Part shown: one piece after another, positions 1 through 64,000 of the stretch
How positions within the stretch are numbered: the first letter of the stretch is position 1
Layout: each line of letters starts with the position of its first letter
Assembly (NCBI RefSeq): GCF_029893235.1
Contig: NZ_JARXWE010000001.1
Span: 62,001-126,000 of the forward strand
Reading direction: 5' to 3'
Length of the DNA stretch: 64,000 bases
Source of the DNA: Dysgonomonas sp. PH5-45
Lineage (GTDB): Bacteria; Bacteroidota; Bacteroidia; Bacteroidales; Dysgonomonadaceae
The notes under the pieces: model-generated
Told to the model about the DNA's origin: nothing
Seen by the model: only the letters and a program-made list of their open reading frames with translations
Databases searched by the model: none
Program-made: the position numbers and the translations under genes

Positions 1-2
1 AG

Positions 3-48
3 TAAAACAGCCGGAAATATGCATTTTTGTATATTTCCGGCTGTTTTA
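3..48. terminator. Perfect 18-bp hairpin, bidirectional terminator
   Basis: Bases 3-20 pair perfectly with 31-48 around a 10-base loop; the A-rich outer left arm and T-rich outer right arm let it act in either direction. It most likely ends a gene lying left of the window. Confidence 0.75.
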
Positions 49-210
49 TTGTAAGAAAAGTAAATAGCTGGCATAAAAAATTAAAGTATGTTTTAAACGG
101 AATGTAAAGTTATATCTTTAATTTATGTTTGTTGTGTAATATAAGTTTTCTGTGATGCTTGTATTCACATCTCTGAATTTGTTTTTAATAACTATGTATT
201 TCCGAATAGT

Positions 211-828
211 ATGATAGACGATAATTTGAAAACTGAAGAAAAAATTAGAATTGCTGCTCGTGGAGAGTTTCTTGAAAAAGGTTTTAATGCTACCCGGATA
301 CGTGACATCGCAGAATTGGCCGAGGTTAATGTTGCTCTGGTGAATTATTATTTCCGTAGCAAAGAAAATCTGTTCGATATTATAATGTTCGATTGCATGC
401 AAGATATGTTTTCGTTTCTGAATAAGATAGTAAATAATGAACAGACGAGTTTATCGTTCAAGATACAAGAAATAGTGAAGAGCTATGTCAATATGTACAA
501 AACAAACCCTCATTTGCCGTTATTTGTTTTTCGCGAAATACAGACTAACCCCGACCGTTTGATAAGAAAAATAGGAATACCACAGGATAGTATGCAAAAT
601 AGCTATTTCTTTAAGCAATTGGGCGACCATATCTCTAAAAAGAAATTAGGTATAACACCTTTACATGTATTCGTAAACATAGTTTCTCTGACTATTTTGC
701 CGGTTGTCGGTAAATCGTTTATTTTTAAAATGTGTACCTTCGAAAATGAGGAATACGAAAATTTTGTAAACGAAAGGGAAGCACTTGTTCCTGAATGGAT
801 CAAGGCAATGTTAGATTTGGATGAATAA
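211..828 (+). CDS. TetR/AcrR family transcriptional regulator
   Basis: This 205-residue protein has the TetR layout: an N-terminal helix-turn-helix at about residues 10-55 (motifs AARGEFLEKGFNATRIRDIA and VNYYFRSKENLF) followed by an all-helical ligand and dimerisation domain. Such proteins are dimeric repressors released by small molecules. The usual target, an efflux or metabolic gene, is not adjacent on the right, where murF lies after 184 bases with no ORF, so its regulon may lie to the left or it may be autoregulated. The specific ligand cannot be read from the sequence. Confidence 0.88.
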   Translation: MIDDNLKTEEKIRIAARGEFLEKGFNATRIRDIAELAEVNVALVNYYFRSKENLFDIIMFDCMQDMFSFLNKIVNNEQTSLSFKIQEIVKSYVNMYKTNPHLPLFVFREIQTNPDRLIRKIGIPQDSMQNSYFFKQLGDHISKKKLGITPLHVFVNIVSLTILPVVGKSFIFKMCTFENEEYENFVNEREALVPEWIKAMLDLDE

Positions 829-1012
829 AAGACAATACATAAAAATATTCTGGAAAGAAGTTATGTTTGCTTGAAAAGTTAATGTATCTTCGTAATAGGT
901 GGTATTATTGATTTTTAAAATTATTTCAAGGTTTAAAAGAAAACAAAAATACCTCCTATTCGTTTATTTATTGTATAGGTGTAATTTGATACTAAATTAA
1001 GATTCGATAATC

Positions 1013-2302
1013 ATGGAAATATCCTCGCTCTACGAGCTATATAAGCTGCATCCCCAAATAACAACCGATACCCGAAACTGTTTGCCCGATTCCATTTTTT
1101 TTGCTCTGAAAGGCTCTAATTTTAATGGAAATGAGTATGCGCAAAAAGCTTTGGAGTCTGGTTGCCGTTATGCTGTTGTTGATGAAGAACCTCTGGTTGT
1201 AAATGACAAGATAATCCTTGTGAGCGACGTGCTCGAAACATTACAGGAATTAGCAAATTACCATCGCCGTCAGCTTAAACTCCCGATAATAGCCATCACA
1301 GGAACAAATGGAAAAACAACCACAAAGGAGTTGATAGCCGCAGTATTACGTAAAGAGTATAATGTAATATATACCGAAGGTAATCTGAATAACCATATTG
1401 GTGTTCCGCTTACTTTATTAAAAATGACACGTCAGCATGATGTGGCGGTGATAGAGATGGGAGCCAACCATCCGGGCGAAATTAAGTTTCTGGCAAAAAT
1501 AGTTGAACCCGATTATGGTTTGATTACCAACGTAGGACAGGCCCATTTAGAAGGTTTTGGCTCGTTCGAGAATGTGATAAAAACCAAAGGGGAGCTTTAC
1601 GATTATATCCGTGATAGCGAAGATGGCAAGATATTTATTGATTATAACAATAGGTATCTGTCTAAAATTGCTGAAGGAATGATGCCTATCTATTACGGGG
1701 AGAACGAAGATTTATTTATCTCCGGAAAAGTATTGGCCTTAACTCCTTGCCTTAAATTTGCATGGCGCTCGCTCGACTCCGATTGTTTGGTACAGACAAA
1801 GCTGGTTGGCGACTACAATCTGTCGAATGCGTTAGCCGCAATAGCCATAGGGCGGTATTTTGGGGTTCGTACAGAACTCATCAATGAGGCTTTAGAAGAA
1901 TATGAACCTGTCAATAACCGCTCGCAACTGAAGAAAACCGGTAAAAATATACTTATAATAGACGCCTACAATGCTAATCCTACCAGCATGCATGCTGCCT
2001 TGGAAAATTTCAGGCACATAGACGCTACTAACAAGACTTTAATTCTTGGAGAGATGCGCGAGCTGGGAGACGACAGCCAAAAAGAACATCAACGTTTGGT
2101 CGACTATATAGCCGACCATAAATTCCAGAATGTTTTTTTTGTAGGCTCAAGTTTTGAGCAAGTGAATACCTACCAGTATCCCCGATACGAAAGTTCGGAT
2201 ACGTTGAAAGAATACCTCTCAAAAAATCCGCTTGAAAATCAATATATATTGATAAAAGGATCGCGGGGCAATCGTTTGGAAGATTGCATTGATATCCTGT
2301 AA
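1013..2302 (+). CDS. murF: UDP-N-acetylmuramoyl-tripeptide--D-alanyl-D-alanine ligase
   Basis: This 429-residue Mur ligase adds D-Ala-D-Ala to the UDP-MurNAc-tripeptide, the last cytoplasmic step of peptidoglycan precursor synthesis. The ATP-binding loop AITGTNGKTTTKEL is at about residues 94-107. The N-terminal signature QITTDTRNCLPDSIFFALKG, the central EMGANHPGEI segment and the C-terminal DAYNANPTS segment are all typical of MurF. Length is normal. It stands outside a dcw cluster here, with its own upstream region and a terminator at 2331-2367. Confidence 0.95.
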   Translation: MEISSLYELYKLHPQITTDTRNCLPDSIFFALKGSNFNGNEYAQKALESGCRYAVVDEEPLVVNDKIILVSDVLETLQELANYHRRQLKLPIIAITGTNGKTTTKELIAAVLRKEYNVIYTEGNLNNHIGVPLTLLKMTRQHDVAVIEMGANHPGEIKFLAKIVEPDYGLITNVGQAHLEGFGSFENVIKTKGELYDYIRDSEDGKIFIDYNNRYLSKIAEGMMPIYYGENEDLFISGKVLALTPCLKFAWRSLDSDCLVQTKLVGDYNLSNALAAIAIGRYFGVRTELINEALEEYEPVNNRSQLKKTGKNILIIDAYNANPTSMHAALENFRHIDATNKTLILGEMRELGDDSQKEHQRLVDYIADHKFQNVFFVGSSFEQVNTYQYPRYESSDTLKEYLSKNPLENQYILIKGSRGNRLEDCIDIL

Positions 2303-2330
2303 AGAGAGAACAAACGATTAGATATATAGA

Positions 2331-2367
2331 AAAAAGAGTTGTGATTATGTTTTTCACAACTCTTTTT
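2331..2367. terminator. Bidirectional terminator between murF and oxyR
   Basis: Bases 2331-2344 pair with 2354-2367 (14 bp, 9-base loop), with A-run and T-run on the outer ends. It serves the convergent murF (+) and oxyR (-) genes. Confidence 0.85.
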
Positions 2368-2390
2368 TTGGAACAGTTATAGTCAAAAAG

Positions 2391-3335
2391 CTATTTAAAA
2401 TCTATAATAAATCTCTTTAAAGAAGTATCCAGCAGGCTTTTGGGAACGGATTGCTTTGTTTCGTCAATCAGTATTTTAACAACACGTTCTCTGAGGAAGT
2501 CTTTACGGGTAACAAGGCTCACTTCTCTGACAGGAGTGATACCCACCAAGGGGCGGACATTCTTTTTCTGGCGTTCGCTCAATCCGTCAATTGCCATCTC
2601 CGGAATTATAGTCAACCCGCTATTGTTATCAACAATATTAATCAGAGTACTGATACTGCCTGCTTCGTATGAGAAAAGACTATGCGAACTTTTGCGTTTG
2701 CGCAGATTACAAATTCTTAGTATTTGCGTGCGGAAGCAATGCTCTTCTTCCAGAAGCCACAGGCGGTTTATGTTCAGGTCGTCTTCTTCCAGTTCTTTTT
2801 TGGCGTAGAGCGATGTTTCGCGAGGCGATACGTATGCATAGAATTTTTCGTAATATATAGGATATTCTTTCAGTTTGTCGTTTTTTAAGGGAGTGGCAAG
2901 AATAGCCCCGTCTAACGATCCATTTAGCAATCGCTCGGTTATCTGTCCGGTTGTGGTTTCTTCTATATTGAGTTGGATATCGAACCCGTTTTCGTCATGA
3001 AACTGCATCAGTTTAGGTAAAAGATAGGGCGCGATTGTAGGTATGATACCCAAGCGGAAAATGCCTTGCACAACCCCTTTTTCTTCTTGTATAATCTCTT
3101 TTACCTGCTTTACCTGCGATACGATGACACGCGCCTGATTGATTACCTGCGTTCCGATTTCCGTTGGCTGTACCGGAAGTTGGCTCCGGTCAAATATTTT
3201 AACCCCCAGTTCGTCTTCGAGCTTTTGTATCATCATACTCAGCGTAGGTTGTGTAACGAACGATGCTTCGGCAGCTTTCGCAAAATGACGATGATTATCG
3301 ACAGCAATAATGTATTCTAATTGTTGTATGTTCAT
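2391..3335 (-). CDS. oxyR: Peroxide-sensing LysR-type regulator OxyR
   Basis: The 314-residue protein has a LysR-type winged helix-turn-helix at residues 1-60 and a periplasmic-binding-like effector domain. Within the effector domain, Cys200 and Cys209 are spaced C-x8-C in the context EEEHCFRTQILRIC, the exact arrangement of the redox pair Cys199/Cys208 of E. coli OxyR. This makes a hydrogen-peroxide-activated regulator much more likely than a generic LysR protein. It lies 27 bases after yggS on the same strand and could be cotranscribed with yggS and DUF4494. No peroxide-defence target gene is in the window. Confidence 0.9.
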   Translation of the reverse strand: MNIQQLEYIIAVDNHRHFAKAAEASFVTQPTLSMMIQKLEDELGVKIFDRSQLPVQPTEIGTQVINQARVIVSQVKQVKEIIQEEKGVVQGIFRLGIIPTIAPYLLPKLMQFHDENGFDIQLNIEETTTGQITERLLNGSLDGAILATPLKNDKLKEYPIYYEKFYAYVSPRETSLYAKKELEEDDLNINRLWLLEEEHCFRTQILRICNLRKRKSSHSLFSYEAGSISTLINIVDNNSGLTIIPEMAIDGLSERQKKNVRPLVGITPVREVSLVTRKDFLRERVVKILIDETKQSVPKSLLDTSLKRFIIDFK

Positions 3336-3362
3336 AATGGAAAAACTGATAGGGTAAATAAT

Positions 3363-4031
3363 TTAGTATTCTCGGTTTCCGAATATCAAGGAGCCTACTC
3401 TTACCATCGTAGCTCCTTCTTGTATGGCTATCTGATAATCGTGCGACATTCCCATTGATATTTCCCGAAAATAGTCAAATTCTTTGAAATAGCTTTGTTT
3501 TAGCTGGTTAAAATATTCTTTTAACGCCCGGAATTCGCTCCTTATTACCGATTCGTTGTCTGTATTGGTTGCCATGCCCATCACTCCGGCAATTTTTGCA
3601 TATTTAAGCTCTCGCCAATTTTCGGTTTCGAGCAAGGTTTTGCATGTATCGAATGTGAGCCCGTATTTGCTTTCTTCTTGGGCAATATGAATTTCCAGGA
3701 GGCAGTTTATTTCCCTCCCTGCCAGCTGTGCCTGTTTTTCTATTTCCTGCAAGAGCTTCCAACTGTCTACACTATGAATGGTGTGGGTGAAAGGAACTAT
3801 AGATTTTACCTTGTTGGTTTGCAAATGCCCTATAAAATGCCATTCGATATCGGCAGGCAATTGAGGGCTTTTCTGAACCACTTCTTGCATGCGGCTTTCA
3901 CCAAAAATTCTTTGTCCGGCATCGTAGGCCTCTTTAGCGGCAGAGGCAGGATGGAACTTCGATACGGCAACAAGCTTCACCCCATGGGGGATGGTTGCCA
4001 ATATTCCGTTCAGATTTTCAGTAATGCTCAT
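3363..4031 (-). CDS. YggS family pyridoxal-phosphate homeostasis protein
   Basis: A single-domain alanine-racemase-fold protein of 222 residues. The PLP lysine lies in LVAVSKFHPA near residue 24, followed by FGESRMQEV, IEWHFIGHLQTNK and the C-terminal SMGMSHDYQIAIQEGATMVRVG signature (each typical of YggS/PROSC). The family has no known catalytic activity and buffers free PLP. It starts 4 bases after the DUF4494 stop, so the two are translationally close and probably one operon. Confidence 0.93.
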   Translation of the reverse strand: MSITENLNGILATIPHGVKLVAVSKFHPASAAKEAYDAGQRIFGESRMQEVVQKSPQLPADIEWHFIGHLQTNKVKSIVPFTHTIHSVDSWKLLQEIEKQAQLAGREINCLLEIHIAQEESKYGLTFDTCKTLLETENWRELKYAKIAGVMGMATNTDNESVIRSEFRALKEYFNQLKQSYFKEFDYFREISMGMSHDYQIAIQEGATMVRVGSLIFGNREY

Positions 4032-4035
4032 TGTA

Positions 4036-4500
4036 CTATGAATTGTTTTGTTCGGGATTCACGTTCTTTTCGTTGGCAGAATAGGGGAAAACATCCATGA
4101 TGGCTGTTTCGGTAAGGCTGGCAATCACATAGTCGGCCAGAGTGCCTTCCATTCCTTTTTCAACAACGGTCAGAGCTTCTTTTATATCGGATGCCTGCGC
4201 CAGCATTTGTGCCGCTGTTTTCTTTTCCGATCCGCTTTTTTCGTCGAGTGTGATAAAATACACTTTTGCTTTATAATAACGGTCGCCGTTTTCGTTGAAA
4301 AACAACTCCGACAGTTTTGCCCTTTTAATATCGGCAATGGTGAATTCGCCACTGATATAAGGCCTCAATTCTTCAATGATGCGAGCTTCGGCTTCGGTGA
4401 ACGACAAGGCATCTACCAAATAAGGCTCCGATACTTTTTTTTGTATTCCGTTTTCAAGGGTTTTGTCATAGCTGACCTTGCATTCAAACCAATTGTGCAT
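4036..4500 (-). CDS. DUF4494 domain-containing protein
   Basis: A 154-residue soluble protein beginning MHNWFECKVSYDK and matching my memory of the Bacteroidota-restricted DUF4494 family. It has no signal peptide or membrane segment and its function is unknown. It is the first gene of a leftward run into yggS and oxyR. A -7 box on the minus strand lies at 4614-4621. The fixed proximity to yggS suggests a role linked to PLP or amino-acid metabolism, but that is inference only. Confidence 0.8.
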   Translation of the reverse strand: MHNWFECKVSYDKTLENGIQKKVSEPYLVDALSFTEAEARIIEELRPYISGEFTIADIKRAKLSELFFNENGDRYYKAKVYFITLDEKSGSEKKTAAQMLAQASDIKEALTVVEKGMEGTLADYVIASLTETAIMDVFPYSANEKNVNPEQNNS

Positions 4501-4613
4501 AGTTGTTTTTATTTGATAATTAGTTGTTTAATAATTTAATTTTTTACTTGGTTTTACCCGTTTATCGAAATCGAAAGGTAATATTTTCTCGTCATATATA
4601 GATAAAACCTATA

Positions 4614-4621
4614 CAAATATA
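4614..4621 (-). promoter_or_regulatory. -7 box upstream of DUF4494-yggS
   Basis: Minus-strand TATATTTG fits the Bacteroidota TAnnTTTG consensus. The -33 match is poor in spacing (a TTTG lies 24 bases upstream). It would give a leader of roughly 100 bases. Confidence 0.45.
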
Positions 4622-4660
4622 GTGAAAAGACTCCCGAAAAGTAAGCAAAAATAAAGAGAA

Positions 4661-4788
4661 TTAGTAAGTGCTTGTGAATTTAGGAGTATCTGCTCGATAC
4701 CGTTATCTTTACTGAATTACCAAACAGCGATGTGAATACACACCGAAATACATTCACAAGCAAGCTTACAATGACTTTCGGTGTTCAC
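4661..4788. repeat. Nested inverted repeats in a 295-base intergenic region
   Basis: Two inverted pairs interlock here. The 11-base arm TGCTTGTGAAT at 4669-4679 is the exact reverse complement of 4752-4762. ACACCGAAA at 4740-4748 is the reverse complement of 4776-4784, extended by GTGAA (4732-4736) with TTCAC (4784-4788). The two hairpins overlap and cannot both form fully. The region carries no ORF; it lies downstream of no gene end, between the starts and stops of DUF4494 and the GNAT gene. Confidence 0.6.
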
Positions 4789-4795
4789 TATATTT

Positions 4796-5545
4796 TCATT
4801 TTTTGAGTATTCTTTTTAAATATCCGATATCCAACAAATTCACTGTCTCAAAACTTCCTTTGTAAAACACAGCCCAATTGTTGAAAACACATGGCAATTC
4901 TTTTGCTTTTTGCAGCGTATCCACTTGGATTAGAGATAGAGGAATGTTGTGTATTTTGCAATATTGTTTTATTGTCTCAATGTTTTGATGAACATAGGGG
5001 CATTGCATATCGTAATAGATAGTTAATTCCTTGCTTTCAATATTTTGTTTTTTAGCACTTTGTGCGAATTTTGGAGTTGTTCCGTCAAAAGAAAGTGCAA
5101 GCAATTCGTATCCGTTATCGGTAGTATCAACAACCTCAAAGCCAAACTTTTTGGCGAACGATTGGTCTGAAAGCCAAGCTTTTTGTTTTGTTGCGCCGAG
5201 CATACAAATGCCCGATTTGCCTTTTTCTTTAGCATCGGTTAAGCAGTACTCTATCAGCGATTTCCCATAGCCTTTCCCTTTGTAGCTGCCTAAAACCCAT
5301 AAACAATACACATAAAGATAGTTGCTGCCGGTTATAGGAACCCATGCTGTTTCAAGAGGAGCGTATTCAATGAAAACAGTAGCCTTTGCATTCAACTTTC
5401 TAAAAACATGACCTTCTTTTAGTCGGTCTGAAAGCCATCTACGCTTTGCATCAATTCCCGGATGAGGCTTTTTACTGCGGATAATGCAGCATAAATGCTC
5501 ATCGATAATATTTTCTGTTGTTAAGTTTATAAAATCGGCATTCAT
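4796..5545 (-). CDS. GNAT acetyltransferase fused to a YoaP-like domain
   Basis: 249 residues in two parts. The first 150 residues are a GNAT acetyltransferase, with the acetyl-CoA loop in GSYKGKGYGKSLIEYCL. Residues about 165-249 resemble the YoaP C-terminal domain, a thioredoxin-like fold starting LTIYYDMQCPYVHQNI. The substrate is unknown. The Cys in CPY sits where a thioredoxin-fold protein would hold its active cysteine, but there is no CxxC. It is monocistronic, just upstream of tamL on the same strand with a 33-base gap from the tamL stop. Confidence 0.8.
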   Translation of the reverse strand: MNADFINLTTENIIDEHLCCIIRSKKPHPGIDAKRRWLSDRLKEGHVFRKLNAKATVFIEYAPLETAWVPITGSNYLYVYCLWVLGSYKGKGYGKSLIEYCLTDAKEKGKSGICMLGATKQKAWLSDQSFAKKFGFEVVDTTDNGYELLALSFDGTTPKFAQSAKKQNIESKELTIYYDMQCPYVHQNIETIKQYCKIHNIPLSLIQVDTLQKAKELPCVFNNWAVFYKGSFETVNLLDIGYLKRILKK

Positions 5546-5578
5546 ATTTATGCACCATAGTTTTAGCTTTGGGAAATA

Positions 5579-7867
5579 TCAGAACGGATAACCTATGGCA
5601 AAGTGCCATGCTATATCACGGCTTACTTTAGGGCGGTAAATAACCCAACGGTCGCCTTCGTCGCGTGCGGGATCGTAAGCTTTCATTCCTACATCGAGGC
5701 GAAGCAGTAAGAACCCAAGATCGAAACGAAGCCCTACACCATAAGAAAAAGCAAGTTCTTTATAGAATTTCGAGAAAGAAAATTCGCCACCGGGTTGTTC
5801 ATCATATTTCTTGATAGTCCAGATGTTTCCGGCGTCGAGAAATGCTGCCAGTTCGATATAATCGGTTGCTTTAGACCTGTATTCGAGATTCAAGTCGAGC
5901 TTTATATCACCTGTTTGGTTCACAAAATCGTTTGTTGCTCCCGGTTTGTATGATCCGGGACCCAACCGCCGGGTACTCCACCCGCGCACGCTGTTAGACC
6001 CACCCCCAAAATAACGCCGCTCAAAAGGCATAACGTTTGAGTTGCCAAAAGGATATGCCACACCAAGGGCTATCCTGTATGCAACCGAACCGGTTTTATT
6101 CAGCATCCGGGTATGGGCAAAACTGATGTCCCCCTTTATATATTCGGCATAAGCGATACCCAGTATCTGTTTTTGCCCGTCGCTGTTTCTTGAAGGCGAA
6201 TCAAACGAAGTTGCCAAACGAGGCAGCAAGCCCCCCCAATCGGCTCCGAAGCGCAGGGTGTAATTGTCGCGCTTTACCCTTCCGGACGAAGAATTGACGT
6301 ATACCCCCGTGTAGCCTATGCGCGATATTAATTGGTTTTGGTACATAGTTCTGTACAAAGCATTGTCGGGGTTGGATATAATGGAGTCGAATTTGGCCGA
6401 GATAGACGGCATGCGTATATAGTTTACGTCTATCAAGTCGAGAGAATGCCTCAGCCGGTTTCGTTTTGTAGTCCAGCGGTATGTGATTGTGGTATTAAAA
6501 AACTGACGTGTATATTCGGGGCGGTGCTGATTGTTCAACCCAACTGAAAATTGTGTACTGGCCGATGGCAGATTTCTCCAATCACTTTTAAGCCAAGGGA
6601 ATAAAAATTGAGGGAATGATATAGCACTTTCAATCCCATATTCATAAAAATTCTGGTTCAATATATCCGAACTGTTCGACCCTGTGATAAATTCGTATGC
6701 CCCTTTCAGCTTTACACTAAATACTTCCCCTCCATTAAACAGGTTCTGATGCTGGTACGAAGCATGAGGAGCAATACCTAAATCGCCAGCGGTATTGGTT
6801 CCGTCAATTCCCAATTGAAACCAGTGAGGATTGGCGGGTTTTACTTCTATGAGGGCATCGACAAGCTTCACACTGTCGGGTGTTGCAACAGGGGTGAACA
6901 AAATCTGTGTTTGCCGCACAGTACCCATTCCGCTGAAGGCAGAATATGTGTTGGTATAATAATAATCGGAATACCTCTTGCCGGGACGTAGGTGGGTGTT
7001 ACGGTAGATTGTGGAATTGCGCAGGAAATTACTCGGTCCGCGCACAATGGTCAATCCCCGGTAAGTTGTTGTGTCTAACTTGGTTTGTAGCTCCTGATTC
7101 CATTTTCTTACACCGCTAAGCACGGTTGTATTGCGGATATTGAACTTATGAAACACCGTACTGTCTTTATTCTCGGGATAGAACGAGAGGAACAAGTCTA
7201 CCTGCCGGTTGCCTACTGTTGTATCGGCCTTGAAGTATACATACTCTTTCGAGAAGGAGTAATATCCTACATTCCGGAAGAAATTTGCGATATTGACCTT
7301 TTCCTCTTCCAGATTGTCTTGGTCGAACATATCGCCCGGATGTATCCCTGACAACCTTTTGTAATAGAACAGTATTTTATCCATGTGCGGATGGTTGGGA
7401 TTTTTCCCGAAATCGTAAGTACGTATTGTATAAGGTTTATCGGCTTTTACGTTGTACGTTACTTTCATTTTCTTATCCTTAACCTCCAGAATGGTATCTA
7501 CCTTAGCATTCAGATAGCCTTTATTTATCAGTTCTCGCTGTATTTGGGTTATTGAAGTTCCGGTCAGCCCCCGATTGTAAATGACAGGGGGTTCGCCTAT
7601 CTTGCGGATAAAGCGCGTCATCCATTTTGAGGTATCCTGCCCTGCCATATTGTAAAGCCGTAGGCGGACTTTACCTAACAACGGAAAGCTTGAATTGGGT
7701 TCTTGCCGCAGGAAAGCTTCGAGCTCGGCAATGTCTACTTTCTTATTATCGGCTTTTATATCAACTTTGTCCAGCAAATATTGTTCTTGTGGGATATTTT
7801 TCTGAATACTGCACGACGAAGCCAGAATCAGAATAAAAGTAAATATGCAAAAAAGGCTTTTTTTCAT
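5579..7867 (-). CDS. tamL: TamL-type outer-membrane lipoprotein (TamA/BamA superfamily)
   Basis: 762 residues from the chosen start. It has a lipoprotein signal (MKKSLFCIFTFILILASSC, lipid Cys at 19), POTRA-like repeats in the N-terminal half, and a C-terminal Omp85 barrel with the NSVRGWSTRRLG loop motif and a terminal GYPF strand. TamL is the Bacteroidota lipoprotein version of TamA and works with TamB in envelope assembly or lipid transport. An upstream in-frame ATG at 7930 would add 21 residues, but a promoter (7901-7933) overlaps it, so the ATG at 7867 is preferred. A C7 run lies at 6231-6237. tamB is not nearby. Confidence 0.9.
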   Translation of the reverse strand: MKKSLFCIFTFILILASSCSIQKNIPQEQYLLDKVDIKADNKKVDIAELEAFLRQEPNSSFPLLGKVRLRLYNMAGQDTSKWMTRFIRKIGEPPVIYNRGLTGTSITQIQRELINKGYLNAKVDTILEVKDKKMKVTYNVKADKPYTIRTYDFGKNPNHPHMDKILFYYKRLSGIHPGDMFDQDNLEEEKVNIANFFRNVGYYSFSKEYVYFKADTTVGNRQVDLFLSFYPENKDSTVFHKFNIRNTTVLSGVRKWNQELQTKLDTTTYRGLTIVRGPSNFLRNSTIYRNTHLRPGKRYSDYYYTNTYSAFSGMGTVRQTQILFTPVATPDSVKLVDALIEVKPANPHWFQLGIDGTNTAGDLGIAPHASYQHQNLFNGGEVFSVKLKGAYEFITGSNSSDILNQNFYEYGIESAISFPQFLFPWLKSDWRNLPSASTQFSVGLNNQHRPEYTRQFFNTTITYRWTTKRNRLRHSLDLIDVNYIRMPSISAKFDSIISNPDNALYRTMYQNQLISRIGYTGVYVNSSSGRVKRDNYTLRFGADWGGLLPRLATSFDSPSRNSDGQKQILGIAYAEYIKGDISFAHTRMLNKTGSVAYRIALGVAYPFGNSNVMPFERRYFGGGSNSVRGWSTRRLGPGSYKPGATNDFVNQTGDIKLDLNLEYRSKATDYIELAAFLDAGNIWTIKKYDEQPGGEFSFSKFYKELAFSYGVGLRFDLGFLLLRLDVGMKAYDPARDEGDRWVIYRPKVSRDIAWHFAIGYPF

Positions 7868-7900
7868 GTAAAAACAATTTGCTGTTGTAGATATCCGGAA

Positions 7901-7933
7901 CAAATATAGACAAATAGAGGCTTTTTTCACAAA
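7901..7933 (-). promoter_or_regulatory. Promoter of tamL
   Basis: Minus-strand -7 box TATATTTG at 7901-7908 with TTTG (plus-strand CAAA) at 7930-7933, 21 bases apart. Transcription would begin near 7894, inside the longer reading frame, which decides the tamL start in favour of 7867. Confidence 0.65.
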
Positions 7934-8054
7934 TTTATTGATAAACTTCTTCTTTATATTTTACATTTCGAATCGACATGCAAAATCTTAAAAAAATGAC
8001 TAATATTGCATAATAGATATAAAGCATTATGTTCAGCAAAATTTTCATACGGTC

Positions 8055-10037
8055 ATGAAAGAAAACAGGCATAAAGTTCCGTTTGGAGTTCTTGGTTTAG
8101 TCTTAGCTATCGGTGTGGTATATGGAGATATAGGAACATCCCCGCTTTATGTAATGAAAGCCATTATAAGCGCACTTCCGGCAGGGAAAATGGCTAATCC
8201 GGATTATATACTGGGGGCTGTGTCGTGTGTTATCTGGACGTTAACCATACAAACAACCGTAAAGTATGTTGTAATAACCCTTCGTGCCGATAATAACGGC
8301 GAGGGAGGCATCCTGTCGCTATATGCTCTGATACGGCAAAAATACAGATGGGCATATTTCATTGCGGCAATAGGTGCGGCAACACTTTTGGCCGATGGTG
8401 TAATCACGCCGGCAATTACCGTCATGACCGCCATGGAGGGGCTCAATGTCATTGTTCCTGAAATACCCGTTATCCCTGCAACAATAACTATTGTGGCCGG
8501 TATATTCTTACTGCAACCTTTGGGCACAAGCTCACTGGGGAGGTTCTTTGGTTCCATTATGCTTGTGTGGTTTCTTACATTGGGGATACTCGGATTTGGC
8601 CGCTTTATCGGCGACTTTTCGGTTTTGCGGGCATTCAACCCGTACTATGCCGTGAAATTCCTGATAGAAGCGCCGCACACGTTGGTTATTCTTGGAGCTA
8701 TATTCCTGTGTACTACGGGAGCTGAAGCTTTATATTCCGATTTGGGGCATTGCGGACTGAAAAACATACGTGTATCGTGGATATTTGTGAAAAGTATGCT
8801 CATACTTAACTATCTGGGTCAGGCCGCATGGATTATAAGCCATCCTAACCTCATTAATCACGGGGTGAATCCTTTCTTTGCAATGATGCCTTCGTGGTTC
8901 ACCTTTGTAGGTGTTGTTTTGGCAACACTGGCGGCCGTAGTTGCCAGCCAAGCACTTATTAGTGGTTCGTTTACGGTGATAAGCGAAGCTATTTCGCTCA
9001 ATTTGTGGCCTAACGTTAAAATTAAATATCCCACCAACATCAAAGGACAAATGTTTATTCCATCCATAAACTGGTTTCTGATGATTTCGTGTATAGTTAT
9101 TGTCGTGTCTTTCAAGTCGTCGGCAAATCTGGAAGCCGCATACGGGCTTTCCATCACCTTAAGTATGCTGATGACAACCTCATTGTTGTTCCTCTATATG
9201 CTCAAAAGGCAGGTTTCGCTGTGGGTTAGCATCGGGCTATCCGCTTTTTTTCTGATTATTGAACTTGGGTTCTTCGTTGCTAATATGCAAAAATTTGCAC
9301 ATGGAGGATTTGCCTCTTTGCTGATAGCAGGTGTTATTTTCTTTATGATGTACTCGTGGTACAACGGACGGCGTATAAAGCAACACTACACGAACTTTGA
9401 CCAAGTGGATAACAAATATATTGAACGGATCAATAATATGAGCCAAGACCATACGATAGAAAAAACAGCTACCAACTTGGTATTCATTACCCGTGCAAAG
9501 AATAAAAATGCTCTTGAAAGTAAAATAACTTATTCTCTGTTTCAGAAAAAACCAAAAAGGGCAGACACCTACTGGTTTGTGAATATAAGGCGTACAGACT
9601 CGCCCTACGAGTTTGGCTATTCGGTCAAGACATTTATAGAAAAAAAAATATTCAGATTGGATATAAATGTAGGATTTAAAATAGGGTTGCATACCGACCA
9701 ATATGTACGCCTCATTACAAATGAACTGGAGCGTACCGGGCAGGTTGATTTGTCGTCGCGCTATCCGTCTCTTCCGGATACGAAAGGCGATTTTACGTTT
9801 GTGGTTGTAGACCGTATATTCCGGAATGTAGACCTGTCTGTAAAACAAAAAATTATGTTGGGATGGTATAATATAATCAAACGATTTGCTACCTCCGACA
9901 CACAAATGTACGACCTCGATCCTTCGTTTGCGATGGTCGAAACCGTACCTCTCACCGATGTGCAATCAAATCACAAAGAGTTGAACCGGCTATTGAATAT
10001 TGAAAAAAAGGAAGCTGAAAAAGAACAGGAAGTTTAA
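8055..10037 (+). CDS. kup: KUP/Trk-type low-affinity potassium transporter
   Basis: 660 residues, normal for KUP. The family signature YGDIGTSPLYV is at residues 23-33. About 12 hydrophobic segments fill residues 10-445, and a soluble cytoplasmic tail follows. It is an inner-membrane K+/H+ symporter. The gene is monocistronic and convergent with the restriction-modification cassette downstream, with only 75 bases between. Confidence 0.95.
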   Translation: MKENRHKVPFGVLGLVLAIGVVYGDIGTSPLYVMKAIISALPAGKMANPDYILGAVSCVIWTLTIQTTVKYVVITLRADNNGEGGILSLYALIRQKYRWAYFIAAIGAATLLADGVITPAITVMTAMEGLNVIVPEIPVIPATITIVAGIFLLQPLGTSSLGRFFGSIMLVWFLTLGILGFGRFIGDFSVLRAFNPYYAVKFLIEAPHTLVILGAIFLCTTGAEALYSDLGHCGLKNIRVSWIFVKSMLILNYLGQAAWIISHPNLINHGVNPFFAMMPSWFTFVGVVLATLAAVVASQALISGSFTVISEAISLNLWPNVKIKYPTNIKGQMFIPSINWFLMISCIVIVVSFKSSANLEAAYGLSITLSMLMTTSLLFLYMLKRQVSLWVSIGLSAFFLIIELGFFVANMQKFAHGGFASLLIAGVIFFMMYSWYNGRRIKQHYTNFDQVDNKYIERINNMSQDHTIEKTATNLVFITRAKNKNALESKITYSLFQKKPKRADTYWFVNIRRTDSPYEFGYSVKTFIEKKIFRLDINVGFKIGLHTDQYVRLITNELERTGQVDLSSRYPSLPDTKGDFTFVVVDRIFRNVDLSVKQKIMLGWYNIIKRFATSDTQMYDLDPSFAMVETVPLTDVQSNHKELNRLLNIEKKEAEKEQEV

Positions 10038-10112
10038 AGCTTAAAAAATACTACACTACGTAAATGTTAGAATAAAGACAATCTAAACAGACTCTAAGAA
10101 TAGAGAAAACTA

Positions 10113-10538
10113 CTAAGTTTTTTTAAGAATTCCAACTAAGTTATTAAAAGCATTCTCTCTTTTCTCTTTAGATGACAGTTCACACTCCCATATTACAAAT
10201 ACACGCCATCCGATTTCTTTTAGTTGCTCTTGATTTTGAATGTCTCGATTTGAATTATTCTTTATTTTATTTCGCCAAAACTCAGCATTAGAAACTGGAA
10301 ATCTACGATGATAAACACCCTTTATTTGATGACCATGCCAAAAGCATCCATGTACGAAAATTACCGCATTATATTTTGGCAATACAATGTCCGGCTTCCC
10401 CGGTAGGGTCTTGACATTAACTCTATATCTGAAACCTTGGGAAAAAAGATATTTTCGAACTATGACTTCTGGTTTTGTATTCTTTCCTCTAACTAAAGCC
10501 ATCACCTCCGATCGTTTGTTTTTATCCCATATATCCAT
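10113..10538 (-). CDS. vsr: Very short patch repair endonuclease Vsr
   Basis: A 141-residue Vsr endonuclease, which nicks next to T:G mismatches produced by deamination of 5-methylcytosine. It carries GKNTKPEVIVRKYL, PGKPDIV (Asp50) and FVHGCFWHGH (His63, His68), matching E. coli Vsr Asp51, His64 and His69, and the C-terminal GWRVFVIWECEL. Its ATG overlaps the stop of the nuclease gene by one base (TAATG), so translation is coupled. It protects the sites of the methyltransferase encoded first in the operon. Confidence 0.95.
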   Translation of the reverse strand: MDIWDKNKRSEVMALVRGKNTKPEVIVRKYLFSQGFRYRVNVKTLPGKPDIVLPKYNAVIFVHGCFWHGHQIKGVYHRRFPVSNAEFWRNKIKNNSNRDIQNQEQLKEIGWRVFVIWECELSSKEKRENAFNNLVGILKKT

Positions 10539-11587
10539 TACACTCGAAGATAATCCCGTAAGGGAAAGTCGGTTATTTCCGCAGCAGTTGCTGAGACTAA
10601 ATTACACCATTGCTCATATATGATGGTCACATCAACATGAACACCCCAATGTTCCTCCAAATACTCAATATCAATATCTCGTAGCATTATTTTTATAGCA
10701 TCTAAAGAATCTATAAGGTTCTTTATGATTTTAGGAATATCGTATTTCACTTTCTTATATAAGATTTCTCCACGGCCGCCAGCGGTATATTTATCTCTAA
10801 TATTGGATGTTATAATGCCTTCCACGGTCGACAACCATAATGTCATTCTTGAAAATTTATCTTGCCGATTACTCAAAAGCTCGGGGAATAAACAAAATCC
10901 TTTAATTTTAAGATCGCTAGCCTCTTCTCTTGATAGGCTGCTCCATAAACGTACAACCATATTAGTTTCTTTACTTTTAGTACCGGTATCAGCCCACCAA
11001 GTGGTTTCACCTGGCTTTAGCTGTTTTCGATAGTAGTCCAATATCGTTTTTATCGGGTTTTCTTGTTTTCTAAGTTCATCATAGGGTATATCTATTTTAT
11101 CAAAAAAAGTTTGTCCCTTATCTAAGGTCATGTCTATTAAGTATCTTGGAGAGTGTGTAACAACTACTGACACAAGACATTCTTCATAGGGTCGACACAT
11201 AAAATCAATCGGCTCGCATATTTTCCCGAATAACATAAAAATCCTTTCTATTCCATTAACTCTTGTGCCTTCTGCAACACTGCTTCCGGTAGATTTCCAA
11301 TGATTAGACTTAGTTGTTTTAACTTCAACCCCGTAATAATTACTGGCTATTATATCGGGAAAATTTTGACCGGACATTAATTTTATAGAACCTTCAAACG
11401 GGGTATTTGTCGCATGATGCTCCATTATATCGAAAACTTTGCCTTCCAATCTATTACCTGACAACGCTAAATATTCTTTAGGATTAGAATGCGACTCTTT
11501 CTTCAATGTATGAAGCATATTTGATAATAAAGACTCAAATTCGTTCCTATGCGGGTCGGTATTTATAGAGATAACCATATTATTCAA
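10538..11587 (-). CDS. Putative type II restriction endonuclease (PD-(D/E)XK)
   Basis: 349 residues with no family name I can assign. A PD-(D/E)XK nuclease core is visible: NFPDII (Asp78) followed by YYGVEVKTTK (Glu88, Lys90). Its place between a cytosine-5 methyltransferase and Vsr, with overlapping ends, makes it the cognate restriction enzyme. Two near starts exist: the ATG at 11587 overlaps the methyltransferase stop by 8 bases, and an internal Met at residue 4 would nearly remove the overlap. The recognition sequence is unknown. Confidence 0.8.
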   Translation of the reverse strand: MNNMVISINTDPHRNEFESLLSNMLHTLKKESHSNPKEYLALSGNRLEGKVFDIMEHHATNTPFEGSIKLMSGQNFPDIIASNYYGVEVKTTKSNHWKSTGSSVAEGTRVNGIERIFMLFGKICEPIDFMCRPYEECLVSVVVTHSPRYLIDMTLDKGQTFFDKIDIPYDELRKQENPIKTILDYYRKQLKPGETTWWADTGTKSKETNMVVRLWSSLSREEASDLKIKGFCLFPELLSNRQDKFSRMTLWLSTVEGIITSNIRDKYTAGGRGEILYKKVKYDIPKIIKNLIDSLDAIKIMLRDIDIEYLEEHWGVHVDVTIIYEQWCNLVSATAAEITDFPLRDYLRV

Positions 11588-12896
11588 AATATATATTCCA
11601 CAAATTTTCTATTCTTTTTGCTATGTGATAAGCTAATAAAGGAGGTACCGCATTGCCAATTAATTTATATGCGGCGGACGAACTAAGAATAAAGCCATTC
11701 TTTCTATGAGGGCTTGGTATTACAAACTCATAGTCCATAGGGAATGTTTGAATGACAGCGCATTCTCTCGGAGTTAATCGTCTTTCTATTAAACATTTAT
11801 TCAATTCTTCAAAATGCCCGCCGCCATGCTCTTTTGATAATCTGCGATACTCAATATTGCCATGATGTTCCGAACGAATTGTCGGGCCAATACTATTCAG
11901 ATTTATTTCTTTTTGCCCTTGACAATGAGCCCCCATATATTTGGCTTTCGAGTATATTTGTTGAGACGGATCTTCGCTTTTATCCGGCTCAGCCAACATT
12001 CCGAATACATCCTTAAGAGTAACGGATGGCTCTAAAGAGTTATCGACGAATGTATGAGCGTGTGTTGGTTTAGGATAAGGATTATATTTGTCAGGTATAG
12101 AATCGCTTGTTAAAGCGTCATACACTGATTTTTTTAAAGCTGATTTTTTAATTCCGATAAAGATCACTCTTTCTCTAGATTGTGGCACTCCGTAGTTAGC
12201 GGCGTGTAAAACTTGTGGAGGTAGAACCAGATAACCGTCTCCATCGGCCATTGAAAAATCTCTTTGTATAATATCTTTTACATCCGACAGATTAACCAGT
12301 CCTTTAACATTCTCCGCAATAAAAATTTTAGGCTTTGTTATGTCTATAACTTCTTTCATCCATGAGTAAAGTTTCCCACGAGTTTCCTCATTGATTATAG
12401 TGCCGTTAATCAGATCACCATTGTGATCTTTATGCGAATTAAAGCCCTTTCTTTTTCCCGCTACGCTAAAATCTTGACATGGGAATCCTCCTGTAACGAT
12501 ATCGACATTATCAGGAAATACTTTAAATCCTTGCCTATGCATCTTCACCAAGTCCACAATACTTTCTTGCCTATAAGTATCGGGAGTATATCCGTATTTT
12601 TTAAAATAATGAGACCATGCTACAAAAGCTTCTTTCAATATATCATTAGCGAAAACAGTTTTAAAAACCGTAGTTTTTAATAGCACGAAATACTCATTTA
12701 TGGTTCGTTCTATAAAATCGCTTTTGGAAGACACACTCTTTTTGTAAACCGAGAACCCTCCTTCAAAGCCTAAATCCATACCTCCACAACCAGAAAATAA
12801 AGATAAAACATTAACGGTTTTATTCTCCGAATAAGTACTAGTGGTTTCAAAAGACATTGAAGGTTGGGGTATTTTCTTGCTTTTATTGTTTGTCAT
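11580..12896 (-). CDS. DNA (cytosine-5)-methyltransferase of a type II R-M system
   Basis: 438 residues with the m5C methyltransferase motifs in order: I (VLSLFSGCGGMDLGFEGG, about 30-47), IV (GGFPCQDFSVAG, catalytic Cys140), VI (ENVKGL, 195-200), VIII (QSRERVIFIG, 239-248), a target-recognition region at about 255-375, IX (RRLTPRECAVIQTFP) and X (LIGNAVPPLLAYHIA). It comes first in the operon, so modification precedes restriction. Unlike its GC-richer neighbours, the cassette is rich in A/T third positions, which suggests acquisition. Confidence 0.95.
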   Translation of the reverse strand: MTNNKSKKIPQPSMSFETTSTYSENKTVNVLSLFSGCGGMDLGFEGGFSVYKKSVSSKSDFIERTINEYFVLLKTTVFKTVFANDILKEAFVAWSHYFKKYGYTPDTYRQESIVDLVKMHRQGFKVFPDNVDIVTGGFPCQDFSVAGKRKGFNSHKDHNGDLINGTIINEETRGKLYSWMKEVIDITKPKIFIAENVKGLVNLSDVKDIIQRDFSMADGDGYLVLPPQVLHAANYGVPQSRERVIFIGIKKSALKKSVYDALTSDSIPDKYNPYPKPTHAHTFVDNSLEPSVTLKDVFGMLAEPDKSEDPSQQIYSKAKYMGAHCQGQKEINLNSIGPTIRSEHHGNIEYRRLSKEHGGGHFEELNKCLIERRLTPRECAVIQTFPMDYEFVIPSPHRKNGFILSSSAAYKLIGNAVPPLLAYHIAKRIENLWNIYFE

Positions 12897-12969
12897 ATAC
12901 TATTAGAATTCATTCACGAAGGCACCTTATTTAGAATATAAGAAAGTGGAGATGTACATGTCGAGTTCC

Positions 12970-15330
12970 TCATTTTACTACCAATATTTTGGTGACAACG
13001 CCGTTTTTCCCGTCTTCGGATGAACCCATTACCAAGTATGTGCCTATATCCACTTTATTGCCTTTGGCATTGCGTCCGTCCCATACGTATTGTCCACCAA
13101 GCGATTTCCCCTGATTGATGAGGTTACCTTTTATATCTGTGATTTTCACATTAGAGTTTGCCTGCAAGCCGGTTACTACAATCGGGCCGTCGTAATCGGG
13201 GCGCACGGGGTTAGGGTAAGCATAAACGTCCGAATAGTCGCTTCGGCCTGTGGTTGCATCGCTTTTGTAAGCCACAAGGCCTTTATCGGTTCCTATATAA
13301 ACCAAACCGGTATTGGGGTTGATAGCAATGGAATAAACCTTGTCCGAAGGCATAGGGCTGTTTTTGGTGGTGAAGTTATGGATTGTTTCCATCCCGTCTT
13401 CGCTCACAAGAAATATGCCCGAATCGTCTGTACCGAGCCATTTACGGTTAGCTCCGTCTATGGCTATTGCCGAAACGGATACATTCCCCAGCAGGATATC
13501 GGCATTGTTAGTTCCGTCGTTTCTCGGAATCTTTATTTTGTAGAGGGTTAGTTCTTTTTTACTGAAAATATTACTTTGATTGTATATCAGGAAAGGGCCA
13601 ACATCGGTTGCAGCCCAGATTGTTCCGTTCAGATCCTCTTTCATGTCGTTAAAACTCGTGATGTTCACCGTACCTCCGTCTTGATCCGAGAAATGGTCTT
13701 GAAACAAAGTTTTATCGTCGTTCAGGTTGCTTACGGTATTGTTATCGTCCAGAATGAACAAAAAAGGATTCCGGGAGTAAGTAGACATCCACTTCCGGTT
13801 ATAACGGTCTACCATTACGTTACGGCCAACAGTATTTTTCTCGGCAATGCTGCCATACCCCAATTTATGCCATGTTCCTTCCTTGGTAAGCACAGTTATC
13901 GGGTTGGCCACTTGTGTGCCTAAAAACCAGAGGTTGCCTCTTCGGTCGTAACTCATCCCGCCAAAACGGATATAGTTTTTACGTGAAGCTTCATCTATAG
14001 TTACCACTCCCTCAAACAGTGGGCTGCGATGTAATGATACAAATTCTTTGTCACGAAATTCATAGACTCCTTCGCCAAAACTTTCCACAAAGATATGTCC
14101 GGGATTGGACGGATTGGACGTAACCCTCGAAAAATCTCTCGCTCCACCTAAATCGGATGGGATTTTAGAATCGATCAGCGATTTATCGTAATTGAACCAA
14201 ATGTTATTATCGCCCAGTTGAGACAGTTGTGCTTCATGCCCCATACGGTCGCCGCTATATCCTCCGCCCACAAGAAGAAGTTTTTCGTTATCGTGATACA
14301 TCGAAAAAGCTACATTACTTAACGGTCCGTTGGGTCTTAATTCCGTACGTAAAGAATTGACATTCCCCGAAGGATCTACTTCTATAAGGGATAAATTTTC
14401 GTTCTTTGTTCCTACCCAATATTGAGTAGAATTTGCAGTACTGGGAGACAGGCTTGTCAGCCCCGGTATTCTTGCCGAGCGGATTTCGCCTAACCCCGTG
14501 AATATCCACAACGATTGGTCGTTGTACCCCAAAAGTCCATCTTCGCCATGAGGGATAATTCCTACCGGCCACCAGCCTGCCGCAAACCGTTCCACGTTAT
14601 CACCGTTGAGGTAATATATGGCTTTAGTGGGGATATAGAAATGCAGGCATCCTTTATAAACACAAATGCCTCGGAGTTCGCTGTCGATAAAGGTATAGTC
14701 GCTGTAATGATATTTATCGCTGATGGTTATTGTGCTCCAGTTGTTGATATCCTGTATATTGATTGATGGGTCGACGTATTTAACTCCACCTTCGGAGCAT
14801 ATATACAATTTGTTGTCGTGTATGTACGAATCGTACACTTTAAATTGAAAAATGCATGAGGCTTTGATTTCAGCCTTCAGCATATCTATCACGAGCAGCC
14901 CGAAGTTCATAGACAGGTAAGCATAATCTCCGTCGAAATAAATACCATTCAGGGCTTTGTCGATATTTTGTGTGGAATTTTTAAGATAAGGAATATTGTA
15001 CATATACCCGTTATCGTCCATGAGGTCTATATCGGCGTTTTCTCTGAAAATAAGGAGCAGTTTGTTTGTTTTATCGTACGCTATTTGTTTTATATTCTGA
15101 TTTCCACCGTCTTTTTTCACATATATTTCCACCAGATTATCGGTTTCGTCTGTGCTGCACGAAAATAACTTCCCGTCGGTAAGTGTATATACTTTTTCGG
15201 TGGTAGCACATACGGTGGCAGGGGCGGTTTCGTACGAAAACAATGTTTCCCACTGACCTATGGCCTGTCCGAAACAAGAGGAGGAAAGAGACGTAAATAG
15301 TAAAAAAAGAACAGATAGTATTTTTTTCAT
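12970..15330 (-). CDS. porZ: PorZ-like type IX secretion protein
   Basis: 786 residues: signal peptide (MKKILSVLFLLFTSLSSSCFG), then two beta-propeller regions of the two-component-regulator-propeller type up to about residue 690 (repeats such as RKWLGTDDSGIFLV), and a C-terminal Ig-like type IX sorting domain (YAYPNPVRPDYDGPIVVTGL through the terminal KILVVK). This architecture is that of PorZ, a cell-surface part of the attachment complex that delivers anionic LPS to type IX cargo. The alternative is another secreted propeller protein. A lone Cys at 19 might allow lipidation, but the lipobox is weak. Confidence 0.82.
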   Translation of the reverse strand: MKKILSVLFLLFTSLSSSCFGQAIGQWETLFSYETAPATVCATTEKVYTLTDGKLFSCSTDETDNLVEIYVKKDGGNQNIKQIAYDKTNKLLLIFRENADIDLMDDNGYMYNIPYLKNSTQNIDKALNGIYFDGDYAYLSMNFGLLVIDMLKAEIKASCIFQFKVYDSYIHDNKLYICSEGGVKYVDPSINIQDINNWSTITISDKYHYSDYTFIDSELRGICVYKGCLHFYIPTKAIYYLNGDNVERFAAGWWPVGIIPHGEDGLLGYNDQSLWIFTGLGEIRSARIPGLTSLSPSTANSTQYWVGTKNENLSLIEVDPSGNVNSLRTELRPNGPLSNVAFSMYHDNEKLLLVGGGYSGDRMGHEAQLSQLGDNNIWFNYDKSLIDSKIPSDLGGARDFSRVTSNPSNPGHIFVESFGEGVYEFRDKEFVSLHRSPLFEGVVTIDEASRKNYIRFGGMSYDRRGNLWFLGTQVANPITVLTKEGTWHKLGYGSIAEKNTVGRNVMVDRYNRKWMSTYSRNPFLFILDDNNTVSNLNDDKTLFQDHFSDQDGGTVNITSFNDMKEDLNGTIWAATDVGPFLIYNQSNIFSKKELTLYKIKIPRNDGTNNADILLGNVSVSAIAIDGANRKWLGTDDSGIFLVSEDGMETIHNFTTKNSPMPSDKVYSIAINPNTGLVYIGTDKGLVAYKSDATTGRSDYSDVYAYPNPVRPDYDGPIVVTGLQANSNVKITDIKGNLINQGKSLGGQYVWDGRNAKGNKVDIGTYLVMGSSEDGKNGVVTKILVVK

Positions 15331-15380
15331 AACATTTGCTGGTATCTATAACTTCATCATATAAAGTGCTATATAATAGT

Positions 15381-15456
15381 AAACGAAAAGTTCTTTCTAA
15401 TATTATGAAAGATGCTTCCCCCTTCCGGAGTTTTGTGTAGGGAGGAACTTTCGTTT
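15381..15456 (-). terminator. Inverted repeat between aguB and porZ
   Basis: AAACGAAAAGTTC at 15381-15393 is complementary, with one bulged A, to GAACTTTCGTTT at 15445-15456; CTTCCC and GGGAG segments inside can extend the hairpin. The right arm reaches the aguB stop, so it may end the aguAB transcript before porZ. Confidence 0.4.
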
Positions 15457-16331
15457 CAATCCCTGTATCGTTTTGTTATTTCCCCAAAGGCATCTATACG
15501 CCTGTCGCGGAAGAATGGCCAGATGCGGCGTACGGCTTCGGTGCGTTTTGGGTCTATTTCAACTATATGTACCGCTTCTTCGGTATTTGAGGCCTGCCAG
15601 AGGATTTCGCCCTGAGGGCCTGCCACAAAACTGTTTCCCCAAAACTGAATACCGTTGGTTTGCCCCGATGGGTCGGGTTCCATACCTACACGGTTCACCG
15701 ATATAACATGCAGTCCGTTGGCTACGGCGTGTCCACGTTGCGATATTGTCCATGCACCCAATTGGCGGTCTTTTTCGGGCTGACTGTCGGTTTGCTCCCA
15801 ACCGATGGCGGTAGGGTAAATCAAAATATCGGCTCCTGCCAGTGCCATCAATCGTGCCGCTTCGGGATACCACTGATCCCAACAAACCAACACACCGAGT
15901 TTGCCTACCGATGTTTGTATCGGCTGGAAGCCAAGGTCGCCCGGTGTAAAGTAGAATTTTTCGTAATAAGCCGGATCGTCGGGAATATGCATCTTTCGGT
16001 ATTTCCCGGCAATAGAACCGTCTTTTTCCAGAACAACCGCTGTATTGTGGTAAAGTCCGGCAGCGCGGCGTTCAAAAAGCGAAAGAACGATAACCACACC
16101 CAATTCTTTAGCCAGAATGCCGAATTCGTCGGTCGATTTTCCGGGTATCGTTTCGGCCAAGTCAAACACATCGGTATCTTCCGTCTGGCAAAAATAGAGC
16201 GAGTTGTGCAGTTCTTGCAACACTATCAACTCGGCACCTTGCCCGGCAAGCGTACGGATTTTCGATTTTAGGTTTTCTATATTCTGTGCAATGTTGGTCG
16301 CATTGGCTTGTTGTATTATTCCTACTTTCAT
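15456..16331 (-). CDS. aguB: N-carbamoylputrescine amidohydrolase
   Basis: A 291-residue nitrilase-superfamily enzyme with the catalytic triad Glu40 (IVLQELHN), Lys113 (KYRKMHIPD) and Cys150 (GVLVCWDQWYPEAAR). It hydrolyses N-carbamoylputrescine to putrescine, CO2 and ammonia in the cytoplasm. It lies 19 bases after aguA on the same strand, and this pairing is what fixes the substrate among the carbon-nitrogen hydrolases. Together they convert agmatine to putrescine. Confidence 0.95.
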   Translation of the reverse strand: MKVGIIQQANATNIAQNIENLKSKIRTLAGQGAELIVLQELHNSLYFCQTEDTDVFDLAETIPGKSTDEFGILAKELGVVIVLSLFERRAAGLYHNTAVVLEKDGSIAGKYRKMHIPDDPAYYEKFYFTPGDLGFQPIQTSVGKLGVLVCWDQWYPEAARLMALAGADILIYPTAIGWEQTDSQPEKDRQLGAWTISQRGHAVANGLHVISVNRVGMEPDPSGQTNGIQFWGNSFVAGPQGEILWQASNTEEAVHIVEIDPKRTEAVRRIWPFFRDRRIDAFGEITKRYRD

Positions 16332-16350
16332 ATCTGTTCAGGTATCTCGG

Positions 16351-17382
16351 TTATCGTATTATTCCTTTTGGAAACTGCATCGTTACACAGTGCAACGATC
16401 CATGTTGCCTGATTATGGGCAGGCAGTCTATACCCACCACCCGGTGGGAAGGAAAAGCTTTCTGTATCTGCTCAAGAGCCTCGGCGTCTTTGTGCGAGTT
16501 GTATGTGGGAACAAGTACAGCGTTGTTCATAATCAGAAAATTGGCATATGTTGCAGGCAGGCGTTCACCGTCTTCGATAACGGGTTCGGCCATGGGCAGA
16601 GGGATGAGGTTGTAGGGATTGCCCTCGTAATCGACAAACGTTTTCAGTTGGGCTTCCATCCGCTTCAGCTCTTCGTAATGTTCATCATTTTTGTCCTCAA
16701 TATGCACGTAAGCAATGGTATGTTCGTTGCAGAAACGGGCCAGTGTATCTATATGGCTGTCGGTATCATCGCCAGCCAAGTAGCCATAATCGAGCCATAG
16801 CACACGGTTTAAGCCGAAGGCCTGCTTCAGGTAGTCTTCAATCTGTTGCTTGTTCCAATAAGAATTACGGTTTGGCGAAAGCAAACACTGCGATGTTGTG
16901 AGCAGCGTGCCTTTACCGTCCGTTTCTATCGCCCCACCTTCGAGTACAAAGTTTTTGCGGTTCAGATACTGAACATTGGGTGCGAATATGTTTTTGGCAA
17001 ACAAATGACGGTTTATCTGGTTGTCTTTATCGGCTGCAAACTTCAATCCCCAGCCATTGAAGGTAAAATCGCAGATGCAAGGCTGTCCGCCATCGGCGAA
17101 AACCGAAATCGCTGCATGGTCGCGCGCCCAAGTGTCGTTGCTCGGCACTTCTACCAATGTCAGGTTCTGGTGTAATATATCTGCTCCCAGAAATTTAGCT
17201 ACATTTTCCCTGTTTTGGCAGGCAATAACGAGGCGTTGTTCTTTCAGTATTTCGTTTGCCAAACAGGCAAAACACAGGCTTATCTCGTTGAGCATATAAT
17301 GCCAGTCGCTATCCCGGTGAGGCCATGTAAGCATCACAGCGTCTTGGGGATACCATTCGGGCGGAAAAAATATTTTACTCAT
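16351..17382 (-). CDS. aguA: Agmatine deiminase
   Basis: 343 residues of the peptidyl-arginine-deiminase-like family. Seen: the substrate loop NDTWARDHAAI, FVLEGGAIETDGKGTLLTT, and the C-terminal nucleophile Cys332 in HGSLHCVTMQFP. It converts agmatine to N-carbamoylputrescine and feeds aguB. No arginine decarboxylase is in the window. A minus-strand -7 box lies at 17410-17417, divergent from the ftsK promoter. Confidence 0.95.
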   Translation of the reverse strand: MSKIFFPPEWYPQDAVMLTWPHRDSDWHYMLNEISLCFACLANEILKEQRLVIACQNRENVAKFLGADILHQNLTLVEVPSNDTWARDHAAISVFADGGQPCICDFTFNGWGLKFAADKDNQINRHLFAKNIFAPNVQYLNRKNFVLEGGAIETDGKGTLLTTSQCLLSPNRNSYWNKQQIEDYLKQAFGLNRVLWLDYGYLAGDDTDSHIDTLARFCNEHTIAYVHIEDKNDEHYEELKRMEAQLKTFVDYEGNPYNLIPLPMAEPVIEDGERLPATYANFLIMNNAVLVPTYNSHKDAEALEQIQKAFPSHRVVGIDCLPIIRQHGSLHCVTMQFPKGIIR

Positions 17383-17409
17383 TTCAAATTATTATAACAG
17401 CTTCAGATA

Positions 17410-17417
17410 CAAAAGTA
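17410..17417 (-). promoter_or_regulatory. -7 box of aguAB
   Basis: Minus-strand TACTTTTG matches TAnnTTTG, 28 bases upstream of the aguA start. No convincing -33 element is seen. Confidence 0.5.
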
Positions 17418-17482
17418 AAACTATTTTTTGTGTTTTTAGGAAGATTGCGTCTTTCGGCAAAGATTTTTTATGAAAAAGACAT

Positions 17483-17490
17483 TACCTTTG
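17483..17490 (+). promoter_or_regulatory. -7 box of ftsK
   Basis: TACCTTTG matches TAnnTTTG exactly. Transcription would start about 30 bases before the ftsK ATG. The -33 region is only T-rich. Confidence 0.55.
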
Positions 17491-17526
17491 TCTATCTAAG
17501 ATACAAAATCAACGTAATACGGGTAA

Positions 17527-20052
17527 ATGGCTAAAAAGAAGGTACAAACCAAGAAAAAAACTCCCAAAGACGAAAACAAGCTTACGGCATTCGTAAATGC
17601 CTTCAGGAGCGAGCGGGCTCATTTCCTGATAGGGATAAGCATTGTTTTCATTGCTGTTTATATGCTTTTGGGGATGGTTTCGTTCTTTTTTACGGGTGCT
17701 GCCGACCAAAGTAAGGTTGTGAACAAAACCTTTTTCGACCTGATTTCTCACAAACAGATAATAGAAAACTGGACGGGAGTAGGTGGGGCTTTCATTGCCG
17801 AACGCCTCATCAATAAGTACGTAGGCATATTTGCCCTCATTATACCTGTTTTTATTACCCTTGTGGGGCTGAAGATGATGCGGGTGAAATCGATTTCTGT
17901 CATAAAATCGTTTCTGCTCTGTTCGTTTGCCATAATATGGGGGTCAATAACCAGTTCGTTCATCCTGACAAAATTATTCCCCGATACCCATATTACTTGG
18001 GGTGGCAGTCATGGGCTTATTATTGAGCAGACACTCGAAAATGCTCTGGGCATACCGGGAATGGTGATGGTAATAGTTTTGCTGCTGGTGATTTTTATAG
18101 TCATCACAAAAAACGCTTCGGTAGCGTTTTTCCGCGAATTGTTTCAAAATCCTTTGCGCAGGAAGAAGAAAGACGAAAGCGGCGATTTCCTGGACGATGA
18201 ATTCGAGGTAACTCTTGCCGAAGACGAAGAAACACCGGAGGAAGCAAAAAAAGAGAGCCTCTTTGGCCGTATACTTGCCTTGATAAAAGGCACGCCAAAA
18301 AATGAAGAAACGAATAACGAAAACGAAGCACCGCAAAGCGATAGCTTTGCGGCGGAAGAAGAAATATATCAACCCTTCCATCAACCTGCCGACAAACAGT
18401 ATCAGCCTGTCAGTACGGCCGACGATTTTGAAGTGGTGATACCCCATGCGGAAGAAACCGTTGAAGTGCCGCAAAATCAGAATACACCGCCCACGACGTC
18501 TGCCCACGACGCGATAGACGAGAATGACCTTGATGAACTGGGAGAATACGACCCCACGTTAGACCTTTCGTCTTATCAAACTCCATCGTTAGACCTCCTG
18601 AAAGTTTACGATACCGGCGGCAAAGGCGTGGATATGGAAGAACAGCGTGCCAATAAAGAAAAGATTATAAATACACTGCGGAATTATGGTATTGAAATAA
18701 CCTCCATAAAGGCAACCGTAGGCCCTACAATCACCCTCTACGAGATTGTTCCGCAGGCAGGTGTCCGCATTTCTAAAATACGGAATCTGGAAGATGATAT
18801 CGCCCTTAGCCTTTCGGCTCTCGGTATCCGTATCATTGCTCCGATGCCCGGAAAAGGGACTATCGGGATAGAAGTACCAAACAAAGAACCACAGATAGTT
18901 TCGATGCAATCGGTCATTGCCTCGAAGCGATTCCAGGAATGTACGTACGACCTCCCTGTGGCTCTGGGAAAGACCATTACGAACGAGATATTCATGTTCG
19001 ACCTCTGCAAGATGCCTCACTTGCTTGTTGCGGGGGCAACGGGGCAAGGTAAATCTGTGGGGCTGAACGCCATCATAACATCGCTGCTCTACAAAAAGCA
19101 CCCTGCCGAAATGAAGATGGTGCTGGTAGACCCCAAAATGGTGGAGTTCAATATCTATTCTACCATCGAAAAACACTATCTGGCAAAACTGCCCGATGCC
19201 GAAAAGGCCATCATTACCGATGTAACCAAGGTTACGCAAACCCTCAATTCGCTCACAAAGGAAATGGACGACCGCTACGAACTGCTCATGACAGCCAGCG
19301 TGCGTACCATTAAAGAGTATAACGAAAAGTTCAAGAAACGTAAGCTTAACCCACTGAAAGGACATCGTTTTCTTCCTTACATCGTGGTTATCATAGACGA
19401 GTTTGGCGACTTGATAATGACTGCCGGAAAAGAAATAGAGATGCCCATAGCCCGCATCGCCCAGAAAGCCCGTGCCGTGGGTATGCACATGATTATAGCC
19501 ACACAACGCCCAACTACGAATATCATTACCGGAACCATCAAGGCGAATTTCCCGGCTCGTATGGCTTTCCGTGTAACATCGCAGATAGATTCACGCACCA
19601 TTTTGGATATGTCGGGGGCAAATCAGTTGATAGGGCGGGGCGATATGCTCTTTTCGCAAGGCAGCGACTTGGTGCGTATCCAGTGCGCATTTGTAGATAC
19701 GCCCGAGGTAGAGGGCATTGCCCAATTTATTGGTAATCAGCGTGGCTACTCGCATGCTTTTGAACTGCCTGAATTTATTGGCGAAGGCGGTGGTGACGGC
19801 AAAATGGAGTCGGTAGACCTGAACGACCGTGACCCTCTTTTTGAGGAAGCGGCACGCCTTATTGTGGTGCATCAGCAAGGGTCTACATCGCTCATTCAAC
19901 GCAAATTCTCGATAGGATACAACCGTGCCGGACGCTTGATGGATCAACTTGAAGCCGCCGGAATTGTGGGAGGCACTCAGGGGAGTAAGCCCCGCGATGT
20001 GCTTATCATGGACGAATATAGCTTGGAGCAAAAGCTCAGTCAAATGAGATAG
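17527..20052 (+). CDS. ftsK: DNA translocase FtsK/SpoIIIE
   Basis: 841 residues. Four membrane segments lie at about residues 35-190, then an acidic low-complexity linker to about 345. The RecA-like motor follows, with Walker A VAGATGQGKSVGLN near 501 and Walker B VVIIDEFGDLIM near 620, then the winged-helix gamma domain (STSLIQRKFSIGYNRAGRLM) that reads orientation sequences. It pumps chromosome ends through the septum at division. The 24-base gap to the VanW gene and the lolA gene beyond suggest an operon. Confidence 0.96.
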   Translation: MAKKKVQTKKKTPKDENKLTAFVNAFRSERAHFLIGISIVFIAVYMLLGMVSFFFTGAADQSKVVNKTFFDLISHKQIIENWTGVGGAFIAERLINKYVGIFALIIPVFITLVGLKMMRVKSISVIKSFLLCSFAIIWGSITSSFILTKLFPDTHITWGGSHGLIIEQTLENALGIPGMVMVIVLLLVIFIVITKNASVAFFRELFQNPLRRKKKDESGDFLDDEFEVTLAEDEETPEEAKKESLFGRILALIKGTPKNEETNNENEAPQSDSFAAEEEIYQPFHQPADKQYQPVSTADDFEVVIPHAEETVEVPQNQNTPPTTSAHDAIDENDLDELGEYDPTLDLSSYQTPSLDLLKVYDTGGKGVDMEEQRANKEKIINTLRNYGIEITSIKATVGPTITLYEIVPQAGVRISKIRNLEDDIALSLSALGIRIIAPMPGKGTIGIEVPNKEPQIVSMQSVIASKRFQECTYDLPVALGKTITNEIFMFDLCKMPHLLVAGATGQGKSVGLNAIITSLLYKKHPAEMKMVLVDPKMVEFNIYSTIEKHYLAKLPDAEKAIITDVTKVTQTLNSLTKEMDDRYELLMTASVRTIKEYNEKFKKRKLNPLKGHRFLPYIVVIIDEFGDLIMTAGKEIEMPIARIAQKARAVGMHMIIATQRPTTNIITGTIKANFPARMAFRVTSQIDSRTILDMSGANQLIGRGDMLFSQGSDLVRIQCAFVDTPEVEGIAQFIGNQRGYSHAFELPEFIGEGGGDGKMESVDLNDRDPLFEEAARLIVVHQQGSTSLIQRKFSIGYNRAGRLMDQLEAAGIVGGTQGSKPRDVLIMDEYSLEQKLSQMR

Positions 20053-20075
20053 CCTACTTTTTACACAACATTAAC

Positions 20076-20894
20076 ATGGACTTCAAAACAGTGACAAAAC
20101 CCGAACACAGGGGAACAATGCGGTCGTATCTGGGTAAAGAATACTTTATCATGAAACGGCGTATGCGTTGGCTGAAAGAAGCCGCCCGGTACGCAAAAGT
20201 AGAGCCTCGCAACTGCGGATGCACATATTCCCTCATAAAACACAGGTCGATGCTGTTGCGCCCGCTGAAAGATATAGACATGGTTTTGCAACACAATAAG
20301 ATAACCAATCTGCGGTTAGCTATATCGAAAATAAATGGGGTGGTGATAAAACCGGGGCAAAAATTTTCTATCTGGAAACTGGTGGGGCGTCCCACAAAAG
20401 GGAAGGGCTACCTCGAAGGGCTGATTCTGCACAACGGACAAACACTGCGCGGAACAGGTGGCGGACTGTGCCAGTTGGGCAATCTCATTTATTGGATGGC
20501 ACTACACTCTCCACTTGATGTTACCGAGCGTTGGCGGCACAGTTTTGATGTCTTTCCCGACGTTAACCGTAAAATTCCTTTTGCTTGCGGAGCCACTTTA
20601 TCGTACAATTATGTAGATTTGCAACTGACCAACAATACACGGCAATCGTTCCGCCTCAATTTGTGGCTGGACAAAGAATACCTGAACGGTGAACTGTTCT
20701 CTGATACGGAGGCTACATCCCGTTTCGAAGTATTCGAAACCGATCACCAGATTCAGCAACAATGGTGGGGCGGGTACACACGGCACAATAAAATATGGAA
20801 ACGCAGGTTAAACCTCCAAGGCGAAGTACTGGGCGAAGACCTTGTTACCGAAAATCATGCAATAATGATGTATAATCCACTGCTGAGGAAATAA
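20076..20894 (+). CDS. VanW family protein
   Basis: 272 residues, no signal peptide. The VanW domain covers about residues 75-210, with KPGQKFSIWKLVGRPTKGKG, TGGGLCQLGNLIYW and RHSFDVFP. VanW is named from an accessory gene of vanB-type glycopeptide resistance clusters and its biochemical role is unknown. No van ligase or dehydrogenase genes are near, so the name does not imply resistance. Its position between ftsK and lolA, 24 bases after ftsK, suggests a cell-envelope role. Confidence 0.88.
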   Translation: MDFKTVTKPEHRGTMRSYLGKEYFIMKRRMRWLKEAARYAKVEPRNCGCTYSLIKHRSMLLRPLKDIDMVLQHNKITNLRLAISKINGVVIKPGQKFSIWKLVGRPTKGKGYLEGLILHNGQTLRGTGGGLCQLGNLIYWMALHSPLDVTERWRHSFDVFPDVNRKIPFACGATLSYNYVDLQLTNNTRQSFRLNLWLDKEYLNGELFSDTEATSRFEVFETDHQIQQQWWGGYTRHNKIWKRRLNLQGEVLGEDLVTENHAIMMYNPLLRK

Positions 20895-20961
20895 ACCTTT
20901 TTGCATTTAGCTTGTCTCAATTGAGAGAGCAACCAAAAGAATCAAAACCAAAAGAAGAATC

Positions 20962-21597
20962 ATGAAACTTAAATTTTTATCGTTATTCATCGTTTTTTTG
21001 TCTGTTTGCGCCAATGGCCAAAACGCAAAAGCTATTTTGGATAAAGCTTCGTCCGAATTTTCGAAAGCAGGAGGTGTGAGCGTGAGTTTTACCCTCAACA
21101 ATGAGTTTGTACGCGAAAAGAAAACATACAGCCAAGATGGTACAGCCTTCATAAAAGGCAATAAGTTCCGCATAGAAGTACCCGACGGTATCACCTGGTT
21201 CGACGGAAAAACCCAATGGGTACACCAAAAAGGCAGTGGCGAGGTAAACGTAAGCAACCCCACGCGTGAGGAGTTGGCAAGCATCAGCCCCACGGTTTTG
21301 CTCAATCTCTATAAAACGGGCTTCAACCTTACCTACAAAGGCGAAGCCAAAGACCGAGGTAAAGCCGTTCTTCAGGTGGAGATGGTTCCTCAGAAAAGCG
21401 GTAGTGATGTAAGTAAATTCCTTTTGAAGATAAATAAACAAACTTATCAGATAACATCTATCATCATTTACAATACCGATGGAAATAAAACCCATCTGCT
21501 GGTGAACAAATACAAAACCGGAGGCAACTACTCGGATGCTACTTTCCGATTCGACAGGAAAGCAAATCCAAATATCGAGGTCATCGATTTAAGATAA
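20962..21597 (+). CDS. LolA-like outer-membrane lipoprotein carrier
   Basis: 211 residues with a signal peptide (MKLKFLSLFIVFLSVCANGQ) and a single LolA-fold domain (SVSFTLNNEFVREKKTYSQDG, FRIEVPDGITWFDGKTQWVH). LolA-type proteins carry lipids or lipoproteins across the periplasm. Sequence similarity to LolA is weak in this phylum, so the cargo is inferred from the fold. Its position after ftsK recalls the ftsK-lolA order of many bacteria. trxB downstream has its own promoter. Confidence 0.85.
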   Translation: MKLKFLSLFIVFLSVCANGQNAKAILDKASSEFSKAGGVSVSFTLNNEFVREKKTYSQDGTAFIKGNKFRIEVPDGITWFDGKTQWVHQKGSGEVNVSNPTREELASISPTVLLNLYKTGFNLTYKGEAKDRGKAVLQVEMVPQKSGSDVSKFLLKINKQTYQITSIIIYNTDGNKTHLLVNKYKTGGNYSDATFRFDRKANPNIEVIDLR

Positions 21598-21612
21598 GTT
21601 AAGTCAATACCT

Positions 21613-21644
21613 TTTGCTTTGCATAACCCTTATCTATACCTTTG
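21613..21644 (+). promoter_or_regulatory. Promoter of trxB
   Basis: TTTG at 21613-21616, 20 bases, then TACCTTTG at 21637-21644: a full match to the Bacteroidota consensus. Transcription should start near 21651, downstream of an in-frame ATG at 21619, so the trxB start is 21691. Confidence 0.75.
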
Positions 21645-21690
21645 TACAGAGTATAGCAAAAACTTATATAGAAAGAAAAAATATACATAT

Positions 21691-22632
21691 ATGAGCGAAA
21701 AAGTAAGATGTCTTATCATTGGTTCGGGCCCGGCAGGGTTCACCTCTGCAATTTATACATCGAGAGCAAACCTCGATCCTGTTCTGTACGAAGGAATCCA
21801 GCCCGGCGGGCAGTTAACGATAACTACCGAGATAGAAAACTTTCCCGGATATCCGGAAGGTACTACCGGAACGGAGCTGATGGAAGACTTGAAAAAACAA
21901 GCCTTGCGTTTTGGTGCGAATGTACGTGCGGGAATAGTTACGGCTGTCGATTTGCTGTCTTCTCCTAAAAAAATAACGATTGATGGCGAGAAACTTATCG
22001 AGGCCGATACGGTTATTATCTCGACAGGAGCAAGCGCAAAATATCTGGGATTGCCCGATGAAACTAAATATGCCGGACAAGGCGTTTCGGCCTGTGCCAC
22101 ATGCGACGGTTTTTTCTATCGCAAAAAACAAGTTGCCGTTGTGGGCGGTGGCGATACCGCTTGCGAAGAAGCTATCTACTTGGCGGGATTGGCCAGCAAG
22201 GTATATCTGATTGTACGTAAACCGTTTTTGCGTGCCTCGAAGGTAATGCAAGACCGTGTTTTCAAGAACGAAAAAATAGAAGTGTTGTTCGAGTGTAACA
22301 CCGTAGGTCTGTTTGGCGAAAACGGAGTGGAAGGTGCTCACGTAGTACGCCGCATGGGCGAAGCCGACGAAGAAAAATTCGATATCGCTATCGACGGGTT
22401 CTTCCTTGCCATTGGTCATAAGCCCAATACTGATATATTTAAAGGACAGTTGGATCTTGACGAAACGGGCTATATCAAAACCATACCCGGCACACCCAAA
22501 ACGAAGATAGAAGGTGTATTTGCCGCCGGTGATGTTGCCGACCCTCACTACCGTCAGGCTATCACTGCTGCCGGAACAGGTTGCCAAGCTGCCATCGAGG
22601 TAGAAAGATACCTTTCGGAAAAAGGCTTATAA
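21691..22632 (+). CDS. trxB: Thioredoxin-disulfide reductase
   Basis: 313 residues: FAD loop IIGSGPAGFTSAIYTSR, redox centre CATCDG, NADPH loop VVGGGDTACEEAIYLA, and the C-terminal FAAGDVADPHYRQAITAAG. It reduces thioredoxin with NADPH in the cytoplasm. An in-frame ATG at 21619 would add 24 residues but lies within the promoter; MSEKVRCLIIGSGPAG is the normal N-terminus. No thioredoxin gene is adjacent. Confidence 0.96.
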   Translation: MSEKVRCLIIGSGPAGFTSAIYTSRANLDPVLYEGIQPGGQLTITTEIENFPGYPEGTTGTELMEDLKKQALRFGANVRAGIVTAVDLLSSPKKITIDGEKLIEADTVIISTGASAKYLGLPDETKYAGQGVSACATCDGFFYRKKQVAVVGGGDTACEEAIYLAGLASKVYLIVRKPFLRASKVMQDRVFKNEKIEVLFECNTVGLFGENGVEGAHVVRRMGEADEEKFDIAIDGFFLAIGHKPNTDIFKGQLDLDETGYIKTIPGTPKTKIEGVFAAGDVADPHYRQAITAAGTGCQAAIEVERYLSEKGL

Positions 22633-22654
22633 TAGTAATATTATTGAATATGAT

Positions 22655-22685
22655 AACGGGCTGCTTTGTTGTGAAGCAGCCCGTT
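22655..22685 (+). terminator. Terminator of trxB
   Basis: AACGGGCTGCTT at 22655-22666 pairs perfectly with 22674-22685 around a 7-base loop; a T-rich stretch follows. Confidence 0.8.
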
Positions 22686-22716
22686 CTGTATTTTTAGGAA
22701 AAGTACTATTTTTTTG

Positions 22717-22724
22717 TATCTTTG
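22717..22724 (+). promoter_or_regulatory. -7 box of the nucleotidyltransferase-fold gene
   Basis: TATCTTTG fits TAnnTTTG; the -33 region at 22693 is T-rich without TTTG. It lies 25 bases before the ATG at 22749 and excludes the TTG at 22722 as the start. Confidence 0.55.
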
Positions 22725-22748
22725 CAAGCTTTTTTAAAAAATACAAAC

Positions 22749-23333
22749 ATGGATATTCTTGAACTCGCACAGCAAAATCAACAGGCAGCATGGAAAATAC
22801 TGGACGATGCCCGTATTTTTGAGACATGGGAAAAGATTGGAGCAAGCGTTCATCTGGTTGGATCGCTCAAATCTGGGTTATTAATGAAAAACAGGGATAT
22901 AGATATGCACATCTATACCGACAAACTGGATGTAGGCGAAAGCTTCTCGGTGATGCAAGAGTTAGCCCAGCGACTACCACTGGCTGAAATCCATTACGGA
23001 AACCTGATCGATACCGAGGAAGAATGTATAGAATGGCATGCCACTTACAAGGATGCGGATGGTAATATCTGGAAGTTCGACATGATTCATATCCGTAAAG
23101 GCTCTAAATATGACGGTACGGTTGAGGGGGTAACCGAAGCTATAACCAAATTGCTCACCCCGGAAATTCGCCGGACGATTCTTCAAATCAAGTACGATGT
23201 ACCGGAAGGTATGTTAATTCCGGGCATAGAGATATACCACGGTGTGTTTTCAGGGAATGTAAAAAGCTACGACCAATTGGAGCAATGGCGCAAAACAAAC
23301 CCTTTGACAAACAGTCTGGATTGGCTTCCCTAA
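22749..23333 (+). CDS. Nucleotidyltransferase-fold protein
   Basis: 194 residues. The pattern VGSLKSGLLMKNRDIDMHI (Gly38-Ser39, Asp50, Asp52) followed by WKFDMIHI with a third acidic residue is the catalytic layout of the polymerase-beta-like nucleotidyltransferase superfamily. The substrate is not known. I recall related Bacteroidota proteins being labelled loosely, for example as phosphoglycerate mutase family, which the motifs do not support. It is monocistronic between two hairpins. Confidence 0.7.
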   Translation: MDILELAQQNQQAAWKILDDARIFETWEKIGASVHLVGSLKSGLLMKNRDIDMHIYTDKLDVGESFSVMQELAQRLPLAEIHYGNLIDTEEECIEWHATYKDADGNIWKFDMIHIRKGSKYDGTVEGVTEAITKLLTPEIRRTILQIKYDVPEGMLIPGIEIYHGVFSGNVKSYDQLEQWRKTNPLTNSLDWLP

Positions 23334-23343
23334 TTAATAATAT

Positions 23344-23372
23344 TCCCCCGATAACATTACATCATCGGGGGA
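23344..23372. terminator. Hairpin after the nucleotidyltransferase-fold gene
   Basis: TCCCCCGAT at 23344-23352 pairs with ATCGGGGGA at 23364-23372 (9 bp, 11-base loop). There is no T-run on the right, so termination is inferred. Confidence 0.55.
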
Positions 23373-23463
23373 TACATTATCGGATAAGTAAGCCCCTTTC
23401 TGCCAGGCAAAACTTACTCCCTTATATTTTAATCAAAGCTTTTCAGAGGGGATATTGTTGCCC

Positions 23464-24567
23464 TTATACATTAAAGCGGAAGTGCATAATATCGCCGTCG
23501 GCAGCTATATAGTCTTTACCTTCAACGTTCATTTTTCCGGCTTCTTTACAAGCTGCTTCCGAGCCTAAAGCAATGAAATCGTCGTACTTGATGACTTCGG
23601 CACGGATAAAGCCTTTTTCAAAATCGGTATGGATAACTCCGGCACATTGTGGGGCTTTCGACCCTTCGGGAAACGTCCATGCACGTACTTCCTGTACTCC
23701 GCAGGTGAAATAAGTGAGCAATCCCAGAAGCTTGTAAGCGGCTTTGATGAGGCGTGCTACCCCCGATTCTTCGAGACCGATTTCGGATAGGAACATCTGC
23801 CGTTCTTCGTAAGTTTCGAACTCGGCAATTTCAGATTCAATCTTTGCAGCTACGATAAGTATTTCGGCTTGTTCGTCTTTTATCGATTCGCGTACCTGCT
23901 CTACATATTTGTTACCGCTAACGGCGCTTGCCTCGTCTACATTACAGACGTACAGTACAGGCTTGTAAGTGAGCAAATACAACTCACGGGCAATCTTTTG
24001 GTCTTCCTTGCTGTCGAATGTTACTGTGCGAGCCGATTTTCCTTGTTCCAGAGCGTCACGGAACTGCACTAAAACATCGTAAGCCCGTTTGGCATCCTTA
24101 TCGCCTCCCGTTTTAGCCTGTTTTTCAACTTTCTGAATGCGTGCTATAACTGTTTCCAAGTCTTTTAGTTGAAGTTCTATGTCGATAATTTCCTTGTCGC
24201 GAACAGGGTTCACACTGCCGTCAACATGAGTTATGTTGTCGTCGTCAAAACAGCGCAATACGTGCAATATAGCGTCCGTTTCGCGGATGTTGGCAAGAAA
24301 TTTATTGCCTAAGCCCTCACCCTTGCTTGCTCCTTTCACCAATCCGGCAATATCAACAATCTCTACCGTTGTAGGTACTATTCGTTGTGGATTTACCAGT
24401 TCGGCAAGTTTATTCAGCCGTTCGTCGGGAACGGTTATTACACCCACGTTAGGTTCTATTGTACAGAAAGGGAAGTTTGCCGATTGCGCTTTTGCGTTCG
24501 ACAAGCAGTTGAAAAGGGTCGATTTACCAACATTCGGTAAACCTACTATACCACATTGTAGTGCCAT
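23464..24567 (-). CDS. ychF: Redox-regulated ATPase YchF
   Basis: 367 residues. GTPase-type G domain with G1 [15 protein letters not shown] near the N-terminus, G3 in [16 protein letters not shown], and the YchF-specific NVDE in place of NKxD, which shifts specificity to ATP. A TGS-like C-terminal domain ends in [11 protein letters not shown]. YchF binds ribosomes and modulates oxidative-stress responses in other bacteria. The gene is monocistronic. Confidence 0.96.
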
Positions 24568-24609
24568 TATACGAGTTTAAGTTTTTTATATACACAATTT
24601 TTCAGGCTG

Positions 24610-24617
24610 CAAAGATA
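24610..24617 (-). promoter_or_regulatory. -7 box of ychF
   Basis: Minus-strand TATCTTTG, 43 bases upstream of the ATG. No clear -33 element. Confidence 0.5.
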
Positions 24618-24737
24618 ATCATTTTTGCAGACCACAGAAAGCATTCTCTTATTTACAAAAATTCTGTATAATAACAGTATAGGACAAAGCGGGGGAATAT
24701 TATTTCAGAAAAAAGCTGTTTTTAGAAGCGACAGAGT

Positions 24738-24768
24738 GTTGGGTTTATGGTAAAATCTATTATTTTTG
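24738..24768 (+). promoter_or_regulatory. Promoter of tRNA-Arg
   Basis: GTTG at 24738-24741, 19 bases, then TATTTTTG at 24761-24768. The predicted start near 24775 is about 10 bases before the mature tRNA. Confidence 0.6.
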
Positions 24769-24784
24769 CATATCCTAAAAAGGC

Positions 24785-24856
24785 GGCGTGGTAGTTCAAT
24801 GGATAGAATAGAAGTTTCCTAAACTTTAGATTCGGGTTCGATTCCCGGCCGCGCTA
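24785..24856 (+). tRNA. tRNA-Arg (anticodon CCU)
   Basis: A full cloverleaf can be drawn. The acceptor stem is 24785-24791 with 24849-24855 (two G:U pairs). The D stem is GTTC/GAAT, and the anticodon stem GAAGT/ACTTT encloses TTCCTAA with anticodon CCT at 24818-24820. The T stem TCGGG/CCCGG encloses TTCGATT, and the discriminator is A24856. CCA is not encoded. It reads AGG codons. No integrase or attachment duplication is seen at its 3' end. Confidence 0.95.
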
Positions 24857-25017
24857 CACTCTTTCAAGAAAACCTCCCCCCCCTTTTGATTATATCTTGC
24901 AGAACAGCATTATAAAACATAAAATATTTGGCGGCATATAACTTTCTGATTGAAAGGCTATAAAATAATATACTGTTTTTTTTGTAATGGTAATTAGTTT
25001 TTTTATGACTAAATATA

Positions 25018-25047
25018 TTTGTTTTCACGCAAATCGCATTATTTTTG
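25018..25047 (+). promoter_or_regulatory. Promoter of the DUF5606 gene
   Basis: TTTG at 25018-25021 and TATTTTTG at 25040-25047, 18 bases apart. Confidence 0.55.
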
Positions 25048-25112
25048 CTGACTGTTAAAAAATGATGTAACCGATATTTAGAACTAAACCCTAACAAAAA
25101 CAGAAAAAGATT

Positions 25113-25544
25113 ATGTTGAAAACTATCTTATCAGTTTCGGGCAAGCCCGGTTTATACAAATTGGTATCCAGCGCAAAAAACATGATAATTGTCGAATCGT
25201 TGATTGAAAAGAAAAGATTTCCGATTCATGCCCGCGATAAAGTGGTTTCGTTGGGCGATATAGCGATGTACACACAACAAGGCGAGGAGCCGCTGAAGAA
25301 TGTGTTGTCGTCTATCAAGAAAAAGGAAAACGGAGCAAAAGCTTCCGTTTTGCCAACAGCTAAACCGGAAGAACTGAAAGCATTCTTGGCAGAAGTGCTA
25401 CCCGATTTTGACGGCGACCGTATTTATAGTAGCGACATAAAGAAACTGATTGGTTGGTATAACCTACTTATAGAAGCGGAAATAGATTTTGAAGCGGAAG
25501 ACGAATCGGTGGATGAAGAGGGAGAAGCTCCTGCCACTGAATAA
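25113..25544 (+). CDS. DUF5606 domain-containing protein
   Basis: 143 residues, soluble, no signal peptide, with an acidic C-terminus. The start MLKTILSVSGKPGLYKLVS and the block FPIHARDKVVSLGDIAMYT fit my memory of DUF5606, a small family widely conserved in Bacteroidota. Function is unknown. The N-terminal region looks like a small beta-barrel and the region around residue 85-125 is helical. It is monocistronic with its own promoter and a strong terminator. Confidence 0.8.
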   Translation: MLKTILSVSGKPGLYKLVSSAKNMIIVESLIEKKRFPIHARDKVVSLGDIAMYTQQGEEPLKNVLSSIKKKENGAKASVLPTAKPEELKAFLAEVLPDFDGDRIYSSDIKKLIGWYNLLIEAEIDFEAEDESVDEEGEAPATE

Positions 25545-25587
25545 TAGCAAATATATAACCCTCTTTTACAGAGGTTGAAGAGTAAGG

Positions 25588-25629
25588 ATCCCCCTTGAAA
25601 GTTGAACAAAAACTTTCGGGGGATTTTTG
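25588..25629 (+). terminator. Terminator of the DUF5606 gene
   Basis: Stem ATCCCCC (25588-25594) with GGGGGAT (25618-25624), a two-base bulge, then a further 7 bp (GAAAGTT with AACTTTC), followed by a T run. Confidence 0.85.
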
Positions 25630-25725
25630 TATATAGCCGTGGCAGAAAGATATTGATTCGGAAAAAGGAGAGGTTATCGTAATATTTTTATAGTTTTGTT
25701 TTATGTGTATAATTGTTACAGCGAT

Positions 25726-26679
25726 ATGATATATTTTAGCTTTAAAAAATTACTATTCATTACAATTTGTTTGTTTACGGGGAGTACATTATCGGCTCAA
25801 GAAAAACCTAATTACATCACATCTGGTTATTATCAGTTTATTTATCAGGCCGATTCAGCTTTATGGGAGGCAAACGAAGATCTCGCTTTCAGTAAATACC
25901 AAGAAGCCGAAAATGTTATGCCCTTACTACATCAAAGCCATTATTTTGAAATGAATAAGTACGTAGATTTACTTGTTAAACGGGGATATTACGACAAAGC
26001 TCTTTTCTATGTAAACAAAATGATAGATGAATATGGAGATATTCCAGAATTTTTGCTTTCTGGAGATTCGTTAGTACAGAATTTTATTCATAAATCGAAT
26101 ATTGACGTTTCGGAAGCTGCACTTTATGCAAGGTATCAAGCCTTTTATACGCCCGAAAGGATGGCTTTGGTTAACGAAATCAACGAGATGTATTATAATG
26201 ACCAAAGGATAAGAAAAACAGAAAATGAGTGGGAAAAAGAGACCTCAGGGGAGTTCATGGATAGAATTCAAGAAATGAGTCGTATAGATGAATATAATGC
26301 AAAACGTATATTAGAGATAATAGAAGAATATGGATTTCCTGATGCTAAATTATTAGGAATTTGGAATTTAAGAGAAACTGTTCATAATGCGGAAATAATA
26401 TTTCATCATATATCGAAAAAGGTGGATATAGATTCGCTTCTGCTGGCTGCCGTAGAAGAGGGGAAGTTATCGCCACAGCGGTTGGGAGTGATAAGAGACT
26501 ACAATACTTATATAGTTGACTCTGCCCTAACAAAACGTTACAGTATATATGCTACATACGAGGGAACAAAAGACGAAGACATCGTAGATATCGAAAATCT
26601 CGACAAGCGGCGCTTGGCTATCGGTATGCCAACACGAGCTATGGAGAACAAGGTAAAAGTATTGATGAAAAACAAATAG
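25726..26679 (+). CDS. Secreted DUF6624-like protein, tandem copy 1
   Basis: 317 residues with a signal peptide (MIYFSFKKLLFITICLFTGS, cleavage near LSAQ). The N-terminal half looks like TPR helices (SGYYQFIYQADSALWEANED, then KYQEAE). The C-terminal half has the spaced pattern NDQRIRK, NAKRILEIIEEYGFP, HHIS, EEGKLSP and IENLDKRRLAIGMPT that recalls DUF6624. Function is unknown. The next gene is a diverged paralogue 48 bases on. The ATG at 25726 is chosen because the signal peptide begins there; a start at 25696 would bury it. Confidence 0.8.
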   Translation: MIYFSFKKLLFITICLFTGSTLSAQEKPNYITSGYYQFIYQADSALWEANEDLAFSKYQEAENVMPLLHQSHYFEMNKYVDLLVKRGYYDKALFYVNKMIDEYGDIPEFLLSGDSLVQNFIHKSNIDVSEAALYARYQAFYTPERMALVNEINEMYYNDQRIRKTENEWEKETSGEFMDRIQEMSRIDEYNAKRILEIIEEYGFPDAKLLGIWNLRETVHNAEIIFHHISKKVDIDSLLLAAVEEGKLSPQRLGVIRDYNTYIVDSALTKRYSIYATYEGTKDEDIVDIENLDKRRLAIGMPTRAMENKVKVLMKNK

Positions 26680-26727
26680 AACAATCTACTGGTGAGTAGC
26701 TTCACACTTATGATAAATCGAAATAAT

Positions 26728-27693
26728 ATGAAAAGAATAGTATTTATTTTTCTTTGGATTAATGTTTTTTGGGTGGAAAAGGCATTCTCTGACGATAGAG
26801 TTGATTATATAACAAGTGGTTACTATCAATTGATATATGAGGCTGACGAAGCTTTATTAGATGGAGATGAAGAACTTGCCTTCGGCAAATACCAACAGGC
26901 AGAGAAAGTTACGCCTTTAATAGAACAGAATTTCTATTATGAAATGAGTCGTTATACAGACCTTTTATTAAAGTTTGGACAATACGATAATGCTATACAT
27001 TATATGAACATTTTAGTGTCGGAATATGGTAGGGACCCAAGTACTTTTTGGAATAAAAATGCTACGTATTTTGCATCGTTGCAGGAACATATTAATACAG
27101 ATTCGTTACTACTTGCTTTGAACCAAAAATTAGACGCTTATTATTCGCCCGAACGAAATAAACTTACAAATGAAATAGTCCAAATGCTTTCTAATGATGT
27201 TAGAATCAGAAATGAGGTTATTTCTAAATTGAAAAATAATAACGATTCGGAAATAATAAAAGATGAAATATTTATAGAGTTACAGAATGTGGATATACAT
27301 AATGCGAAACGAATATTAGAGATAATAAAAGATCATAGTTTCCCTAATCTGGCATTATATGGATATAAAAATTTAGAGAAATGCAGTGGACTACCTGCAC
27401 TTTTTCTTCATATTTCTGATAAAGAGAACATTAAGGGTTTATTTCTAAGAAATGTAAGAGAAGGAAAATGTTCACCTTTTGTATATGCAATAATTGTAGA
27501 TAGAGAGACTATGATGAGTGAAAATCCAAAAAGTTATTATGCTGCATACGAAAGTATTGATGACCAAATCATAGATATTGAGAACCTTGACAAGCGGCGT
27601 TTAGCTATCGGTATGCCAACACGGAAGTTTCAGCGGAAAAAACTGGAATGGACAATGAAGCAGGCTGCGGAGTATCCCGAAGCTAACGAATAG
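26728..27693 (+). CDS. Secreted DUF6624-like protein, tandem copy 2
   Basis: 321 residues from the ATG at 26728, with a signal peptide (MKRIVFIFLWINVFWVEKAF). It matches copy 1 in the first 60 mature residues (both DYITSGYYQ-like, then LAFxKYQxAExVxPL) and at the end (identical DIENLDKRRLAIGMPTR). The middle third is much more diverged. Copy 2 ends with an extra basic and charged tail. It is presumably cotranscribed with copy 1 and is followed by a terminator. Function is unknown. Confidence 0.8.
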   Translation: MKRIVFIFLWINVFWVEKAFSDDRVDYITSGYYQLIYEADEALLDGDEELAFGKYQQAEKVTPLIEQNFYYEMSRYTDLLLKFGQYDNAIHYMNILVSEYGRDPSTFWNKNATYFASLQEHINTDSLLLALNQKLDAYYSPERNKLTNEIVQMLSNDVRIRNEVISKLKNNNDSEIIKDEIFIELQNVDIHNAKRILEIIKDHSFPNLALYGYKNLEKCSGLPALFLHISDKENIKGLFLRNVREGKCSPFVYAIIVDRETMMSENPKSYYAAYESIDDQIIDIENLDKRRLAIGMPTRKFQRKKLEWTMKQAAEYPEANE

Positions 27694-27716
27694 TGTATTA
27701 TCCAGAATAAAAACCG

Positions 27717-27758
27717 AAAGCCTGCTATCAATCAAGAAAGCAGGCTTTATATTTTTTT
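27717..27758. terminator. Bidirectional terminator between copy 2 and lpxA
   Basis: AAAGCCTGCT at 27717-27726 pairs with AGCAGGCTTT at 27739-27748, followed by a T-rich tail. It separates convergent transcripts. Confidence 0.85.
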
Positions 27759-27783
27759 AGAAAAGTTGAACGGGAAATATTAT

Positions 27784-28566
27784 TTATAGATATCCTCTCA
27801 CAATGCCTCTTGGCGATTCTTTGATGAATCTTACAACTAAATCCATTTCTGGAGTGCGTTCAAAGTCTTGTTCTATTTTTTTTACTGCGTCACTAAAATT
27901 CAAGCCTGATTGGTAAATGACACGGTATATCTCCTGAATCTGGTTTATCTGTTCGTTTGTGAAACCCGAACGGCGCAGGCCTACCAAGTTGATGCCCGAA
28001 TAGGTTACAGGCTCGCGTCCGGCAATAACAAAGGGAGGTATATCTTTCCCCAGCCTTGTGCCTCCTTGTATCATAACGTGTTCGCCGATACGTGTAAACT
28101 GATGAACAAGCACCCCTCCGCTCAAAATCGCGTTGTCAAATATTTCAACTTCGCCGGCAAGCTGGGTTGCATTACCAATTATGATGCGGTTTTTCAGAAT
28201 ACAGTCGTGAGCAACATGGCTGCATGCCATAAGTAGGCAATTATCGCCTACCACGGTTTTGCCTTTTGCTGCCGTTCCCCGGTTTACGGTACAGCATTCG
28301 CGAATGGTTGTATTATCGCCTATGATGGCAAGCGTTTCTTCGCCTCTGAATTTTAAATCCTGAGGAATGGCTCCTATTACGGCGCTCGGAAATATGACAC
28401 AATTTTTACCTATGCGCGATCCGTATCGGATGTTGGCATTAGACATGATACGAGTGCCATCTCCAATTTCCACATTGTTTTCTACGTATGCAAAAGGCTC
28501 AATGGTAACATCGTTGCCAATGATAGCATCCGGATGAATATATGCAAGATTGGATATGTTAGACAT
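27784..28566 (-). CDS. lpxA: UDP-N-acetylglucosamine acyltransferase
   Basis: 260 residues of left-handed beta-helix hexapeptide repeats, with the catalytic His in CSHVAHDC, the entry IHPDAIIGNDVTIEPFAYV, and the C-terminal helical domain. It performs the first acylation of lipid A synthesis. It is the last gene of the lpxD-lpxC/fabZ-lpxA operon, 20 bases after lpxC/fabZ. Confidence 0.95.
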   Translation of the reverse strand: MSNISNLAYIHPDAIIGNDVTIEPFAYVENNVEIGDGTRIMSNANIRYGSRIGKNCVIFPSAVIGAIPQDLKFRGEETLAIIGDNTTIRECCTVNRGTAAKGKTVVGDNCLLMACSHVAHDCILKNRIIIGNATQLAGEVEIFDNAILSGGVLVHQFTRIGEHVMIQGGTRLGKDIPPFVIAGREPVTYSGINLVGLRRSGFTNEQINQIQEIYRVIYQSGLNFSDAVKKIEQDFERTPEMDLVVRFIKESPRGIVRGYL

Positions 28567-28586
28567 AAGATATGAGTGGTTTAATT

Positions 28587-29972
28587 TTATTTATTTTTGA
28601 TTATCTGTGCGGTAAATTCGGCTTCCGAAACAACTTTTTCTCCCACAAAAGCGTAGCCTTTCATGTTGGCTATACCCCGGCGGATTTCTGTCAGAAGGTC
28701 GAGCCTGAATATCAGTGTGTCGCCCGGAACTACCTTTTGTCTGAATTTAACGTTATCTATTTTAAGGAAGTAGGTAGAGTAGCGGTCGGCTTCTTCCAGT
28801 CCGGATAGGACTAAAATGCCCCCTACCTGAGCCATGGCTTCTACTTGCAGAACGCCCGGCATTACGGGTTCCTGAGGGAAGTGTCCTTCAAAAAACGGCT
28901 CGTTTGTTGTTATATTTTTAACTCCCACGATGTGTTTCTGACCTATTTCGATGATTTTGTCGACCATCAAAAACGGATAACGGTGAGGAAGCATATTCCT
29001 TATCTGGTTTATATCAAAAACCGCAGGCTCATTGACATCGTATATAGGCGGTTGAACGTCGTTCTGTTTTATTTGCTTACGAATAACACGCGCCAGTTTG
29101 TTATTGATATTATGCCCCGGACGGGTCGCTATAACACGGCCTTTTATCGGTTTGCCTATCAGAGCCATATCGCCTATTATGTCGAGCAATTTGTGGCGTG
29201 CGGGTTCGTTAGGGAAAAGGATGGATTTGTTGTTGAGATAGCCAAGTTCGGAGGCATCCTTATGAGGTACGCCAAGCAAATCGGCAAGCTTGTTGAGAGA
29301 CTCCTGATCGATTTGTTTTTCGTAAATAACAATCGCATTGTCTAAGTCTCCTCCTTTGATGAGGCCGGCTTCGAGAAGCTTCTGAATTTCCCTGACAAAA
29401 ACAAAAGTACGGCAACTTGCTATTTCCTTTTCGAAATCCTGAATATTATCGAGGCTTGCCGATTGGTTGGGAATATATTTCGATTCGAATTCGATGAACG
29501 AGTTTACACAAAAGTGATCGTCTGGAAGAAGTATAAGTTTAGAACCGGTTTCTTCGTCCATAACCTGTATTTTGCGGCGCACTACAAAGTAGTCGCGGTC
29601 GGCCGATTGCTCTTCCAGCCCAACACGGTTTATTTCTTCGACATACTTTATGGAACTGCCATCTAAGATAGGGAATTCGGGGCCGTCAACATCTATCAGG
29701 CAGTTGTCAACCTCCAAAGCATACAGGGCAGCCATAGCGTGCTCTACTGTACTTATCTGTATATCATTTTTTATGAGAACAGTGCCTCTCTGTGTTGCGC
29801 CCACATTCTCGGCAAGGGCATCTATGATGGGTTGTCCTTCAAGGTCTGTTCGTCTTATTTTATATCCGTGGTTTTCGGGAGCGGGATTAAAGGTTACTTT
29901 CAGGAATAAACCTGTATGAAGGCCTTTGCCTTCGAGAGTGAAGCTTTCTTTAATCGTTTTTTGTTTTTCCAT
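28587..29972 (-). CDS. lpxC/fabZ: Bifunctional LpxC deacetylase / FabZ dehydratase
   Basis: 461 residues. Residues 1 to about 310 are LpxC: ISTVEHAMAAL holds a zinc-binding His, GPEFPILDGSS is present, and HKLLDIIGDMALIG is the HKxxD zinc motif. Residues about 315-461 are FabZ: PHRYPFLMVDKI and EGHFPQEPVMPGVLQVEAMA hold the His and Glu. The fusion is the normal Bacteroidota arrangement. LpxC commits lipid A synthesis; FabZ makes the acyl-ACP substrate competing for phospholipid. Confidence 0.96.
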   Translation of the reverse strand: MEKQKTIKESFTLEGKGLHTGLFLKVTFNPAPENHGYKIRRTDLEGQPIIDALAENVGATQRGTVLIKNDIQISTVEHAMAALYALEVDNCLIDVDGPEFPILDGSSIKYVEEINRVGLEEQSADRDYFVVRRKIQVMDEETGSKLILLPDDHFCVNSFIEFESKYIPNQSASLDNIQDFEKEIASCRTFVFVREIQKLLEAGLIKGGDLDNAIVIYEKQIDQESLNKLADLLGVPHKDASELGYLNNKSILFPNEPARHKLLDIIGDMALIGKPIKGRVIATRPGHNINNKLARVIRKQIKQNDVQPPIYDVNEPAVFDINQIRNMLPHRYPFLMVDKIIEIGQKHIVGVKNITTNEPFFEGHFPQEPVMPGVLQVEAMAQVGGILVLSGLEEADRYSTYFLKIDNVKFRQKVVPGDTLIFRLDLLTEIRRGIANMKGYAFVGEKVVSEAEFTAQIIKNK

Positions 29973-30025
29973 CTATAAGTTTAGTATATATACTTTGATT
30001 GTTGTATTCGTTGGAGTAATAAATA

Positions 30026-31096
30026 TTATTCTTCTCCTTCCTTAACAGCATGAATATTAAGGCTCTTTAATCGTTCAAGTTCTTTTGTCAAATCGTTTAG
30101 CTGTTTATACATATCCGGCAATTTTGCAAAGATAATGCTACTTCTGAAGTAATCTTTTACAGGAATGGCCGGAGCGCCTTGTATCTTTGACCCGGGTTTG
30201 ACGTTGCTGATAATTCCCGATTGAGCACCGATACCGCTGTCGTCTCCAACAGTGATATGTCCGCCCAAGCCTACCTGCCCGCCAATTACACAGTTCTGCC
30301 CTATTTTTGTGGAACCCGATATACCGGCTTGCGAGGCCATGACTGTATTCTGGCCAACTTCAACATTGTGGGCTATCTGAATCAAATTGTCGAGCTTAAC
30401 CCCACGGTGCACGATAGTGGCATCCATAACGGCACGGTCTATCGTGGTGTTTGCTCCAATCTCAACATCGTCTTCGATAATAACAGCACCCATTTGGGGA
30501 ATCTTCTTGTAAGTGCCATCGTCTTCCTTTGCAAACCCGAAACCATCGGCGCCGATAACGGCTCCGGCGTGGATTATGCAATTTTTCCCGATTTTGCAAC
30601 CATAATATATCTTGGCTCCCGGATATACAATTGTATTCTCTCCGATTTCGACTCCCTCACCAACATATGCCTGAGGGTATATTTTTACATTATCTGCAAT
30701 CTTCGCATTATCAGCCACATAGGCAAACGAACCCAAATAGAAGTTTTTGCCTGCTTGTGCAGAATCGGCTATATACGACATTGGCTCTATCCCGGTCTTT
30801 TGAGGCTTGCTTTTTTCGACCATATCAAGTAAAATAGCTAATGCAGCATAGGCATTAGCAACTCTTATGAGGGTTGTTTTTACGGGATGTTCGCAAACAA
30901 AATCAGAATTTACCAAAACAATGCTGGCTTCTGTCGAATAAAGGTGATGCGTATATTTAGGGTTAGCCAGAAAACTTAAAGTACCTGTTTTCCCTTCTTC
31001 TATTTTAGAGAAACTACTGACTTCAACATTCGGATCGCCTTCTATTGTACCATTAAGAACGCTGGCAATTTGTTGTGCAGAGAATGATATATGCAT
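30026..31096 (-). CDS. lpxD: UDP-3-O-acylglucosamine N-acyltransferase
   Basis: 356 residues: an N-terminal uridine-binding domain ([20 protein letters not shown]), hexapeptide beta-helix with the catalytic His in [15 protein letters not shown], and a C-terminal helical extension. It adds the second acyl chain in lipid A synthesis. It is the first gene of the leftward lpx operon, 53 bases before lpxC/fabZ, with a -7 box at 31158-31165. Confidence 0.95.
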
Positions 31097-31157
31097 GTTT
31101 TCTATAAAAAAGTGCTTTTATTTTAGCTATAAAACTGCGAAATAATAAATAATTTTC

Positions 31158-31165
31158 CAAATATA
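31158..31165 (-). promoter_or_regulatory. -7 box of the lpx operon
   Basis: Minus-strand TATATTTG, 62 bases upstream of lpxD. No clear -33 element. Confidence 0.5.
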
Positions 31166-31217
31166 GACTTTTTAGTCCTAAAATATTTTGCAGATGGTGT
31201 TAATAATGCATTATTGC

Positions 31218-31712
31218 TTATTTTCCGAATGTTTTTTCAACTTCTAAAGTTCCGTGAAAAGTGATTGGTAACCGGGCTGCGTCTACTACTTTTAAGTTTC
31301 CGAATCCGATTTTCTGTGGGTCGAACTCTAAAGTAAACGTGGTTTGATGTCCCGAACGGGTTTTAACTGTGATAACCCTTTTATTCTTTCTGACATCTTC
31401 CGATTGAAAGGAAAATTTCTTTGTTTTAACATTGATTCCTGTACTGGAAGCTCCTATCGGGGCTTTATTCGATTTTCCCAAATAAGGCAAATCGGCATAG
31501 AGTTGTTGTTTTGATATTTTGAAGGTATAGCCGCTTTTTGCTACATCAACCGCCCGTTCGCCCATAGGGAAAGCAGTTGTAACTTTTAGCAGGTAGGTTA
31601 CCGAGTCGAGCTCGTTTTCTGTGTCGGAAGTTGTTACGTTAAAATTTTCGGCCGATATGTTACCTAAACAAATAGCAGTAAAAACAAGGCAAATAGATAA
31701 TAACTTTTTCAT
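31218..31712 (-). CDS. DUF4251 domain-containing exported protein
   Basis: 164 residues with a signal peptide (MKKLLSICLVFTAICLGNIS). The core (FPMGERAVDVAKSGYTFKIS, LPYLGKS, FSFQSEDVRKNKRVITVKT, ITFHGTLE) fits DUF4251, a Bacteroidota periplasmic family of unknown function with a beta-rich fold. It follows the membrane-protein gene by 65 bases on the same strand and could be the tail of the purD operon. Confidence 0.75.
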   Translation of the reverse strand: MKKLLSICLVFTAICLGNISAENFNVTTSDTENELDSVTYLLKVTTAFPMGERAVDVAKSGYTFKISKQQLYADLPYLGKSNKAPIGASSTGINVKTKKFSFQSEDVRKNKRVITVKTRSGHQTTFTLEFDPQKIGFGNLKVVDAARLPITFHGTLEVEKTFGK

Positions 31713-31777
31713 AGCGGGTTGTTTTTTTAAGTAGATTATTTCATAATCAGATAAAAATAGTGAATTTTATTTAACTA

Positions 31778-32779
31778 TCAATATACGAAATGGAAAAATC
31801 CGCAAAAAATTAAAAATATAATGACTACCGTATAAAAGAAATATATCTGCCATCGCTTTTGGGTAAGAGCAAAAAAGTGCGCGGCAATCATCGATAAAGA
31901 CAGCAGAAATATCATTTTGGTAAGCACCTGATTTATGGGTAAAAACAAATAAAGTATTCCGGAAGTAATGAGCAGAATATTGAAGAACGAGATACAGGCT
32001 CTTATCCTTATCTTGTCCTTAAAATTGTTCATATAGTTGTATGCCAGAATAATAGTAGATGTAATGATGGCAAAGCCCAAATACATATAATAGAACAAGT
32101 TTCCGTACAGGGATATAAGATTGGAGAAGTCTATTTCGGTCCATTTAACGAAAGGGGCATAAAACGCGTCTATGTTGTTTGTGTATACAAAATAGAATAT
32201 CACAATCCAGTAAACTAACCCTATACCTAACAAAGATGAGAGGATGGCTTTGAAGCGGAACGAGCGCATCAGAAGCAACCCAACCCAGAACAGGGGCAAG
32301 AACATCAGAACATCGGGAGTAAACAAACTGCCTAAAGCCAGATAAAACCCCATATATAGCGAATGCCTTGCTGAAATAGGGTTCTGATAAGCATCCAGTA
32401 ACTTGTCGAGAGTAAGCAAGAAGAAAAATATTGCGAGGTATTGGGGCGTAAATAAAGCAAACGCGGAGTCGGAACTAAGCAATAATATTGAAAAAGCAAA
32501 GGGTAGGGAAGTGCGGGTTCTTATCAGGGCATGTTTTGTGTTTATGTGCAACAAGAAGAACGAAATGCCGAAAGCACAGGCAAAACTTAGCACAAACGAC
32601 AAAAGCCCCGACGAAGTTATGATAGGTTCAATGGGGTTCCATAAATACCCGCCATCGTATTTCACTGTCGGGAAACGCGATGAGAAGCAACTCGCAAAGC
32701 GCATAACGAAAGCAAGTATGGTTGCCCAAGTAACAACCAATCTGCCTTCTGATATATATTTTTTGTACGATTTTAGCAC
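31778..32779 (-). CDS. Polytopic membrane protein (DUF6427-like)
   Basis: 333 residues with about nine to ten hydrophobic segments and short loops, no signal peptide. The layout (N-terminal YKKYISEGRLVVTWATILAF, central FTPDVLMFLPLFWVGLLLMR) resembles the DUF6427 family of Bacteroidota inner-membrane proteins, sometimes likened to glycosyltransferase-associated membrane proteins. I am unsure of the family name. It begins 5 bases after the purD stop, which suggests coupling to purD. Confidence 0.65.
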   Translation of the reverse strand: MLKSYKKYISEGRLVVTWATILAFVMRFASCFSSRFPTVKYDGGYLWNPIEPIITSSGLLSFVLSFACAFGISFFLLHINTKHALIRTRTSLPFAFSILLLSSDSAFALFTPQYLAIFFFLLTLDKLLDAYQNPISARHSLYMGFYLALGSLFTPDVLMFLPLFWVGLLLMRSFRFKAILSSLLGIGLVYWIVIFYFVYTNNIDAFYAPFVKWTEIDFSNLISLYGNLFYYMYLGFAIITSTIILAYNYMNNFKDKIRIRACISFFNILLITSGILYLFLPINQVLTKMIFLLSLSMIAAHFFALTQKRWQIYFFYTVVIIFLIFCGFFHFVY

Positions 32780-32784
32780 TTCGG

Positions 32785-34056
32785 TTATTTTAGGTCGAAC
32801 CCGATGTCTTTTCTGAAATATTTTTTGTCAAAATCTATTTTATCCGCATTGCGGAACGATACACTCAAAGCCTCGTCTTTGGTTTGTCCATAAGATGTTA
32901 CGGCAATAACGCGCCCCCCATTGGTAAGCAAACACCCGTCTTGCTTTTGGGTTCCGGCATGGAACAGTATGCTGTCGGTAACGGTATCGGCGTTTTTAAT
33001 CGGCTTTCCCTTCTCATAATCGCCCGGATAGCCGCCCGAAACAAGCATTACCGTTACGGCATAGCGGTTATCTATCTCCAGTTCCTTATTTTTTAAAGTG
33101 CCGGAGGTTACACCCTCAAGTAAATCTACTAAATCCGATTTTATGCGGGGCATAACGACTTCCGTTTCGGGGTCGCCCATGCGGACGTTATATTCTATAA
33201 CCATCGGTTCGCCGTTTACGGCCATAAGCCCAATGAAGATAAACCCTTTATATTCGATGTTGTCTTTCCGCAAACCATTAATGGTTGGGATAACGATGCG
33301 CTGCTCCACTTTTTCCATGAAAACTTTGTCGGCAAACGATACGGGCGATATCGCCCCCATGCCGCCTGTATTCAGTCCCGTATCGCCTTCGCCAATACGT
33401 TTGTAGTCTTTGGCAACGGGCAATATTTTACACGAATGACCATCTGTAAGCACAAATACCGAGCATTCTATACCCGAAAGGAATTCTTCAATAACGACTG
33501 TATTTCCTGCTTTCCCAAACATCCCGTTCAGCATGGCATGCAATTCTTTTTTTGCCTCGTCCAAATCCTGAACAATAAGCACTCCTTTTCCTGCCGCCAG
33601 TCCGTCGGCTTTCAGTACATAGGGGGCTTTCAGAGTTTCCAGAAAAGTGTAAGCGTCCTGAATCGTATCGAGTGTAAAGCTTTCGTAGCGGGCGGTTGGT
33701 ATATTGTGGCGGTTCATGAATTGCTTGGCAAAGTCTTTACTGCCCTCAAGTTGCGCGCCATTCTTTGAAGGGCCTATAACGGGAATATGGCAAAGCTGAC
33801 CATCGCCGGTAAAAAAGTCGTAAATGCCTTTAACCAAAGGGTCTTCTGGGCCTACCACCACCATGTTGATGTTATTGGCCAGCACGAAATTTTTTATTTT
33901 AGGGAAGTCCGTCGGTTTTATATCTACATTTGCCCCTAAGGTTTCCGTCCCGGCATTTCCGGGAGCAACAAAAAGATTTTCAACTTTTTTACTTTGTTTT
34001 ATTTTCCATGCCAACGCATGTTCGCGGCCTCCGCTGCCAAGCAATAGTATATTCAT
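32785..34056 (-). CDS. purD: Phosphoribosylamine--glycine ligase
   Basis: 423 residues, normal for PurD. The N-terminal [22 protein letters not shown]-grasp loop [14 protein letters not shown], and [15 protein letters not shown] are diagnostic. It joins phosphoribosylamine and glycine in the second step of purine synthesis. It is the first gene of a leftward transcription unit, isolated from other pur genes in this window. Confidence 0.97.
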
Positions 34057-34086
34057 GATTTTATTTTAAAATTTCTCCGGTTGCTG

Positions 34087-34094
34087 CAAAGATA
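34087..34094 (-). promoter_or_regulatory. -7 box of purD
   Basis: Minus-strand TATCTTTG, giving a leader of about 25 bases. It is divergent from the deformylase promoter. Confidence 0.55.
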
Positions 34095-34169
34095 GTATAA
34101 CGATTGTTATTTTAAGTTGCCGGAAGGGATGTTTTCGTGCTCAAAATATATTTTATGTGGCATTATTTG

Positions 34170-34177
34170 TATTTTTG
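34170..34177 (+). promoter_or_regulatory. -7 box of the deformylase gene
   Basis: TATTTTTG, 23 bases before the ATG at 34201. It rules out the upstream in-frame ATG at 34117 and keeps the signal peptide within the transcript. Confidence 0.55.
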
Positions 34178-34200
34178 AAACAAATAACCTAACTGTGGTA

Positions 34201-34854
34201 ATGAAAAGATTTATGTTGCTGACACTGTGCGCTTTTGCATTGTGTTCCTTTCAAAATAAAACCAATATGACCAAAGAAGAAATAGAACTTATAAACAACG
34301 GAACCGCCCAAACCCCGTTCAGGGTTTTGCTTGTTACCGACGAGGCTGATGCCCTGTTCCTGCGCCGGCAGTGCAGAGATATAGAACACATAGAGGCAGA
34401 TAAAGACCTGCATTTTTTTATAGAAAGGCTAAAACTGACAATGGAACAGGAAAACGGCATAGGCATTGCCGCACCTCAGGTTGGTCTTGGGCGCAATCTT
34501 TTTCTGTTTACCCGGCTCGATAGGCCTGAATATCCGGTTCAGGTAGCAATCAATCCCCGCATCGTTGCCCACTCGGACGAAACGATGGATTTTGAGGGTG
34601 ACGGTTGCCTGTCGATACCCGATTTTAACGGAACAAGCCTTCGTTACCGCTGGGTAGACGTGGAGTATACCGATCAGGATGGCAGCCTGCACAAAGAACG
34701 GCTGCATGCCGGAGGCAGGGGCGACGATTACACAGGGGTTATCTTCCAACACGAATACGACCATCTGCAAGGAATACTGTTTACCGACAGACTGGTTCCG
34801 ACCCCCGAAGAGGAGGAACAACAAGCTTTTCCTGCCAATAGTATTTTAAAGTAA
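34201..34854 (+). CDS. Peptide deformylase with an N-terminal signal peptide
   Basis: 217 residues. All metal-site motifs are intact: GIGIAAPQVG, GDGCLSIP (Cys136) and HEYDH (His184, Glu185, His188). Deformylases remove formyl groups from new proteins in the cytosol and start with a YGDPxLR-like motif. Here that motif is replaced by TDEADALFLRRQ, and the N-terminus MKRFMLLTLCAFALCSFQNK is a hydrophobic export-like signal. A start at 34267 would remove it, but the promoter position favours 34201. A divergent exported paralogue is likely; a housekeeping def copy should exist elsewhere. Confidence 0.82.
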   Translation: MKRFMLLTLCAFALCSFQNKTNMTKEEIELINNGTAQTPFRVLLVTDEADALFLRRQCRDIEHIEADKDLHFFIERLKLTMEQENGIGIAAPQVGLGRNLFLFTRLDRPEYPVQVAINPRIVAHSDETMDFEGDGCLSIPDFNGTSLRYRWVDVEYTDQDGSLHKERLHAGGRGDDYTGVIFQHEYDHLQGILFTDRLVPTPEEEEQQAFPANSILK

Positions 34855-34895
34855 AAATTAAGAACATTTAAAGGAGATTGTTTAAAGGTATTCTG

Positions 34896-34903
34896 TACTT
34901 TTG
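34896..34903 (+). promoter_or_regulatory. -7 box of the PEPCK-fold gene
   Basis: TACTTTTG, about 93 bases before the ATG. The -33 spacing is poor. Confidence 0.4.
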
Positions 34904-34996
34904 AAATTCAAAATAAGATATTAGAACAGAATAAGCACAAATCAGTAATAACACGATACTCAAAAATAGGAGAATCAAATATTCACAAAATTTATC

Positions 34997-36730
34997 ATGC
35001 AACAAGAATTTACGATTGGCCGAGGCAAAGCAATGATTAACTTCACCCTGAAGTATTGCGATACCCGTCAGAAAATGATGAACAGTTATGGTTTTAAACG
35101 GGTCATCGAAAGCTTTATTCAGCATAAACTGAAAAAAGACGAGGTGATAATCTATAACTATTACATCGAAACCTTCAAAGACGATGAAACTTTAGCCAAT
35201 TCGTTGATAGACTTTTTTAAGCTGCTCAATGTTTGCGAAACGGACGAGGTTTTGAAGGTGAACAGCATTTACTCGGTTTTTCTTGAAGATAAAGACTTGT
35301 TTATTGAACTCATAGAGTTGCTTTATTCGTATTGGCGTCAACTTCAGCGTATTACTATTGTGCGCAACTCTCAATTGGGAGATGGATTGCAGAATGTGCG
35401 CTTTATTCAGGCAAACGACCTGTTTAACGAACTGATTCTTTCGATATACCGCCGTGTAGCCGAAACAGTGGTAGGCTACCGCCATCGTGTATACAGGCAA
35501 CTGTCGGCAGGGGCAATCGCGGGATTGACACTCAATGATGTGAAATGGAATTGCCCGATGGAGTACAACGGATTGTCGGCAGTACCCTTTATCAGTTCCA
35601 TAGTGTTTAATCCTCCGGTCATTACCTACACAAAGCGTAACACCCGCAGCGGTATTTTTGAAGAACATACATCCAATCCTCTCAATAGGATAATACTTAA
35701 CGACGACGAGTGGTTTGTGTTTCCGGCATGGGTTGGCAGTATGCTGACGTTCGTATATTTCCATAAAGATTTCATTGACCATGGTTTGGGGTTGGCCAAT
35801 CTTTTTGAGCTTGCCACCGAGAGCGAATACAACGGGCGCAAACCCGATATGATATACGTGTTTGGATATCCCGACGGATACGAGGAAAAACGTATTTTCT
35901 ATTACAAGGACAAGAAAAACGATATCATGATAGGCTATGCAAACTATTGCGACGATATCGATTATTTCGGGTATATGAAAAAGATGTTGCTTACCCTCCA
36001 CAACATCAAGCAGATGGAAAAAGAGCATCTGCCTATACATGGCGCCATGGTTAACGTTCTGCTTAAAAACGGGAAAGAGGCAAATATCGTTATCATAGGC
36101 GACAGCGGTGCCGGCAAATCGGAAAGCCTCGAAGCCTTCCGTTCGCTCAACGAAAGCTATATCCGCCACATGCGTGTTATCTTTGACGATATGGGCTACC
36201 TGAAAGAAGAAAAAGACGGCTCCATAAAAGGCTATGGAACAGAGATAGGCGCTTTTGTGCGTACCGACGATTTGGACCCTACTTATGCCTTTGAGCAATA
36301 CGACAGGGGTATTTATACAAATCCCGATAAAATTAATGCCCGGGTTACAATCCCTATTTCAACCTACCAGGTCATATCGAAAGGTTATAAGGTTGACTAT
36401 ATGCTCTATGCCAACAATTATAGCGAAAGCCAGAAGAAGATAAGTTTTTTCGATAATCTGGACGAAGCCATCAAGGTTTTTGAAACAGGTGCGCGCCGTG
36501 CCAAAGGCACAACTTCCGAAACAGGCTTGGTGACATCTTATTTTGCTAATCCGTTTGGAGCTGTGCAAGAGAAAAAAACAGCACAGAAACTTGTTCAACA
36601 CTATTTTAAAGCAATGAATAAGAATGGAGTGAAGATTGGCGAAATACATACCGGTCTGGCTATCGAAGGGCAATCGAAGGAAGGGCCACGCATGGCTGCC
36701 GAAGAACTGTTCAACCTCATAAACGAGTAA
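34997..36730 (+). CDS. PEPCK/HPr-kinase-fold nucleotide-binding protein
   Basis: 577 residues. The C-terminal half holds a phosphate-binding loop IVIIGDSGAGKSESLEAF preceded by IHGAMVNVLLKNG and followed by VIFDDMG, which is the order seen in HPr kinase/phosphorylase (HG, GDSGxGKSE, DD) and in the related PEP carboxykinases. The first 320 residues match no domain I know. Related Bacteroidota proteins are often annotated as PEP carboxykinase, but the loop is not the GxxGTGKTTLS of canonical PckA. The active reaction is therefore unknown. Monocistronic, with a strong terminator. Confidence 0.7.
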   Translation: MQQEFTIGRGKAMINFTLKYCDTRQKMMNSYGFKRVIESFIQHKLKKDEVIIYNYYIETFKDDETLANSLIDFFKLLNVCETDEVLKVNSIYSVFLEDKDLFIELIELLYSYWRQLQRITIVRNSQLGDGLQNVRFIQANDLFNELILSIYRRVAETVVGYRHRVYRQLSAGAIAGLTLNDVKWNCPMEYNGLSAVPFISSIVFNPPVITYTKRNTRSGIFEEHTSNPLNRIILNDDEWFVFPAWVGSMLTFVYFHKDFIDHGLGLANLFELATESEYNGRKPDMIYVFGYPDGYEEKRIFYYKDKKNDIMIGYANYCDDIDYFGYMKKMLLTLHNIKQMEKEHLPIHGAMVNVLLKNGKEANIVIIGDSGAGKSESLEAFRSLNESYIRHMRVIFDDMGYLKEEKDGSIKGYGTEIGAFVRTDDLDPTYAFEQYDRGIYTNPDKINARVTIPISTYQVISKGYKVDYMLYANNYSESQKKISFFDNLDEAIKVFETGARRAKGTTSETGLVTSYFANPFGAVQEKKTAQKLVQHYFKAMNKNGVKIGEIHTGLAIEGQSKEGPRMAAEELFNLINE

Positions 36731-36758
36731 GAGATGATAATTTAAGGATAAAAACTCT

Positions 36759-36795
36759 CGGGGCTGCCTATACTTTTTAGGCAGTCCCGTTTTTT
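36759..36795 (+). terminator. Terminator of the PEPCK-fold gene
   Basis: CGGGGCTGCCT at 36759-36769 pairs with AGGCAGTCCCG at 36779-36789 (one G:U), followed by a T6 run. Confidence 0.88.
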
Positions 36796-36904
36796 CGTGC
36801 CTAAAAGTCTTGCATATGTTTTTCTTTGTGTAATTTTGTGAATTTGTGATTTTTTAGTGAAATCGCAGAAATATATCTGTATCAGACATTAAAATATAAG
36901 TGTT

Positions 36905-38065
36905 ATGATAAAATTATTAAAGTTTACACTGTTTGGTTTACTATTCCCTTTGGGGTTAGCGGCTCAGAATGTAGAATTGGATTTTCTGCTTAAAGGAAAA
37001 GAATACGAACAGATAGAATTGAAGGCCGAACGCTATAACGGAACACGCTTCGATACGAAAGGTGAAAACATAGATGGTTGTTGGCGTTTTTCCATTCCTG
37101 CCAATATTTATGAATCTATTACAGGCTTCTGTCTGATACCTAAAGATTATAACAAAGAACCAATTACTAATCATAAAATAGTTTTTGGCAGCGTTGTTTT
37201 AAATGATACTATGACCGTTTCCTCTTTTTTCCCGATGGAGAAGAAGAAAATAATTGGGGGCAACTATATCCGGAGAGCAGAAATCAATAAAGTGCTGGGG
37301 GAGGATGAAAAGCAAGAACCTGTTATAATGACCGAAGTTGAAGATATCTTCTTAATACCTTACAGCGAAATAGAAGGTGACGAACTGGAAATACGGATGC
37401 TTTTCCCACGGTTCGGTCGCGTCATCCCTGAAATGGGAGAAAGTTTGTGTTATACGGATGTTTTGCCTCAATACATACAAATAGCAAAACGATATCCTGA
37501 TTCAAAATTTCTTGCTGCAAATCTTATAAAGGGGGGGGATATTAGGTTTTATAATTCAAAAGAAGATGTAAAAAAGATTTATGATTGTTTTTCGGAAGAA
37601 AACAAGAACTCTTATTTTGGCAGTAAAATAGGTCAGTACCTTTCTTACTTCCGGTTCGAAAATATTTCTTTACCAACAACAAAAGACACCACAATAGTGG
37701 AGCCCATCCTTGCCAATAGCCGAAAATATAACCTGATTGTTTTTTCTGCTTCGTGGTGCGTGCCTTGCCATAAACTGATTCCTAAACTAAAAGAAATACA
37801 CAACGATTTGTCGGATAATCTGGATATCGTTTACCTCTCGCAAGACGAGCCCAAAACAAAAGACAGTTGGGTAAAACTCATGAAAAAAGAATCCATACCG
37901 TGGCGAAGCCTGTTTATAGGCGATAATAGGCCTTACATGAGAGAGCGATATGGACTGAAGGGAGTGCCTTATACTCTGTTGGTGCATCCGGACGGCAGAG
38001 CCGAAACATTAGAAATAGGGAATAAGAAAGACAGTGCGAAATTGTACGAAATAGTAAAGCAATAA
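36905..38065 (+). CDS. Exported thioredoxin-like protein (TlpA/ResA type)
   Basis: 386 residues with a signal peptide (MIKLLKFTLFGLLFPLGLAA). Residues about 20-250 form a beta-rich N-terminal domain typical of Bacteroidota periplasmic thioredoxins. The thioredoxin fold follows, with WCVPCHK as the CxxC centre and the cis-proline in GLKGVPYTLLV. It probably reduces or reshuffles disulfides in the periplasm. A G8 homopolymer lies in the coding sequence at 37531-37538. It is 31 bases upstream of the SulP gene but no functional link is clear. Confidence 0.85.
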   Translation: MIKLLKFTLFGLLFPLGLAAQNVELDFLLKGKEYEQIELKAERYNGTRFDTKGENIDGCWRFSIPANIYESITGFCLIPKDYNKEPITNHKIVFGSVVLNDTMTVSSFFPMEKKKIIGGNYIRRAEINKVLGEDEKQEPVIMTEVEDIFLIPYSEIEGDELEIRMLFPRFGRVIPEMGESLCYTDVLPQYIQIAKRYPDSKFLAANLIKGGDIRFYNSKEDVKKIYDCFSEENKNSYFGSKIGQYLSYFRFENISLPTTKDTTIVEPILANSRKYNLIVFSASWCVPCHKLIPKLKEIHNDLSDNLDIVYLSQDEPKTKDSWVKLMKKESIPWRSLFIGDNRPYMRERYGLKGVPYTLLVHPDGRAETLEIGNKKDSAKLYEIVKQ

Positions 38066-38096
38066 ATAAAAGTAATAAAGAATTAACAAAGAAAAA

Positions 38097-39809
38097 ATGT
38101 CATTGATTGATTTTAAACCGAAAATTATTTCTTCTCTGAAAGACTATTCGAAGGAGACGTTTTTTGCCGATTTGATGGCAGGTATTATTGTCGGCATTGT
38201 AGCCCTTCCGCTGGCAATAGCGTTCGGTATAGCATCGGGTGTAACGCCCGAAAAGGGTATTATCACGGCAATTATCGCCGGGTTCATTATTTCTTTTCTG
38301 GGGGGTAGCAAAGTCCAGATTGGGGGTCCTACGGGGGCGTTCATCGTTATCGTGTATGGCATTGTGGCTAATCCGCAGTATGGAATAAAAGGGTTGCTTG
38401 TGGCTACCATACTGGCAGGGGTGATACTTATCCTACTGGGAGTGTTTAAGCTGGGGGCGGTTATCAAATTTATTCCTTATCCCATTATTGTGGGTTTTAC
38501 GAGTGGTATAGCCCTCACGATATTCACAACACAGATAGCCGACCTTTTCGGGTTGGACTTTGGAGGCGAAAAAGTACCGGGCGATTTCATTGGCAAATGG
38601 GCTCTTTATTTCAAGCATATCGGCTCCATTAACTGGGCTAACACAGCGGTAAGTATTCTTAGTATATTGATAATTGTTTTCACTCCTAAGTTTCTGAAAA
38701 AAATACCGGGTTCGCTGGTTGCTATCATAGTAATTACCGTGCTTGTGTATCTGCTGAAAGAATATGCGGGCGTAACCAACATAGCAACGATAGGCGACCG
38801 CTTCACAATCAAGGCGGAACTGCCCGAAGCCGAAATTCCCAATCTGAATTGGGAGGCGATAAAAGGCTTGTTCCCGTTGGCCTTCACGATTGCTTTGCTT
38901 GGAGCGATAGAGTCGTTGCTGTCGGCTACGGTAGCCGATGGGGTGATTGGCGACAAGCATAATTCCAATACCGAACTTATAGCCCAAGGAGCGGCAAACA
39001 TTATAACCCCTTTGTTTGGAGGTATTCCCGCAACGGGAGCCATAGCCCGCACAATGACCAACATAAACAACGGGGGGCGTACCCCTGTGGCTGGCATCAT
39101 ACATGCGGTGGTGTTGCTGTTAATACTGCTGTTGCTGATGCCGTTGGCGCAGTATATCCCGATGGCTTGTTTGGCAGGGGTATTGGTTATAGTGGCTTAC
39201 AATATGAGTGAGTGGCGGTCGTTCAAGGCATTGTTCAGCAATCCTAAGTCGGATATCCTTGTGCTTGTTATAACATTCCTGCTGACCGTTATCTTCGATT
39301 TGACGATAGCCATAGAGATAGGCATGTTCCTGGCATTTCTTCTCTTCTTGCGCCGGGTTACCGAAACAACAAAAATATCGCTCATTAAAGATGCCATAGA
39401 CCCCAATGCCGAGATAGATATCAAACTGCAAACCGAAGAGCATCTGATAATCCCCAAAGGGGTGGAAGTGTACGAGATAGACGGGCCATACTTTTTTGGT
39501 ATAGCCAATAAATTTGAAGAAAGTATGCGCTCGATAGGCGACCGCCCCAGAATCCGTATTATCCGTATGCGGCGGGTTCCTTTCATAGATTCCACGGGTG
39601 TACATAATCTGGAAAGCCTGTGTAAAAAATCGAGACGCGAGGGCATTGTCATAATTCTTTCGGGGGTAATACCCGAAGTAAGGCAAGTGCTGGAAAGAGC
39701 CGGATTTGATACACTTTTGGGCAAAGAAAACGTTTGCCCGAATATTAATTCGGCTTTGAGCAGAGCGAAAGATATATTGAACGAAACAAGCCCTGAAAAG
39801 GCTGAATAA
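38097..39809 (+). CDS. SulP family anion permease with STAS domain
   Basis: 570 residues. About 10-12 membrane segments occupy residues 20-430 (FFADLMAGIIVGIVALPLAI and GGSKVQIGGPTGAFIVIV are SulP signatures), then a cytoplasmic STAS domain with VPFIDSTGVHNLE. SulP proteins move sulfate, bicarbonate or dicarboxylates; the substrate cannot be read here. No carbonic anhydrase or sulfate-assimilation gene is adjacent. Confidence 0.93.
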   Translation: MSLIDFKPKIISSLKDYSKETFFADLMAGIIVGIVALPLAIAFGIASGVTPEKGIITAIIAGFIISFLGGSKVQIGGPTGAFIVIVYGIVANPQYGIKGLLVATILAGVILILLGVFKLGAVIKFIPYPIIVGFTSGIALTIFTTQIADLFGLDFGGEKVPGDFIGKWALYFKHIGSINWANTAVSILSILIIVFTPKFLKKIPGSLVAIIVITVLVYLLKEYAGVTNIATIGDRFTIKAELPEAEIPNLNWEAIKGLFPLAFTIALLGAIESLLSATVADGVIGDKHNSNTELIAQGAANIITPLFGGIPATGAIARTMTNINNGGRTPVAGIIHAVVLLLILLLLMPLAQYIPMACLAGVLVIVAYNMSEWRSFKALFSNPKSDILVLVITFLLTVIFDLTIAIEIGMFLAFLLFLRRVTETTKISLIKDAIDPNAEIDIKLQTEEHLIIPKGVEVYEIDGPYFFGIANKFEESMRSIGDRPRIRIIRMRRVPFIDSTGVHNLESLCKKSRREGIVIILSGVIPEVRQVLERAGFDTLLGKENVCPNINSALSRAKDILNETSPEKAE

Positions 39810-39840
39810 ATGAACTTGCAGGAAATATTCGCCCGCAACA

Positions 39841-39872
39841 TTTGTATATTTGAAATAAACTATCTATTTTTG
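39841..39872 (+). promoter_or_regulatory. Promoter of rpmH
   Basis: TTTG at 39841-39844, 20 bases, TATTTTTG at 39865-39872: an ideal match, about 48 bases before the ATG. Confidence 0.75.
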
Positions 39873-39920
39873 CAACCCTGTTTTGTAAAGAATCATAACA
39901 AAGAAAATTAAAATATAGCG

Positions 39921-40082
39921 ATGAAAAGAACTTTCCAACCATCAAACAGAAAGAGAAAAAACAAACATGGTTTTCGCTCTCGAATGGCTACTGCAAACGG
40001 TCGCAGAGTGCTTGCGGCACGCCGTGGTAAAGGCAGAAAGAAACTTTCTGTGTCGGACGAATATCTGGGCACTAACAAGTAA
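39921..40082 (+). CDS. rpmH: 50S ribosomal protein L34
   Basis: A 53-residue basic protein, [20 protein letters not shown] onwards, ending in [13 protein letters not shown]. The [12 protein letters not shown] start and GFRxRM, [17 protein letters not shown] blocks are invariant in L34. It is too short for a 60-residue ORF cut-off. In many bacteria rpmH precedes rnpA and dnaA; here neither follows, only cvpA, which is a common Bacteroidota arrangement. Confidence 0.97.
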
Positions 40083-40149
40083 GTAAGCCAAATAATAGAA
40101 GATATTTTGCTTTTGCAAACTAAAGTAAGGATTTCACACCAGAAGTTCT

Positions 40150-40174
40150 TACTTTTGTTGTATATATACCTTTG
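40150..40174 (+). promoter_or_regulatory. Two candidate -7 boxes before cvpA
   Basis: TACTTTTG at 40150-40157 and TACCTTTG at 40167-40174 both fit TAnnTTTG. The second would start transcription at about the ATG itself, so the first is more likely to be used for translation with a leader. Confidence 0.4.
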
Positions 40175-40179
40175 GTGTT

Positions 40180-40656
40180 ATGATTTGGTTCGATTCTTTG
40201 ATTCTTGTAATACTTGCCGTAGCCTGCGTAAAAGGCTTTATGTCGGGGTTTGTGACGCAAATAGCCACCCTTGCCGGAGTTGTGCTGGGGGCTTTGTTTG
40301 CGGGTAAGGTTGCGGAGTTCATATTGCCCTATCTGGATGGGGCATCGTCGTCGGCCAACGTGCTTAGTATAGCATCTTTTACTATTGCCTTCGGGCTCAT
40401 CATGGTAGGTGTGATATTTGCCGGTAAGCTGATAAACACGCTTGTGGACGCAATGATGCTTGGTATTCCTAACAAATTGGCGGGAGCGTTTTTTTGTGCT
40501 CTCAAATACTTATTCGTTTTCAGTATAGCCTTAAACCTGCTTATACAAATGGATGGTGACGAAAAACTGATGACACCCCAGATTAAAGAAAACTCCGTTT
40601 CGTTTCATTACATCACAAAAATATCATCAATAATTGTCCCTTACCTTAAACTTTAA
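40180..40656 (+). CDS. CvpA family membrane protein
   Basis: 158 residues with four hydrophobic segments. The opening MIWFDSLILVILAVACVKGF and the segment FVTQIATLAGVVLGALFAGK are typical of CvpA, first described for colicin V production in E. coli and linked to envelope homeostasis. There is no purF neighbour here. The short C-terminal tail is soluble. Confidence 0.88.
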   Translation: MIWFDSLILVILAVACVKGFMSGFVTQIATLAGVVLGALFAGKVAEFILPYLDGASSSANVLSIASFTIAFGLIMVGVIFAGKLINTLVDAMMLGIPNKLAGAFFCALKYLFVFSIALNLLIQMDGDEKLMTPQIKENSVSFHYITKISSIIVPYLKL

Positions 40657-40704
40657 GAGTGTTGAAGGTGTTTTTTATTTGCTCCGATAGGGCAGAATAA
40701 ATTA

Positions 40705-40712
40705 TATTTTTG
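40705..40712 (+). promoter_or_regulatory. -7 box of the patatin gene
   Basis: TATTTTTG, with a TTTG at 40678-40681, 23 bases upstream (slightly long). Confidence 0.45.
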
Positions 40713-40775
40713 TTAATTTTGTTGTATTACGGCTTCCTTCGTGGTTTGATAAGAATTTAATAATCAATCATCCTT

Positions 40776-41594
40776 ATGGATAAAAAAGAAGAAATAAGGA
40801 AACATAAACTTGGTCTTGCCCTTAGTGGTGGAGGGGCTAAGGGCTTTGCGCACCTTGGGGTGATGAAGGCTCTGGAAGAAAGGTATATCCATCCGAACAT
40901 AATATCGGGGACGAGCGCGGGGGCTTTGGCCGGTGTTTTGTATGCCGACGGATATAGCCCGATGGAAATAGCCGAGCTTTTTAAGAATAAAGGGTTTAAG
41001 GAGTTTGCCAAATTTACTATCCCCCAAGCGGGAATATTTAAAAGTGACGGAATCTACGATTTTCTGAAGAAGCATCTCCGTGCTAAAACTTTCGAGGGGC
41101 TGAATATTCCACTCCGTGTTGTAGCTACCGATATTGAACGGGGTACGAGCGTTGTATTTTCCGAAGGGCCGGTCATTGACGCCGTTGTTGCCTCGTGTTC
41201 TTTCCCCATTATCTTTACGCCAAAAGAAATAAAGGGCAGACATTACGTAGACGGAGGGTTGTTCCGTAACTTTCCGGTTTCGGTTATACGGCAAGAGTGC
41301 GAAAAAGTGATAGGAGTGAATGTAACCCCTCTGACGCACGAAAAGTACCGCAATTCGATGATCCATATTGCGGAACGCACCTATCATTACATGTCGATAG
41401 GCAATACCATGGGCGACCGCAAACTTTGCGACATACTGATTGAATCGACAGATGTATCGAAATTTGCGATGTTCAGCCTCGACCATATCGACGAAATAAT
41501 AAAGATAGGTTACGACATAGCCATAGAAGCATTAGGACAAAAGATTGAGGGTACTAAAGAAAATGCTTCGATAGCGAAAAGCACAAAAAAATAA
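40776..41594 (+). CDS. Patatin-like phospholipase
   Basis: 272 residues, no signal peptide. The Ser-Asp dyad and oxyanion loop are intact: [24 protein letters not shown] (nucleophile Ser) and [12 protein letters not shown] (Asp). It belongs to the RssA/YlbK-type bacterial patatins, presumably hydrolysing membrane lipids on the cytoplasmic side. It lies 21 bases before the alpha-amylase gene, so they may be cotranscribed. Confidence 0.93.
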
Positions 41595-41615
41595 TAACCA
41601 AGAAAAGTATCGGCA

Positions 41616-43304
41616 ATGGCAAAATTTCTTATATACCAAGTATTTCCACGTTGGTTTGGTAATACCTGCTCCACAAATAAAGAGAATGGAACGAAGGATG
41701 AAAACGGGGTAGGCAAGTTTTCTTCTTTTTCGGCGAAGGCGCTTTCGGAAATAAGGAAAATGGGATTTTCGCATATCTGGTACACAGGGGTGATTGAGCA
41801 TGCCACAAAAACCGATTATTCGGAATACAGAATACAAAAAGATAATGACTCCATAGTGAAAGGCAATGCCGGTTCGCCTTATGCCATAAAGGATTATTAC
41901 GACGTAGATCCCGATTTGGCTGACAATGTCGAAAATCGTATGCAGGAGTTTGAAGCACTGGTTGCGAGGACACATAAGCACGATTTGAAAGTTATCATAG
42001 ATTTTGTTCCCAACCACGTTGCCCGCCAGTATTGTTCGGACAGAAAGCCCCGAAAGGTTGACGATTTGGGCACAAAGGATGATACCACAAAAACATTCTT
42101 GCCCGACAATAATTTCTATTATATCCCCAACCACGATTTACGATTGGATTTTCTCCCTGCCGATGCGCAGGAAACGTATCACGAATCGCCGGCAAAGGCA
42201 ACCGGTAACGACCGTTTTGACAGCACTCCTACCGCAAACGACTGGTACGAAACCGTTAAACTGAACTACGGAGTAGATCACCTTAACGGGCACACAAAAT
42301 ACTTTACGCCGATACCCGACACATGGTATAAGATGTACGACATACTGATGTTCTGGGCATCGAAGGGTGTAGACGGCTTCCGTTGCGACATGGCAGAAAT
42401 GGTTCCTGTTGAGTTTTGGAACTGGGTAATAGGTAAAGTAAAGAATAAACACAAAGATATTATATTCATTGCCGAGGTATATAATCCGAGCGAATACGCG
42501 GGCTTTATCAAATCGGGACGTTTTGATTATTTGTACGACAAGGTGGGGCTTTACGATACCCTGCGGGGAGTGGTATGCGGACACCGGCCAGCTTCGGACC
42601 TTACAGCCTGTTGGCAAAGCTTGGGCGAGTCGCACTTGCAGATGCTGAACTTTTTGGAAAACCACGACGAACAGCGCATCGCTTCCGATTTTTTTGCCGG
42701 CGACCCTCGCAAAGCTATCCCTGCACTGATAGTTTCGGCCACGATGAACACAAACCCTTTTATGGCATATTGTGGGCAGGAGCTTGGCGAACGGGGTATG
42801 GACAAAGAAGGGTTTAGCGGTATGGACGGGCGGACTACAATTTTCGATTATTGGTCGGTCGAGAGCGTCCGTAATTGGTATAACGGGGGTAAATGTAATA
42901 CCGAAAAACTGACCGATGTCCAGAAGTCTTTACGGACGATTTATTGTAGGGTACTGTCGGTCTGCAACACCGAACCGGCTATCAGCAAAGGCGGTTTCTA
43001 CGACCTTATGTATGTAAATTACCGGAACGAACATTTCGACCCATCCAAGCAATTTGCTTATTTGCGGGCGAGCGAAGGAGAACTGCTGTTGGTTGTTGTC
43101 AATTTCGACGATAAGGACGTTCGCCTGAAAATAAATATTCCTGCCGAAGCTTATGCTTATTTCAATATCGATCCCCGAAGCCTGAAGCCGGACAAGGAAC
43201 TGATGTGGGACGGACAAGAGCCTGTCGGAGAGCCTTTATTATCGGCTTATGAAGTTAGGCTTAAAGCATATTCCGGGAAGATTATTAAGTTTTTAAGTGA
43301 TTAA
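41616..43304 (+). CDS. GH13 alpha-amylase family glycosidase, cytoplasmic
   Basis: 562 residues. The catalytic triad is visible: nucleophile Asp258 (GFRCDMAE), acid/base Glu287 (FIAEVYNP) and Asp351 (LENHDEQR), with region I VIIDFVPNHVARQY. The N-terminus FLIYQVFPRWFGNT has no signal peptide, so it acts on intracellular glycogen or maltodextrin. No starch-utilisation (sus) genes are next to it. The unusual pairing with a patatin gene is probably fortuitous. Confidence 0.92.
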   Translation: MAKFLIYQVFPRWFGNTCSTNKENGTKDENGVGKFSSFSAKALSEIRKMGFSHIWYTGVIEHATKTDYSEYRIQKDNDSIVKGNAGSPYAIKDYYDVDPDLADNVENRMQEFEALVARTHKHDLKVIIDFVPNHVARQYCSDRKPRKVDDLGTKDDTTKTFLPDNNFYYIPNHDLRLDFLPADAQETYHESPAKATGNDRFDSTPTANDWYETVKLNYGVDHLNGHTKYFTPIPDTWYKMYDILMFWASKGVDGFRCDMAEMVPVEFWNWVIGKVKNKHKDIIFIAEVYNPSEYAGFIKSGRFDYLYDKVGLYDTLRGVVCGHRPASDLTACWQSLGESHLQMLNFLENHDEQRIASDFFAGDPRKAIPALIVSATMNTNPFMAYCGQELGERGMDKEGFSGMDGRTTIFDYWSVESVRNWYNGGKCNTEKLTDVQKSLRTIYCRVLSVCNTEPAISKGGFYDLMYVNYRNEHFDPSKQFAYLRASEGELLLVVVNFDDKDVRLKINIPAEAYAYFNIDPRSLKPDKELMWDGQEPVGEPLLSAYEVRLKAYSGKIIKFLSD

Positions 43305-43341
43305 ATGAACCGACCTTTCTGAAAGTTCGTGAACTATTTTA

Positions 43342-43349
43342 TACCTTTG
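43342..43349 (+). promoter_or_regulatory. -7 box of prs
   Basis: TACCTTTG, 53 bases before the ATG; -33 element imperfect. Confidence 0.5.
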
Positions 43350-43402
43350 TGGGGTTTAAAGTCTATTTACACATATTATTATAATATCAAAAGAAGAAAT
43401 AA

Positions 43403-44338
43403 ATGGAAAGAGCTCCTTTCAAAGTTTTTTCGGGAACAAATTCCCGATATCTTGCCGAAAAAATTTGCAACAGCCTTGGTTGTCCGTTAGGAAATATGAA
43501 CATCGAATACTTTGCCGATGGCGAATTTTCGGTTTCGTACGAAGAATCTATCCGCGGACGCGATGTGTTTTTGGTGCAATCAACGTTCCCCAATTCGGAT
43601 AATTTATTGGAGCTTCTTCTGATGATTGATGCTGCAAAAAGAGCATCGGCAAAGTCGATAGTGGCCGTTATTCCTTACTTTGGATGGGCGCGCCAAGACC
43701 GTAAAGATAAACCCCGTGTGTCTATCGGAGCTAAACTGATAGCCGATATGCTCAGCGCGGCGGGAATCAGCCGCCTTATTACAATGGATTTGCATGCCGA
43801 CCAGATACAAGGGTTCTTTAATGTTCCGGTAGACCACTTGTACGCATCGGCTATATTTACCGAATATATTGACACGCTCGATAAAGAAAATCTTGTTATG
43901 GCAACCCCCGATGTGGGAGGTACAAAAAGAGCCAGTTCGTATGCCAAATACTTTGGTATACCGATGGTTATTTGCTATAAACTGCGTAAAAAAGCCAACG
44001 AGGTTTCAGAAATGCAAATAATTGGCGATGTGGAAGGTATGGATGTTGTTTTGGTTGACGATATTGTTGACACAGCCGGCACGATAACCAAAGCTGCCGA
44101 TTTGATGATGGCTCACGGAGCCCGTTCGGTGAGGGCTATTGCCAGCCATGCCGTAATGTCAGACCCCGCATCTACAAGGATAGACCAGTCGAGCCTTACA
44201 CAAATGCTGTTTACAGACAGTATTCCTTATTCTAAAAAATGCGAAAAAGTAACGATACTCTCCGTAGCCGATGTTTTTGCCAAAGCTATTCAGAGGGTAT
44301 ATAACAATGAGTCTATCAGCTCATTATATGTAATGTAG
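43403..44338 (+). CDS. prs: Ribose-phosphate pyrophosphokinase
   Basis: 311 residues, standard length. It has FSGTNSRYLAEKIC, FADGEFSV, the ATP region YFGWARQDRKDKPRV, MDLHADQIQGFF, and the PRPP-binding loop VVLVDDIVDTAGTITKAAD. It makes PRPP for nucleotide, histidine and tryptophan synthesis. Monocistronic, with a hairpin overlapping its stop codon. Confidence 0.97.
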   Translation: MERAPFKVFSGTNSRYLAEKICNSLGCPLGNMNIEYFADGEFSVSYEESIRGRDVFLVQSTFPNSDNLLELLLMIDAAKRASAKSIVAVIPYFGWARQDRKDKPRVSIGAKLIADMLSAAGISRLITMDLHADQIQGFFNVPVDHLYASAIFTEYIDTLDKENLVMATPDVGGTKRASSYAKYFGIPMVICYKLRKKANEVSEMQIIGDVEGMDVVLVDDIVDTAGTITKAADLMMAHGARSVRAIASHAVMSDPASTRIDQSSLTQMLFTDSIPYSKKCEKVTILSVADVFAKAIQRVYNNESISSLYVM

Positions 44339-44362
44339 CCCTAAATTGTCCGCTACATTTTG
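44332..44362 (+). terminator. Terminator of prs overlapping the psd promoter
   Basis: AATGTAGC at 44332-44339 pairs with GCTACATT at 44352-44359, followed by TTTG; the T tract is also the -33 element of the next promoter. Confidence 0.55.
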
Positions 44363-44390
44363 TATATATACATAAAAACAGATATTTTTG
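44359..44390 (+). promoter_or_regulatory. Promoter of psd-pssA
   Basis: TTTG at 44359-44362, 20 bases, TATTTTTG at 44383-44390: full consensus, about 40 bases before psd. Confidence 0.75.
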
Positions 44391-44430
44391 CATCATTCTA
44401 AACAAACGATGCAAAATAAATTTACATGAT

Positions 44431-45096
44431 ATGAAAGTTCACCATGAAGGTCGTGATGTTTTGGGCATACTCATAACTCTGCTTGCCATTATTAATGGAT
44501 GCTTGTTTTACTTTTGTAGGATAGAGTTTATTAATTATTTGGTTCTTGCAGCATCAGTGGTATTTTTCTTGATTGTTTTGAACTTTTACAGAAGCCCGTA
44601 CCGGCGTTTTACGGGGAATATGCGCGACTCGGTGGTGGCGCCTGCCGATGGCAAGATTGTTGCTATCGAAGAAGTTTTTGAGCCCGAATACTTTAAAGAT
44701 ACCCGTTTGCAGGTTTCTATCTTCATGTCGCCTTTCAATGTGCATGCAAACTGGTTTCCGGTAAATGGCAAGGTTATTGTCAAGAAGCATCACAACGGGC
44801 GCTTCAAGGCGGCTTACCTGCCCAAATCGAGCACGGAAAACGAACGGTCTACCGTTGTTATCCGTCGCGAAAACGATGTAGATGTGCTTGTAAGACAAGT
44901 GGCGGGTGCTATGGCGCGCCGCATAGTAACCTATCCCGAGATAGGCGAAGAGGCACATATTGACGAGCATTTTGGTTTCATTAAGCTCGGTTCGCGCGTG
45001 GATGTATATTTGCCCGTGGGAACAAAGGTGCTTGTGGATATGGATCAGAAAGTGACGGGCAACCAAACGGTGATAGCCGAACTGCCGATAGAATAG
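44431..45096 (+). CDS. psd: Phosphatidylserine decarboxylase proenzyme
   Basis: 221 residues, the short (archaeal-type) form. Two hydrophobic segments precede residue 55. The catalytic self-cleavage site is FIKLGSRVDVYLP, where Ser188 becomes the pyruvoyl group; upstream are SVVAPADGKIVAIEE and FMSPFNVHANWFPVNG. It makes phosphatidylethanolamine. pssA follows 13 bases later, so the two consecutive enzymes are made together. Confidence 0.96.
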   Translation: MKVHHEGRDVLGILITLLAIINGCLFYFCRIEFINYLVLAASVVFFLIVLNFYRSPYRRFTGNMRDSVVAPADGKIVAIEEVFEPEYFKDTRLQVSIFMSPFNVHANWFPVNGKVIVKKHHNGRFKAAYLPKSSTENERSTVVIRRENDVDVLVRQVAGAMARRIVTYPEIGEEAHIDEHFGFIKLGSRVDVYLPVGTKVLVDMDQKVTGNQTVIAELPIE

Positions 45097-45109
45097 AAAA
45101 AAGGAAAGG

Positions 45110-45835
45110 ATGAAAAAACATATTCCCAATCTGTTGACTTGCTTAAACCTATTTTCGGGCTGTATAGCCTGTGTGATGGCTTTTGGCGGGGAATACGGAT
45201 TGGTTGTTGTTTTTGTTTTGTTGGGATGCGTTTTTGATTTTTTTGACGGATTTGCGGCTCGCTTGCTCAAAGCCCCGTCAGCAATAGGGAAAGAATTGGA
45301 TTCGCTGGCCGACATGGTTACCTCGGGCATGGCTCCTTCTCTGATGGTGTTCCGCTACCTGTCGGATAATATTACCGAAGCATCTTTATTGTATCCCCTG
45401 CACGGCTATGTACCCTATTTTGCGTTCCTGTTGGCGGTATTTTCCGGAATCAGGCTTGCCAAGTTTAATATAGACCAACGGCAAACAACTTCGTTTATCG
45501 GGTTGGCCACTCCTGCCAACGCCCTTTTTTGGATTAGTTTTTGCTATGGGTTGCATACACAGGTAACAGGGCGGTACGATTGGGTTTTATTCTTGATTTT
45601 GGCTCTTGTTATGGTGTTTTCGCTGCTTCTGGTTTCAGAATTGCCTATGTTCTCGCTGAAAATTAAAAGCTTTGGGCTGAAAGGGAACGAATCCAGATAT
45701 TTGCTTATTTTATGTTTGCTTATTTCCGTTATTTTGGCTCCTGCCTGGGCATTGGCCATAACAATACTGTTCTATATAGTTCTTGCTGTGACAGAATACG
45801 CAAGGATGCCTCATGGAGGTGAACAAAACCAATAA
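45110..45835 (+). CDS. pssA: CDP-diacylglycerol--serine O-phosphatidyltransferase
   Basis: 241 residues, about eight membrane segments. The CDP-alcohol phosphatidyltransferase motif DG-x2-AR-x8-G-x3-D-x3-D is complete in FFDGFAARLLKAPSAIGKEL through DSLAD. It makes phosphatidylserine, the substrate of psd just upstream. The 88-residue DUF4834 gene follows after 99 bases. Confidence 0.96.
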   Translation: MKKHIPNLLTCLNLFSGCIACVMAFGGEYGLVVVFVLLGCVFDFFDGFAARLLKAPSAIGKELDSLADMVTSGMAPSLMVFRYLSDNITEASLLYPLHGYVPYFAFLLAVFSGIRLAKFNIDQRQTTSFIGLATPANALFWISFCYGLHTQVTGRYDWVLFLILALVMVFSLLLVSELPMFSLKIKSFGLKGNESRYLLILCLLISVILAPAWALAITILFYIVLAVTEYARMPHGGEQNQ

Positions 45836-45934
45836 AACGAGTGTTAACTAACTGTCTTATCCTCTCCCGAAGAGGTTCGATATTAGCTTTTTATTTACGA
45901 ATATCAGGCAAAAAAAGCCTGTAAACACAGATAT

Positions 45935-46201
45935 ATGTCTTTTATTGTATTTATACTTTTTCTTATTCTTGCTTTTTTTGTGGCTATTCTTGCCGCGGGA
46001 GGGCAGATTATTTCGGCAATACTACGTTTTCTTTTCGGGAAACCCAATACCGGCAATCAATCGAAACAAAATTCAAAACAGAGATACAACAGCAATACCT
46101 CACATAACGATACGGCAGATTCTCATTCGCAGAAGAAAATATTCCGAAAAGACGAAGGAGAATACGTTGACTACGAAGACGTAAACGACAGCTCGCAGTA
46201 A
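45935..46201 (+). CDS. DUF4834 family small membrane protein
   Basis: 88 residues: one N-terminal membrane helix (FIVFILFLILAFFVAILAA), then a polar Asn/Gln/Ser-rich linker and an acidic end (EGEYVDYEDV). This fits DUF4834, commonly found after pssA in Bacteroidales. Function is unknown; the position suggests an accessory to phospholipid synthesis. Confidence 0.78.
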   Translation: MSFIVFILFLILAFFVAILAAGGQIISAILRFLFGKPNTGNQSKQNSKQRYNSNTSHNDTADSHSQKKIFRKDEGEYVDYEDVNDSSQ

Positions 46202-46219
46202 TATGCCATATAATAATAT

Positions 46220-46260
46220 AAAAACACCGCAAACTGTTAGGTTTAGTCTGCGGTGTTTTT
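46220..46260. terminator. Bidirectional terminator after DUF4834
   Basis: AAAAACACCGCA at 46220-46231 pairs perfectly with TGCGGTGTTTTT at 46249-46260. It separates the psd-pssA-DUF4834 unit from the convergent surface-protein operon. Confidence 0.9.
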
Positions 46261-46310
46261 GTATATAGTGTGTTTCTCTGCTATTTGTTGAGAGTCTAAA
46301 TACTTCCTGA

Positions 46311-47309
46311 TTAAGGGCAAGTAGGTTCAACTATCGAAGGATCAGGGTTATTAGGATTACCTACATAACGTTGAGGAATAACTTTCCTTTTAGACTTACT
46401 TATTAAACAATAGGCCGGATTTTCGAGAAATTTATCCAACTCTGATTGTATAAGTTCGTTTGATTGGCATTCAATATGCTTCAGGTTTGTATTTTGAGAG
46501 ACGTCAAGGCTGGTTATCGCACTTCGTTCACAAAGAAGTACTTCCAATTTTGGGTTTTGGGTTACATCGATATAACCCAGCCCATCTATCCTTTGAGCAT
46601 CCAAAAGGGTCAGGTTCTTATTTTGGGAAACATCTATGCTGGTCAACGGCAAATCGAAAATGCTCAGATGCTCTAACTTTAAAAGTTTCTCAATACCGTC
46701 AAGCGAAGAAATTTGACTATCTCCAATATACAGCCATATTAACCGTTTCTCACCGCATTCGTCGGTTTCCCACTTGACGCAAGGGTTACCTATACCGTCC
46801 GTACCAAAACTCTCTGTGTCGAAATTCCAGTTGAGGGTATTACCCGGATTATTGTTATATATTTCTTTAAGAGCAGCTATGTCGGAGGCATGACTGTTGT
46901 TTGTAGTTCCACAAGGGGGAGTACACGGTTCATGAGGGGGAGTACACGGTTCATGCATGCGCAACCAACGGTTTCCGAGCCAACAATATAGCCCGGGGCA
47001 GATGTTTTCGGCCAACACCGTATTGGTGTTATATACCCAAAGGCCGGCATGTGCCGTCATATCCCAACCGGTATCGGCTCCTTCCATTGTAGCCAACATG
47101 TTAGCACCGGTTTCTTTTAGTAGATTAACCCTTGGCATCAGTAGCCCACGGGTAGAATTAGCATCCGTTCCTGCCTTCTCCTTGAGTTGGAGTATGGCGC
47201 CTTTTTCGGTTTTCTGGTCTTGCCCAATAGTTACCTGGGCTTTCATCCCTGCAAAACTAAAGAATAGAACAACAGGTAGAAGTATTTTTATATATTTTAA
47301 GCTTTTCAT
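46311..47309 (-). CDS. Exported protein: shared N-terminal module plus leucine-rich repeats
   Basis: 332 residues from the ATG at 47309, with a signal peptide (MKSLKYIKILLPVVLFFSFA). The mature N-terminus carries the module AQVTIG, GAILQLK, RGLLMPRVNL, GLWVYN and GLYCWLGNRW that is shared with the two genes upstream. A linker with two copies of HEPCTPP follows, then leucine-rich repeats of the Bacteroidota type (LTSIDVSQNKNLTLLDAQ, ITSLDVSQNTNLKHIECQ). Third gene of the operon, 45 bases after the second. Surface or periplasmic role; partner unknown. Confidence 0.82.
   Translation of the reverse strand: MKSLKYIKILLPVVLFFSFAGMKAQVTIGQDQKTEKGAILQLKEKAGTDANSTRGLLMPRVNLLKETGANMLATMEGADTGWDMTAHAGLWVYNTNTVLAENICPGLYCWLGNRWLRMHEPCTPPHEPCTPPCGTTNNSHASDIAALKEIYNNNPGNTLNWNFDTESFGTDGIGNPCVKWETDECGEKRLIWLYIGDSQISSLDGIEKLLKLEHLSIFDLPLTSIDVSQNKNLTLLDAQRIDGLGYIDVTQNPKLEVLLCERSAITSLDVSQNTNLKHIECQSNELIQSELDKFLENPAYCLISKSKRKVIPQRYVGNPNNPDPSIVEPTCP
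46915..46956. repeat. Two tandem 21-bp in-frame repeats
   Basis: 46915-46935 and 46936-46956 are identical at 20 of 21 bases and encode HEPCTPP twice in the linker of the leucine-rich repeat protein. Copy number could vary between strains without a frameshift. Confidence 0.85.
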
Positions 47310-47354
47310 AATCTTTGTTTCATATTGTTTTGTGTTTATAGTTGGCACCCGTTT

Positions 47355-47741
47355 TTAATTGGGCGGAGTCAGTTTTACAGCCAGCCATTGGTAAACATCG
47401 TTTTCATCTTTGTTCCATACATAGACTCCGGGGTCTATACTGTTACCGCCAATGTGGTAAACCACCAATCCGATATGCTTGTCCTTGTCCCAAGGACCGG
47501 TTGCACCGTTTATAGTTGTCGCTATATCGCTACCACTTGCCGTAAGCGATGTGAGGATGACACGTGGCAAAAGGAGCCCTTTGTCTGCATTGGAATTATC
47601 GTCAGTAATGCCCTTCTCGGTTTTCAGTTGGAGTAGAGCGCCCTGAACAGGACTTTCGTCTGTACCTATGGTTGCCTGTGCTTTCGCCGATAGGATGGCA
47701 AAAAGCATCAAGGTAAGAATGAGTGTAAGTTTTAGTTTCAT
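47355..47741 (-). CDS. Small exported protein consisting of the shared module
   Basis: 128 residues: signal peptide (MKLKLTLILTLMLFAILSAK), then only the module of its neighbours (AQATIG, GALLQLKTEKG, KGLLLPRVILTSL, HIGLVVYHIGG, GVYVWNKDENDVYQWL). It ends where the neighbours begin their distinct C-terminal domains. It lies 50 bases after the FISUMP gene and 45 before the leucine-rich repeat gene. No function is known. Confidence 0.8.
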   Translation of the reverse strand: MKLKLTLILTLMLFAILSAKAQATIGTDESPVQGALLQLKTEKGITDDNSNADKGLLLPRVILTSLTASGSDIATTINGATGPWDKDKHIGLVVYHIGGNSIDPGVYVWNKDENDVYQWLAVKLTPPN

Positions 47742-47791
47742 ATGTTTTTGTATAATGTTTTATTTAGTTCTGTTTTCTGGGTCGAACAATA

Positions 47792-49126
47792 TTAATCTTT
47801 TTTGCAACGGACTGTATAGAGACCATAACGCCCAGCGGTGCCACGCATTACTTTCTGAGAATCCCCATCGCCCGTTCTACCTGTAAAAAACTGTCGTCGC
47901 CATGAATTGCCATTGCTGTGCGCACTGGCCGTCCAAAACTGTGTGTAGCGGCCATAATCTCGAGATTCGCCATCAGCGGCAGAGCCGACAATAAGAATAT
48001 CGAAGCCACCCTGAGCCGCAGAAAGGCTTCTTCCTTTGTATTCCCCTTCGCCAACTCCAAAACATTCCGAAATCATAGCCAACCCGTGTCCTTGGTCAGT
48101 GTCAGATCCTCGATTAACTAAACCATAATAAATTTTTTCCCATTCTGCACCATCCCATGTAGGAGGATTAAAATTATAGTCTGTTTCGTACCAACTGTAA
48201 GGTGTAGGGTTATTGTAAATAGCTTCTTCCAGATCGTTCCATTCCCTGTCGCTGGGCAAATGCCAACCATCAGGGCAAACGCCCTGGTGAACTACGGCCA
48301 CACTTTCTTGTTCATCTCCCTGACCTTCTTTTTTATTATCATGCTTACGGTTAGCAGCAAAATACCAATTATAGAGTATGCCGTTACGAGGACTCCATTC
48401 TTCTGTAGCCTTCACCTTGTCATAAGGACATATCCACAAGCCGGGAGAGCTATATTTCCTTGACTCCTCCCAAGGGTAAGCCCAGCATTTAGTAGTATTA
48501 ACGCTTTGCTTACCATTCCCGTCAACAATAATGGGTTGACGTTCTGCCGTATGCAGATAGTTAGGATCGTTGGGGTCGGCAGGAATAAACCGCAGATTTT
48601 CGGTCATCCATTCGCCAACGCTGACGCCGTTCGCATCGAAGAATTCACGGTAGCGATAAGTTTGTGGGCCATTCAACTGAGACCGATTATCGGTAAAGGT
48701 ATTAACTTCGTCTGCATTGTCCGCATCTACCCCTTTTCCCATATATTGCCATTTGGTTCCATTCCACACATACAATCCTTTGTAGATAGGATCGAGGCTA
48801 CAATAATCGTCCTTGTGGTTGTAAACGGATAACCCGATATGTTTTTCATATTGTTCGCCGCCATCCTCGGTGTCGGTTATTTCATTTTCCCCCATCTTTA
48901 GCTTCTTCAAATCGCTCAATTGTACGCGAGGCATAGCCAGTCCGCGCGAAGCGTTAACTCCGGTGGTTTGCGTTTGTTTCAGGTCGAGCAACGATCCGGG
49001 ATTAGAAGTTTCTGTCGAACCAATGGTTACCTGAGCCCTAAATGCAGGACTCAAAAATAACGTTACAAAGAGTAATAAAAGCGGTAGCTTTCGTTTGCTC
49101 AGTTTTGTGTGTCTGTTTGTTTTCAT
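47792..49126 (-). CDS. FISUMP-domain exported protein with the shared module
   Basis: 444 residues, signal peptide through PAFRAQ. The shared module runs from AQVTIGSTETSNPGSLLDLK to GLYVWNGTKWQYMGKG (residues about 31-130). Then comes the Fibrobacter succinogenes major paralogous domain: VGEWMTENLRF, GILYNWYFAAN, GVCPDGWHLPSDREWNDLE, FWTASAHSNGNSWRRQFF and the final YTVRCKKD. FISUMP proteins are surface-exposed lectin-like proteins of unknown ligand. First gene of the operon; the 650 bases upstream carry the regulatory repeats. Confidence 0.88.
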   Translation of the reverse strand: MKTNRHTKLSKRKLPLLLLFVTLFLSPAFRAQVTIGSTETSNPGSLLDLKQTQTTGVNASRGLAMPRVQLSDLKKLKMGENEITDTEDGGEQYEKHIGLSVYNHKDDYCSLDPIYKGLYVWNGTKWQYMGKGVDADNADEVNTFTDNRSQLNGPQTYRYREFFDANGVSVGEWMTENLRFIPADPNDPNYLHTAERQPIIVDGNGKQSVNTTKCWAYPWEESRKYSSPGLWICPYDKVKATEEWSPRNGILYNWYFAANRKHDNKKEGQGDEQESVAVVHQGVCPDGWHLPSDREWNDLEEAIYNNPTPYSWYETDYNFNPPTWDGAEWEKIYYGLVNRGSDTDQGHGLAMISECFGVGEGEYKGRSLSAAQGGFDILIVGSAADGESRDYGRYTQFWTASAHSNGNSWRRQFFTGRTGDGDSQKVMRGTAGRYGLYTVRCKKD

Positions 49127-49188
49127 AAAATTGATGTTACATGTCTGTTATATTAGTAATGTTTTTTTATATCCATTTTCAGAAAAAA

Positions 49189-49310
49189 AAGTACGGGGCT
49201 CTATGCCGGGCTTAATTAATAGAGAGACTACCTGCTATTTTCGCAAACGGCAGGACAATCGAATAAATTAAAAGGCAAAATAATAATGAGGCACAGAATG
49301 CCCCGTACTT
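49189..49310 (-). promoter_or_regulatory. Long inverted repeat enclosing a possible structured leader
   Basis: AAGTACGGGGC at 49189-49199 is the exact reverse complement of 49300-49310. Imperfect pairing continues inward (TATGCC with GGCACA). A smaller stem CCTGC/GCAGG lies in the middle. Read on the minus strand, the closing helix is followed by eight T residues, like a terminator or attenuator 60 bases before the FISUMP start. The paired ends could also be the termini of a small mobile element, but no target duplication is seen. Confidence 0.5.
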
Positions 49311-49544
49311 AGTCTTGAATGGCCACTTCTTCTTTATCTTTTGGTTGAAGTAATGGCACAGAAAGGGTGGATAAACTTTTCTGAAAAAATTTATCCGGAT
49401 ATTTTTATTGATAAAATTATTTGGTATAATATGATGCGTGCACGCACGTTTTTTATTACACGATAAAATAAAGAAATAAGTCTTTATTATTTGTATAATA
49501 AAAGATGGTAAAGAATGTAGTTTTGTTAGTTGTGGTTTATGTGA

Positions 49545-49577
<33 letters not shown>

Positions 49578-49777
49578 ATAAAATAACAACACCATCCAAA
49601 TTCTTGGATAACAAAAATTCGATTGTAAATCGTTATGTATTGGCCTTTCATTGTTTCAATTCGATATTCAGGATGCAAATATAACGATAAAAATCAAATA
49701 CAAAACTATAAAAACAGAACTTTTATGAAAAGAAGTTAAAAATAGGCAGACCGTATTTTGCCCCGACAGTGATGTAC

Positions 49778-50527
49778 TTACCGTTGCTTTATGCTACCCG
49801 AACCTTTTATGTTTTTATGCACGTTTTCAGGATTTCCTATGTATAGTATATCTCCGCTGCCTTCTATGGCTGCGGTTAGTTTTTGGGTAACGTTTACCTT
49901 GATATCTCCACTTCCTTGAACGAAGCATTGGGCTGTTTGACTTTCATAATCGAAGAGATTCATGTCTCCACTGCCCTCTATAACGCAGGTTAGCTTTCGC
50001 GATTTTCCGCTGAGTTCGATATCGCCCGAACCTGCAATTTTCATATTGGTTTCCTGGCATTGCAGTTCTTCAGCTTTTATATCTCCGCTACCTTCCACAA
50101 GCAAGCCTAAGAATTCGGTGTACATAGGGCCTTTCAGAAGAATGTTGCCCGAGCCTTTTATCACCGCTTCATGTAAAGACCGGGAATTTGTATAGATAGT
50201 GAACCGCGTTGGGCGTATATCCGAAGAAGGATGCATGTCGATTGTAAGCGTTTTTCTATGCACTTTTACGATTACTTCCGGCTGTATGTTATCGTCGGTC
50301 TCTACCCGTATATAAGGGGCAGTTTCCGTCTTTTTTTCGTATATAAGCTGTCCTCCTGTTTCTAATACAATAAGGTCATAATCTGATATGGTATATTCAC
50401 GGCTGACTATTTTACCGCTTCCTTTTATTTTTTGAGTGTCGTTATTGTTTTTTGTGATAGTACATGATGTTTGTAATAAGACAGCAAACAGCAGTATAAA
50501 TAAGAAATGTGCAGATTTTGTATTCAT
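49778..50527 (-). CDS. Head GIN domain (DUF2807) lipoprotein
   Basis: 249 residues with a lipoprotein signal (FAVLLQTSC). The mature part is a beta-solenoid in which GSGD/N recurs about seven times (IKGSGNILL, VEGSGDIKAEEL, IAGSGDIELS, IEGSGDMNLF, VQGSGDIKVN, IEGSGDILYI, IKGSGSIKQR), the hallmark of head-GIN proteins. It is anchored in the outer membrane or periplasm. Function is unknown; related proteins are common in Bacteroidota. Monocistronic. Confidence 0.9.
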   Translation of the reverse strand: MNTKSAHFLFILLFAVLLQTSCTITKNNNDTQKIKGSGKIVSREYTISDYDLIVLETGGQLIYEKKTETAPYIRVETDDNIQPEVIVKVHRKTLTIDMHPSSDIRPTRFTIYTNSRSLHEAVIKGSGNILLKGPMYTEFLGLLVEGSGDIKAEELQCQETNMKIAGSGDIELSGKSRKLTCVIEGSGDMNLFDYESQTAQCFVQGSGDIKVNVTQKLTAAIEGSGDILYIGNPENVHKNIKGSGSIKQR

Positions 50528-50615
50528 AATAAACAGATTTTAGATAATACCTCTTTTTTGATATGACGAATCGAACAAAATTTTATAACATCAATACCTT
50601 TATTTATACTATACA

Positions 50616-50678
50616 TTTGTCATACTGACGATAGGAAACATCCGGAAAGAGATTCTTCATTTCACTCAGAATGACAAA
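50616..50678. repeat. 63-bp REP/MITE-like element
   Basis: TTTGTCATACTGA at 50616-50628 is, with one mismatch, the reverse complement of TCAGAATGACAAA at 50666-50678. The inside reads like the widespread GATTCTTCATTTCACTCAGA repeat that I remember from many bacterial genomes. It lies in the intergenic gap between the head-GIN and desulfidase genes. No second copy was noticed in this window. Confidence 0.65.
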
Positions 50679-50721
50679 GCGAGTAACACTTTTTCTTTGG
50701 CAGCGGCCAGAAAAAATGATT

Positions 50722-52011
50722 TTACATGCACTTGTGAGTCATGATATCCAGAACAACCTTGTCGGTTTCGTTCATTCCTTGCGATCCTATCAGGGTTAGG
50801 TTTCGGATGCACTGGTCTACATCACCGTCAATAATGCCTTCGACCGATGTTACGTATTTTTCTTCCATGGCCATCATTGCCGAAAGAACGGCCGTCGATA
50901 CGCCTGTCGATAGCTTGAGCGCGCAACTGGGTTTGGCTCCGTCGCAAATCATACCGGTAAGGTTGGCAATCATGTTTTTCACGGCAAAAGTGACCTGTTC
51001 ATATCCGCCTCCCATCAGGTAAACGATTCCGCAGCTCGAACCTGTGGCCGCCACAACACAACCGCACAGAGCCGAAAGTTTACCCAAGCTTTGTTTTATG
51101 TAAATTACGGTAAGGTGGCTCAGGATGAGGGCACGGATAAGCTCTTCGTCAGACTTACTGTATTTTTCGGCAAACACTACAACCGGAACGGTTGCGGCAA
51201 TACCTTGATTTCCACTGCCCGAATTACTCATCACGGGTATCATTGCCCCTGCCATCCGGGCATCGCATGCCGCAGTGGTGTATGATAGCATTTTGGTGAA
51301 AACAGTGCAGCCCATTATTTCCTGCTCAAGCGGACTGCATAAGGTTTTACCCAGACTGTGCCCGTAGCTGCCTTGCAATGATTTTTCGGCCGCCGCCTTG
51401 TTGAGACGTGCCGCTTCCATAATAAAATCGATTTCTTCGAGAGGGGCGGTCATGGCAAAATCGTACACTTTGCGCATAGACAACTGTAAGGGGGCTTCTT
51501 CCGTTTCCTCTTTTTGCGAGGGAGTACGTTCGTCGAGTAGCACTTCGTTGTTTTTGGCTATGTACACGAAATTGGTGTGCCCTCCGGCAATAACAGCGGT
51601 TGCCGAATCGTTGCCGGCCTTGCAGGTGATTTCTATGTAAAGTTTTTCTGTTATTCCTTCTTTAAGGGATATATCTATAACCTTTGCCTCGATTAAATTT
51701 TTTCCTTGTTCAACGGCTTGGGGGGTAGAGTCTTTCAATACTTCGAGTTGGTATTCCGATTTGCCAACCAAAGCTCCCAGTGCTATTGCTATCGGCAACC
51801 CAATCATGCCTGTTCCGGGGATACCTACGCCCATTGCGTTTTTAAGTATATTGGCACTCAGGTGCGCGTCTATACAGGTTGGTGTTTTTCCGAGTGTTTC
51901 GGTAGCTTTAGCTACACACAAGGCTACGGCGATAGGCTCGGTACATCCTATTGCGGGAACAACTTCGCTTTGTATAAGTTGTATAATTTGAGTTCTTTCA
52001 GCTTGATCCAT
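50722..52011 (-). CDS. L-cysteine desulfidase / serine dehydratase alpha-like protein
   Basis: 429 residues, family of CyuA/YhaM. It opens IQSEVVPAIGCTEPIAVALC and has NSGSGNQGIAATVPVV, CGCVVAATGSSCG and MICDGAKPSCALKLS, with Cys residues able to hold an iron-sulfur cluster. The family breaks cysteine to pyruvate, sulfide and ammonia. No cysteine permease (cyuP) is next to it. A -7 box lies at 52041-52048. Confidence 0.9.
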   Translation of the reverse strand: MDQAERTQIIQLIQSEVVPAIGCTEPIAVALCVAKATETLGKTPTCIDAHLSANILKNAMGVGIPGTGMIGLPIAIALGALVGKSEYQLEVLKDSTPQAVEQGKNLIEAKVIDISLKEGITEKLYIEITCKAGNDSATAVIAGGHTNFVYIAKNNEVLLDERTPSQKEETEEAPLQLSMRKVYDFAMTAPLEEIDFIMEAARLNKAAAEKSLQGSYGHSLGKTLCSPLEQEIMGCTVFTKMLSYTTAACDARMAGAMIPVMSNSGSGNQGIAATVPVVVFAEKYSKSDEELIRALILSHLTVIYIKQSLGKLSALCGCVVAATGSSCGIVYLMGGGYEQVTFAVKNMIANLTGMICDGAKPSCALKLSTGVSTAVLSAMMAMEEKYVTSVEGIIDGDVDQCIRNLTLIGSQGMNETDKVVLDIMTHKCM

Positions 52012-52040
52012 CTTTTTTGTTGTAATTAGACAAAACAGTG

Positions 52041-52048
52041 CAAAGCTA
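52041..52048 (-). promoter_or_regulatory. -7 box of the desulfidase gene
   Basis: Minus-strand TAGCTTTG fits TAnnTTTG, 30 bases before the ATG; no clear -33 element. Confidence 0.5.
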
Positions 52049-52105
52049 ACAAAAAAACAAAAAAGGAAGAGGCAATCCGATACTCTTTCTTAGGTGTGCG
52101 GAGAG

Positions 52106-52408
52106 TTAAAAAAGCAATTCGTTATCAAACATTTGCAATTTCTGGTTCAAACTGTTTATCTCATCTTGCAGATTGTCTATTTTATCTAACAAATTCTGTA
52201 TTACATCTATCCCTTCTATGTTGATAGACAAATCGTAATACCAACGCGAATAGCGGTCGAGGATAGCAATTTGCGACGAGAGCAGGTATTCGGCACCGTC
52301 TTTTTCTACAATGTCTATTAACCCCTCCGTTTGCAGCATTTTCAGAAATCGCGGCTCTATTGTATTGTATTTACAATATTCTGTTATTATGATTAATTCC
52401 GTATTCAT
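52106..52408 (-). CDS. cbpM: Chaperone modulator CbpM
   Basis: 100 residues: a small MerR-like helix-turn-helix portion (ITEYCKYNTIEPRFLKMLQT), then a C-terminal coiled coil (IQNLLDKIDNLQDEINSLNQ). CbpM inhibits the J-protein CbpA by binding its J domain. It lies 12 bases after cbpA, as in other bacteria, which supports the assignment. Confidence 0.85.
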   Translation of the reverse strand: MNTELIIITEYCKYNTIEPRFLKMLQTEGLIDIVEKDGAEYLLSSQIAILDRYSRWYYDLSINIEGIDVIQNLLDKIDNLQDEINSLNQKLQMFDNELLF

Positions 52409-52420
52409 GGTTGTTCTTTT

Positions 52421-53350
52421 TTAAAGGGGATTAAATTCGGCGAATTTTTTGAACAATTCTTTCTGTTGGGCCGATAGATGGGTCGGTATTTTTACCGAAT
52501 AGGTGATTATTAAATCGCCAAATTCGTTTTCCTTTTTGTATTTAGGGAAACCTTTTCCTTTGAGGCGTGCTTTTGCCCCGTTTTGTGTACCTTCTTTTAT
52601 TTTCAGTTTTACTTTACCGTTGAGCGTATCGAGGGTATGCTCTCCACCTAAAACGGCAGAGTTGAGGTCTATCGTTACGGTTTGGTATAGGTTGTCGCCT
52701 ACACGCTTAAATACAGCATCTTCGTCGATGACGAAAGTAATATATATGTCGCCTGCGGGACCTCCGTTCATTCCTGCTCCTCCTTGTTTAGGTAGCTTTA
52801 TAACCTGCCCGTTGGCCACCCCTGCCGGAACGGTGAAGCGTATGGTTTTACCGTTTACATCCAGCGTTTGCTTGTGGGTTTGTGCTGCCTGCCGTAGGGA
52901 AAGATACAGTTCGGCGGTATAATCTTGCCCTTTATAAGCCGCTTGACGCCGTCCGCTTTGAGACGAATAGCCACCACCACGATTTCCGAATAGCGATTCA
53001 AAGAAATCGGAGAACCCTTCGTCATCGCCCGAGAACGAGTAACTGCCCCCACCGAATCCGCCAAAGTCGCCGGCAAATCCACCATTTTGCTGCTGTTGCT
53101 GACGGGCTTTTTCGTACTCTTCGGCATGCTTCCAATTCTCTCCGTATTCGTCATATTTTTTCCGCTTTTCAGGGTCGCTCAATACCTCATTCGCTTCATT
53201 TATTTGTTGAAACTTTTTGTGAGCTTCCTTATCGTCCGGATTCAAATCCGGATGATATTTACGGGCCAATTTGCGATATGCCTTTTTTATGTCGGCGGCA
53301 GTCGCGTTTTTATCTAATCCCAGTATGCTATAATAGTCGATGAATGCCAT
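52421..53350 (-). CDS. cbpA: DnaJ-class co-chaperone CbpA
   Basis: 309 residues from the ATG at 53350 (an upstream ATG adds 11 residues without conservation). J domain residues 1-70 with HPD in [12 protein letters not shown], then a Gly/Phe/Gln-rich linker, then two beta-sandwich substrate domains ([30 protein letters not shown]). No zinc-finger Cys repeats, so it is CbpA type, not DnaJ. It stimulates DnaK. Confidence 0.92.
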
Positions 53351-53450
53351 TTTGAATCGTTTTGCTTTTTTTGTACGGTGCAATTGTTATGCCACAGGCC
53401 TATATTATGCCATTAGTTAGAGGCATATAGGTATTCTGTTTATTATATAA

Positions 53451-53458
53451 CAAAAATA
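53451..53458 (-). promoter_or_regulatory. -7 box of cbpA-cbpM
   Basis: Minus-strand TATTTTTG; would give a leader of about 94 bases. No clear -33 element. Confidence 0.45.
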
Positions 53459-53559
53459 TAGGGATTGATGTTTATATTAATACCGGTTATATTCTGTTTT
53501 ATATAGAATTCTACATAAATAGAATTACTTTTAAGGCTTTTCCTGAAGGAGAAAGCAGA

Positions 53560-54042
53560 TTATAAAGACTTCAAGATAACTTGCCATGCTTCAATTTTCT
53601 GAGGCAAAGACATTCGTGCGTTTGCCGGGCTGGGCGAGGGTAGGGTTGTGTAAGCAAAGCCTTCTTGCTTGCCTACATATTCGTTGAAAAAGCTTTCGGC
53701 TTTTTTGCTGGCAAAAAACACATGGCGAATATGGGGGTATGAAGCAAAGAACGAGGAGAAATTGTTTGCCTTTTCGTTTCGTATATCGGAATCGGCACTG
53801 CCTTTTCCCTCGCAGCTTGCCAATACATCCCACAGGGCAATCCGTTTTTCGTGCAGTAGGTTTATTCTTTTCTGATAATCGTCCGTCAAAGGTTCTTCAA
53901 ACAAAGCAAACATTATCGGCCAGAACTGATTGTTGGGATGCCCATAATATTGTTGTCTGCGCAGCGATTCTTCGCCGGGCATAGTGCCTAAAACCAGTAT
54001 TTGGGAATGAGGCGATACTATCGGAGGAAATGCTTTCTTCAT
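53560..54042 (-). CDS. DNA-deoxyinosine (hypoxanthine) glycosylase, UDG superfamily
   Basis: 160 residues. The motif ILVLGTMPGEESLRRQQYYG then HPNNQFWPIM, with the C-terminal LPSPSPANARMSLPQKIEAW, marks the family-6 uracil-DNA-glycosylase relatives that remove hypoxanthine. It repairs deaminated adenine. Divergent from recG, another DNA-repair gene, across an 88-base promoter region. Confidence 0.88.
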   Translation of the reverse strand: MKKAFPPIVSPHSQILVLGTMPGEESLRRQQYYGHPNNQFWPIMFALFEEPLTDDYQKRINLLHEKRIALWDVLASCEGKGSADSDIRNEKANNFSSFFASYPHIRHVFFASKKAESFFNEYVGKQEGFAYTTLPSPSPANARMSLPQKIEAWQVILKSL

Positions 54043-54095
54043 GTTTCTTTTACGCTTCGGGCACTAAAGATAGTAAGAAACTGTTTTACATTTCA

Positions 54096-54103
54096 TATAT
54101 TTG
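54096..54103 (+). promoter_or_regulatory. -7 box of recG
   Basis: TATATTTG, 27 bases before the ATG at 54131, after the in-frame ATG at 54101 would start, so the shorter start is used. Confidence 0.5.
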
Positions 54104-54130
54104 TTTTGCTTTAAAGTGCCCTTGATAGAT

Positions 54131-56227
54131 ATGGCGAATGTTCTGCAAACAGATATAAAATACCTGACAGGTGTAGGTCCTAAACGTGCCGAAATACTGA
54201 ACAAAGAGATAGAAGTATTTTCGGTCGAAGATCTGTTATACTATTTCCCATATAAGTACATAGACCGTAGCCGTATATACTATATTCACGAAATTGACGG
54301 CAATATGCCTTATATTCAACTTAAAGGGCGTATCACGGCTTTCGAAACGGTTGGCGAAGGACGGCGCAAACGCCTTGTAGCTCACTTTACCGACGGCACA
54401 GGCTTTATTGATTTGGTTTGGTTTCAGGGGCTTAAATTTGCACAGGAAAAATACCGTACCAATATGCCTTATATCGTTTTTGGCAAACCTACCCTTTATG
54501 GCAATAAGTTCAATATAGCCCATCCCGATATAGACAGTTATGTAAGCGATCAGCAAAACCTAACGGGGTTGATGGCATATTACAACACTACCGAGAAGAT
54601 GAAAAAGCATTACCTCAACTCGAAGGCAATGCAAAAAATAATTGGCTCATCACTCCAGTTCGCAGCAGGACAAATCCATGAAACCCTCCCGCCCGAAGTG
54701 ATACGGGAGGCTAACCTCATTGATTTGAAAACAGCCCTGCGGAATATACATCAACCCTTGAACCCGTCCGTGTTGCGACAGGCACAATTCCGGTTGAAGT
54801 TTGAAGAATTGTTTTATATCCAGCTCAATATACTCCGGTATGTGGCTAAACGGAATGCCTCGTTAAAAGGCTTTGTTTTTTCGCAAGTAGGCAATAGTTT
54901 CAATACTTTCTACGAAAAGAATTTACCCTTCGAACTGACTAATGCCCAAAAACGCATCATCCGCGAAATAAGGCACGATATGGTCACCGGCAAACAGATG
55001 AACCGCCTGCTGCAAGGCGATGTGGGTAGCGGAAAAACACTTGTAGCTCTGATGCTGATGCTGATAGCCGTAGATAATGGATTTCAGGCGTGTATGATGG
55101 TGCCTACCGAGATATTGGCAACTCAACACTATCAGACCATTTGTGAGCTTCTTTTTGGAATGGATGTTCGTGTTGAACTGCTCACAGGATCGACACGGAA
55201 AAAGAAACGCGAGGAGATACATCTCGGTCTACAAACAGGCGATGTTAAGATACTGATAGGCACACATGCAGTGATAGAAGACACGGTGCGGTTTGCAAAT
55301 CTGGGGTTCGTTGTCATTGACGAGCAGCATCGTTTCGGGGTAGCCCAAAGGGCTAAATTGTGGGCAAAAAACACTATCCCCCCTCATGTTCTGGTAATGA
55401 CCGCCACCCCCATACCCCGCACGTTGGCTATGACCGTGTACGGAGATTTGGATGTTTCGGTAATTGACGAACTTCCCCCGGGCAGAAAACCCATACAAAC
55501 CATTCATCAATACGACAAACGGCGTGGAGCTTTATACCAATCTATTCGCAAACAGTTGAAGGAAGGGCGGCAGGTGTACATCGTTTATCCGCTGATTGAG
55601 GAAAGCGAAGCCCTCGACCTTAAAAATCTGGAGGATGGTTACGAGCATATAAAAGAAGTATTCCCCGAATATACCGTCTGTAAAGTACACGGACGGATGA
55701 AGCCTGCCGAGAAAGACGCCCAAATGCAGCTTTTTGTGAATAACGAGGCGCAGATAATGATGGCAACAACCGTAATAGAGGTTGGCGTAAACGTGCCTAA
55801 TGCCTCGGTGATGGTTATTGAAAGCGCGCAGCGTTTCGGGTTGTCGCAACTGCACCAGCTGCGTGGACGCGTGGGGCGTGGAGCCGACCAGTCGTTCTGC
55901 ATACTGATAACTCCTTACGAACTATCGGCCGAAACAAAGAAGCGTATCGACATTATGGTTGAGAGTAATGACGGATTCGAAATTGCCGAAGCCGACCTTC
56001 GCCTGCGCGGCCCCGGCGATATGGAAGGCACACAACAAAGTGGTGTAGCTTTTAACCTGAAAATTGCCAACATTGTTCGTGATGGCGAAATACTGACTTA
56101 TGCCCGTCAGGTAGCTGAGCAAATACTTGAAAAAGACCCTAATCTGGAACACCCCGACAATCAAATACTGAAACATCAACTCCGCAAACTTTCGGGCAAC
56201 CGCTACAACTGGGGGCTAATCAGTTGA
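54131..56227 (+). CDS. recG: ATP-dependent DNA helicase RecG
   Basis: 698 residues. N-terminal wedge/OB domain (QLKGRITAFETVGEGRRKRL), helicase motifs I (LLQGDVGSGKTLVALM), II (VVIDEQHRFG), III (VLVMTATPIPRTLAMTVYG) and VI (QRFGLSQLHQLRGRVGRG), then the TRG motif region ADLRLRGPGDMEGTQQSG. It regresses stalled replication forks and remodels recombination intermediates. The shorter start MANVLQTDIKYLTGVGPKR is chosen over 54101. Confidence 0.96.
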   Translation: MANVLQTDIKYLTGVGPKRAEILNKEIEVFSVEDLLYYFPYKYIDRSRIYYIHEIDGNMPYIQLKGRITAFETVGEGRRKRLVAHFTDGTGFIDLVWFQGLKFAQEKYRTNMPYIVFGKPTLYGNKFNIAHPDIDSYVSDQQNLTGLMAYYNTTEKMKKHYLNSKAMQKIIGSSLQFAAGQIHETLPPEVIREANLIDLKTALRNIHQPLNPSVLRQAQFRLKFEELFYIQLNILRYVAKRNASLKGFVFSQVGNSFNTFYEKNLPFELTNAQKRIIREIRHDMVTGKQMNRLLQGDVGSGKTLVALMLMLIAVDNGFQACMMVPTEILATQHYQTICELLFGMDVRVELLTGSTRKKKREEIHLGLQTGDVKILIGTHAVIEDTVRFANLGFVVIDEQHRFGVAQRAKLWAKNTIPPHVLVMTATPIPRTLAMTVYGDLDVSVIDELPPGRKPIQTIHQYDKRRGALYQSIRKQLKEGRQVYIVYPLIEESEALDLKNLEDGYEHIKEVFPEYTVCKVHGRMKPAEKDAQMQLFVNNEAQIMMATTVIEVGVNVPNASVMVIESAQRFGLSQLHQLRGRVGRGADQSFCILITPYELSAETKKRIDIMVESNDGFEIAEADLRLRGPGDMEGTQQSGVAFNLKIANIVRDGEILTYARQVAEQILEKDPNLEHPDNQILKHQLRKLSGNRYNWGLIS

Positions 56228-56237
56228 AAATTGCAGA

Positions 56238-56921
56238 CTATTTCTCAAACTTCAAATAGTGAGCTAAACGGATGACGTCTTTGTCTAAAAACGTATCTAA
56301 AGCCTGCAAGTCGTCTATCGAGCCGATTGTTCCGTTTTTCAAATACTGCCTGAGGCTTTCTATTTGCCTCTCTGACAAATAAGGGTGTGCTTGCAAACGA
56401 GCCAAAGACGGTAAATTGACCGATATTTGTTTATGCTTTTTGCGAATGCACATATAGGATGCGCATTTACCAAGTTTTTTATCGGAAAATCCTTTTACTT
56501 CCTTCAACTGTTCCAAGCTTACAAAACCACCCAAAGCATTGCGGTAGTCAAGAATACGCTTTGCAAATGCATCGCCAATACCCGGAATGCGTTTCAGGGC
56601 TTCCACATTTGCGTTATTGAGGTCTACGGTCTGTCCTTCTGTGAGTTTTCCCTTTGATTTTTCTTTGTTGTCTGAGGCTTCTCTATCTGATGGTAGTTGG
56701 TCAGGAGCTTCGCTATTTCCGTTCAGATAATATACCGGCTGCAAATCTCGTTGAAATTCGTCGAATTCAGCAAGAGCTTTCTTATCGTCAGTGGGCCGAC
56801 TCTTATCTGTCCATAGTCCGGCAAACAAATAGACTCCTGCCGAAAGAAAAATAAGGATAAGAAGAGCTATCACCGCAACCCTTTCTTTCGAGCGAAAATA
56901 CAGAAAGTCTTTCCATTTCAT
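56238..56921 (-). CDS. Membrane-anchored helix-hairpin-helix protein (ComEA-like)
   Basis: 227 residues from the ATG at 56921. One N-terminal membrane helix (VAVIALLILIFLSAGVYLFA), a charged linker, then helix-hairpin-helix motifs: VEALKRIPGIGDAFAKRILD, LEQLKEVKGFSDKKLGKC and a third in ARLQAHPYLSERQIESL. The form resembles ComEA, the DNA receptor of competence, although other anchored HhH proteins exist and no other com genes are near. Convergent with recG. Confidence 0.82.
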   Translation of the reverse strand: MKWKDFLYFRSKERVAVIALLILIFLSAGVYLFAGLWTDKSRPTDDKKALAEFDEFQRDLQPVYYLNGNSEAPDQLPSDREASDNKEKSKGKLTEGQTVDLNNANVEALKRIPGIGDAFAKRILDYRNALGGFVSLEQLKEVKGFSDKKLGKCASYMCIRKKHKQISVNLPSLARLQAHPYLSERQIESLRQYLKNGTIGSIDDLQALDTFLDKDVIRLAHYLKFEK

Positions 56922-57176
56922 ATGCCACAAACAAGATATTTTTATTGCAGCCTAAAATTAAAAAATAATACTCACAGCATACATATTCTCTCTAAAACTT
57001 TTATGTTTTAAGCTTAAGTGTGTATATAATCTTTTAGGAGAATTTCTATTTACACATAATGCAACAAGCCAACGGGAGCAAAATAATGATCGACCATTTG
57101 CCGATAGGAGTATATTTTATTTGGAGTAAATGATAAAAGTGGTGAAAAACTAAATGTTTTTAAGAGGAAATACAAA

Positions 57177-57404
57177 TCATTTCAAAATTCGCTTTCTGAA
57201 AATTAATAGCATAATTATGCTAATGATACAAAGTAAAATCAATCCTCGAATAATCCAGATTGTTAAACACAAGTTTTCTCCATTTGTCGCAGAAATACAA
57301 TCAGAACCGTCAAACAAAGCACTTTCTGCTGTTTCATATTTTTCTCTGTCTTTTCTCCAAATTGTTGTTAATAAAACAAGGGTGTGCCAAGTTTGTTTTG
57401 ACAC
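57177..57404 (-). CDS. Doubtful small membrane protein
   Basis: A 75-residue frame ending in a plausible membrane helix and basic tail (LILLCIISIIMLLIFRKRIL). Against it: its ATG lies within the tryptophanase terminator hairpin, there is no clear promoter, and the first 45 residues look random. It may be the remains of a longer gene. Confidence 0.22.
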   Translation of the reverse strand: MSKQTWHTLVLLTTIWRKDREKYETAESALFDGSDCISATNGENLCLTIWIIRGLILLCIISIIMLLIFRKRILK

Positions 57405-57408
57405 ACCC
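57380..57408 (-). terminator. Terminator of tnaA
   Basis: GGGTGTG at 57380-57386 pairs with CACACCC at 57402-57408; on the minus strand a T-rich tail (TTGTTTTATT) follows. Confidence 0.75.
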
Positions 57409-57434
57409 CGAACTATATATAACCTAATTCGGTT

Positions 57435-58811
57435 TTATTTAGCAGGTTTAAGTTTCACTGTAAAGTGGCGCATTAGGTCTGCTTCCCAAACAATTTCAAG
57501 ACCTTTTGTGATTGTATCGCGACGGTCATATACATTCTTTAAAGCAACAGCAATCACATCCATGTGGTTGTTAGTGTACACACGGCGAGGGATAGCCAAA
57601 CGCAATAGGTCTAATCCACCGAAACGGTTTTCGCGTGTAACTGGGTCACGGTCGGCCAACATATAACCGATTTCGCATCCACGGATACCTGCTTCAAGGA
57701 ACAACTCAACAGTTAATGTTTGAGCAGGGAATTGTTCTTTAGGCACATTTGTTAATATTTTAGATACATCAACAAAGATAGCGTGACCACCGGCAGGACG
57801 TTGGTAGGGAATACCATATTCATCGAGTTTAGCACCCAGGTATTCAACTTGTTTGATACGTGTTTCAAGGTTATCGAATTCTGTGTTTTCGTCCAAACCT
57901 ACCGCCAAAGCTTCCATATCGCGTCCGTTCATACCACCGTAAGTGATATAACCTTCCATCACGATACCTTTCACCTTAGCTTGGTCGTACCAATCTTCGA
58001 TATTTGTAGCAAAGAAACCACCCATGTTAACGATTGCGTCTTTCTTAGAACTCATTGTCATACCGTCGGCATACGAGAACATTTCAAGGCAGATTTCTTT
58101 TATCGTTTTGTTGGCATATCCTTCTTCGCGAGTTTTGATGAAATAAGCATTTTCAGCAAAACGGGCAGAGTCGATAATAACCGGAAGATTGTATTTTTTA
58201 GACAATTCGCGAACATCGCGTAGGTTCTTCATAGATACAGGTTGACCTCCCGCGGTGTTGTTTGTACAAGTCATTATGATGAAAGGAATCTTGTCGTGAT
58301 GCTTAATGATGGCATCTTCAAGTTTCTTTACGTCTACGTTTCCTTTGAAAGGAATTTCCAACTGAGTGTCTTTAGCTTCGTCGATAGTACAGTCTAAAGC
58401 CACAGCACCGCGCGATTCAATATGACCTTTTGTAGTATCGAAGTGTGAGTTACCCGGACAGATGCTTCCCGGTTTAACCAAGCACGAGAACAATACGTTT
58501 TCGGCAGCACGTCCTTGGTGAGTTGGCAATACAAATTTGAAACCAGTGATGCGTTCGATAGCGTCTTTCATGTGGTAGAAAGATTCTGCTCCGGCATAGC
58601 TTTCGTCGCCCATCATCATGGCCGACCATTGACGGTCGCTCATAGAGCCTGTACCCGAGTCTGTAATCAAGTCGATGTAAACTTGTTTGGCTTTCAGCTG
58701 AAACACATTGTAATTAGCTTCTTTAATCCATTGTTCACGTTCTTCGCGTGTACTTTTTCTGATTGGTTCAATCATCTTGATTTTCCAAGATTCTGCAAAT
58801 GGTAATTCCAT
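57435..58811 (-). CDS. tnaA: Tryptophanase
   Basis: 458 residues of the tryptophanase/tyrosine phenol-lyase family. PLP lysine Lys257 in TMSSKKDAIV. Two positions separate the enzymes: Asp125 in NSHFDTTKGH matches tryptophanase (Thr in tyrosine phenol-lyase), and Ile in GCEIGYMLADRDP matches tryptophanase (Arg in the phenol-lyase). It degrades tryptophan to indole, pyruvate and ammonia. No tnaB permease follows. The 635 bases upstream are gene-free and probably hold its regulation. Confidence 0.93.
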   Translation of the reverse strand: MELPFAESWKIKMIEPIRKSTREEREQWIKEANYNVFQLKAKQVYIDLITDSGTGSMSDRQWSAMMMGDESYAGAESFYHMKDAIERITGFKFVLPTHQGRAAENVLFSCLVKPGSICPGNSHFDTTKGHIESRGAVALDCTIDEAKDTQLEIPFKGNVDVKKLEDAIIKHHDKIPFIIMTCTNNTAGGQPVSMKNLRDVRELSKKYNLPVIIDSARFAENAYFIKTREEGYANKTIKEICLEMFSYADGMTMSSKKDAIVNMGGFFATNIEDWYDQAKVKGIVMEGYITYGGMNGRDMEALAVGLDENTEFDNLETRIKQVEYLGAKLDEYGIPYQRPAGGHAIFVDVSKILTNVPKEQFPAQTLTVELFLEAGIRGCEIGYMLADRDPVTRENRFGGLDLLRLAIPRRVYTNNHMDVIAVALKNVYDRRDTITKGLEIVWEADLMRHFTVKLKPAK

Positions 58812-58935
58812 AATACTTTTTATATTTTAAAATTTAAATAATAAATTGATTTGTTTTTAATGTAAGGTTATATAACAACAAACGGCAATCTCCATGATAT
58901 GGGATATAGCCAAATGTTAATAATAACTGTTTGAG

Positions 58936-58980
58936 GAGAGGCGCCGGTTAGGCACACACGCAAAAGGGGTCTCTCTTTTT
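58936..58980 (+). terminator. Terminator-like hairpin in the tnaA upstream region
   Basis: GAGAG at 58936-58940 pairs with CTCTC at 58971-58975, continued with one mismatch by GCGCC and GGGGT, and followed by T5. It faces the plus strand although no plus-strand gene precedes it, so it may end a small RNA or be part of the tnaA leader. Confidence 0.4.
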
Positions 58981-59236
58981 AATATTAAGATAGACCTTCG
59001 AATGAGGTAAATTGCTATAACAGAAATACATAATCCTATTATATACTTTTCTATCCACGAAGTTAATATATCTATCTGGAAATGACAATTTTGGAGGCTT
59101 AAAATATTCCGATTTACGCTGCAAAACATATTTTGAATACCTGAAAACTATCCGCAATATGTTAACCGGTTGGTTTTGAATATTATTATGGCATCGGTAC
59201 GGTAATCACAGGGAGCCATTCCGGCATTCATAGCCG

Positions 59237-59255
59237 CAAAGATAGGCTATATTTG
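59237..59255. promoter_or_regulatory. Opposed -7 boxes within an inverted repeat
   Basis: Minus-strand TATCTTTG (59237-59244) and plus-strand TATATTTG (59248-59255). ATAGCC at 59230-59235 and GGCTAT at 59245-59250 form an inverted repeat with a 9-base spacer across both boxes, like an operator. The -33 elements are weak on both sides. Confidence 0.4.
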
Positions 59256-59261
59256 TGATAT

Positions 59262-59370
59262 GTGGCAGGGAAAATCAACCACGAAAATCCGCTGACCCTA
59301 CATATGGCTGTGTTAATGAATGGCTAATACGGAAAAAGCCTCCAAGCAAATGCTCAGAGGCTTTTCTGTT
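59262..59370 (+). ncRNA. Candidate small RNA
   Basis: A plus-strand transcript from the -7 box at 59248 would start near 59262 and end at the hairpin 59334-59365 with its T-rich tail, about 105-110 bases. GTGG/CCAC and AGGG/CCCT segments can pair inside. No known family is recognised, and the terminator may only serve the HU gene. Confidence 0.25.
59334..59365. terminator. Terminator of the HU gene
   Basis: AAAAGCCTC at 59334-59342 pairs with GAGGCTTTT at 59357-59365 around a 14-base loop, with A and T runs allowing action in both directions. Confidence 0.78.
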
Positions 59371-59446
59371 TCTTTCTCTATAGTTTTTGGTATAGTCGTT
59401 ATATTTTTTTGGCTATAACTAAGATCAAGACATTAGTTGTCTGGAA

Positions 59447-59710
59447 TTACAGAGCCAGTTCTGCTCCTGGTTTGAATTTAGCAACTTTCTTTGCAGGAAT
59501 GTCGATTACGGCTTTTGTTCTTGGGTTGATACCTTTTCTTGCGCTCTTTTCAGCAACCGAGAAAGTTCCGAAACCTACAAGGGCAATTTTGCCGCCTGAT
59601 TTTAATTCTTCTGTTACAGATTCAATGAAAGCATCAAGAGCTTTTTTTGAATCGGCTTTACTTAACCCTGATTTTTCAGCGATAGCGTTTATAAGTTCTG
59701 TTTTGTTCAT
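59447..59710 (-). CDS. HU family DNA-binding protein
   Basis: 87 residues, the normal length for HU. MNKTELINAIAEKSGLSKAD, the beta-arm loop with the conserved INPRTKAVIDIP proline and GFGTFSVAEKSARKG are diagnostic. It bends and compacts DNA as a dimer. Strong promoter at 59775-59806. Confidence 0.96.
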   Translation of the reverse strand: MNKTELINAIAEKSGLSKADSKKALDAFIESVTEELKSGGKIALVGFGTFSVAEKSARKGINPRTKAVIDIPAKKVAKFKPGAELAL

Positions 59711-59774
59711 AATAAAGAAGGAATAAATTAATTAAACATTTAAAATTCAATTATCATTATAATCTTTTGCTCAC

Positions 59775-59806
59775 CAAATATAGATTATAATTTCAAAAAC
59801 TTCAAA
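59775..59806 (-). promoter_or_regulatory. Promoter of the HU gene
   Basis: Minus-strand TATATTTG (59775-59782) with TTTG at 59803-59806, 20 bases apart: full consensus. Confidence 0.75.
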
Positions 59807-59888
59807 CAATTACAAAAAAAACCATCATTAAAAGCCTAAAATTATTCTAAACAGGATGATTTAGGAGCAAAATAGAAAAATTTATCTG

Positions 59889-59896
59889 TATTTTTG
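59889..59896 (+). promoter_or_regulatory. -7 box of the rhomboid operon
   Basis: TATTTTTG, 31 bases before the first rhomboid ATG; -33 element weak. Divergent from HU. Confidence 0.5.
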
Positions 59897-59927
59897 CATC
59901 TAACATCAGTAAAAATAAGGAAAGTAC

Positions 59928-60689
59928 ATGAATCAAAATAGTTCCGGGTTTTTCAGTTCAATCCCTGTTGTAACGAAAAACCTGCTCATTATAAACATAA
60001 TTATCTGGCTTGCCCAATTCATCCTTGCCCAAAAAGGATTCGACCTTACGCAATACTTGGGTTTGCATTATGTCGCTTCCGACAATTTTCAGATTTGGCA
60101 GCTATTTACATATATGTTCCTTCATTCTCCAACCGATTTTACACATGTGTTCTTTAATATGTTTGCCGTTTTTATGTTCGGCCGTACTTTAGAACATGTA
60201 TGGGGAGGCAAACGCTTCCTTACCTATTACCTGATAACAGGTATTGGCGCAGGATTGGTACAGATATTGGTAACATATTTTAGAATTCAGTTTATTGAAT
60301 CATCGCTATCCCCTGAATTTATTAGTGAGGTATATAGAGATGGAGCAACATTGCTAAAATCGGGAAAAAACTACATTGATGAAGGAGCGGGCAGCTTGAA
60401 TCTATTGCTGAATGTTTCTACCGTTGGTGCTTCGGGTGCTGTGTTCGGTATTCTTTTAGGATTCGGGATGTTGTTCCCTAATGTGGAGTTGATGATGATT
60501 CCGATACCGATGCCTATCAAGGCAAAATATTTTGTTGTTTTGTACGGGCTGTTGGAACTGTACCTGGGTGTTGCAAACCGTACGGGCGACAATGTAGCCC
60601 ACTTTGCGCACTTGGGAGGATTATTGTTTGGGTTGATACTTATACTTTACTGGAAAAAGAAGAACAAGATAGATGTCAAACTTTATTGA
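59928..60689 (+). CDS. Rhomboid intramembrane serine protease 1
   Basis: 253 residues, six membrane segments. Catalytic dyad: Ser169 in GASGAVFG and His228 in FAHLGGLLFG; HVFFNMFAVFMFG supplies the conserved HxxxN loop. It cleaves membrane-spanning substrates in the inner membrane. It overlaps the next rhomboid gene by 17 bases. No C-terminal extension. Confidence 0.94.
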   Translation: MNQNSSGFFSSIPVVTKNLLIINIIIWLAQFILAQKGFDLTQYLGLHYVASDNFQIWQLFTYMFLHSPTDFTHVFFNMFAVFMFGRTLEHVWGGKRFLTYYLITGIGAGLVQILVTYFRIQFIESSLSPEFISEVYRDGATLLKSGKNYIDEGAGSLNLLLNVSTVGASGAVFGILLGFGMLFPNVELMMIPIPMPIKAKYFVVLYGLLELYLGVANRTGDNVAHFAHLGGLLFGLILILYWKKKNKIDVKLY

Positions 60690-61563
60690 TAACATAAAGT
60701 ACAATTTCAGGCATGGAGGTATACTGACGAAGTTTATTTTCGTCAACGTATTCGTTTATTTGCTTCTGCTGATATTGTACCTCGTAGGTAAGTTGTTTGT
60801 GGTTAATACCGATGTAAGTGTTTATATTGCGCTTTATTCGAACATAAATACGGCTCTTGTGCATGCTTGGACGTTGTTCACTTATATGTTTGTGCATTAC
60901 GACTTTCTGCATATATTGTTCAATATGCTGGTATTGTACGGATTCGGCCGGATATTCCTAACCCTATTCAACGAAAAACAATTGGGTAGCCTATACATTC
61001 TGGGCGGCTTGGCAGGAGGAGTTCTTTACCTGCTCATATATAACCTGATTCCTTATTTCGTACTGAAAGGCAATATCCCTATGGTTGGAGCCTCGGCTTC
61101 GGTTATGGCCATAATATTTGCCGTGGCTTTTTATATGCCCAATATGCAGGTGAATATGTTTCTGCTGGGGCGTATAAAGCTGATATACATAGCTATTGCC
61201 CTTTTAGTAATGGACCTTCTGACGGTATTTTGGGGTGGAGATAATCAAGGAGGGCACATAGCCCATATCGGGGGGGCATTGTTGGGATATCTGTTTGCCA
61301 AGCAGTATCTGAAAGGAAAAGACATAACCCGCCCTACAAGCCGGCTTATAGACCAGGTGGTAAATATTTTTTCGAAAAAGCCGCGCAAGCCTGCAAAAAT
61401 GAAGGTGAAATATAAACGCCCCGAAACCGATTATCAATATAACCGGCGCAGAGCGAACGAAACGGAAGAGATAGACAGGATATTGGATAAAATAAAGGCT
61501 TCGGGCTATTCGAGCTTGAACAAAGAAGAAAAAAAGAGACTATTCGATGCCAGCAATAAATAA
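60673..61563 (+). CDS. Rhomboid intramembrane serine protease 2 with a basic tail
   Basis: 296 residues. Dyad Ser141 (GASASVMAI) and His198 (IAHIGGALLG), and HILFNMLVLYGFG. After six membrane segments, residues about 225-296 form a basic and acidic cytoplasmic tail (PRKPAKMKVKYKRPETDYQY, then DKIKASGYSSLNKEEKKRLF), the kind described as DUF6576. It overlaps both neighbours by 17 bases. The pair may have different substrates. Confidence 0.92.
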   Translation: MSNFIDNIKYNFRHGGILTKFIFVNVFVYLLLLILYLVGKLFVVNTDVSVYIALYSNINTALVHAWTLFTYMFVHYDFLHILFNMLVLYGFGRIFLTLFNEKQLGSLYILGGLAGGVLYLLIYNLIPYFVLKGNIPMVGASASVMAIIFAVAFYMPNMQVNMFLLGRIKLIYIAIALLVMDLLTVFWGGDNQGGHIAHIGGALLGYLFAKQYLKGKDITRPTSRLIDQVVNIFSKKPRKPAKMKVKYKRPETDYQYNRRRANETEEIDRILDKIKASGYSSLNKEEKKRLFDASNK

Positions 61564-62692
61564 ATCTTTGCGTAAGGTGTTTTCTTACTTGAGGCGTTAT
61601 GCCCGGTATATAACAATAGCATTCAATGTTGTAGCATTGGTACTATTGTTGTGCTCTTATTTGGCATGGTCGGTATCGCCTGCGCAAACTACAGCTTTTG
61701 CCTATATAGGCATTGGGTTCATTTTTGTTTTCGTAGTAAATATCCTTTTTGTTTTGCTCTGGTTTATAGTGGGTTTGTGGAAATACGGGTTAGTGGCCTT
61801 GGTATGTATCCTTTTGTGTTGGAAACCTATACTCACTTACTTCCCAATGCACGGCCGAACCAAAGATGTGCCGGAAGATTGTTTCAAACTGTTGTCGTAC
61901 AACGTGTTTATTTTTAACTGGGACATGAACTGGAAAAAAGGCCCCGACCAAAACCCTATCATTAAATACATAAACGACAGCGATGCGGATATTGTCTGTC
62001 TGCAGGAATTTGCTTACGAAAAGAAAAAACGGCAATCGCTCGAACAAGTTCTGAAAGAAACCTTCCCCGATTATCCATATAGCTCTATCGTTAACCTCAG
62101 AGCCAGAGAAAGTAATATTATATACGGACTGTTGTGTCTGTCAAAATATCCGATAGAAAGCTCAACGCAAATACCCATCGAAGCACGCGACAATGGCGCA
62201 GTTCTCTGTAAGCTGAATGTTAAGGGAAAAACCGTATCTTTATTTATCAATCATTTGGAATCGAACCGCATTACAGCAAACGATAAGAAACTATACAGCG
62301 AATTTATGAAAGAAAAAACGGCGGAGAAGTTCGATAGTGTTACTCACAATATCAGGCAAAAACTGAATATAGCTTACCAGACCCGTGCCCGCCAAGCCGA
62401 TTTGATTTCCGAATGGATAAAAAACCAAGACTCGGACGCCATCATAGTTTGTGGCGATTTTAACGACACACCCATATCGTATGCTTATAACCGCATAAAA
62501 GGAGACTTGAACGACGCTTATTACGAAACAGGCTTCGGCCCCGGAATATCATACCATGCCAATTATTTTTGGTTTAGGATAGACCATATTATGCACTCTC
62601 AGAATCTGGAAGCGTTCAACTGTACGGTTGATAGGAGCATAAAAAACTCCGACCATTATCCCATCTATTCATATCTGAGATTTAAAGATTAA
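61547..62692 (+). CDS. Membrane-anchored endonuclease/exonuclease/phosphatase (EEP) protein
   Basis: 381 residues: three hydrophobic segments at about 17-100, then the EEP domain with LLSYNVFIFNWD, DIVCLQEFAYEKK (Glu), IIVCGDFNDTPISYAY and the terminal SDHYPIYSYLRF (His). The active residues are all present. The substrate may be a nucleic acid or a phospholipid; membrane anchoring favours a lipid or an envelope task. It begins inside the end of rhomboid 2, so the three genes form one tight unit. Confidence 0.88.
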   Translation: MPAINKSLRKVFSYLRRYARYITIAFNVVALVLLLCSYLAWSVSPAQTTAFAYIGIGFIFVFVVNILFVLLWFIVGLWKYGLVALVCILLCWKPILTYFPMHGRTKDVPEDCFKLLSYNVFIFNWDMNWKKGPDQNPIIKYINDSDADIVCLQEFAYEKKKRQSLEQVLKETFPDYPYSSIVNLRARESNIIYGLLCLSKYPIESSTQIPIEARDNGAVLCKLNVKGKTVSLFINHLESNRITANDKKLYSEFMKEKTAEKFDSVTHNIRQKLNIAYQTRARQADLISEWIKNQDSDAIIVCGDFNDTPISYAYNRIKGDLNDAYYETGFGPGISYHANYFWFRIDHIMHSQNLEAFNCTVDRSIKNSDHYPIYSYLRFKD

Positions 62693-62709
62693 ATGAACAC
62701 AAAAAAATT

Positions 62710-63069
62710 ATGTATAAAATAAGTAAACAATTTTCGTTTTCGGCATCACATATATTAGAAGGCTTACCGGCCAACCATTCTTGTGCCCGTTTGCATGGGC
62801 ATAACTATGTGGTAAGGGTTTATCTGAAGTCCGAAACTTTGAACCAGATTGGTTTTGTTGAAGACTATAAGGCGCTGAATTTTGTGAAAGACTATATCGA
62901 TGCTAACCTCGACCACCGGCATCTGAACGATGTACTACCTTTTAACCCGACAGCCGAACGTATAGCCAAGTATCTTTTTGACCTTTTCAAGAAGGATATT
63001 CCGGAACTATACGCTGTGGAAGTTTGCGAAAGCCCCAAAACATCGGCCATATATGAAGCTGACTGTTAA
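62710..63069 (+). CDS. queD: 6-carboxy-tetrahydropterin synthase QueD
   Basis: 119 residues of the 6-pyruvoyl-tetrahydropterin synthase fold: FSASHILEGLPANHSCARLH with zinc histidines, LHGHNYVVRV, LDHRHLNDVLPF and the Glu in CESPKTSAIYEAD. The partner queE directly after it (17-base overlap) places it in 7-cyano-7-deazaguanine (preQ0) synthesis for queuosine tRNA. Confidence 0.94.
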   Translation: MYKISKQFSFSASHILEGLPANHSCARLHGHNYVVRVYLKSETLNQIGFVEDYKALNFVKDYIDANLDHRHLNDVLPFNPTAERIAKYLFDLFKKDIPELYAVEVCESPKTSAIYEADC

Positions 63070-63634
63070 CGAAATATTCTATTCCCTGCAAGGAGAGGGT
63101 GGGCGCACGGGCGAGGCTTCGATATTTGTTCGCCTAACGAAGTGCAATCTGGCCTGTTCTTTTTGCGATACGGACTTTTCTCACGGGCAGGATATGACTC
63201 CCGGCGAAATACTGAGCATCATTGCTGCTTATCCTTGCAAATGGATTATATGGACAGGAGGTGAGCCAACCCTTCAACTAAGGGACGAACACTTGCAGGT
63301 GTTCCGTGAAGCGGGATATAAACAAGCCATCGAGACAAATGGTACAAACCCTGTTCCGTCGTTGATAGACTATATTGCTTGCAGTCCTAAGGTGAAATAC
63401 GAGAGCGTGAAGGAATGTATCCCCTTTGCCCACGAAATCCGCATTCCCGTATCGGTGGGTGATGCGATTCCCGATATAAGTATGTTTCCCCAAGCCGACA
63501 GATATTTCCTAAGCCCTGTTTTTGATGGCGAAGAGCCGAACCCGGAAAACATTAATTACACTATCGAGCACATAAAAAAACACCCCGAGTGGGCATTGAG
63601 CCTGCAAATGCATAAACTGATAAAAATTCAATGA
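63053..63634 (+). CDS. queE: 7-carboxy-7-deazaguanine synthase QueE
   Basis: 193 residues, a short radical-SAM enzyme. Cluster motif KCNLACSFCDTDF (C-x3-C-x2-C), then WTGGEPTLQ and ETNGTN. The ATG at 63053 is chosen, as MKLTVNEIFYSLQGEGGRTG is the family start; it overlaps queD by 17 bases. Its stop overlaps the RNase Z start (ATGA). It converts the QueD product to 7-carboxy-7-deazaguanine. Confidence 0.95.
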   Translation: MKLTVNEIFYSLQGEGGRTGEASIFVRLTKCNLACSFCDTDFSHGQDMTPGEILSIIAAYPCKWIIWTGGEPTLQLRDEHLQVFREAGYKQAIETNGTNPVPSLIDYIACSPKVKYESVKECIPFAHEIRIPVSVGDAIPDISMFPQADRYFLSPVFDGEEPNPENINYTIEHIKKHPEWALSLQMHKLIKIQ

Positions 63635-64000
63635 AAAGGTTCGAACTCAATATACTGGGCTGTGGATCGGCTTTGCCTACACAACAACATTGGCCTTCGT
63701 CGCAAATAGTGAATGTGCGCGATAAGCTTTTCATGGTCGATTGCGGTGAGGGGGCACAGCTACAATTCCGGAAAACAAGATTGGGTTTCAACCGTCTGAA
63801 CCGTATATTCATTTCGCATCTGCATGGCGACCATTGCTTCGGGCTTATGGGGCTAATCTCTACTTTGGCACTTCTGGGGCGTACCGGCGATTTGGTTATT
63901 CATGCCGTTAGCGATATTGAGCAGGTTATGCAGCCGCAGCTCGATTATTTCTGTCGCGAAATGCCGTATAAGGTCGTATTTGAGGCTTTCGACGCATCTA
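63631..64000 (+). CDS. rnz: Ribonuclease Z (partial, cut by window end)
   Basis: The first 123 residues are visible: MKRFELNILGCGSALPTQQH, MVDCGEGAQLQFRK, and the zinc motif SHLHGDHCFGLMGL. RNase Z trims tRNA 3' ends. The ATG overlaps the queE stop, which couples two tRNA-maturation genes. It runs off the right edge of the window. Confidence 0.95.
   Translation, partial: MKRFELNILGCGSALPTQQHWPSSQIVNVRDKLFMVDCGEGAQLQFRKTRLGFNRLNRIFISHLHGDHCFGLMGLISTLALLGRTGDLVIHAVSDIEQVMQPQLDYFCREMPYKVVFEAFDAS

Follow-up and report, generated by a model that had tools for sequence, protein, structure and literature searches.

A GA-repeat leader probably places an operon of exported, fibre-like-module proteins under phase-variable control in Dysgonomonas

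Three adjacent genes of Dysgonomonas sp. PH5-45 encode exported proteins that begin alike and end differently, which raises the question of what these proteins are and how their expression is controlled. The genes lie on the minus strand of the window, the whole 64,000-nt stretch of contig NZ_JARXWE010000001.1 that was analysed. They are separated by 50 nt (P1–P2) and 45 nt (P2–P3, counting P3 from its ATG; a GTG at 47348 is also a possible start). Signal peptides were judged by eye from the sequence, and the features, in window positions, are as follows.

47792..49126, minus strand: P1, signal peptide, module and FISUMP (ORF of 444 aa and profile matches)
48734..49036, minus strand: module of P1 (alignment and profile search)
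47804..48613, minus strand: FISUMP (Fib_succ_major) of P1, residues 172–441 (Pfam profile)
47355..47741, minus strand: P2, signal peptide and module with nothing after it (ORF of 128 aa and profile matches)
46311..47309, minus strand: P3, signal peptide, module and leucine-rich repeat (LRR) region (ORF of 332 aa from ATG, and profile matches)
46443..46766, minus strand: LRR region of P3 with an internalin-like match, residues 182–289 (NF033187 and LRR_4)

The three proteins have about 100 residues in common directly after the signal peptide. The alignment contains 26 invariant columns, with identities of 42% (P2–P3) and 34% (P2–P1), which bears out the common N-terminal module proposed in the earlier note. 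The C-termini are indeed interchangeable, as profile matches place FISUMP in P1 (PF09603, E 7.7e-14, 52.8 bits against a cut-off of 33.9; TIGR02145, 49.3 bits against 41.65), nothing in P2 and LRRs in P3 (LRR_4, E 1.4e-6, marginally above its cut-off with 28.8 against 27 bits; NF033187, E 9.6e-13, yet far under its cut-off). The ‘AQ’ start that the earlier note counted as part of the module signature is instead the signal-peptidase pattern, or Q-rule, that PMC5837995 describes for most exported Bacteroidetes proteins. P1–P3 are probably surface or secreted proteins, with the FISUMP and LRR parts as putative binding heads.

The module belongs to a large family. In the genome of the window, 21 places match a three-row profile (best E 4.6e-50), 17 of them at E<1e-6 and the remaining four at 0.008–0.5, and a 16-row profile raises two of these four to 3.4e-8 and 5.6e-11. 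Nineteen module genes, one truncated, are listed for this genome, and the family sample contains up to 61 matches per genome. No Pfam, NCBIfam or PHROGs model matches the module above its cut-off. The strongest of the weak profile matches, ice-binding protein NF045625 against P2 residues 25–111, has E 0.019 and 14.3 bits against a cut-off of 400. Among solved structures the 16-row profile matches none, and P1 gives a single match at E 0.73. AlphaFold monomer models from 3 and 8 rows are poor (mean pLDDT 48 and 56), and Foldseek finds no fold match for them at E<=0.001. A scan of genome contigs with P2 returned a single 25-residue match, which we take as chance.

The relative that profile–profile comparison does reveal is an unnamed domain of phage-fibre-like proteins (probability 97.5%, E 5.3e-12, against a profile built from five viral-contig rows, of which two are 96% alike), and at this level the two domains are homologous. 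The viral-contig version follows the pattern IG..TP...L.....KGLLIPRV...L.V.NT....Y.G..W, while that of P1–P3 differs in standing directly after a signal peptide, in its longer middle part and in being followed by FISUMP, LRR or other regions. A DNA pattern for KGLL.PR hit 14 viral-contig stretches, 7 of which encode the module by eye; a gapped DNA pattern hit one stretch, without the module, back-translated module peptides hit 12 stretches, none confirmed, and tblastn of P2 against phage records gave no match. The sequences suggest that the module is a member of a fibre-like Bacteroidota domain family and are compatible with a fibre element.

The leader upstream of P1, which is absent from the earlier note, says more about the possible control of the operon. 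It spans about 545 nt and contains a promoter-like box, a leader ORF with a (GA)14 tract, and a strong intrinsic terminator.

49676..49683, minus strand: promoter-like TATATTTG, a TAnnTTTG box, which we take to be the promoter box of Bacteroidetes (pattern in sequence)
49526..49651, minus strand: leader ORF as assembled, 41 aa, MKGQY...RERERE...PHINHN, closed register (translation)
49593..49610, minus strand: short inverted repeat ATCCAA..TTGGAT, 5′ of the tract (sequence)
49547..49575, minus strand: (GA)14 dinucleotide tract within the leader ORF (sequence)
49212..49544, minus strand: sole open frame past the tract, 110 codons, its TAA inside the terminator hairpin (translation)
49369..49396, minus strand: inner hairpin GGATAAA...TTTATCC (sequence)
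49183..49310, minus strand: terminator, a long branched hairpin with a GTACGGGGC/GCCCCGTAC stem, then U8 (folding and covariation)

The three frames past the tract have very different fates: two run for 2 and 6 codons and end more than 200 nt short of the terminator, and the third ends within it. The terminator, which ends 56 nt before P1, is predicted at −42.5 kcal/mol for the 120 nt without the U-run (z −5.7), a stability that none of 200 shuffles reaches. Among nine copies in the same genome, 8 of its 27 predicted pairs are changed on both sides with pairing kept. Two other hairpins of this genome have z −2.8 and −2.4, with 2 of 200 shuffles as stable for each, and the stretch 5′ of the tract in leader L108 has z −0.4. 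The short inverted repeat is one base longer than its counterpart in the sister leader at C26. An Rfam scan of the leader gave two matches, both under the gathering score.

We infer from these elements a slippage-driven, translation-dependent antitermination. Replication slippage in the GA tract would shift the reading register of the leader. In two registers ribosomes would halt over 200 nt upstream of the hairpin, the terminator would form and the operon would be off; in the third, ribosomes would enter the hairpin and hold it open, RNA polymerase would read through and the operon would be on. The window copy, assembled in a closed register, would be OFF. That the three exported, fibre-like-module proteins are expressed behind a phase-variable leader appears quite likely from the sequence.

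Similar leaders stand before module-type genes and TonB-dependent receptors in related genomes (11 checked by Pfam). One genome has 43 tract places, of which 15 were examined, and two others have 15–17; the reversed pattern, as a control, occurs 0 or 1 time per genome. The GA pattern, run across 345 genomes of the class, returned only the genome of the window. In 53 of 58 leaders, an ATG that reads the tract as GAG-AGA is found 75–105 nt upstream of it; the window leader is one of the five exceptions, its ATG reading the tract in another register. A TAnnTTTG box precedes the tract by 90–190 nt in 44 of 58 leaders (6.1 expected). Among 16 GA tracts of viral contigs, taken as a chance control, 15 have neither an in-frame ATG (75–105 nt) nor TAnnTTTG, and one (L177) has both. 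In G375, of another family, all nine examined tracts (of 14) show an ATG at 78 nt with one open and two closed frames.

Past the tract, 43 of 57 leaders combine a frame that stays open over 80 or more of 100 codons with two that stop within 8 codons, against 0.23 expected from dinucleotide shuffles; eight leaders lack a clear open frame, and single leaders, for example L028, L102, L103, L112 and L117, score no higher than their own shuffles. Paralogous leaders of one genome are not independent of each other. Usually the open frame crosses a terminator or extends as far as the gene. A simple scan, blind to the large branched loop of the window, was run on 60 leaders. It places a terminator-like hairpin with a U-run between tract and gene in 36 (3.8 expected) and finds none in the other 24, which include 6 of the 7 leaders from the window's own genome. 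The n>=12 set contains 37 leaders with such a hairpin. In 36 of them the open frame reaches into the hairpin, in 31 the two closed frames end ahead of it, and 30 show both.

The open frame also relates to the start of the gene. For 36 module-gene leaders (6 of 42 were dropped for N letters or a gene more than 700 nt away), it ends between −45 and +10 of the ATG in 16 (0.2 expected), runs in frame into the gene in 10 (0.0 expected), overlaps the gene out of frame in 4 (0.1 expected) and stops earlier in 6, the window included (35.7 expected). In many other leaders, where the open frame reaches the start codon or enters the gene, translational coupling may thus act in addition to antitermination or in its place. 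The open frame of the window leader ends 88 nt short of P1, which makes coupling impossible there. Modules are present without any GA tract in G327 and G016, indicating that the switch is not required for module genes; of 20 stretches upstream of module genes in G327, one of which is truncated by a contig end, a single one contains (ATT)5 and the rest are repeat-free by the limits set.

In the assemblies, 52 of 59 clear switches, including that of the window, are in a closed register; drafts may miscount tract length. Each of the two closed registers is occupied by 26 leaders, in line with free changes of tract length, and within single genomes their shares are uneven (10 and 4 in G020, 8 and 1 in G375). 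The open register is found in seven leaders, all in G321 and G307. In a tandem duplicate pair whose flanks are 95% (172 nt) and 88% (1505 nt) identical, one tract is closed with n=22 and the other open with n=29. The rarity of the open register could mean that ON cells bear a cost, that the sequenced clones are a biased set, or that ON and OFF are reversed.

Such a reversal, in which the long open frame would hold ribosomes at the gene start and repress while the two short registers would be ON, is improbable. In 14 of 36 module leaders the long frame runs into the gene or overlaps it, which can hinder initiation, and most genes would then be ON, since 52 of 59 leaders are in short registers. 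Against this reading, the terminator-like hairpin of 36 of 60 leaders would be free to form in the short registers, and the long frame means ON in the tested Streptococcus gallolyticus case (PMC3894217). That the leader ORF is a genuine small-protein gene, itself phase variable, with the downstream operon incidental, is very improbable. The open frame is kept for at least 80 codons in most leaders; however, it ends at the gene or in a terminator, and paralogue differences are spread almost evenly over codon positions 1, 2 and 3 (1010/910/1058 in G007; 66/67/72 in the window's genome; 25/20/26 in G307 and 4/5/7 in G321, one pair each), with a mild third-position excess in G020 (1053/1130/1431). 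Conservation of the open-frame protein was not found among the paralogues, and the near-equal differences indicate that it is the open reading, not the peptide, that seems kept.

The tract could also act at the DNA level, as a triplex-forming or regulator-spacing element with the frames as a by-product. It is a polypurine tract, and the sequence preceding it is conserved without a clear codon-position signal (over the 12 codons preceding it, g7 and g1 show no excess at third positions, and g6 shows a mild one in its last 6 codons). Yet the tract lies downstream of the promoter-like box and start codon, and such an element would not call for the combination of one open frame with two closed ones that 43 of 57 leaders show; we regard this as scarcely credible. 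The earlier note had tentatively read the module as an anchoring or assembly unit and the three proteins as possibly a fimbria-like or adhesin set with ligand-binding heads. The shared module, export, the FISUMP and LRR heads, the operon and the kinship with phage-fibre-like proteins speak for such a set acting together. No fimbrillin-type Pfam model matches P1–P3 at E<=1, which does not favour FimA/Mfa-type pili, no anchoring motif is seen by eye, and the poor structure models and missing fold match lend no support; we hold this role to be possible but doubtful. This role and the switch are not rivals, and both may hold.

Phase variation by slippage in the repeats of a surface-protein gene itself is familiar from Neisseria, Haemophilus and Helicobacter. 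The GA leaders would likewise change a reading frame by slippage, but their tract lies in a separate leader ORF before the gene, even if the open frame enters the gene in 10 of 36 module leaders. In the open-access literature surveyed, random control of Bacteroidales surface proteins is mostly ascribed to promoter inversion, which turns outer-membrane proteins randomly on and off at surface loci; the GA leaders would exert similar control, without the DNA inversion by which that system works.

The closest precedent is the GCAGA-repeat leader of pil1/pil3 in S. gallolyticus, where, according to Danne et al. 2014 (PMC3894217), GCAGA repeats in a leader peptide gene are combined with a premature terminator and about two thirds of cells are low. 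There, as here, a short tandem repeat lies inside a leader ORF downstream of a promoter (here a promoter-like box), the register sets whether the leader ends before, or within or after, a stem-loop terminator (here read from sequence), and an intrinsic terminator precedes the first gene of an operon for a surface structure (here putative surface proteins). The GA leaders differ in their dinucleotide instead of pentanucleotide repeat, in phylum and in the Bacteroidetes-type promoter box, in their many places per genome (up to 43), with TonB-dependent receptors and module proteins among the targets, and in a leader that often ends NL......LL-(ER)n and whose open frame often reaches the gene start. 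The streptococcal switch was tested by experiment and that of the GA leaders is predicted from sequence; the likeness is presumably convergence. In searches of the open-access literature, we found no GA-repeat leader in Bacteroidota.

Taken together, we lean towards the reading that some Bacteroidales possess genome-wide phase variation that relies on a single cis-element. This element, a GA-repeat leader with a terminator behind it, would stand in front of tens of operons encoding exported module proteins or SusC-type receptors, and the mechanism would have arisen independently of the streptococcal pilus leader. Most switches would be off, and single cells would show random small subsets of a big surface repertoire. 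If true, repeat-length switching of leaders would be a second mechanism beside promoter inversion, readable directly from sequence; the register of each tract would predict whether its operon is on or off, which would bear on the variation of receptors and other exported proteins in these bacteria.

The three minus-strand ORFs P1 (49126-47792), P2 (47741-47355) and P3 (47309-46311) lie where an earlier note had placed them, and the N-terminal module that it described is real: about 100 residues after the signal peptide are shared by all three proteins, with 26 invariant columns. Profile matches place a FISUMP domain after the module in P1, nothing in P2, and leucine-rich repeats in P3. Within the start pattern proposed in that note, the 'AQ' of the mature proteins fits the Bacteroidetes Q-rule (PMC5837995) and is not a signature of the module.

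Searches of the module against Pfam, NCBIfam and PHROGs returned no model above cut-off, the best weak match being an ice-binding protein (E 0.019), and structure prediction gave no usable model. Profile comparison aligned the module with a domain of viral-contig proteins (VGIG.ATPD....L.V..TDKGLLIPRVT...L.V.NT...Y.G..W) at 97.5% probability and E 5.3e-12; the profile of that domain was built from five rows, of which two are 96% alike. By this link the module belongs to a fibre-like domain family without a name and is not unique to the P1-P3 operon. The module is also encoded on contigs classed as viral (loci L179, L180, L184, L185, L188, L190 and L192).

In the genome of the window, a three-row profile finds 21 module places, 17 of them at E<1e-6, and the gene list holds 19 module genes, one truncated. 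Directly behind module genes lie very large exported-type proteins (L022 13622-17293 and L026 1758-6725) that start [FY]YW.GG.G.WSD..HW. In the family sample, 31/81 genomes and 5/15 genera carry the module at E<=1e-5, a single genome holding as many as 61 matches, and the same search finds it in neither of the two other genomes of the genus. Across the phylum, a lineage-specific profile matches 16 of 247 genomes, this one included, at E<=1e-4. Genus g6 has a diverged form that begins QVGIN.

A leader of several hundred nucleotides is common to the upstream sequences of seven module genes of this genome. Upstream of an eighth (L022 10153) the likeness is limited to the last hairpin, and the stretches upstream of module genes on contigs C6 and C20 are without a GA tract. 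The leader of P1 contains the following elements.

Features of the window leader
49683-49676, minus strand: promoter-like box TATATTTG
49651, minus strand: leader ATG
Between ATG 49651 and the (GA)14 tract, minus strand: inverted repeat
49575-49547, minus strand: (GA)14 tract
49310-49183, minus strand: hairpin with terminal U8
49126, minus strand: P1 start, downstream of the hairpin

From its ATG, the leader peptide reads MKGQYITIYNRIFVIQEFGWCCYFIRERERERERE-PHINHN and then stops; this ATG, one of the exceptions (5/58), reads the tract in a register that differs from the GAG-AGA frame of most leaders. Beyond the tract, two of the frames end at 2 and 6 codons, and the third stays open for 110 codons, up to a TAA at 49214-49212 within the hairpin. 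The hairpin has a predicted energy of −42.5 kcal/mol (z −5.7, with 0/200 shuffles as stable), two sister hairpins score z −2.8 and −2.4 against shuffles, and among nine copies in the genome 8/27 predicted pairs have changed on both sides with pairing kept. Ahead of another module gene (L022 17570-17992) the tract is lost (n=2, where n is the GA repeat number) and the frame is open for 140 codons, which suggests a leader locked open. On the minus strand, an incomplete leader of this family (L045 6339-6772; G000 C16:52338-52771) is possibly a remnant, no module gene having turned up in the surrounding 8.5 kb. Upstream of the window leader, on the same strand, lies a DUF2807 (head GIN domain) gene (49778-50527).

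When the window leader was compared as DNA with 41 genomes, relatives were matched around the tract only. The spread is described here by a tract pattern anchored by a preceding TA, applied to genomes taken one per species, some of them drafts. Among seven chosen genomes it occurs in five (4 places in that of the window, 15 in G321, 7 in G307, 17 in G007 and 43 in G020) and is absent from G327 and G016, the reversed control pattern giving 0 or 1 match per genome. A slightly longer pattern occurs in 24/101 genomes and 5/15 genera of the family, with one control match in total. In the order it is found in 6/295 genomes, three of them outside the family, and in the class the genome of the window is the sole match among 345. 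One tract, in a one-contig genome, is (GA)155 (L101 526-836), the other tracts of n>=12 being 14-36; at L104 and L107, N runs lie directly behind the tracts of an otherwise one-contig genome.

We took all places of G321 (15/15), G307 (7/7) and G007 (17/17), 15/43 of G020, and two loci from the DNA search. The 64 places listed include a few short chance runs inside genes; n is at least 12 in 58, and 300 clean bases follow the tract in 57 of these. In 43/57 leaders, against 0.23 expected, two frames reach a stop in the first 8 codons after the tract, and the third has 80 or more open codons out of 100 (47/57 against 3.6 when at least 35 open codons are required). Singly, most module leaders differ from their own shuffles at p 0.002-0.05, and five (L028, L102, L103, L112 and L117) do not exceed them. 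Between paralogous open frames, the three codon positions differ about equally often, the third mildly more in G020; therefore readability of the frame, not the encoded peptide, seems to be conserved. The 12 codons before the tract show no third-position excess in genera g7 and g1, and their likeness may lie at the DNA or RNA level. Paralogous leaders are related to each other; the best independent support is that the frame layout recurs across three genera and in a second family, although DNA likeness to the window leader was confined to the surroundings of the tract. In that family (G375, 9/14 places examined) the ATG lies 78 nt before the tract in 9/9.

Behind the leaders lie genes of several kinds. 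In G321, six places precede module genes, five receptors (TonB-dependent, SusC-type), one a laminin-G-like protein and one a Y_Y_Y protein, two having been dropped for runs of N right behind the tract. G307 has two before module genes and five before receptors, and G007 has 16 before module-type genes and one before a receptor. All 11 receptors had been picked by eye; every one has matches to CarbopepD_reg_2 and Plug, as in the SusC-type layout. Called exported-type genes of other kinds follow 8/9 places in G375, and several of these (L152-L160) share a start resembling DN.F..PG...LN.L.ND..G. On a contig classed as viral (L177, about 10000-12000), a GA leader stands ahead of an exported-type protein gene; this leader has an ATG, a promoter-like box and an open frame of 104 codons.

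In 36 leaders of module-type genes, assigned by N-terminal motif and not by profile, the open frame ends within −45 to +10 of the gene ATG in 16, continues in frame into the gene in 10, overlaps the gene in another frame in 4 and ends earlier in 6, the window included; shuffled leaders give 0.2, 0.0, 0.1 and 35.7, and six further leaders were left out for N or distance. Receptor leaders have shorter open frames, of 19-55 codons in 10/11 and 123 in L116. A terminator-like hairpin with a U-run lies between tract and gene in 36/60 leaders (3.8 expected), in a scan that misses hairpins with large inner parts, such as that of the window. Counted over a slightly different stretch, 37 leaders of n>=12 have such a hairpin; the open frame runs into the hairpin in 36 of them, the two closed frames end ahead of it in 31, and 30 show both features.

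The open frame is clear in 59 leaders, 50 of n>=12 and 9 from G375. Of these, 7 stand in the open register, all from G321 and G307, and 26 in each of the two others; 7 or fewer would have a probability of 0.00015 under equal registers, relatedness ignored. A tandem duplicate of leader and module gene in G307 (L115 488-4300, flanks 95% and 88% alike) has one copy in a closed register (n=22) and the other in the open one (n=29). In draft genomes, repeat numbers may be miscounted.

In S. gallolyticus the pil1 and pil3 pilus leaders have the same pattern as the GA leaders; there, experiments found that lengthening the leader peptide keeps a premature terminator from acting (PMC3894217). By analogy, slippage in the tract would change the register, and in the open register translation into the hairpin would lead to antitermination; terminators and precedent together suggest that the long frame is the ON direction. 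Since the open frame reaches the gene start codon in many relatives, translational coupling probably acts in them too. We infer that the P1-P3 operon is one example of a system of phase-variable leaders.
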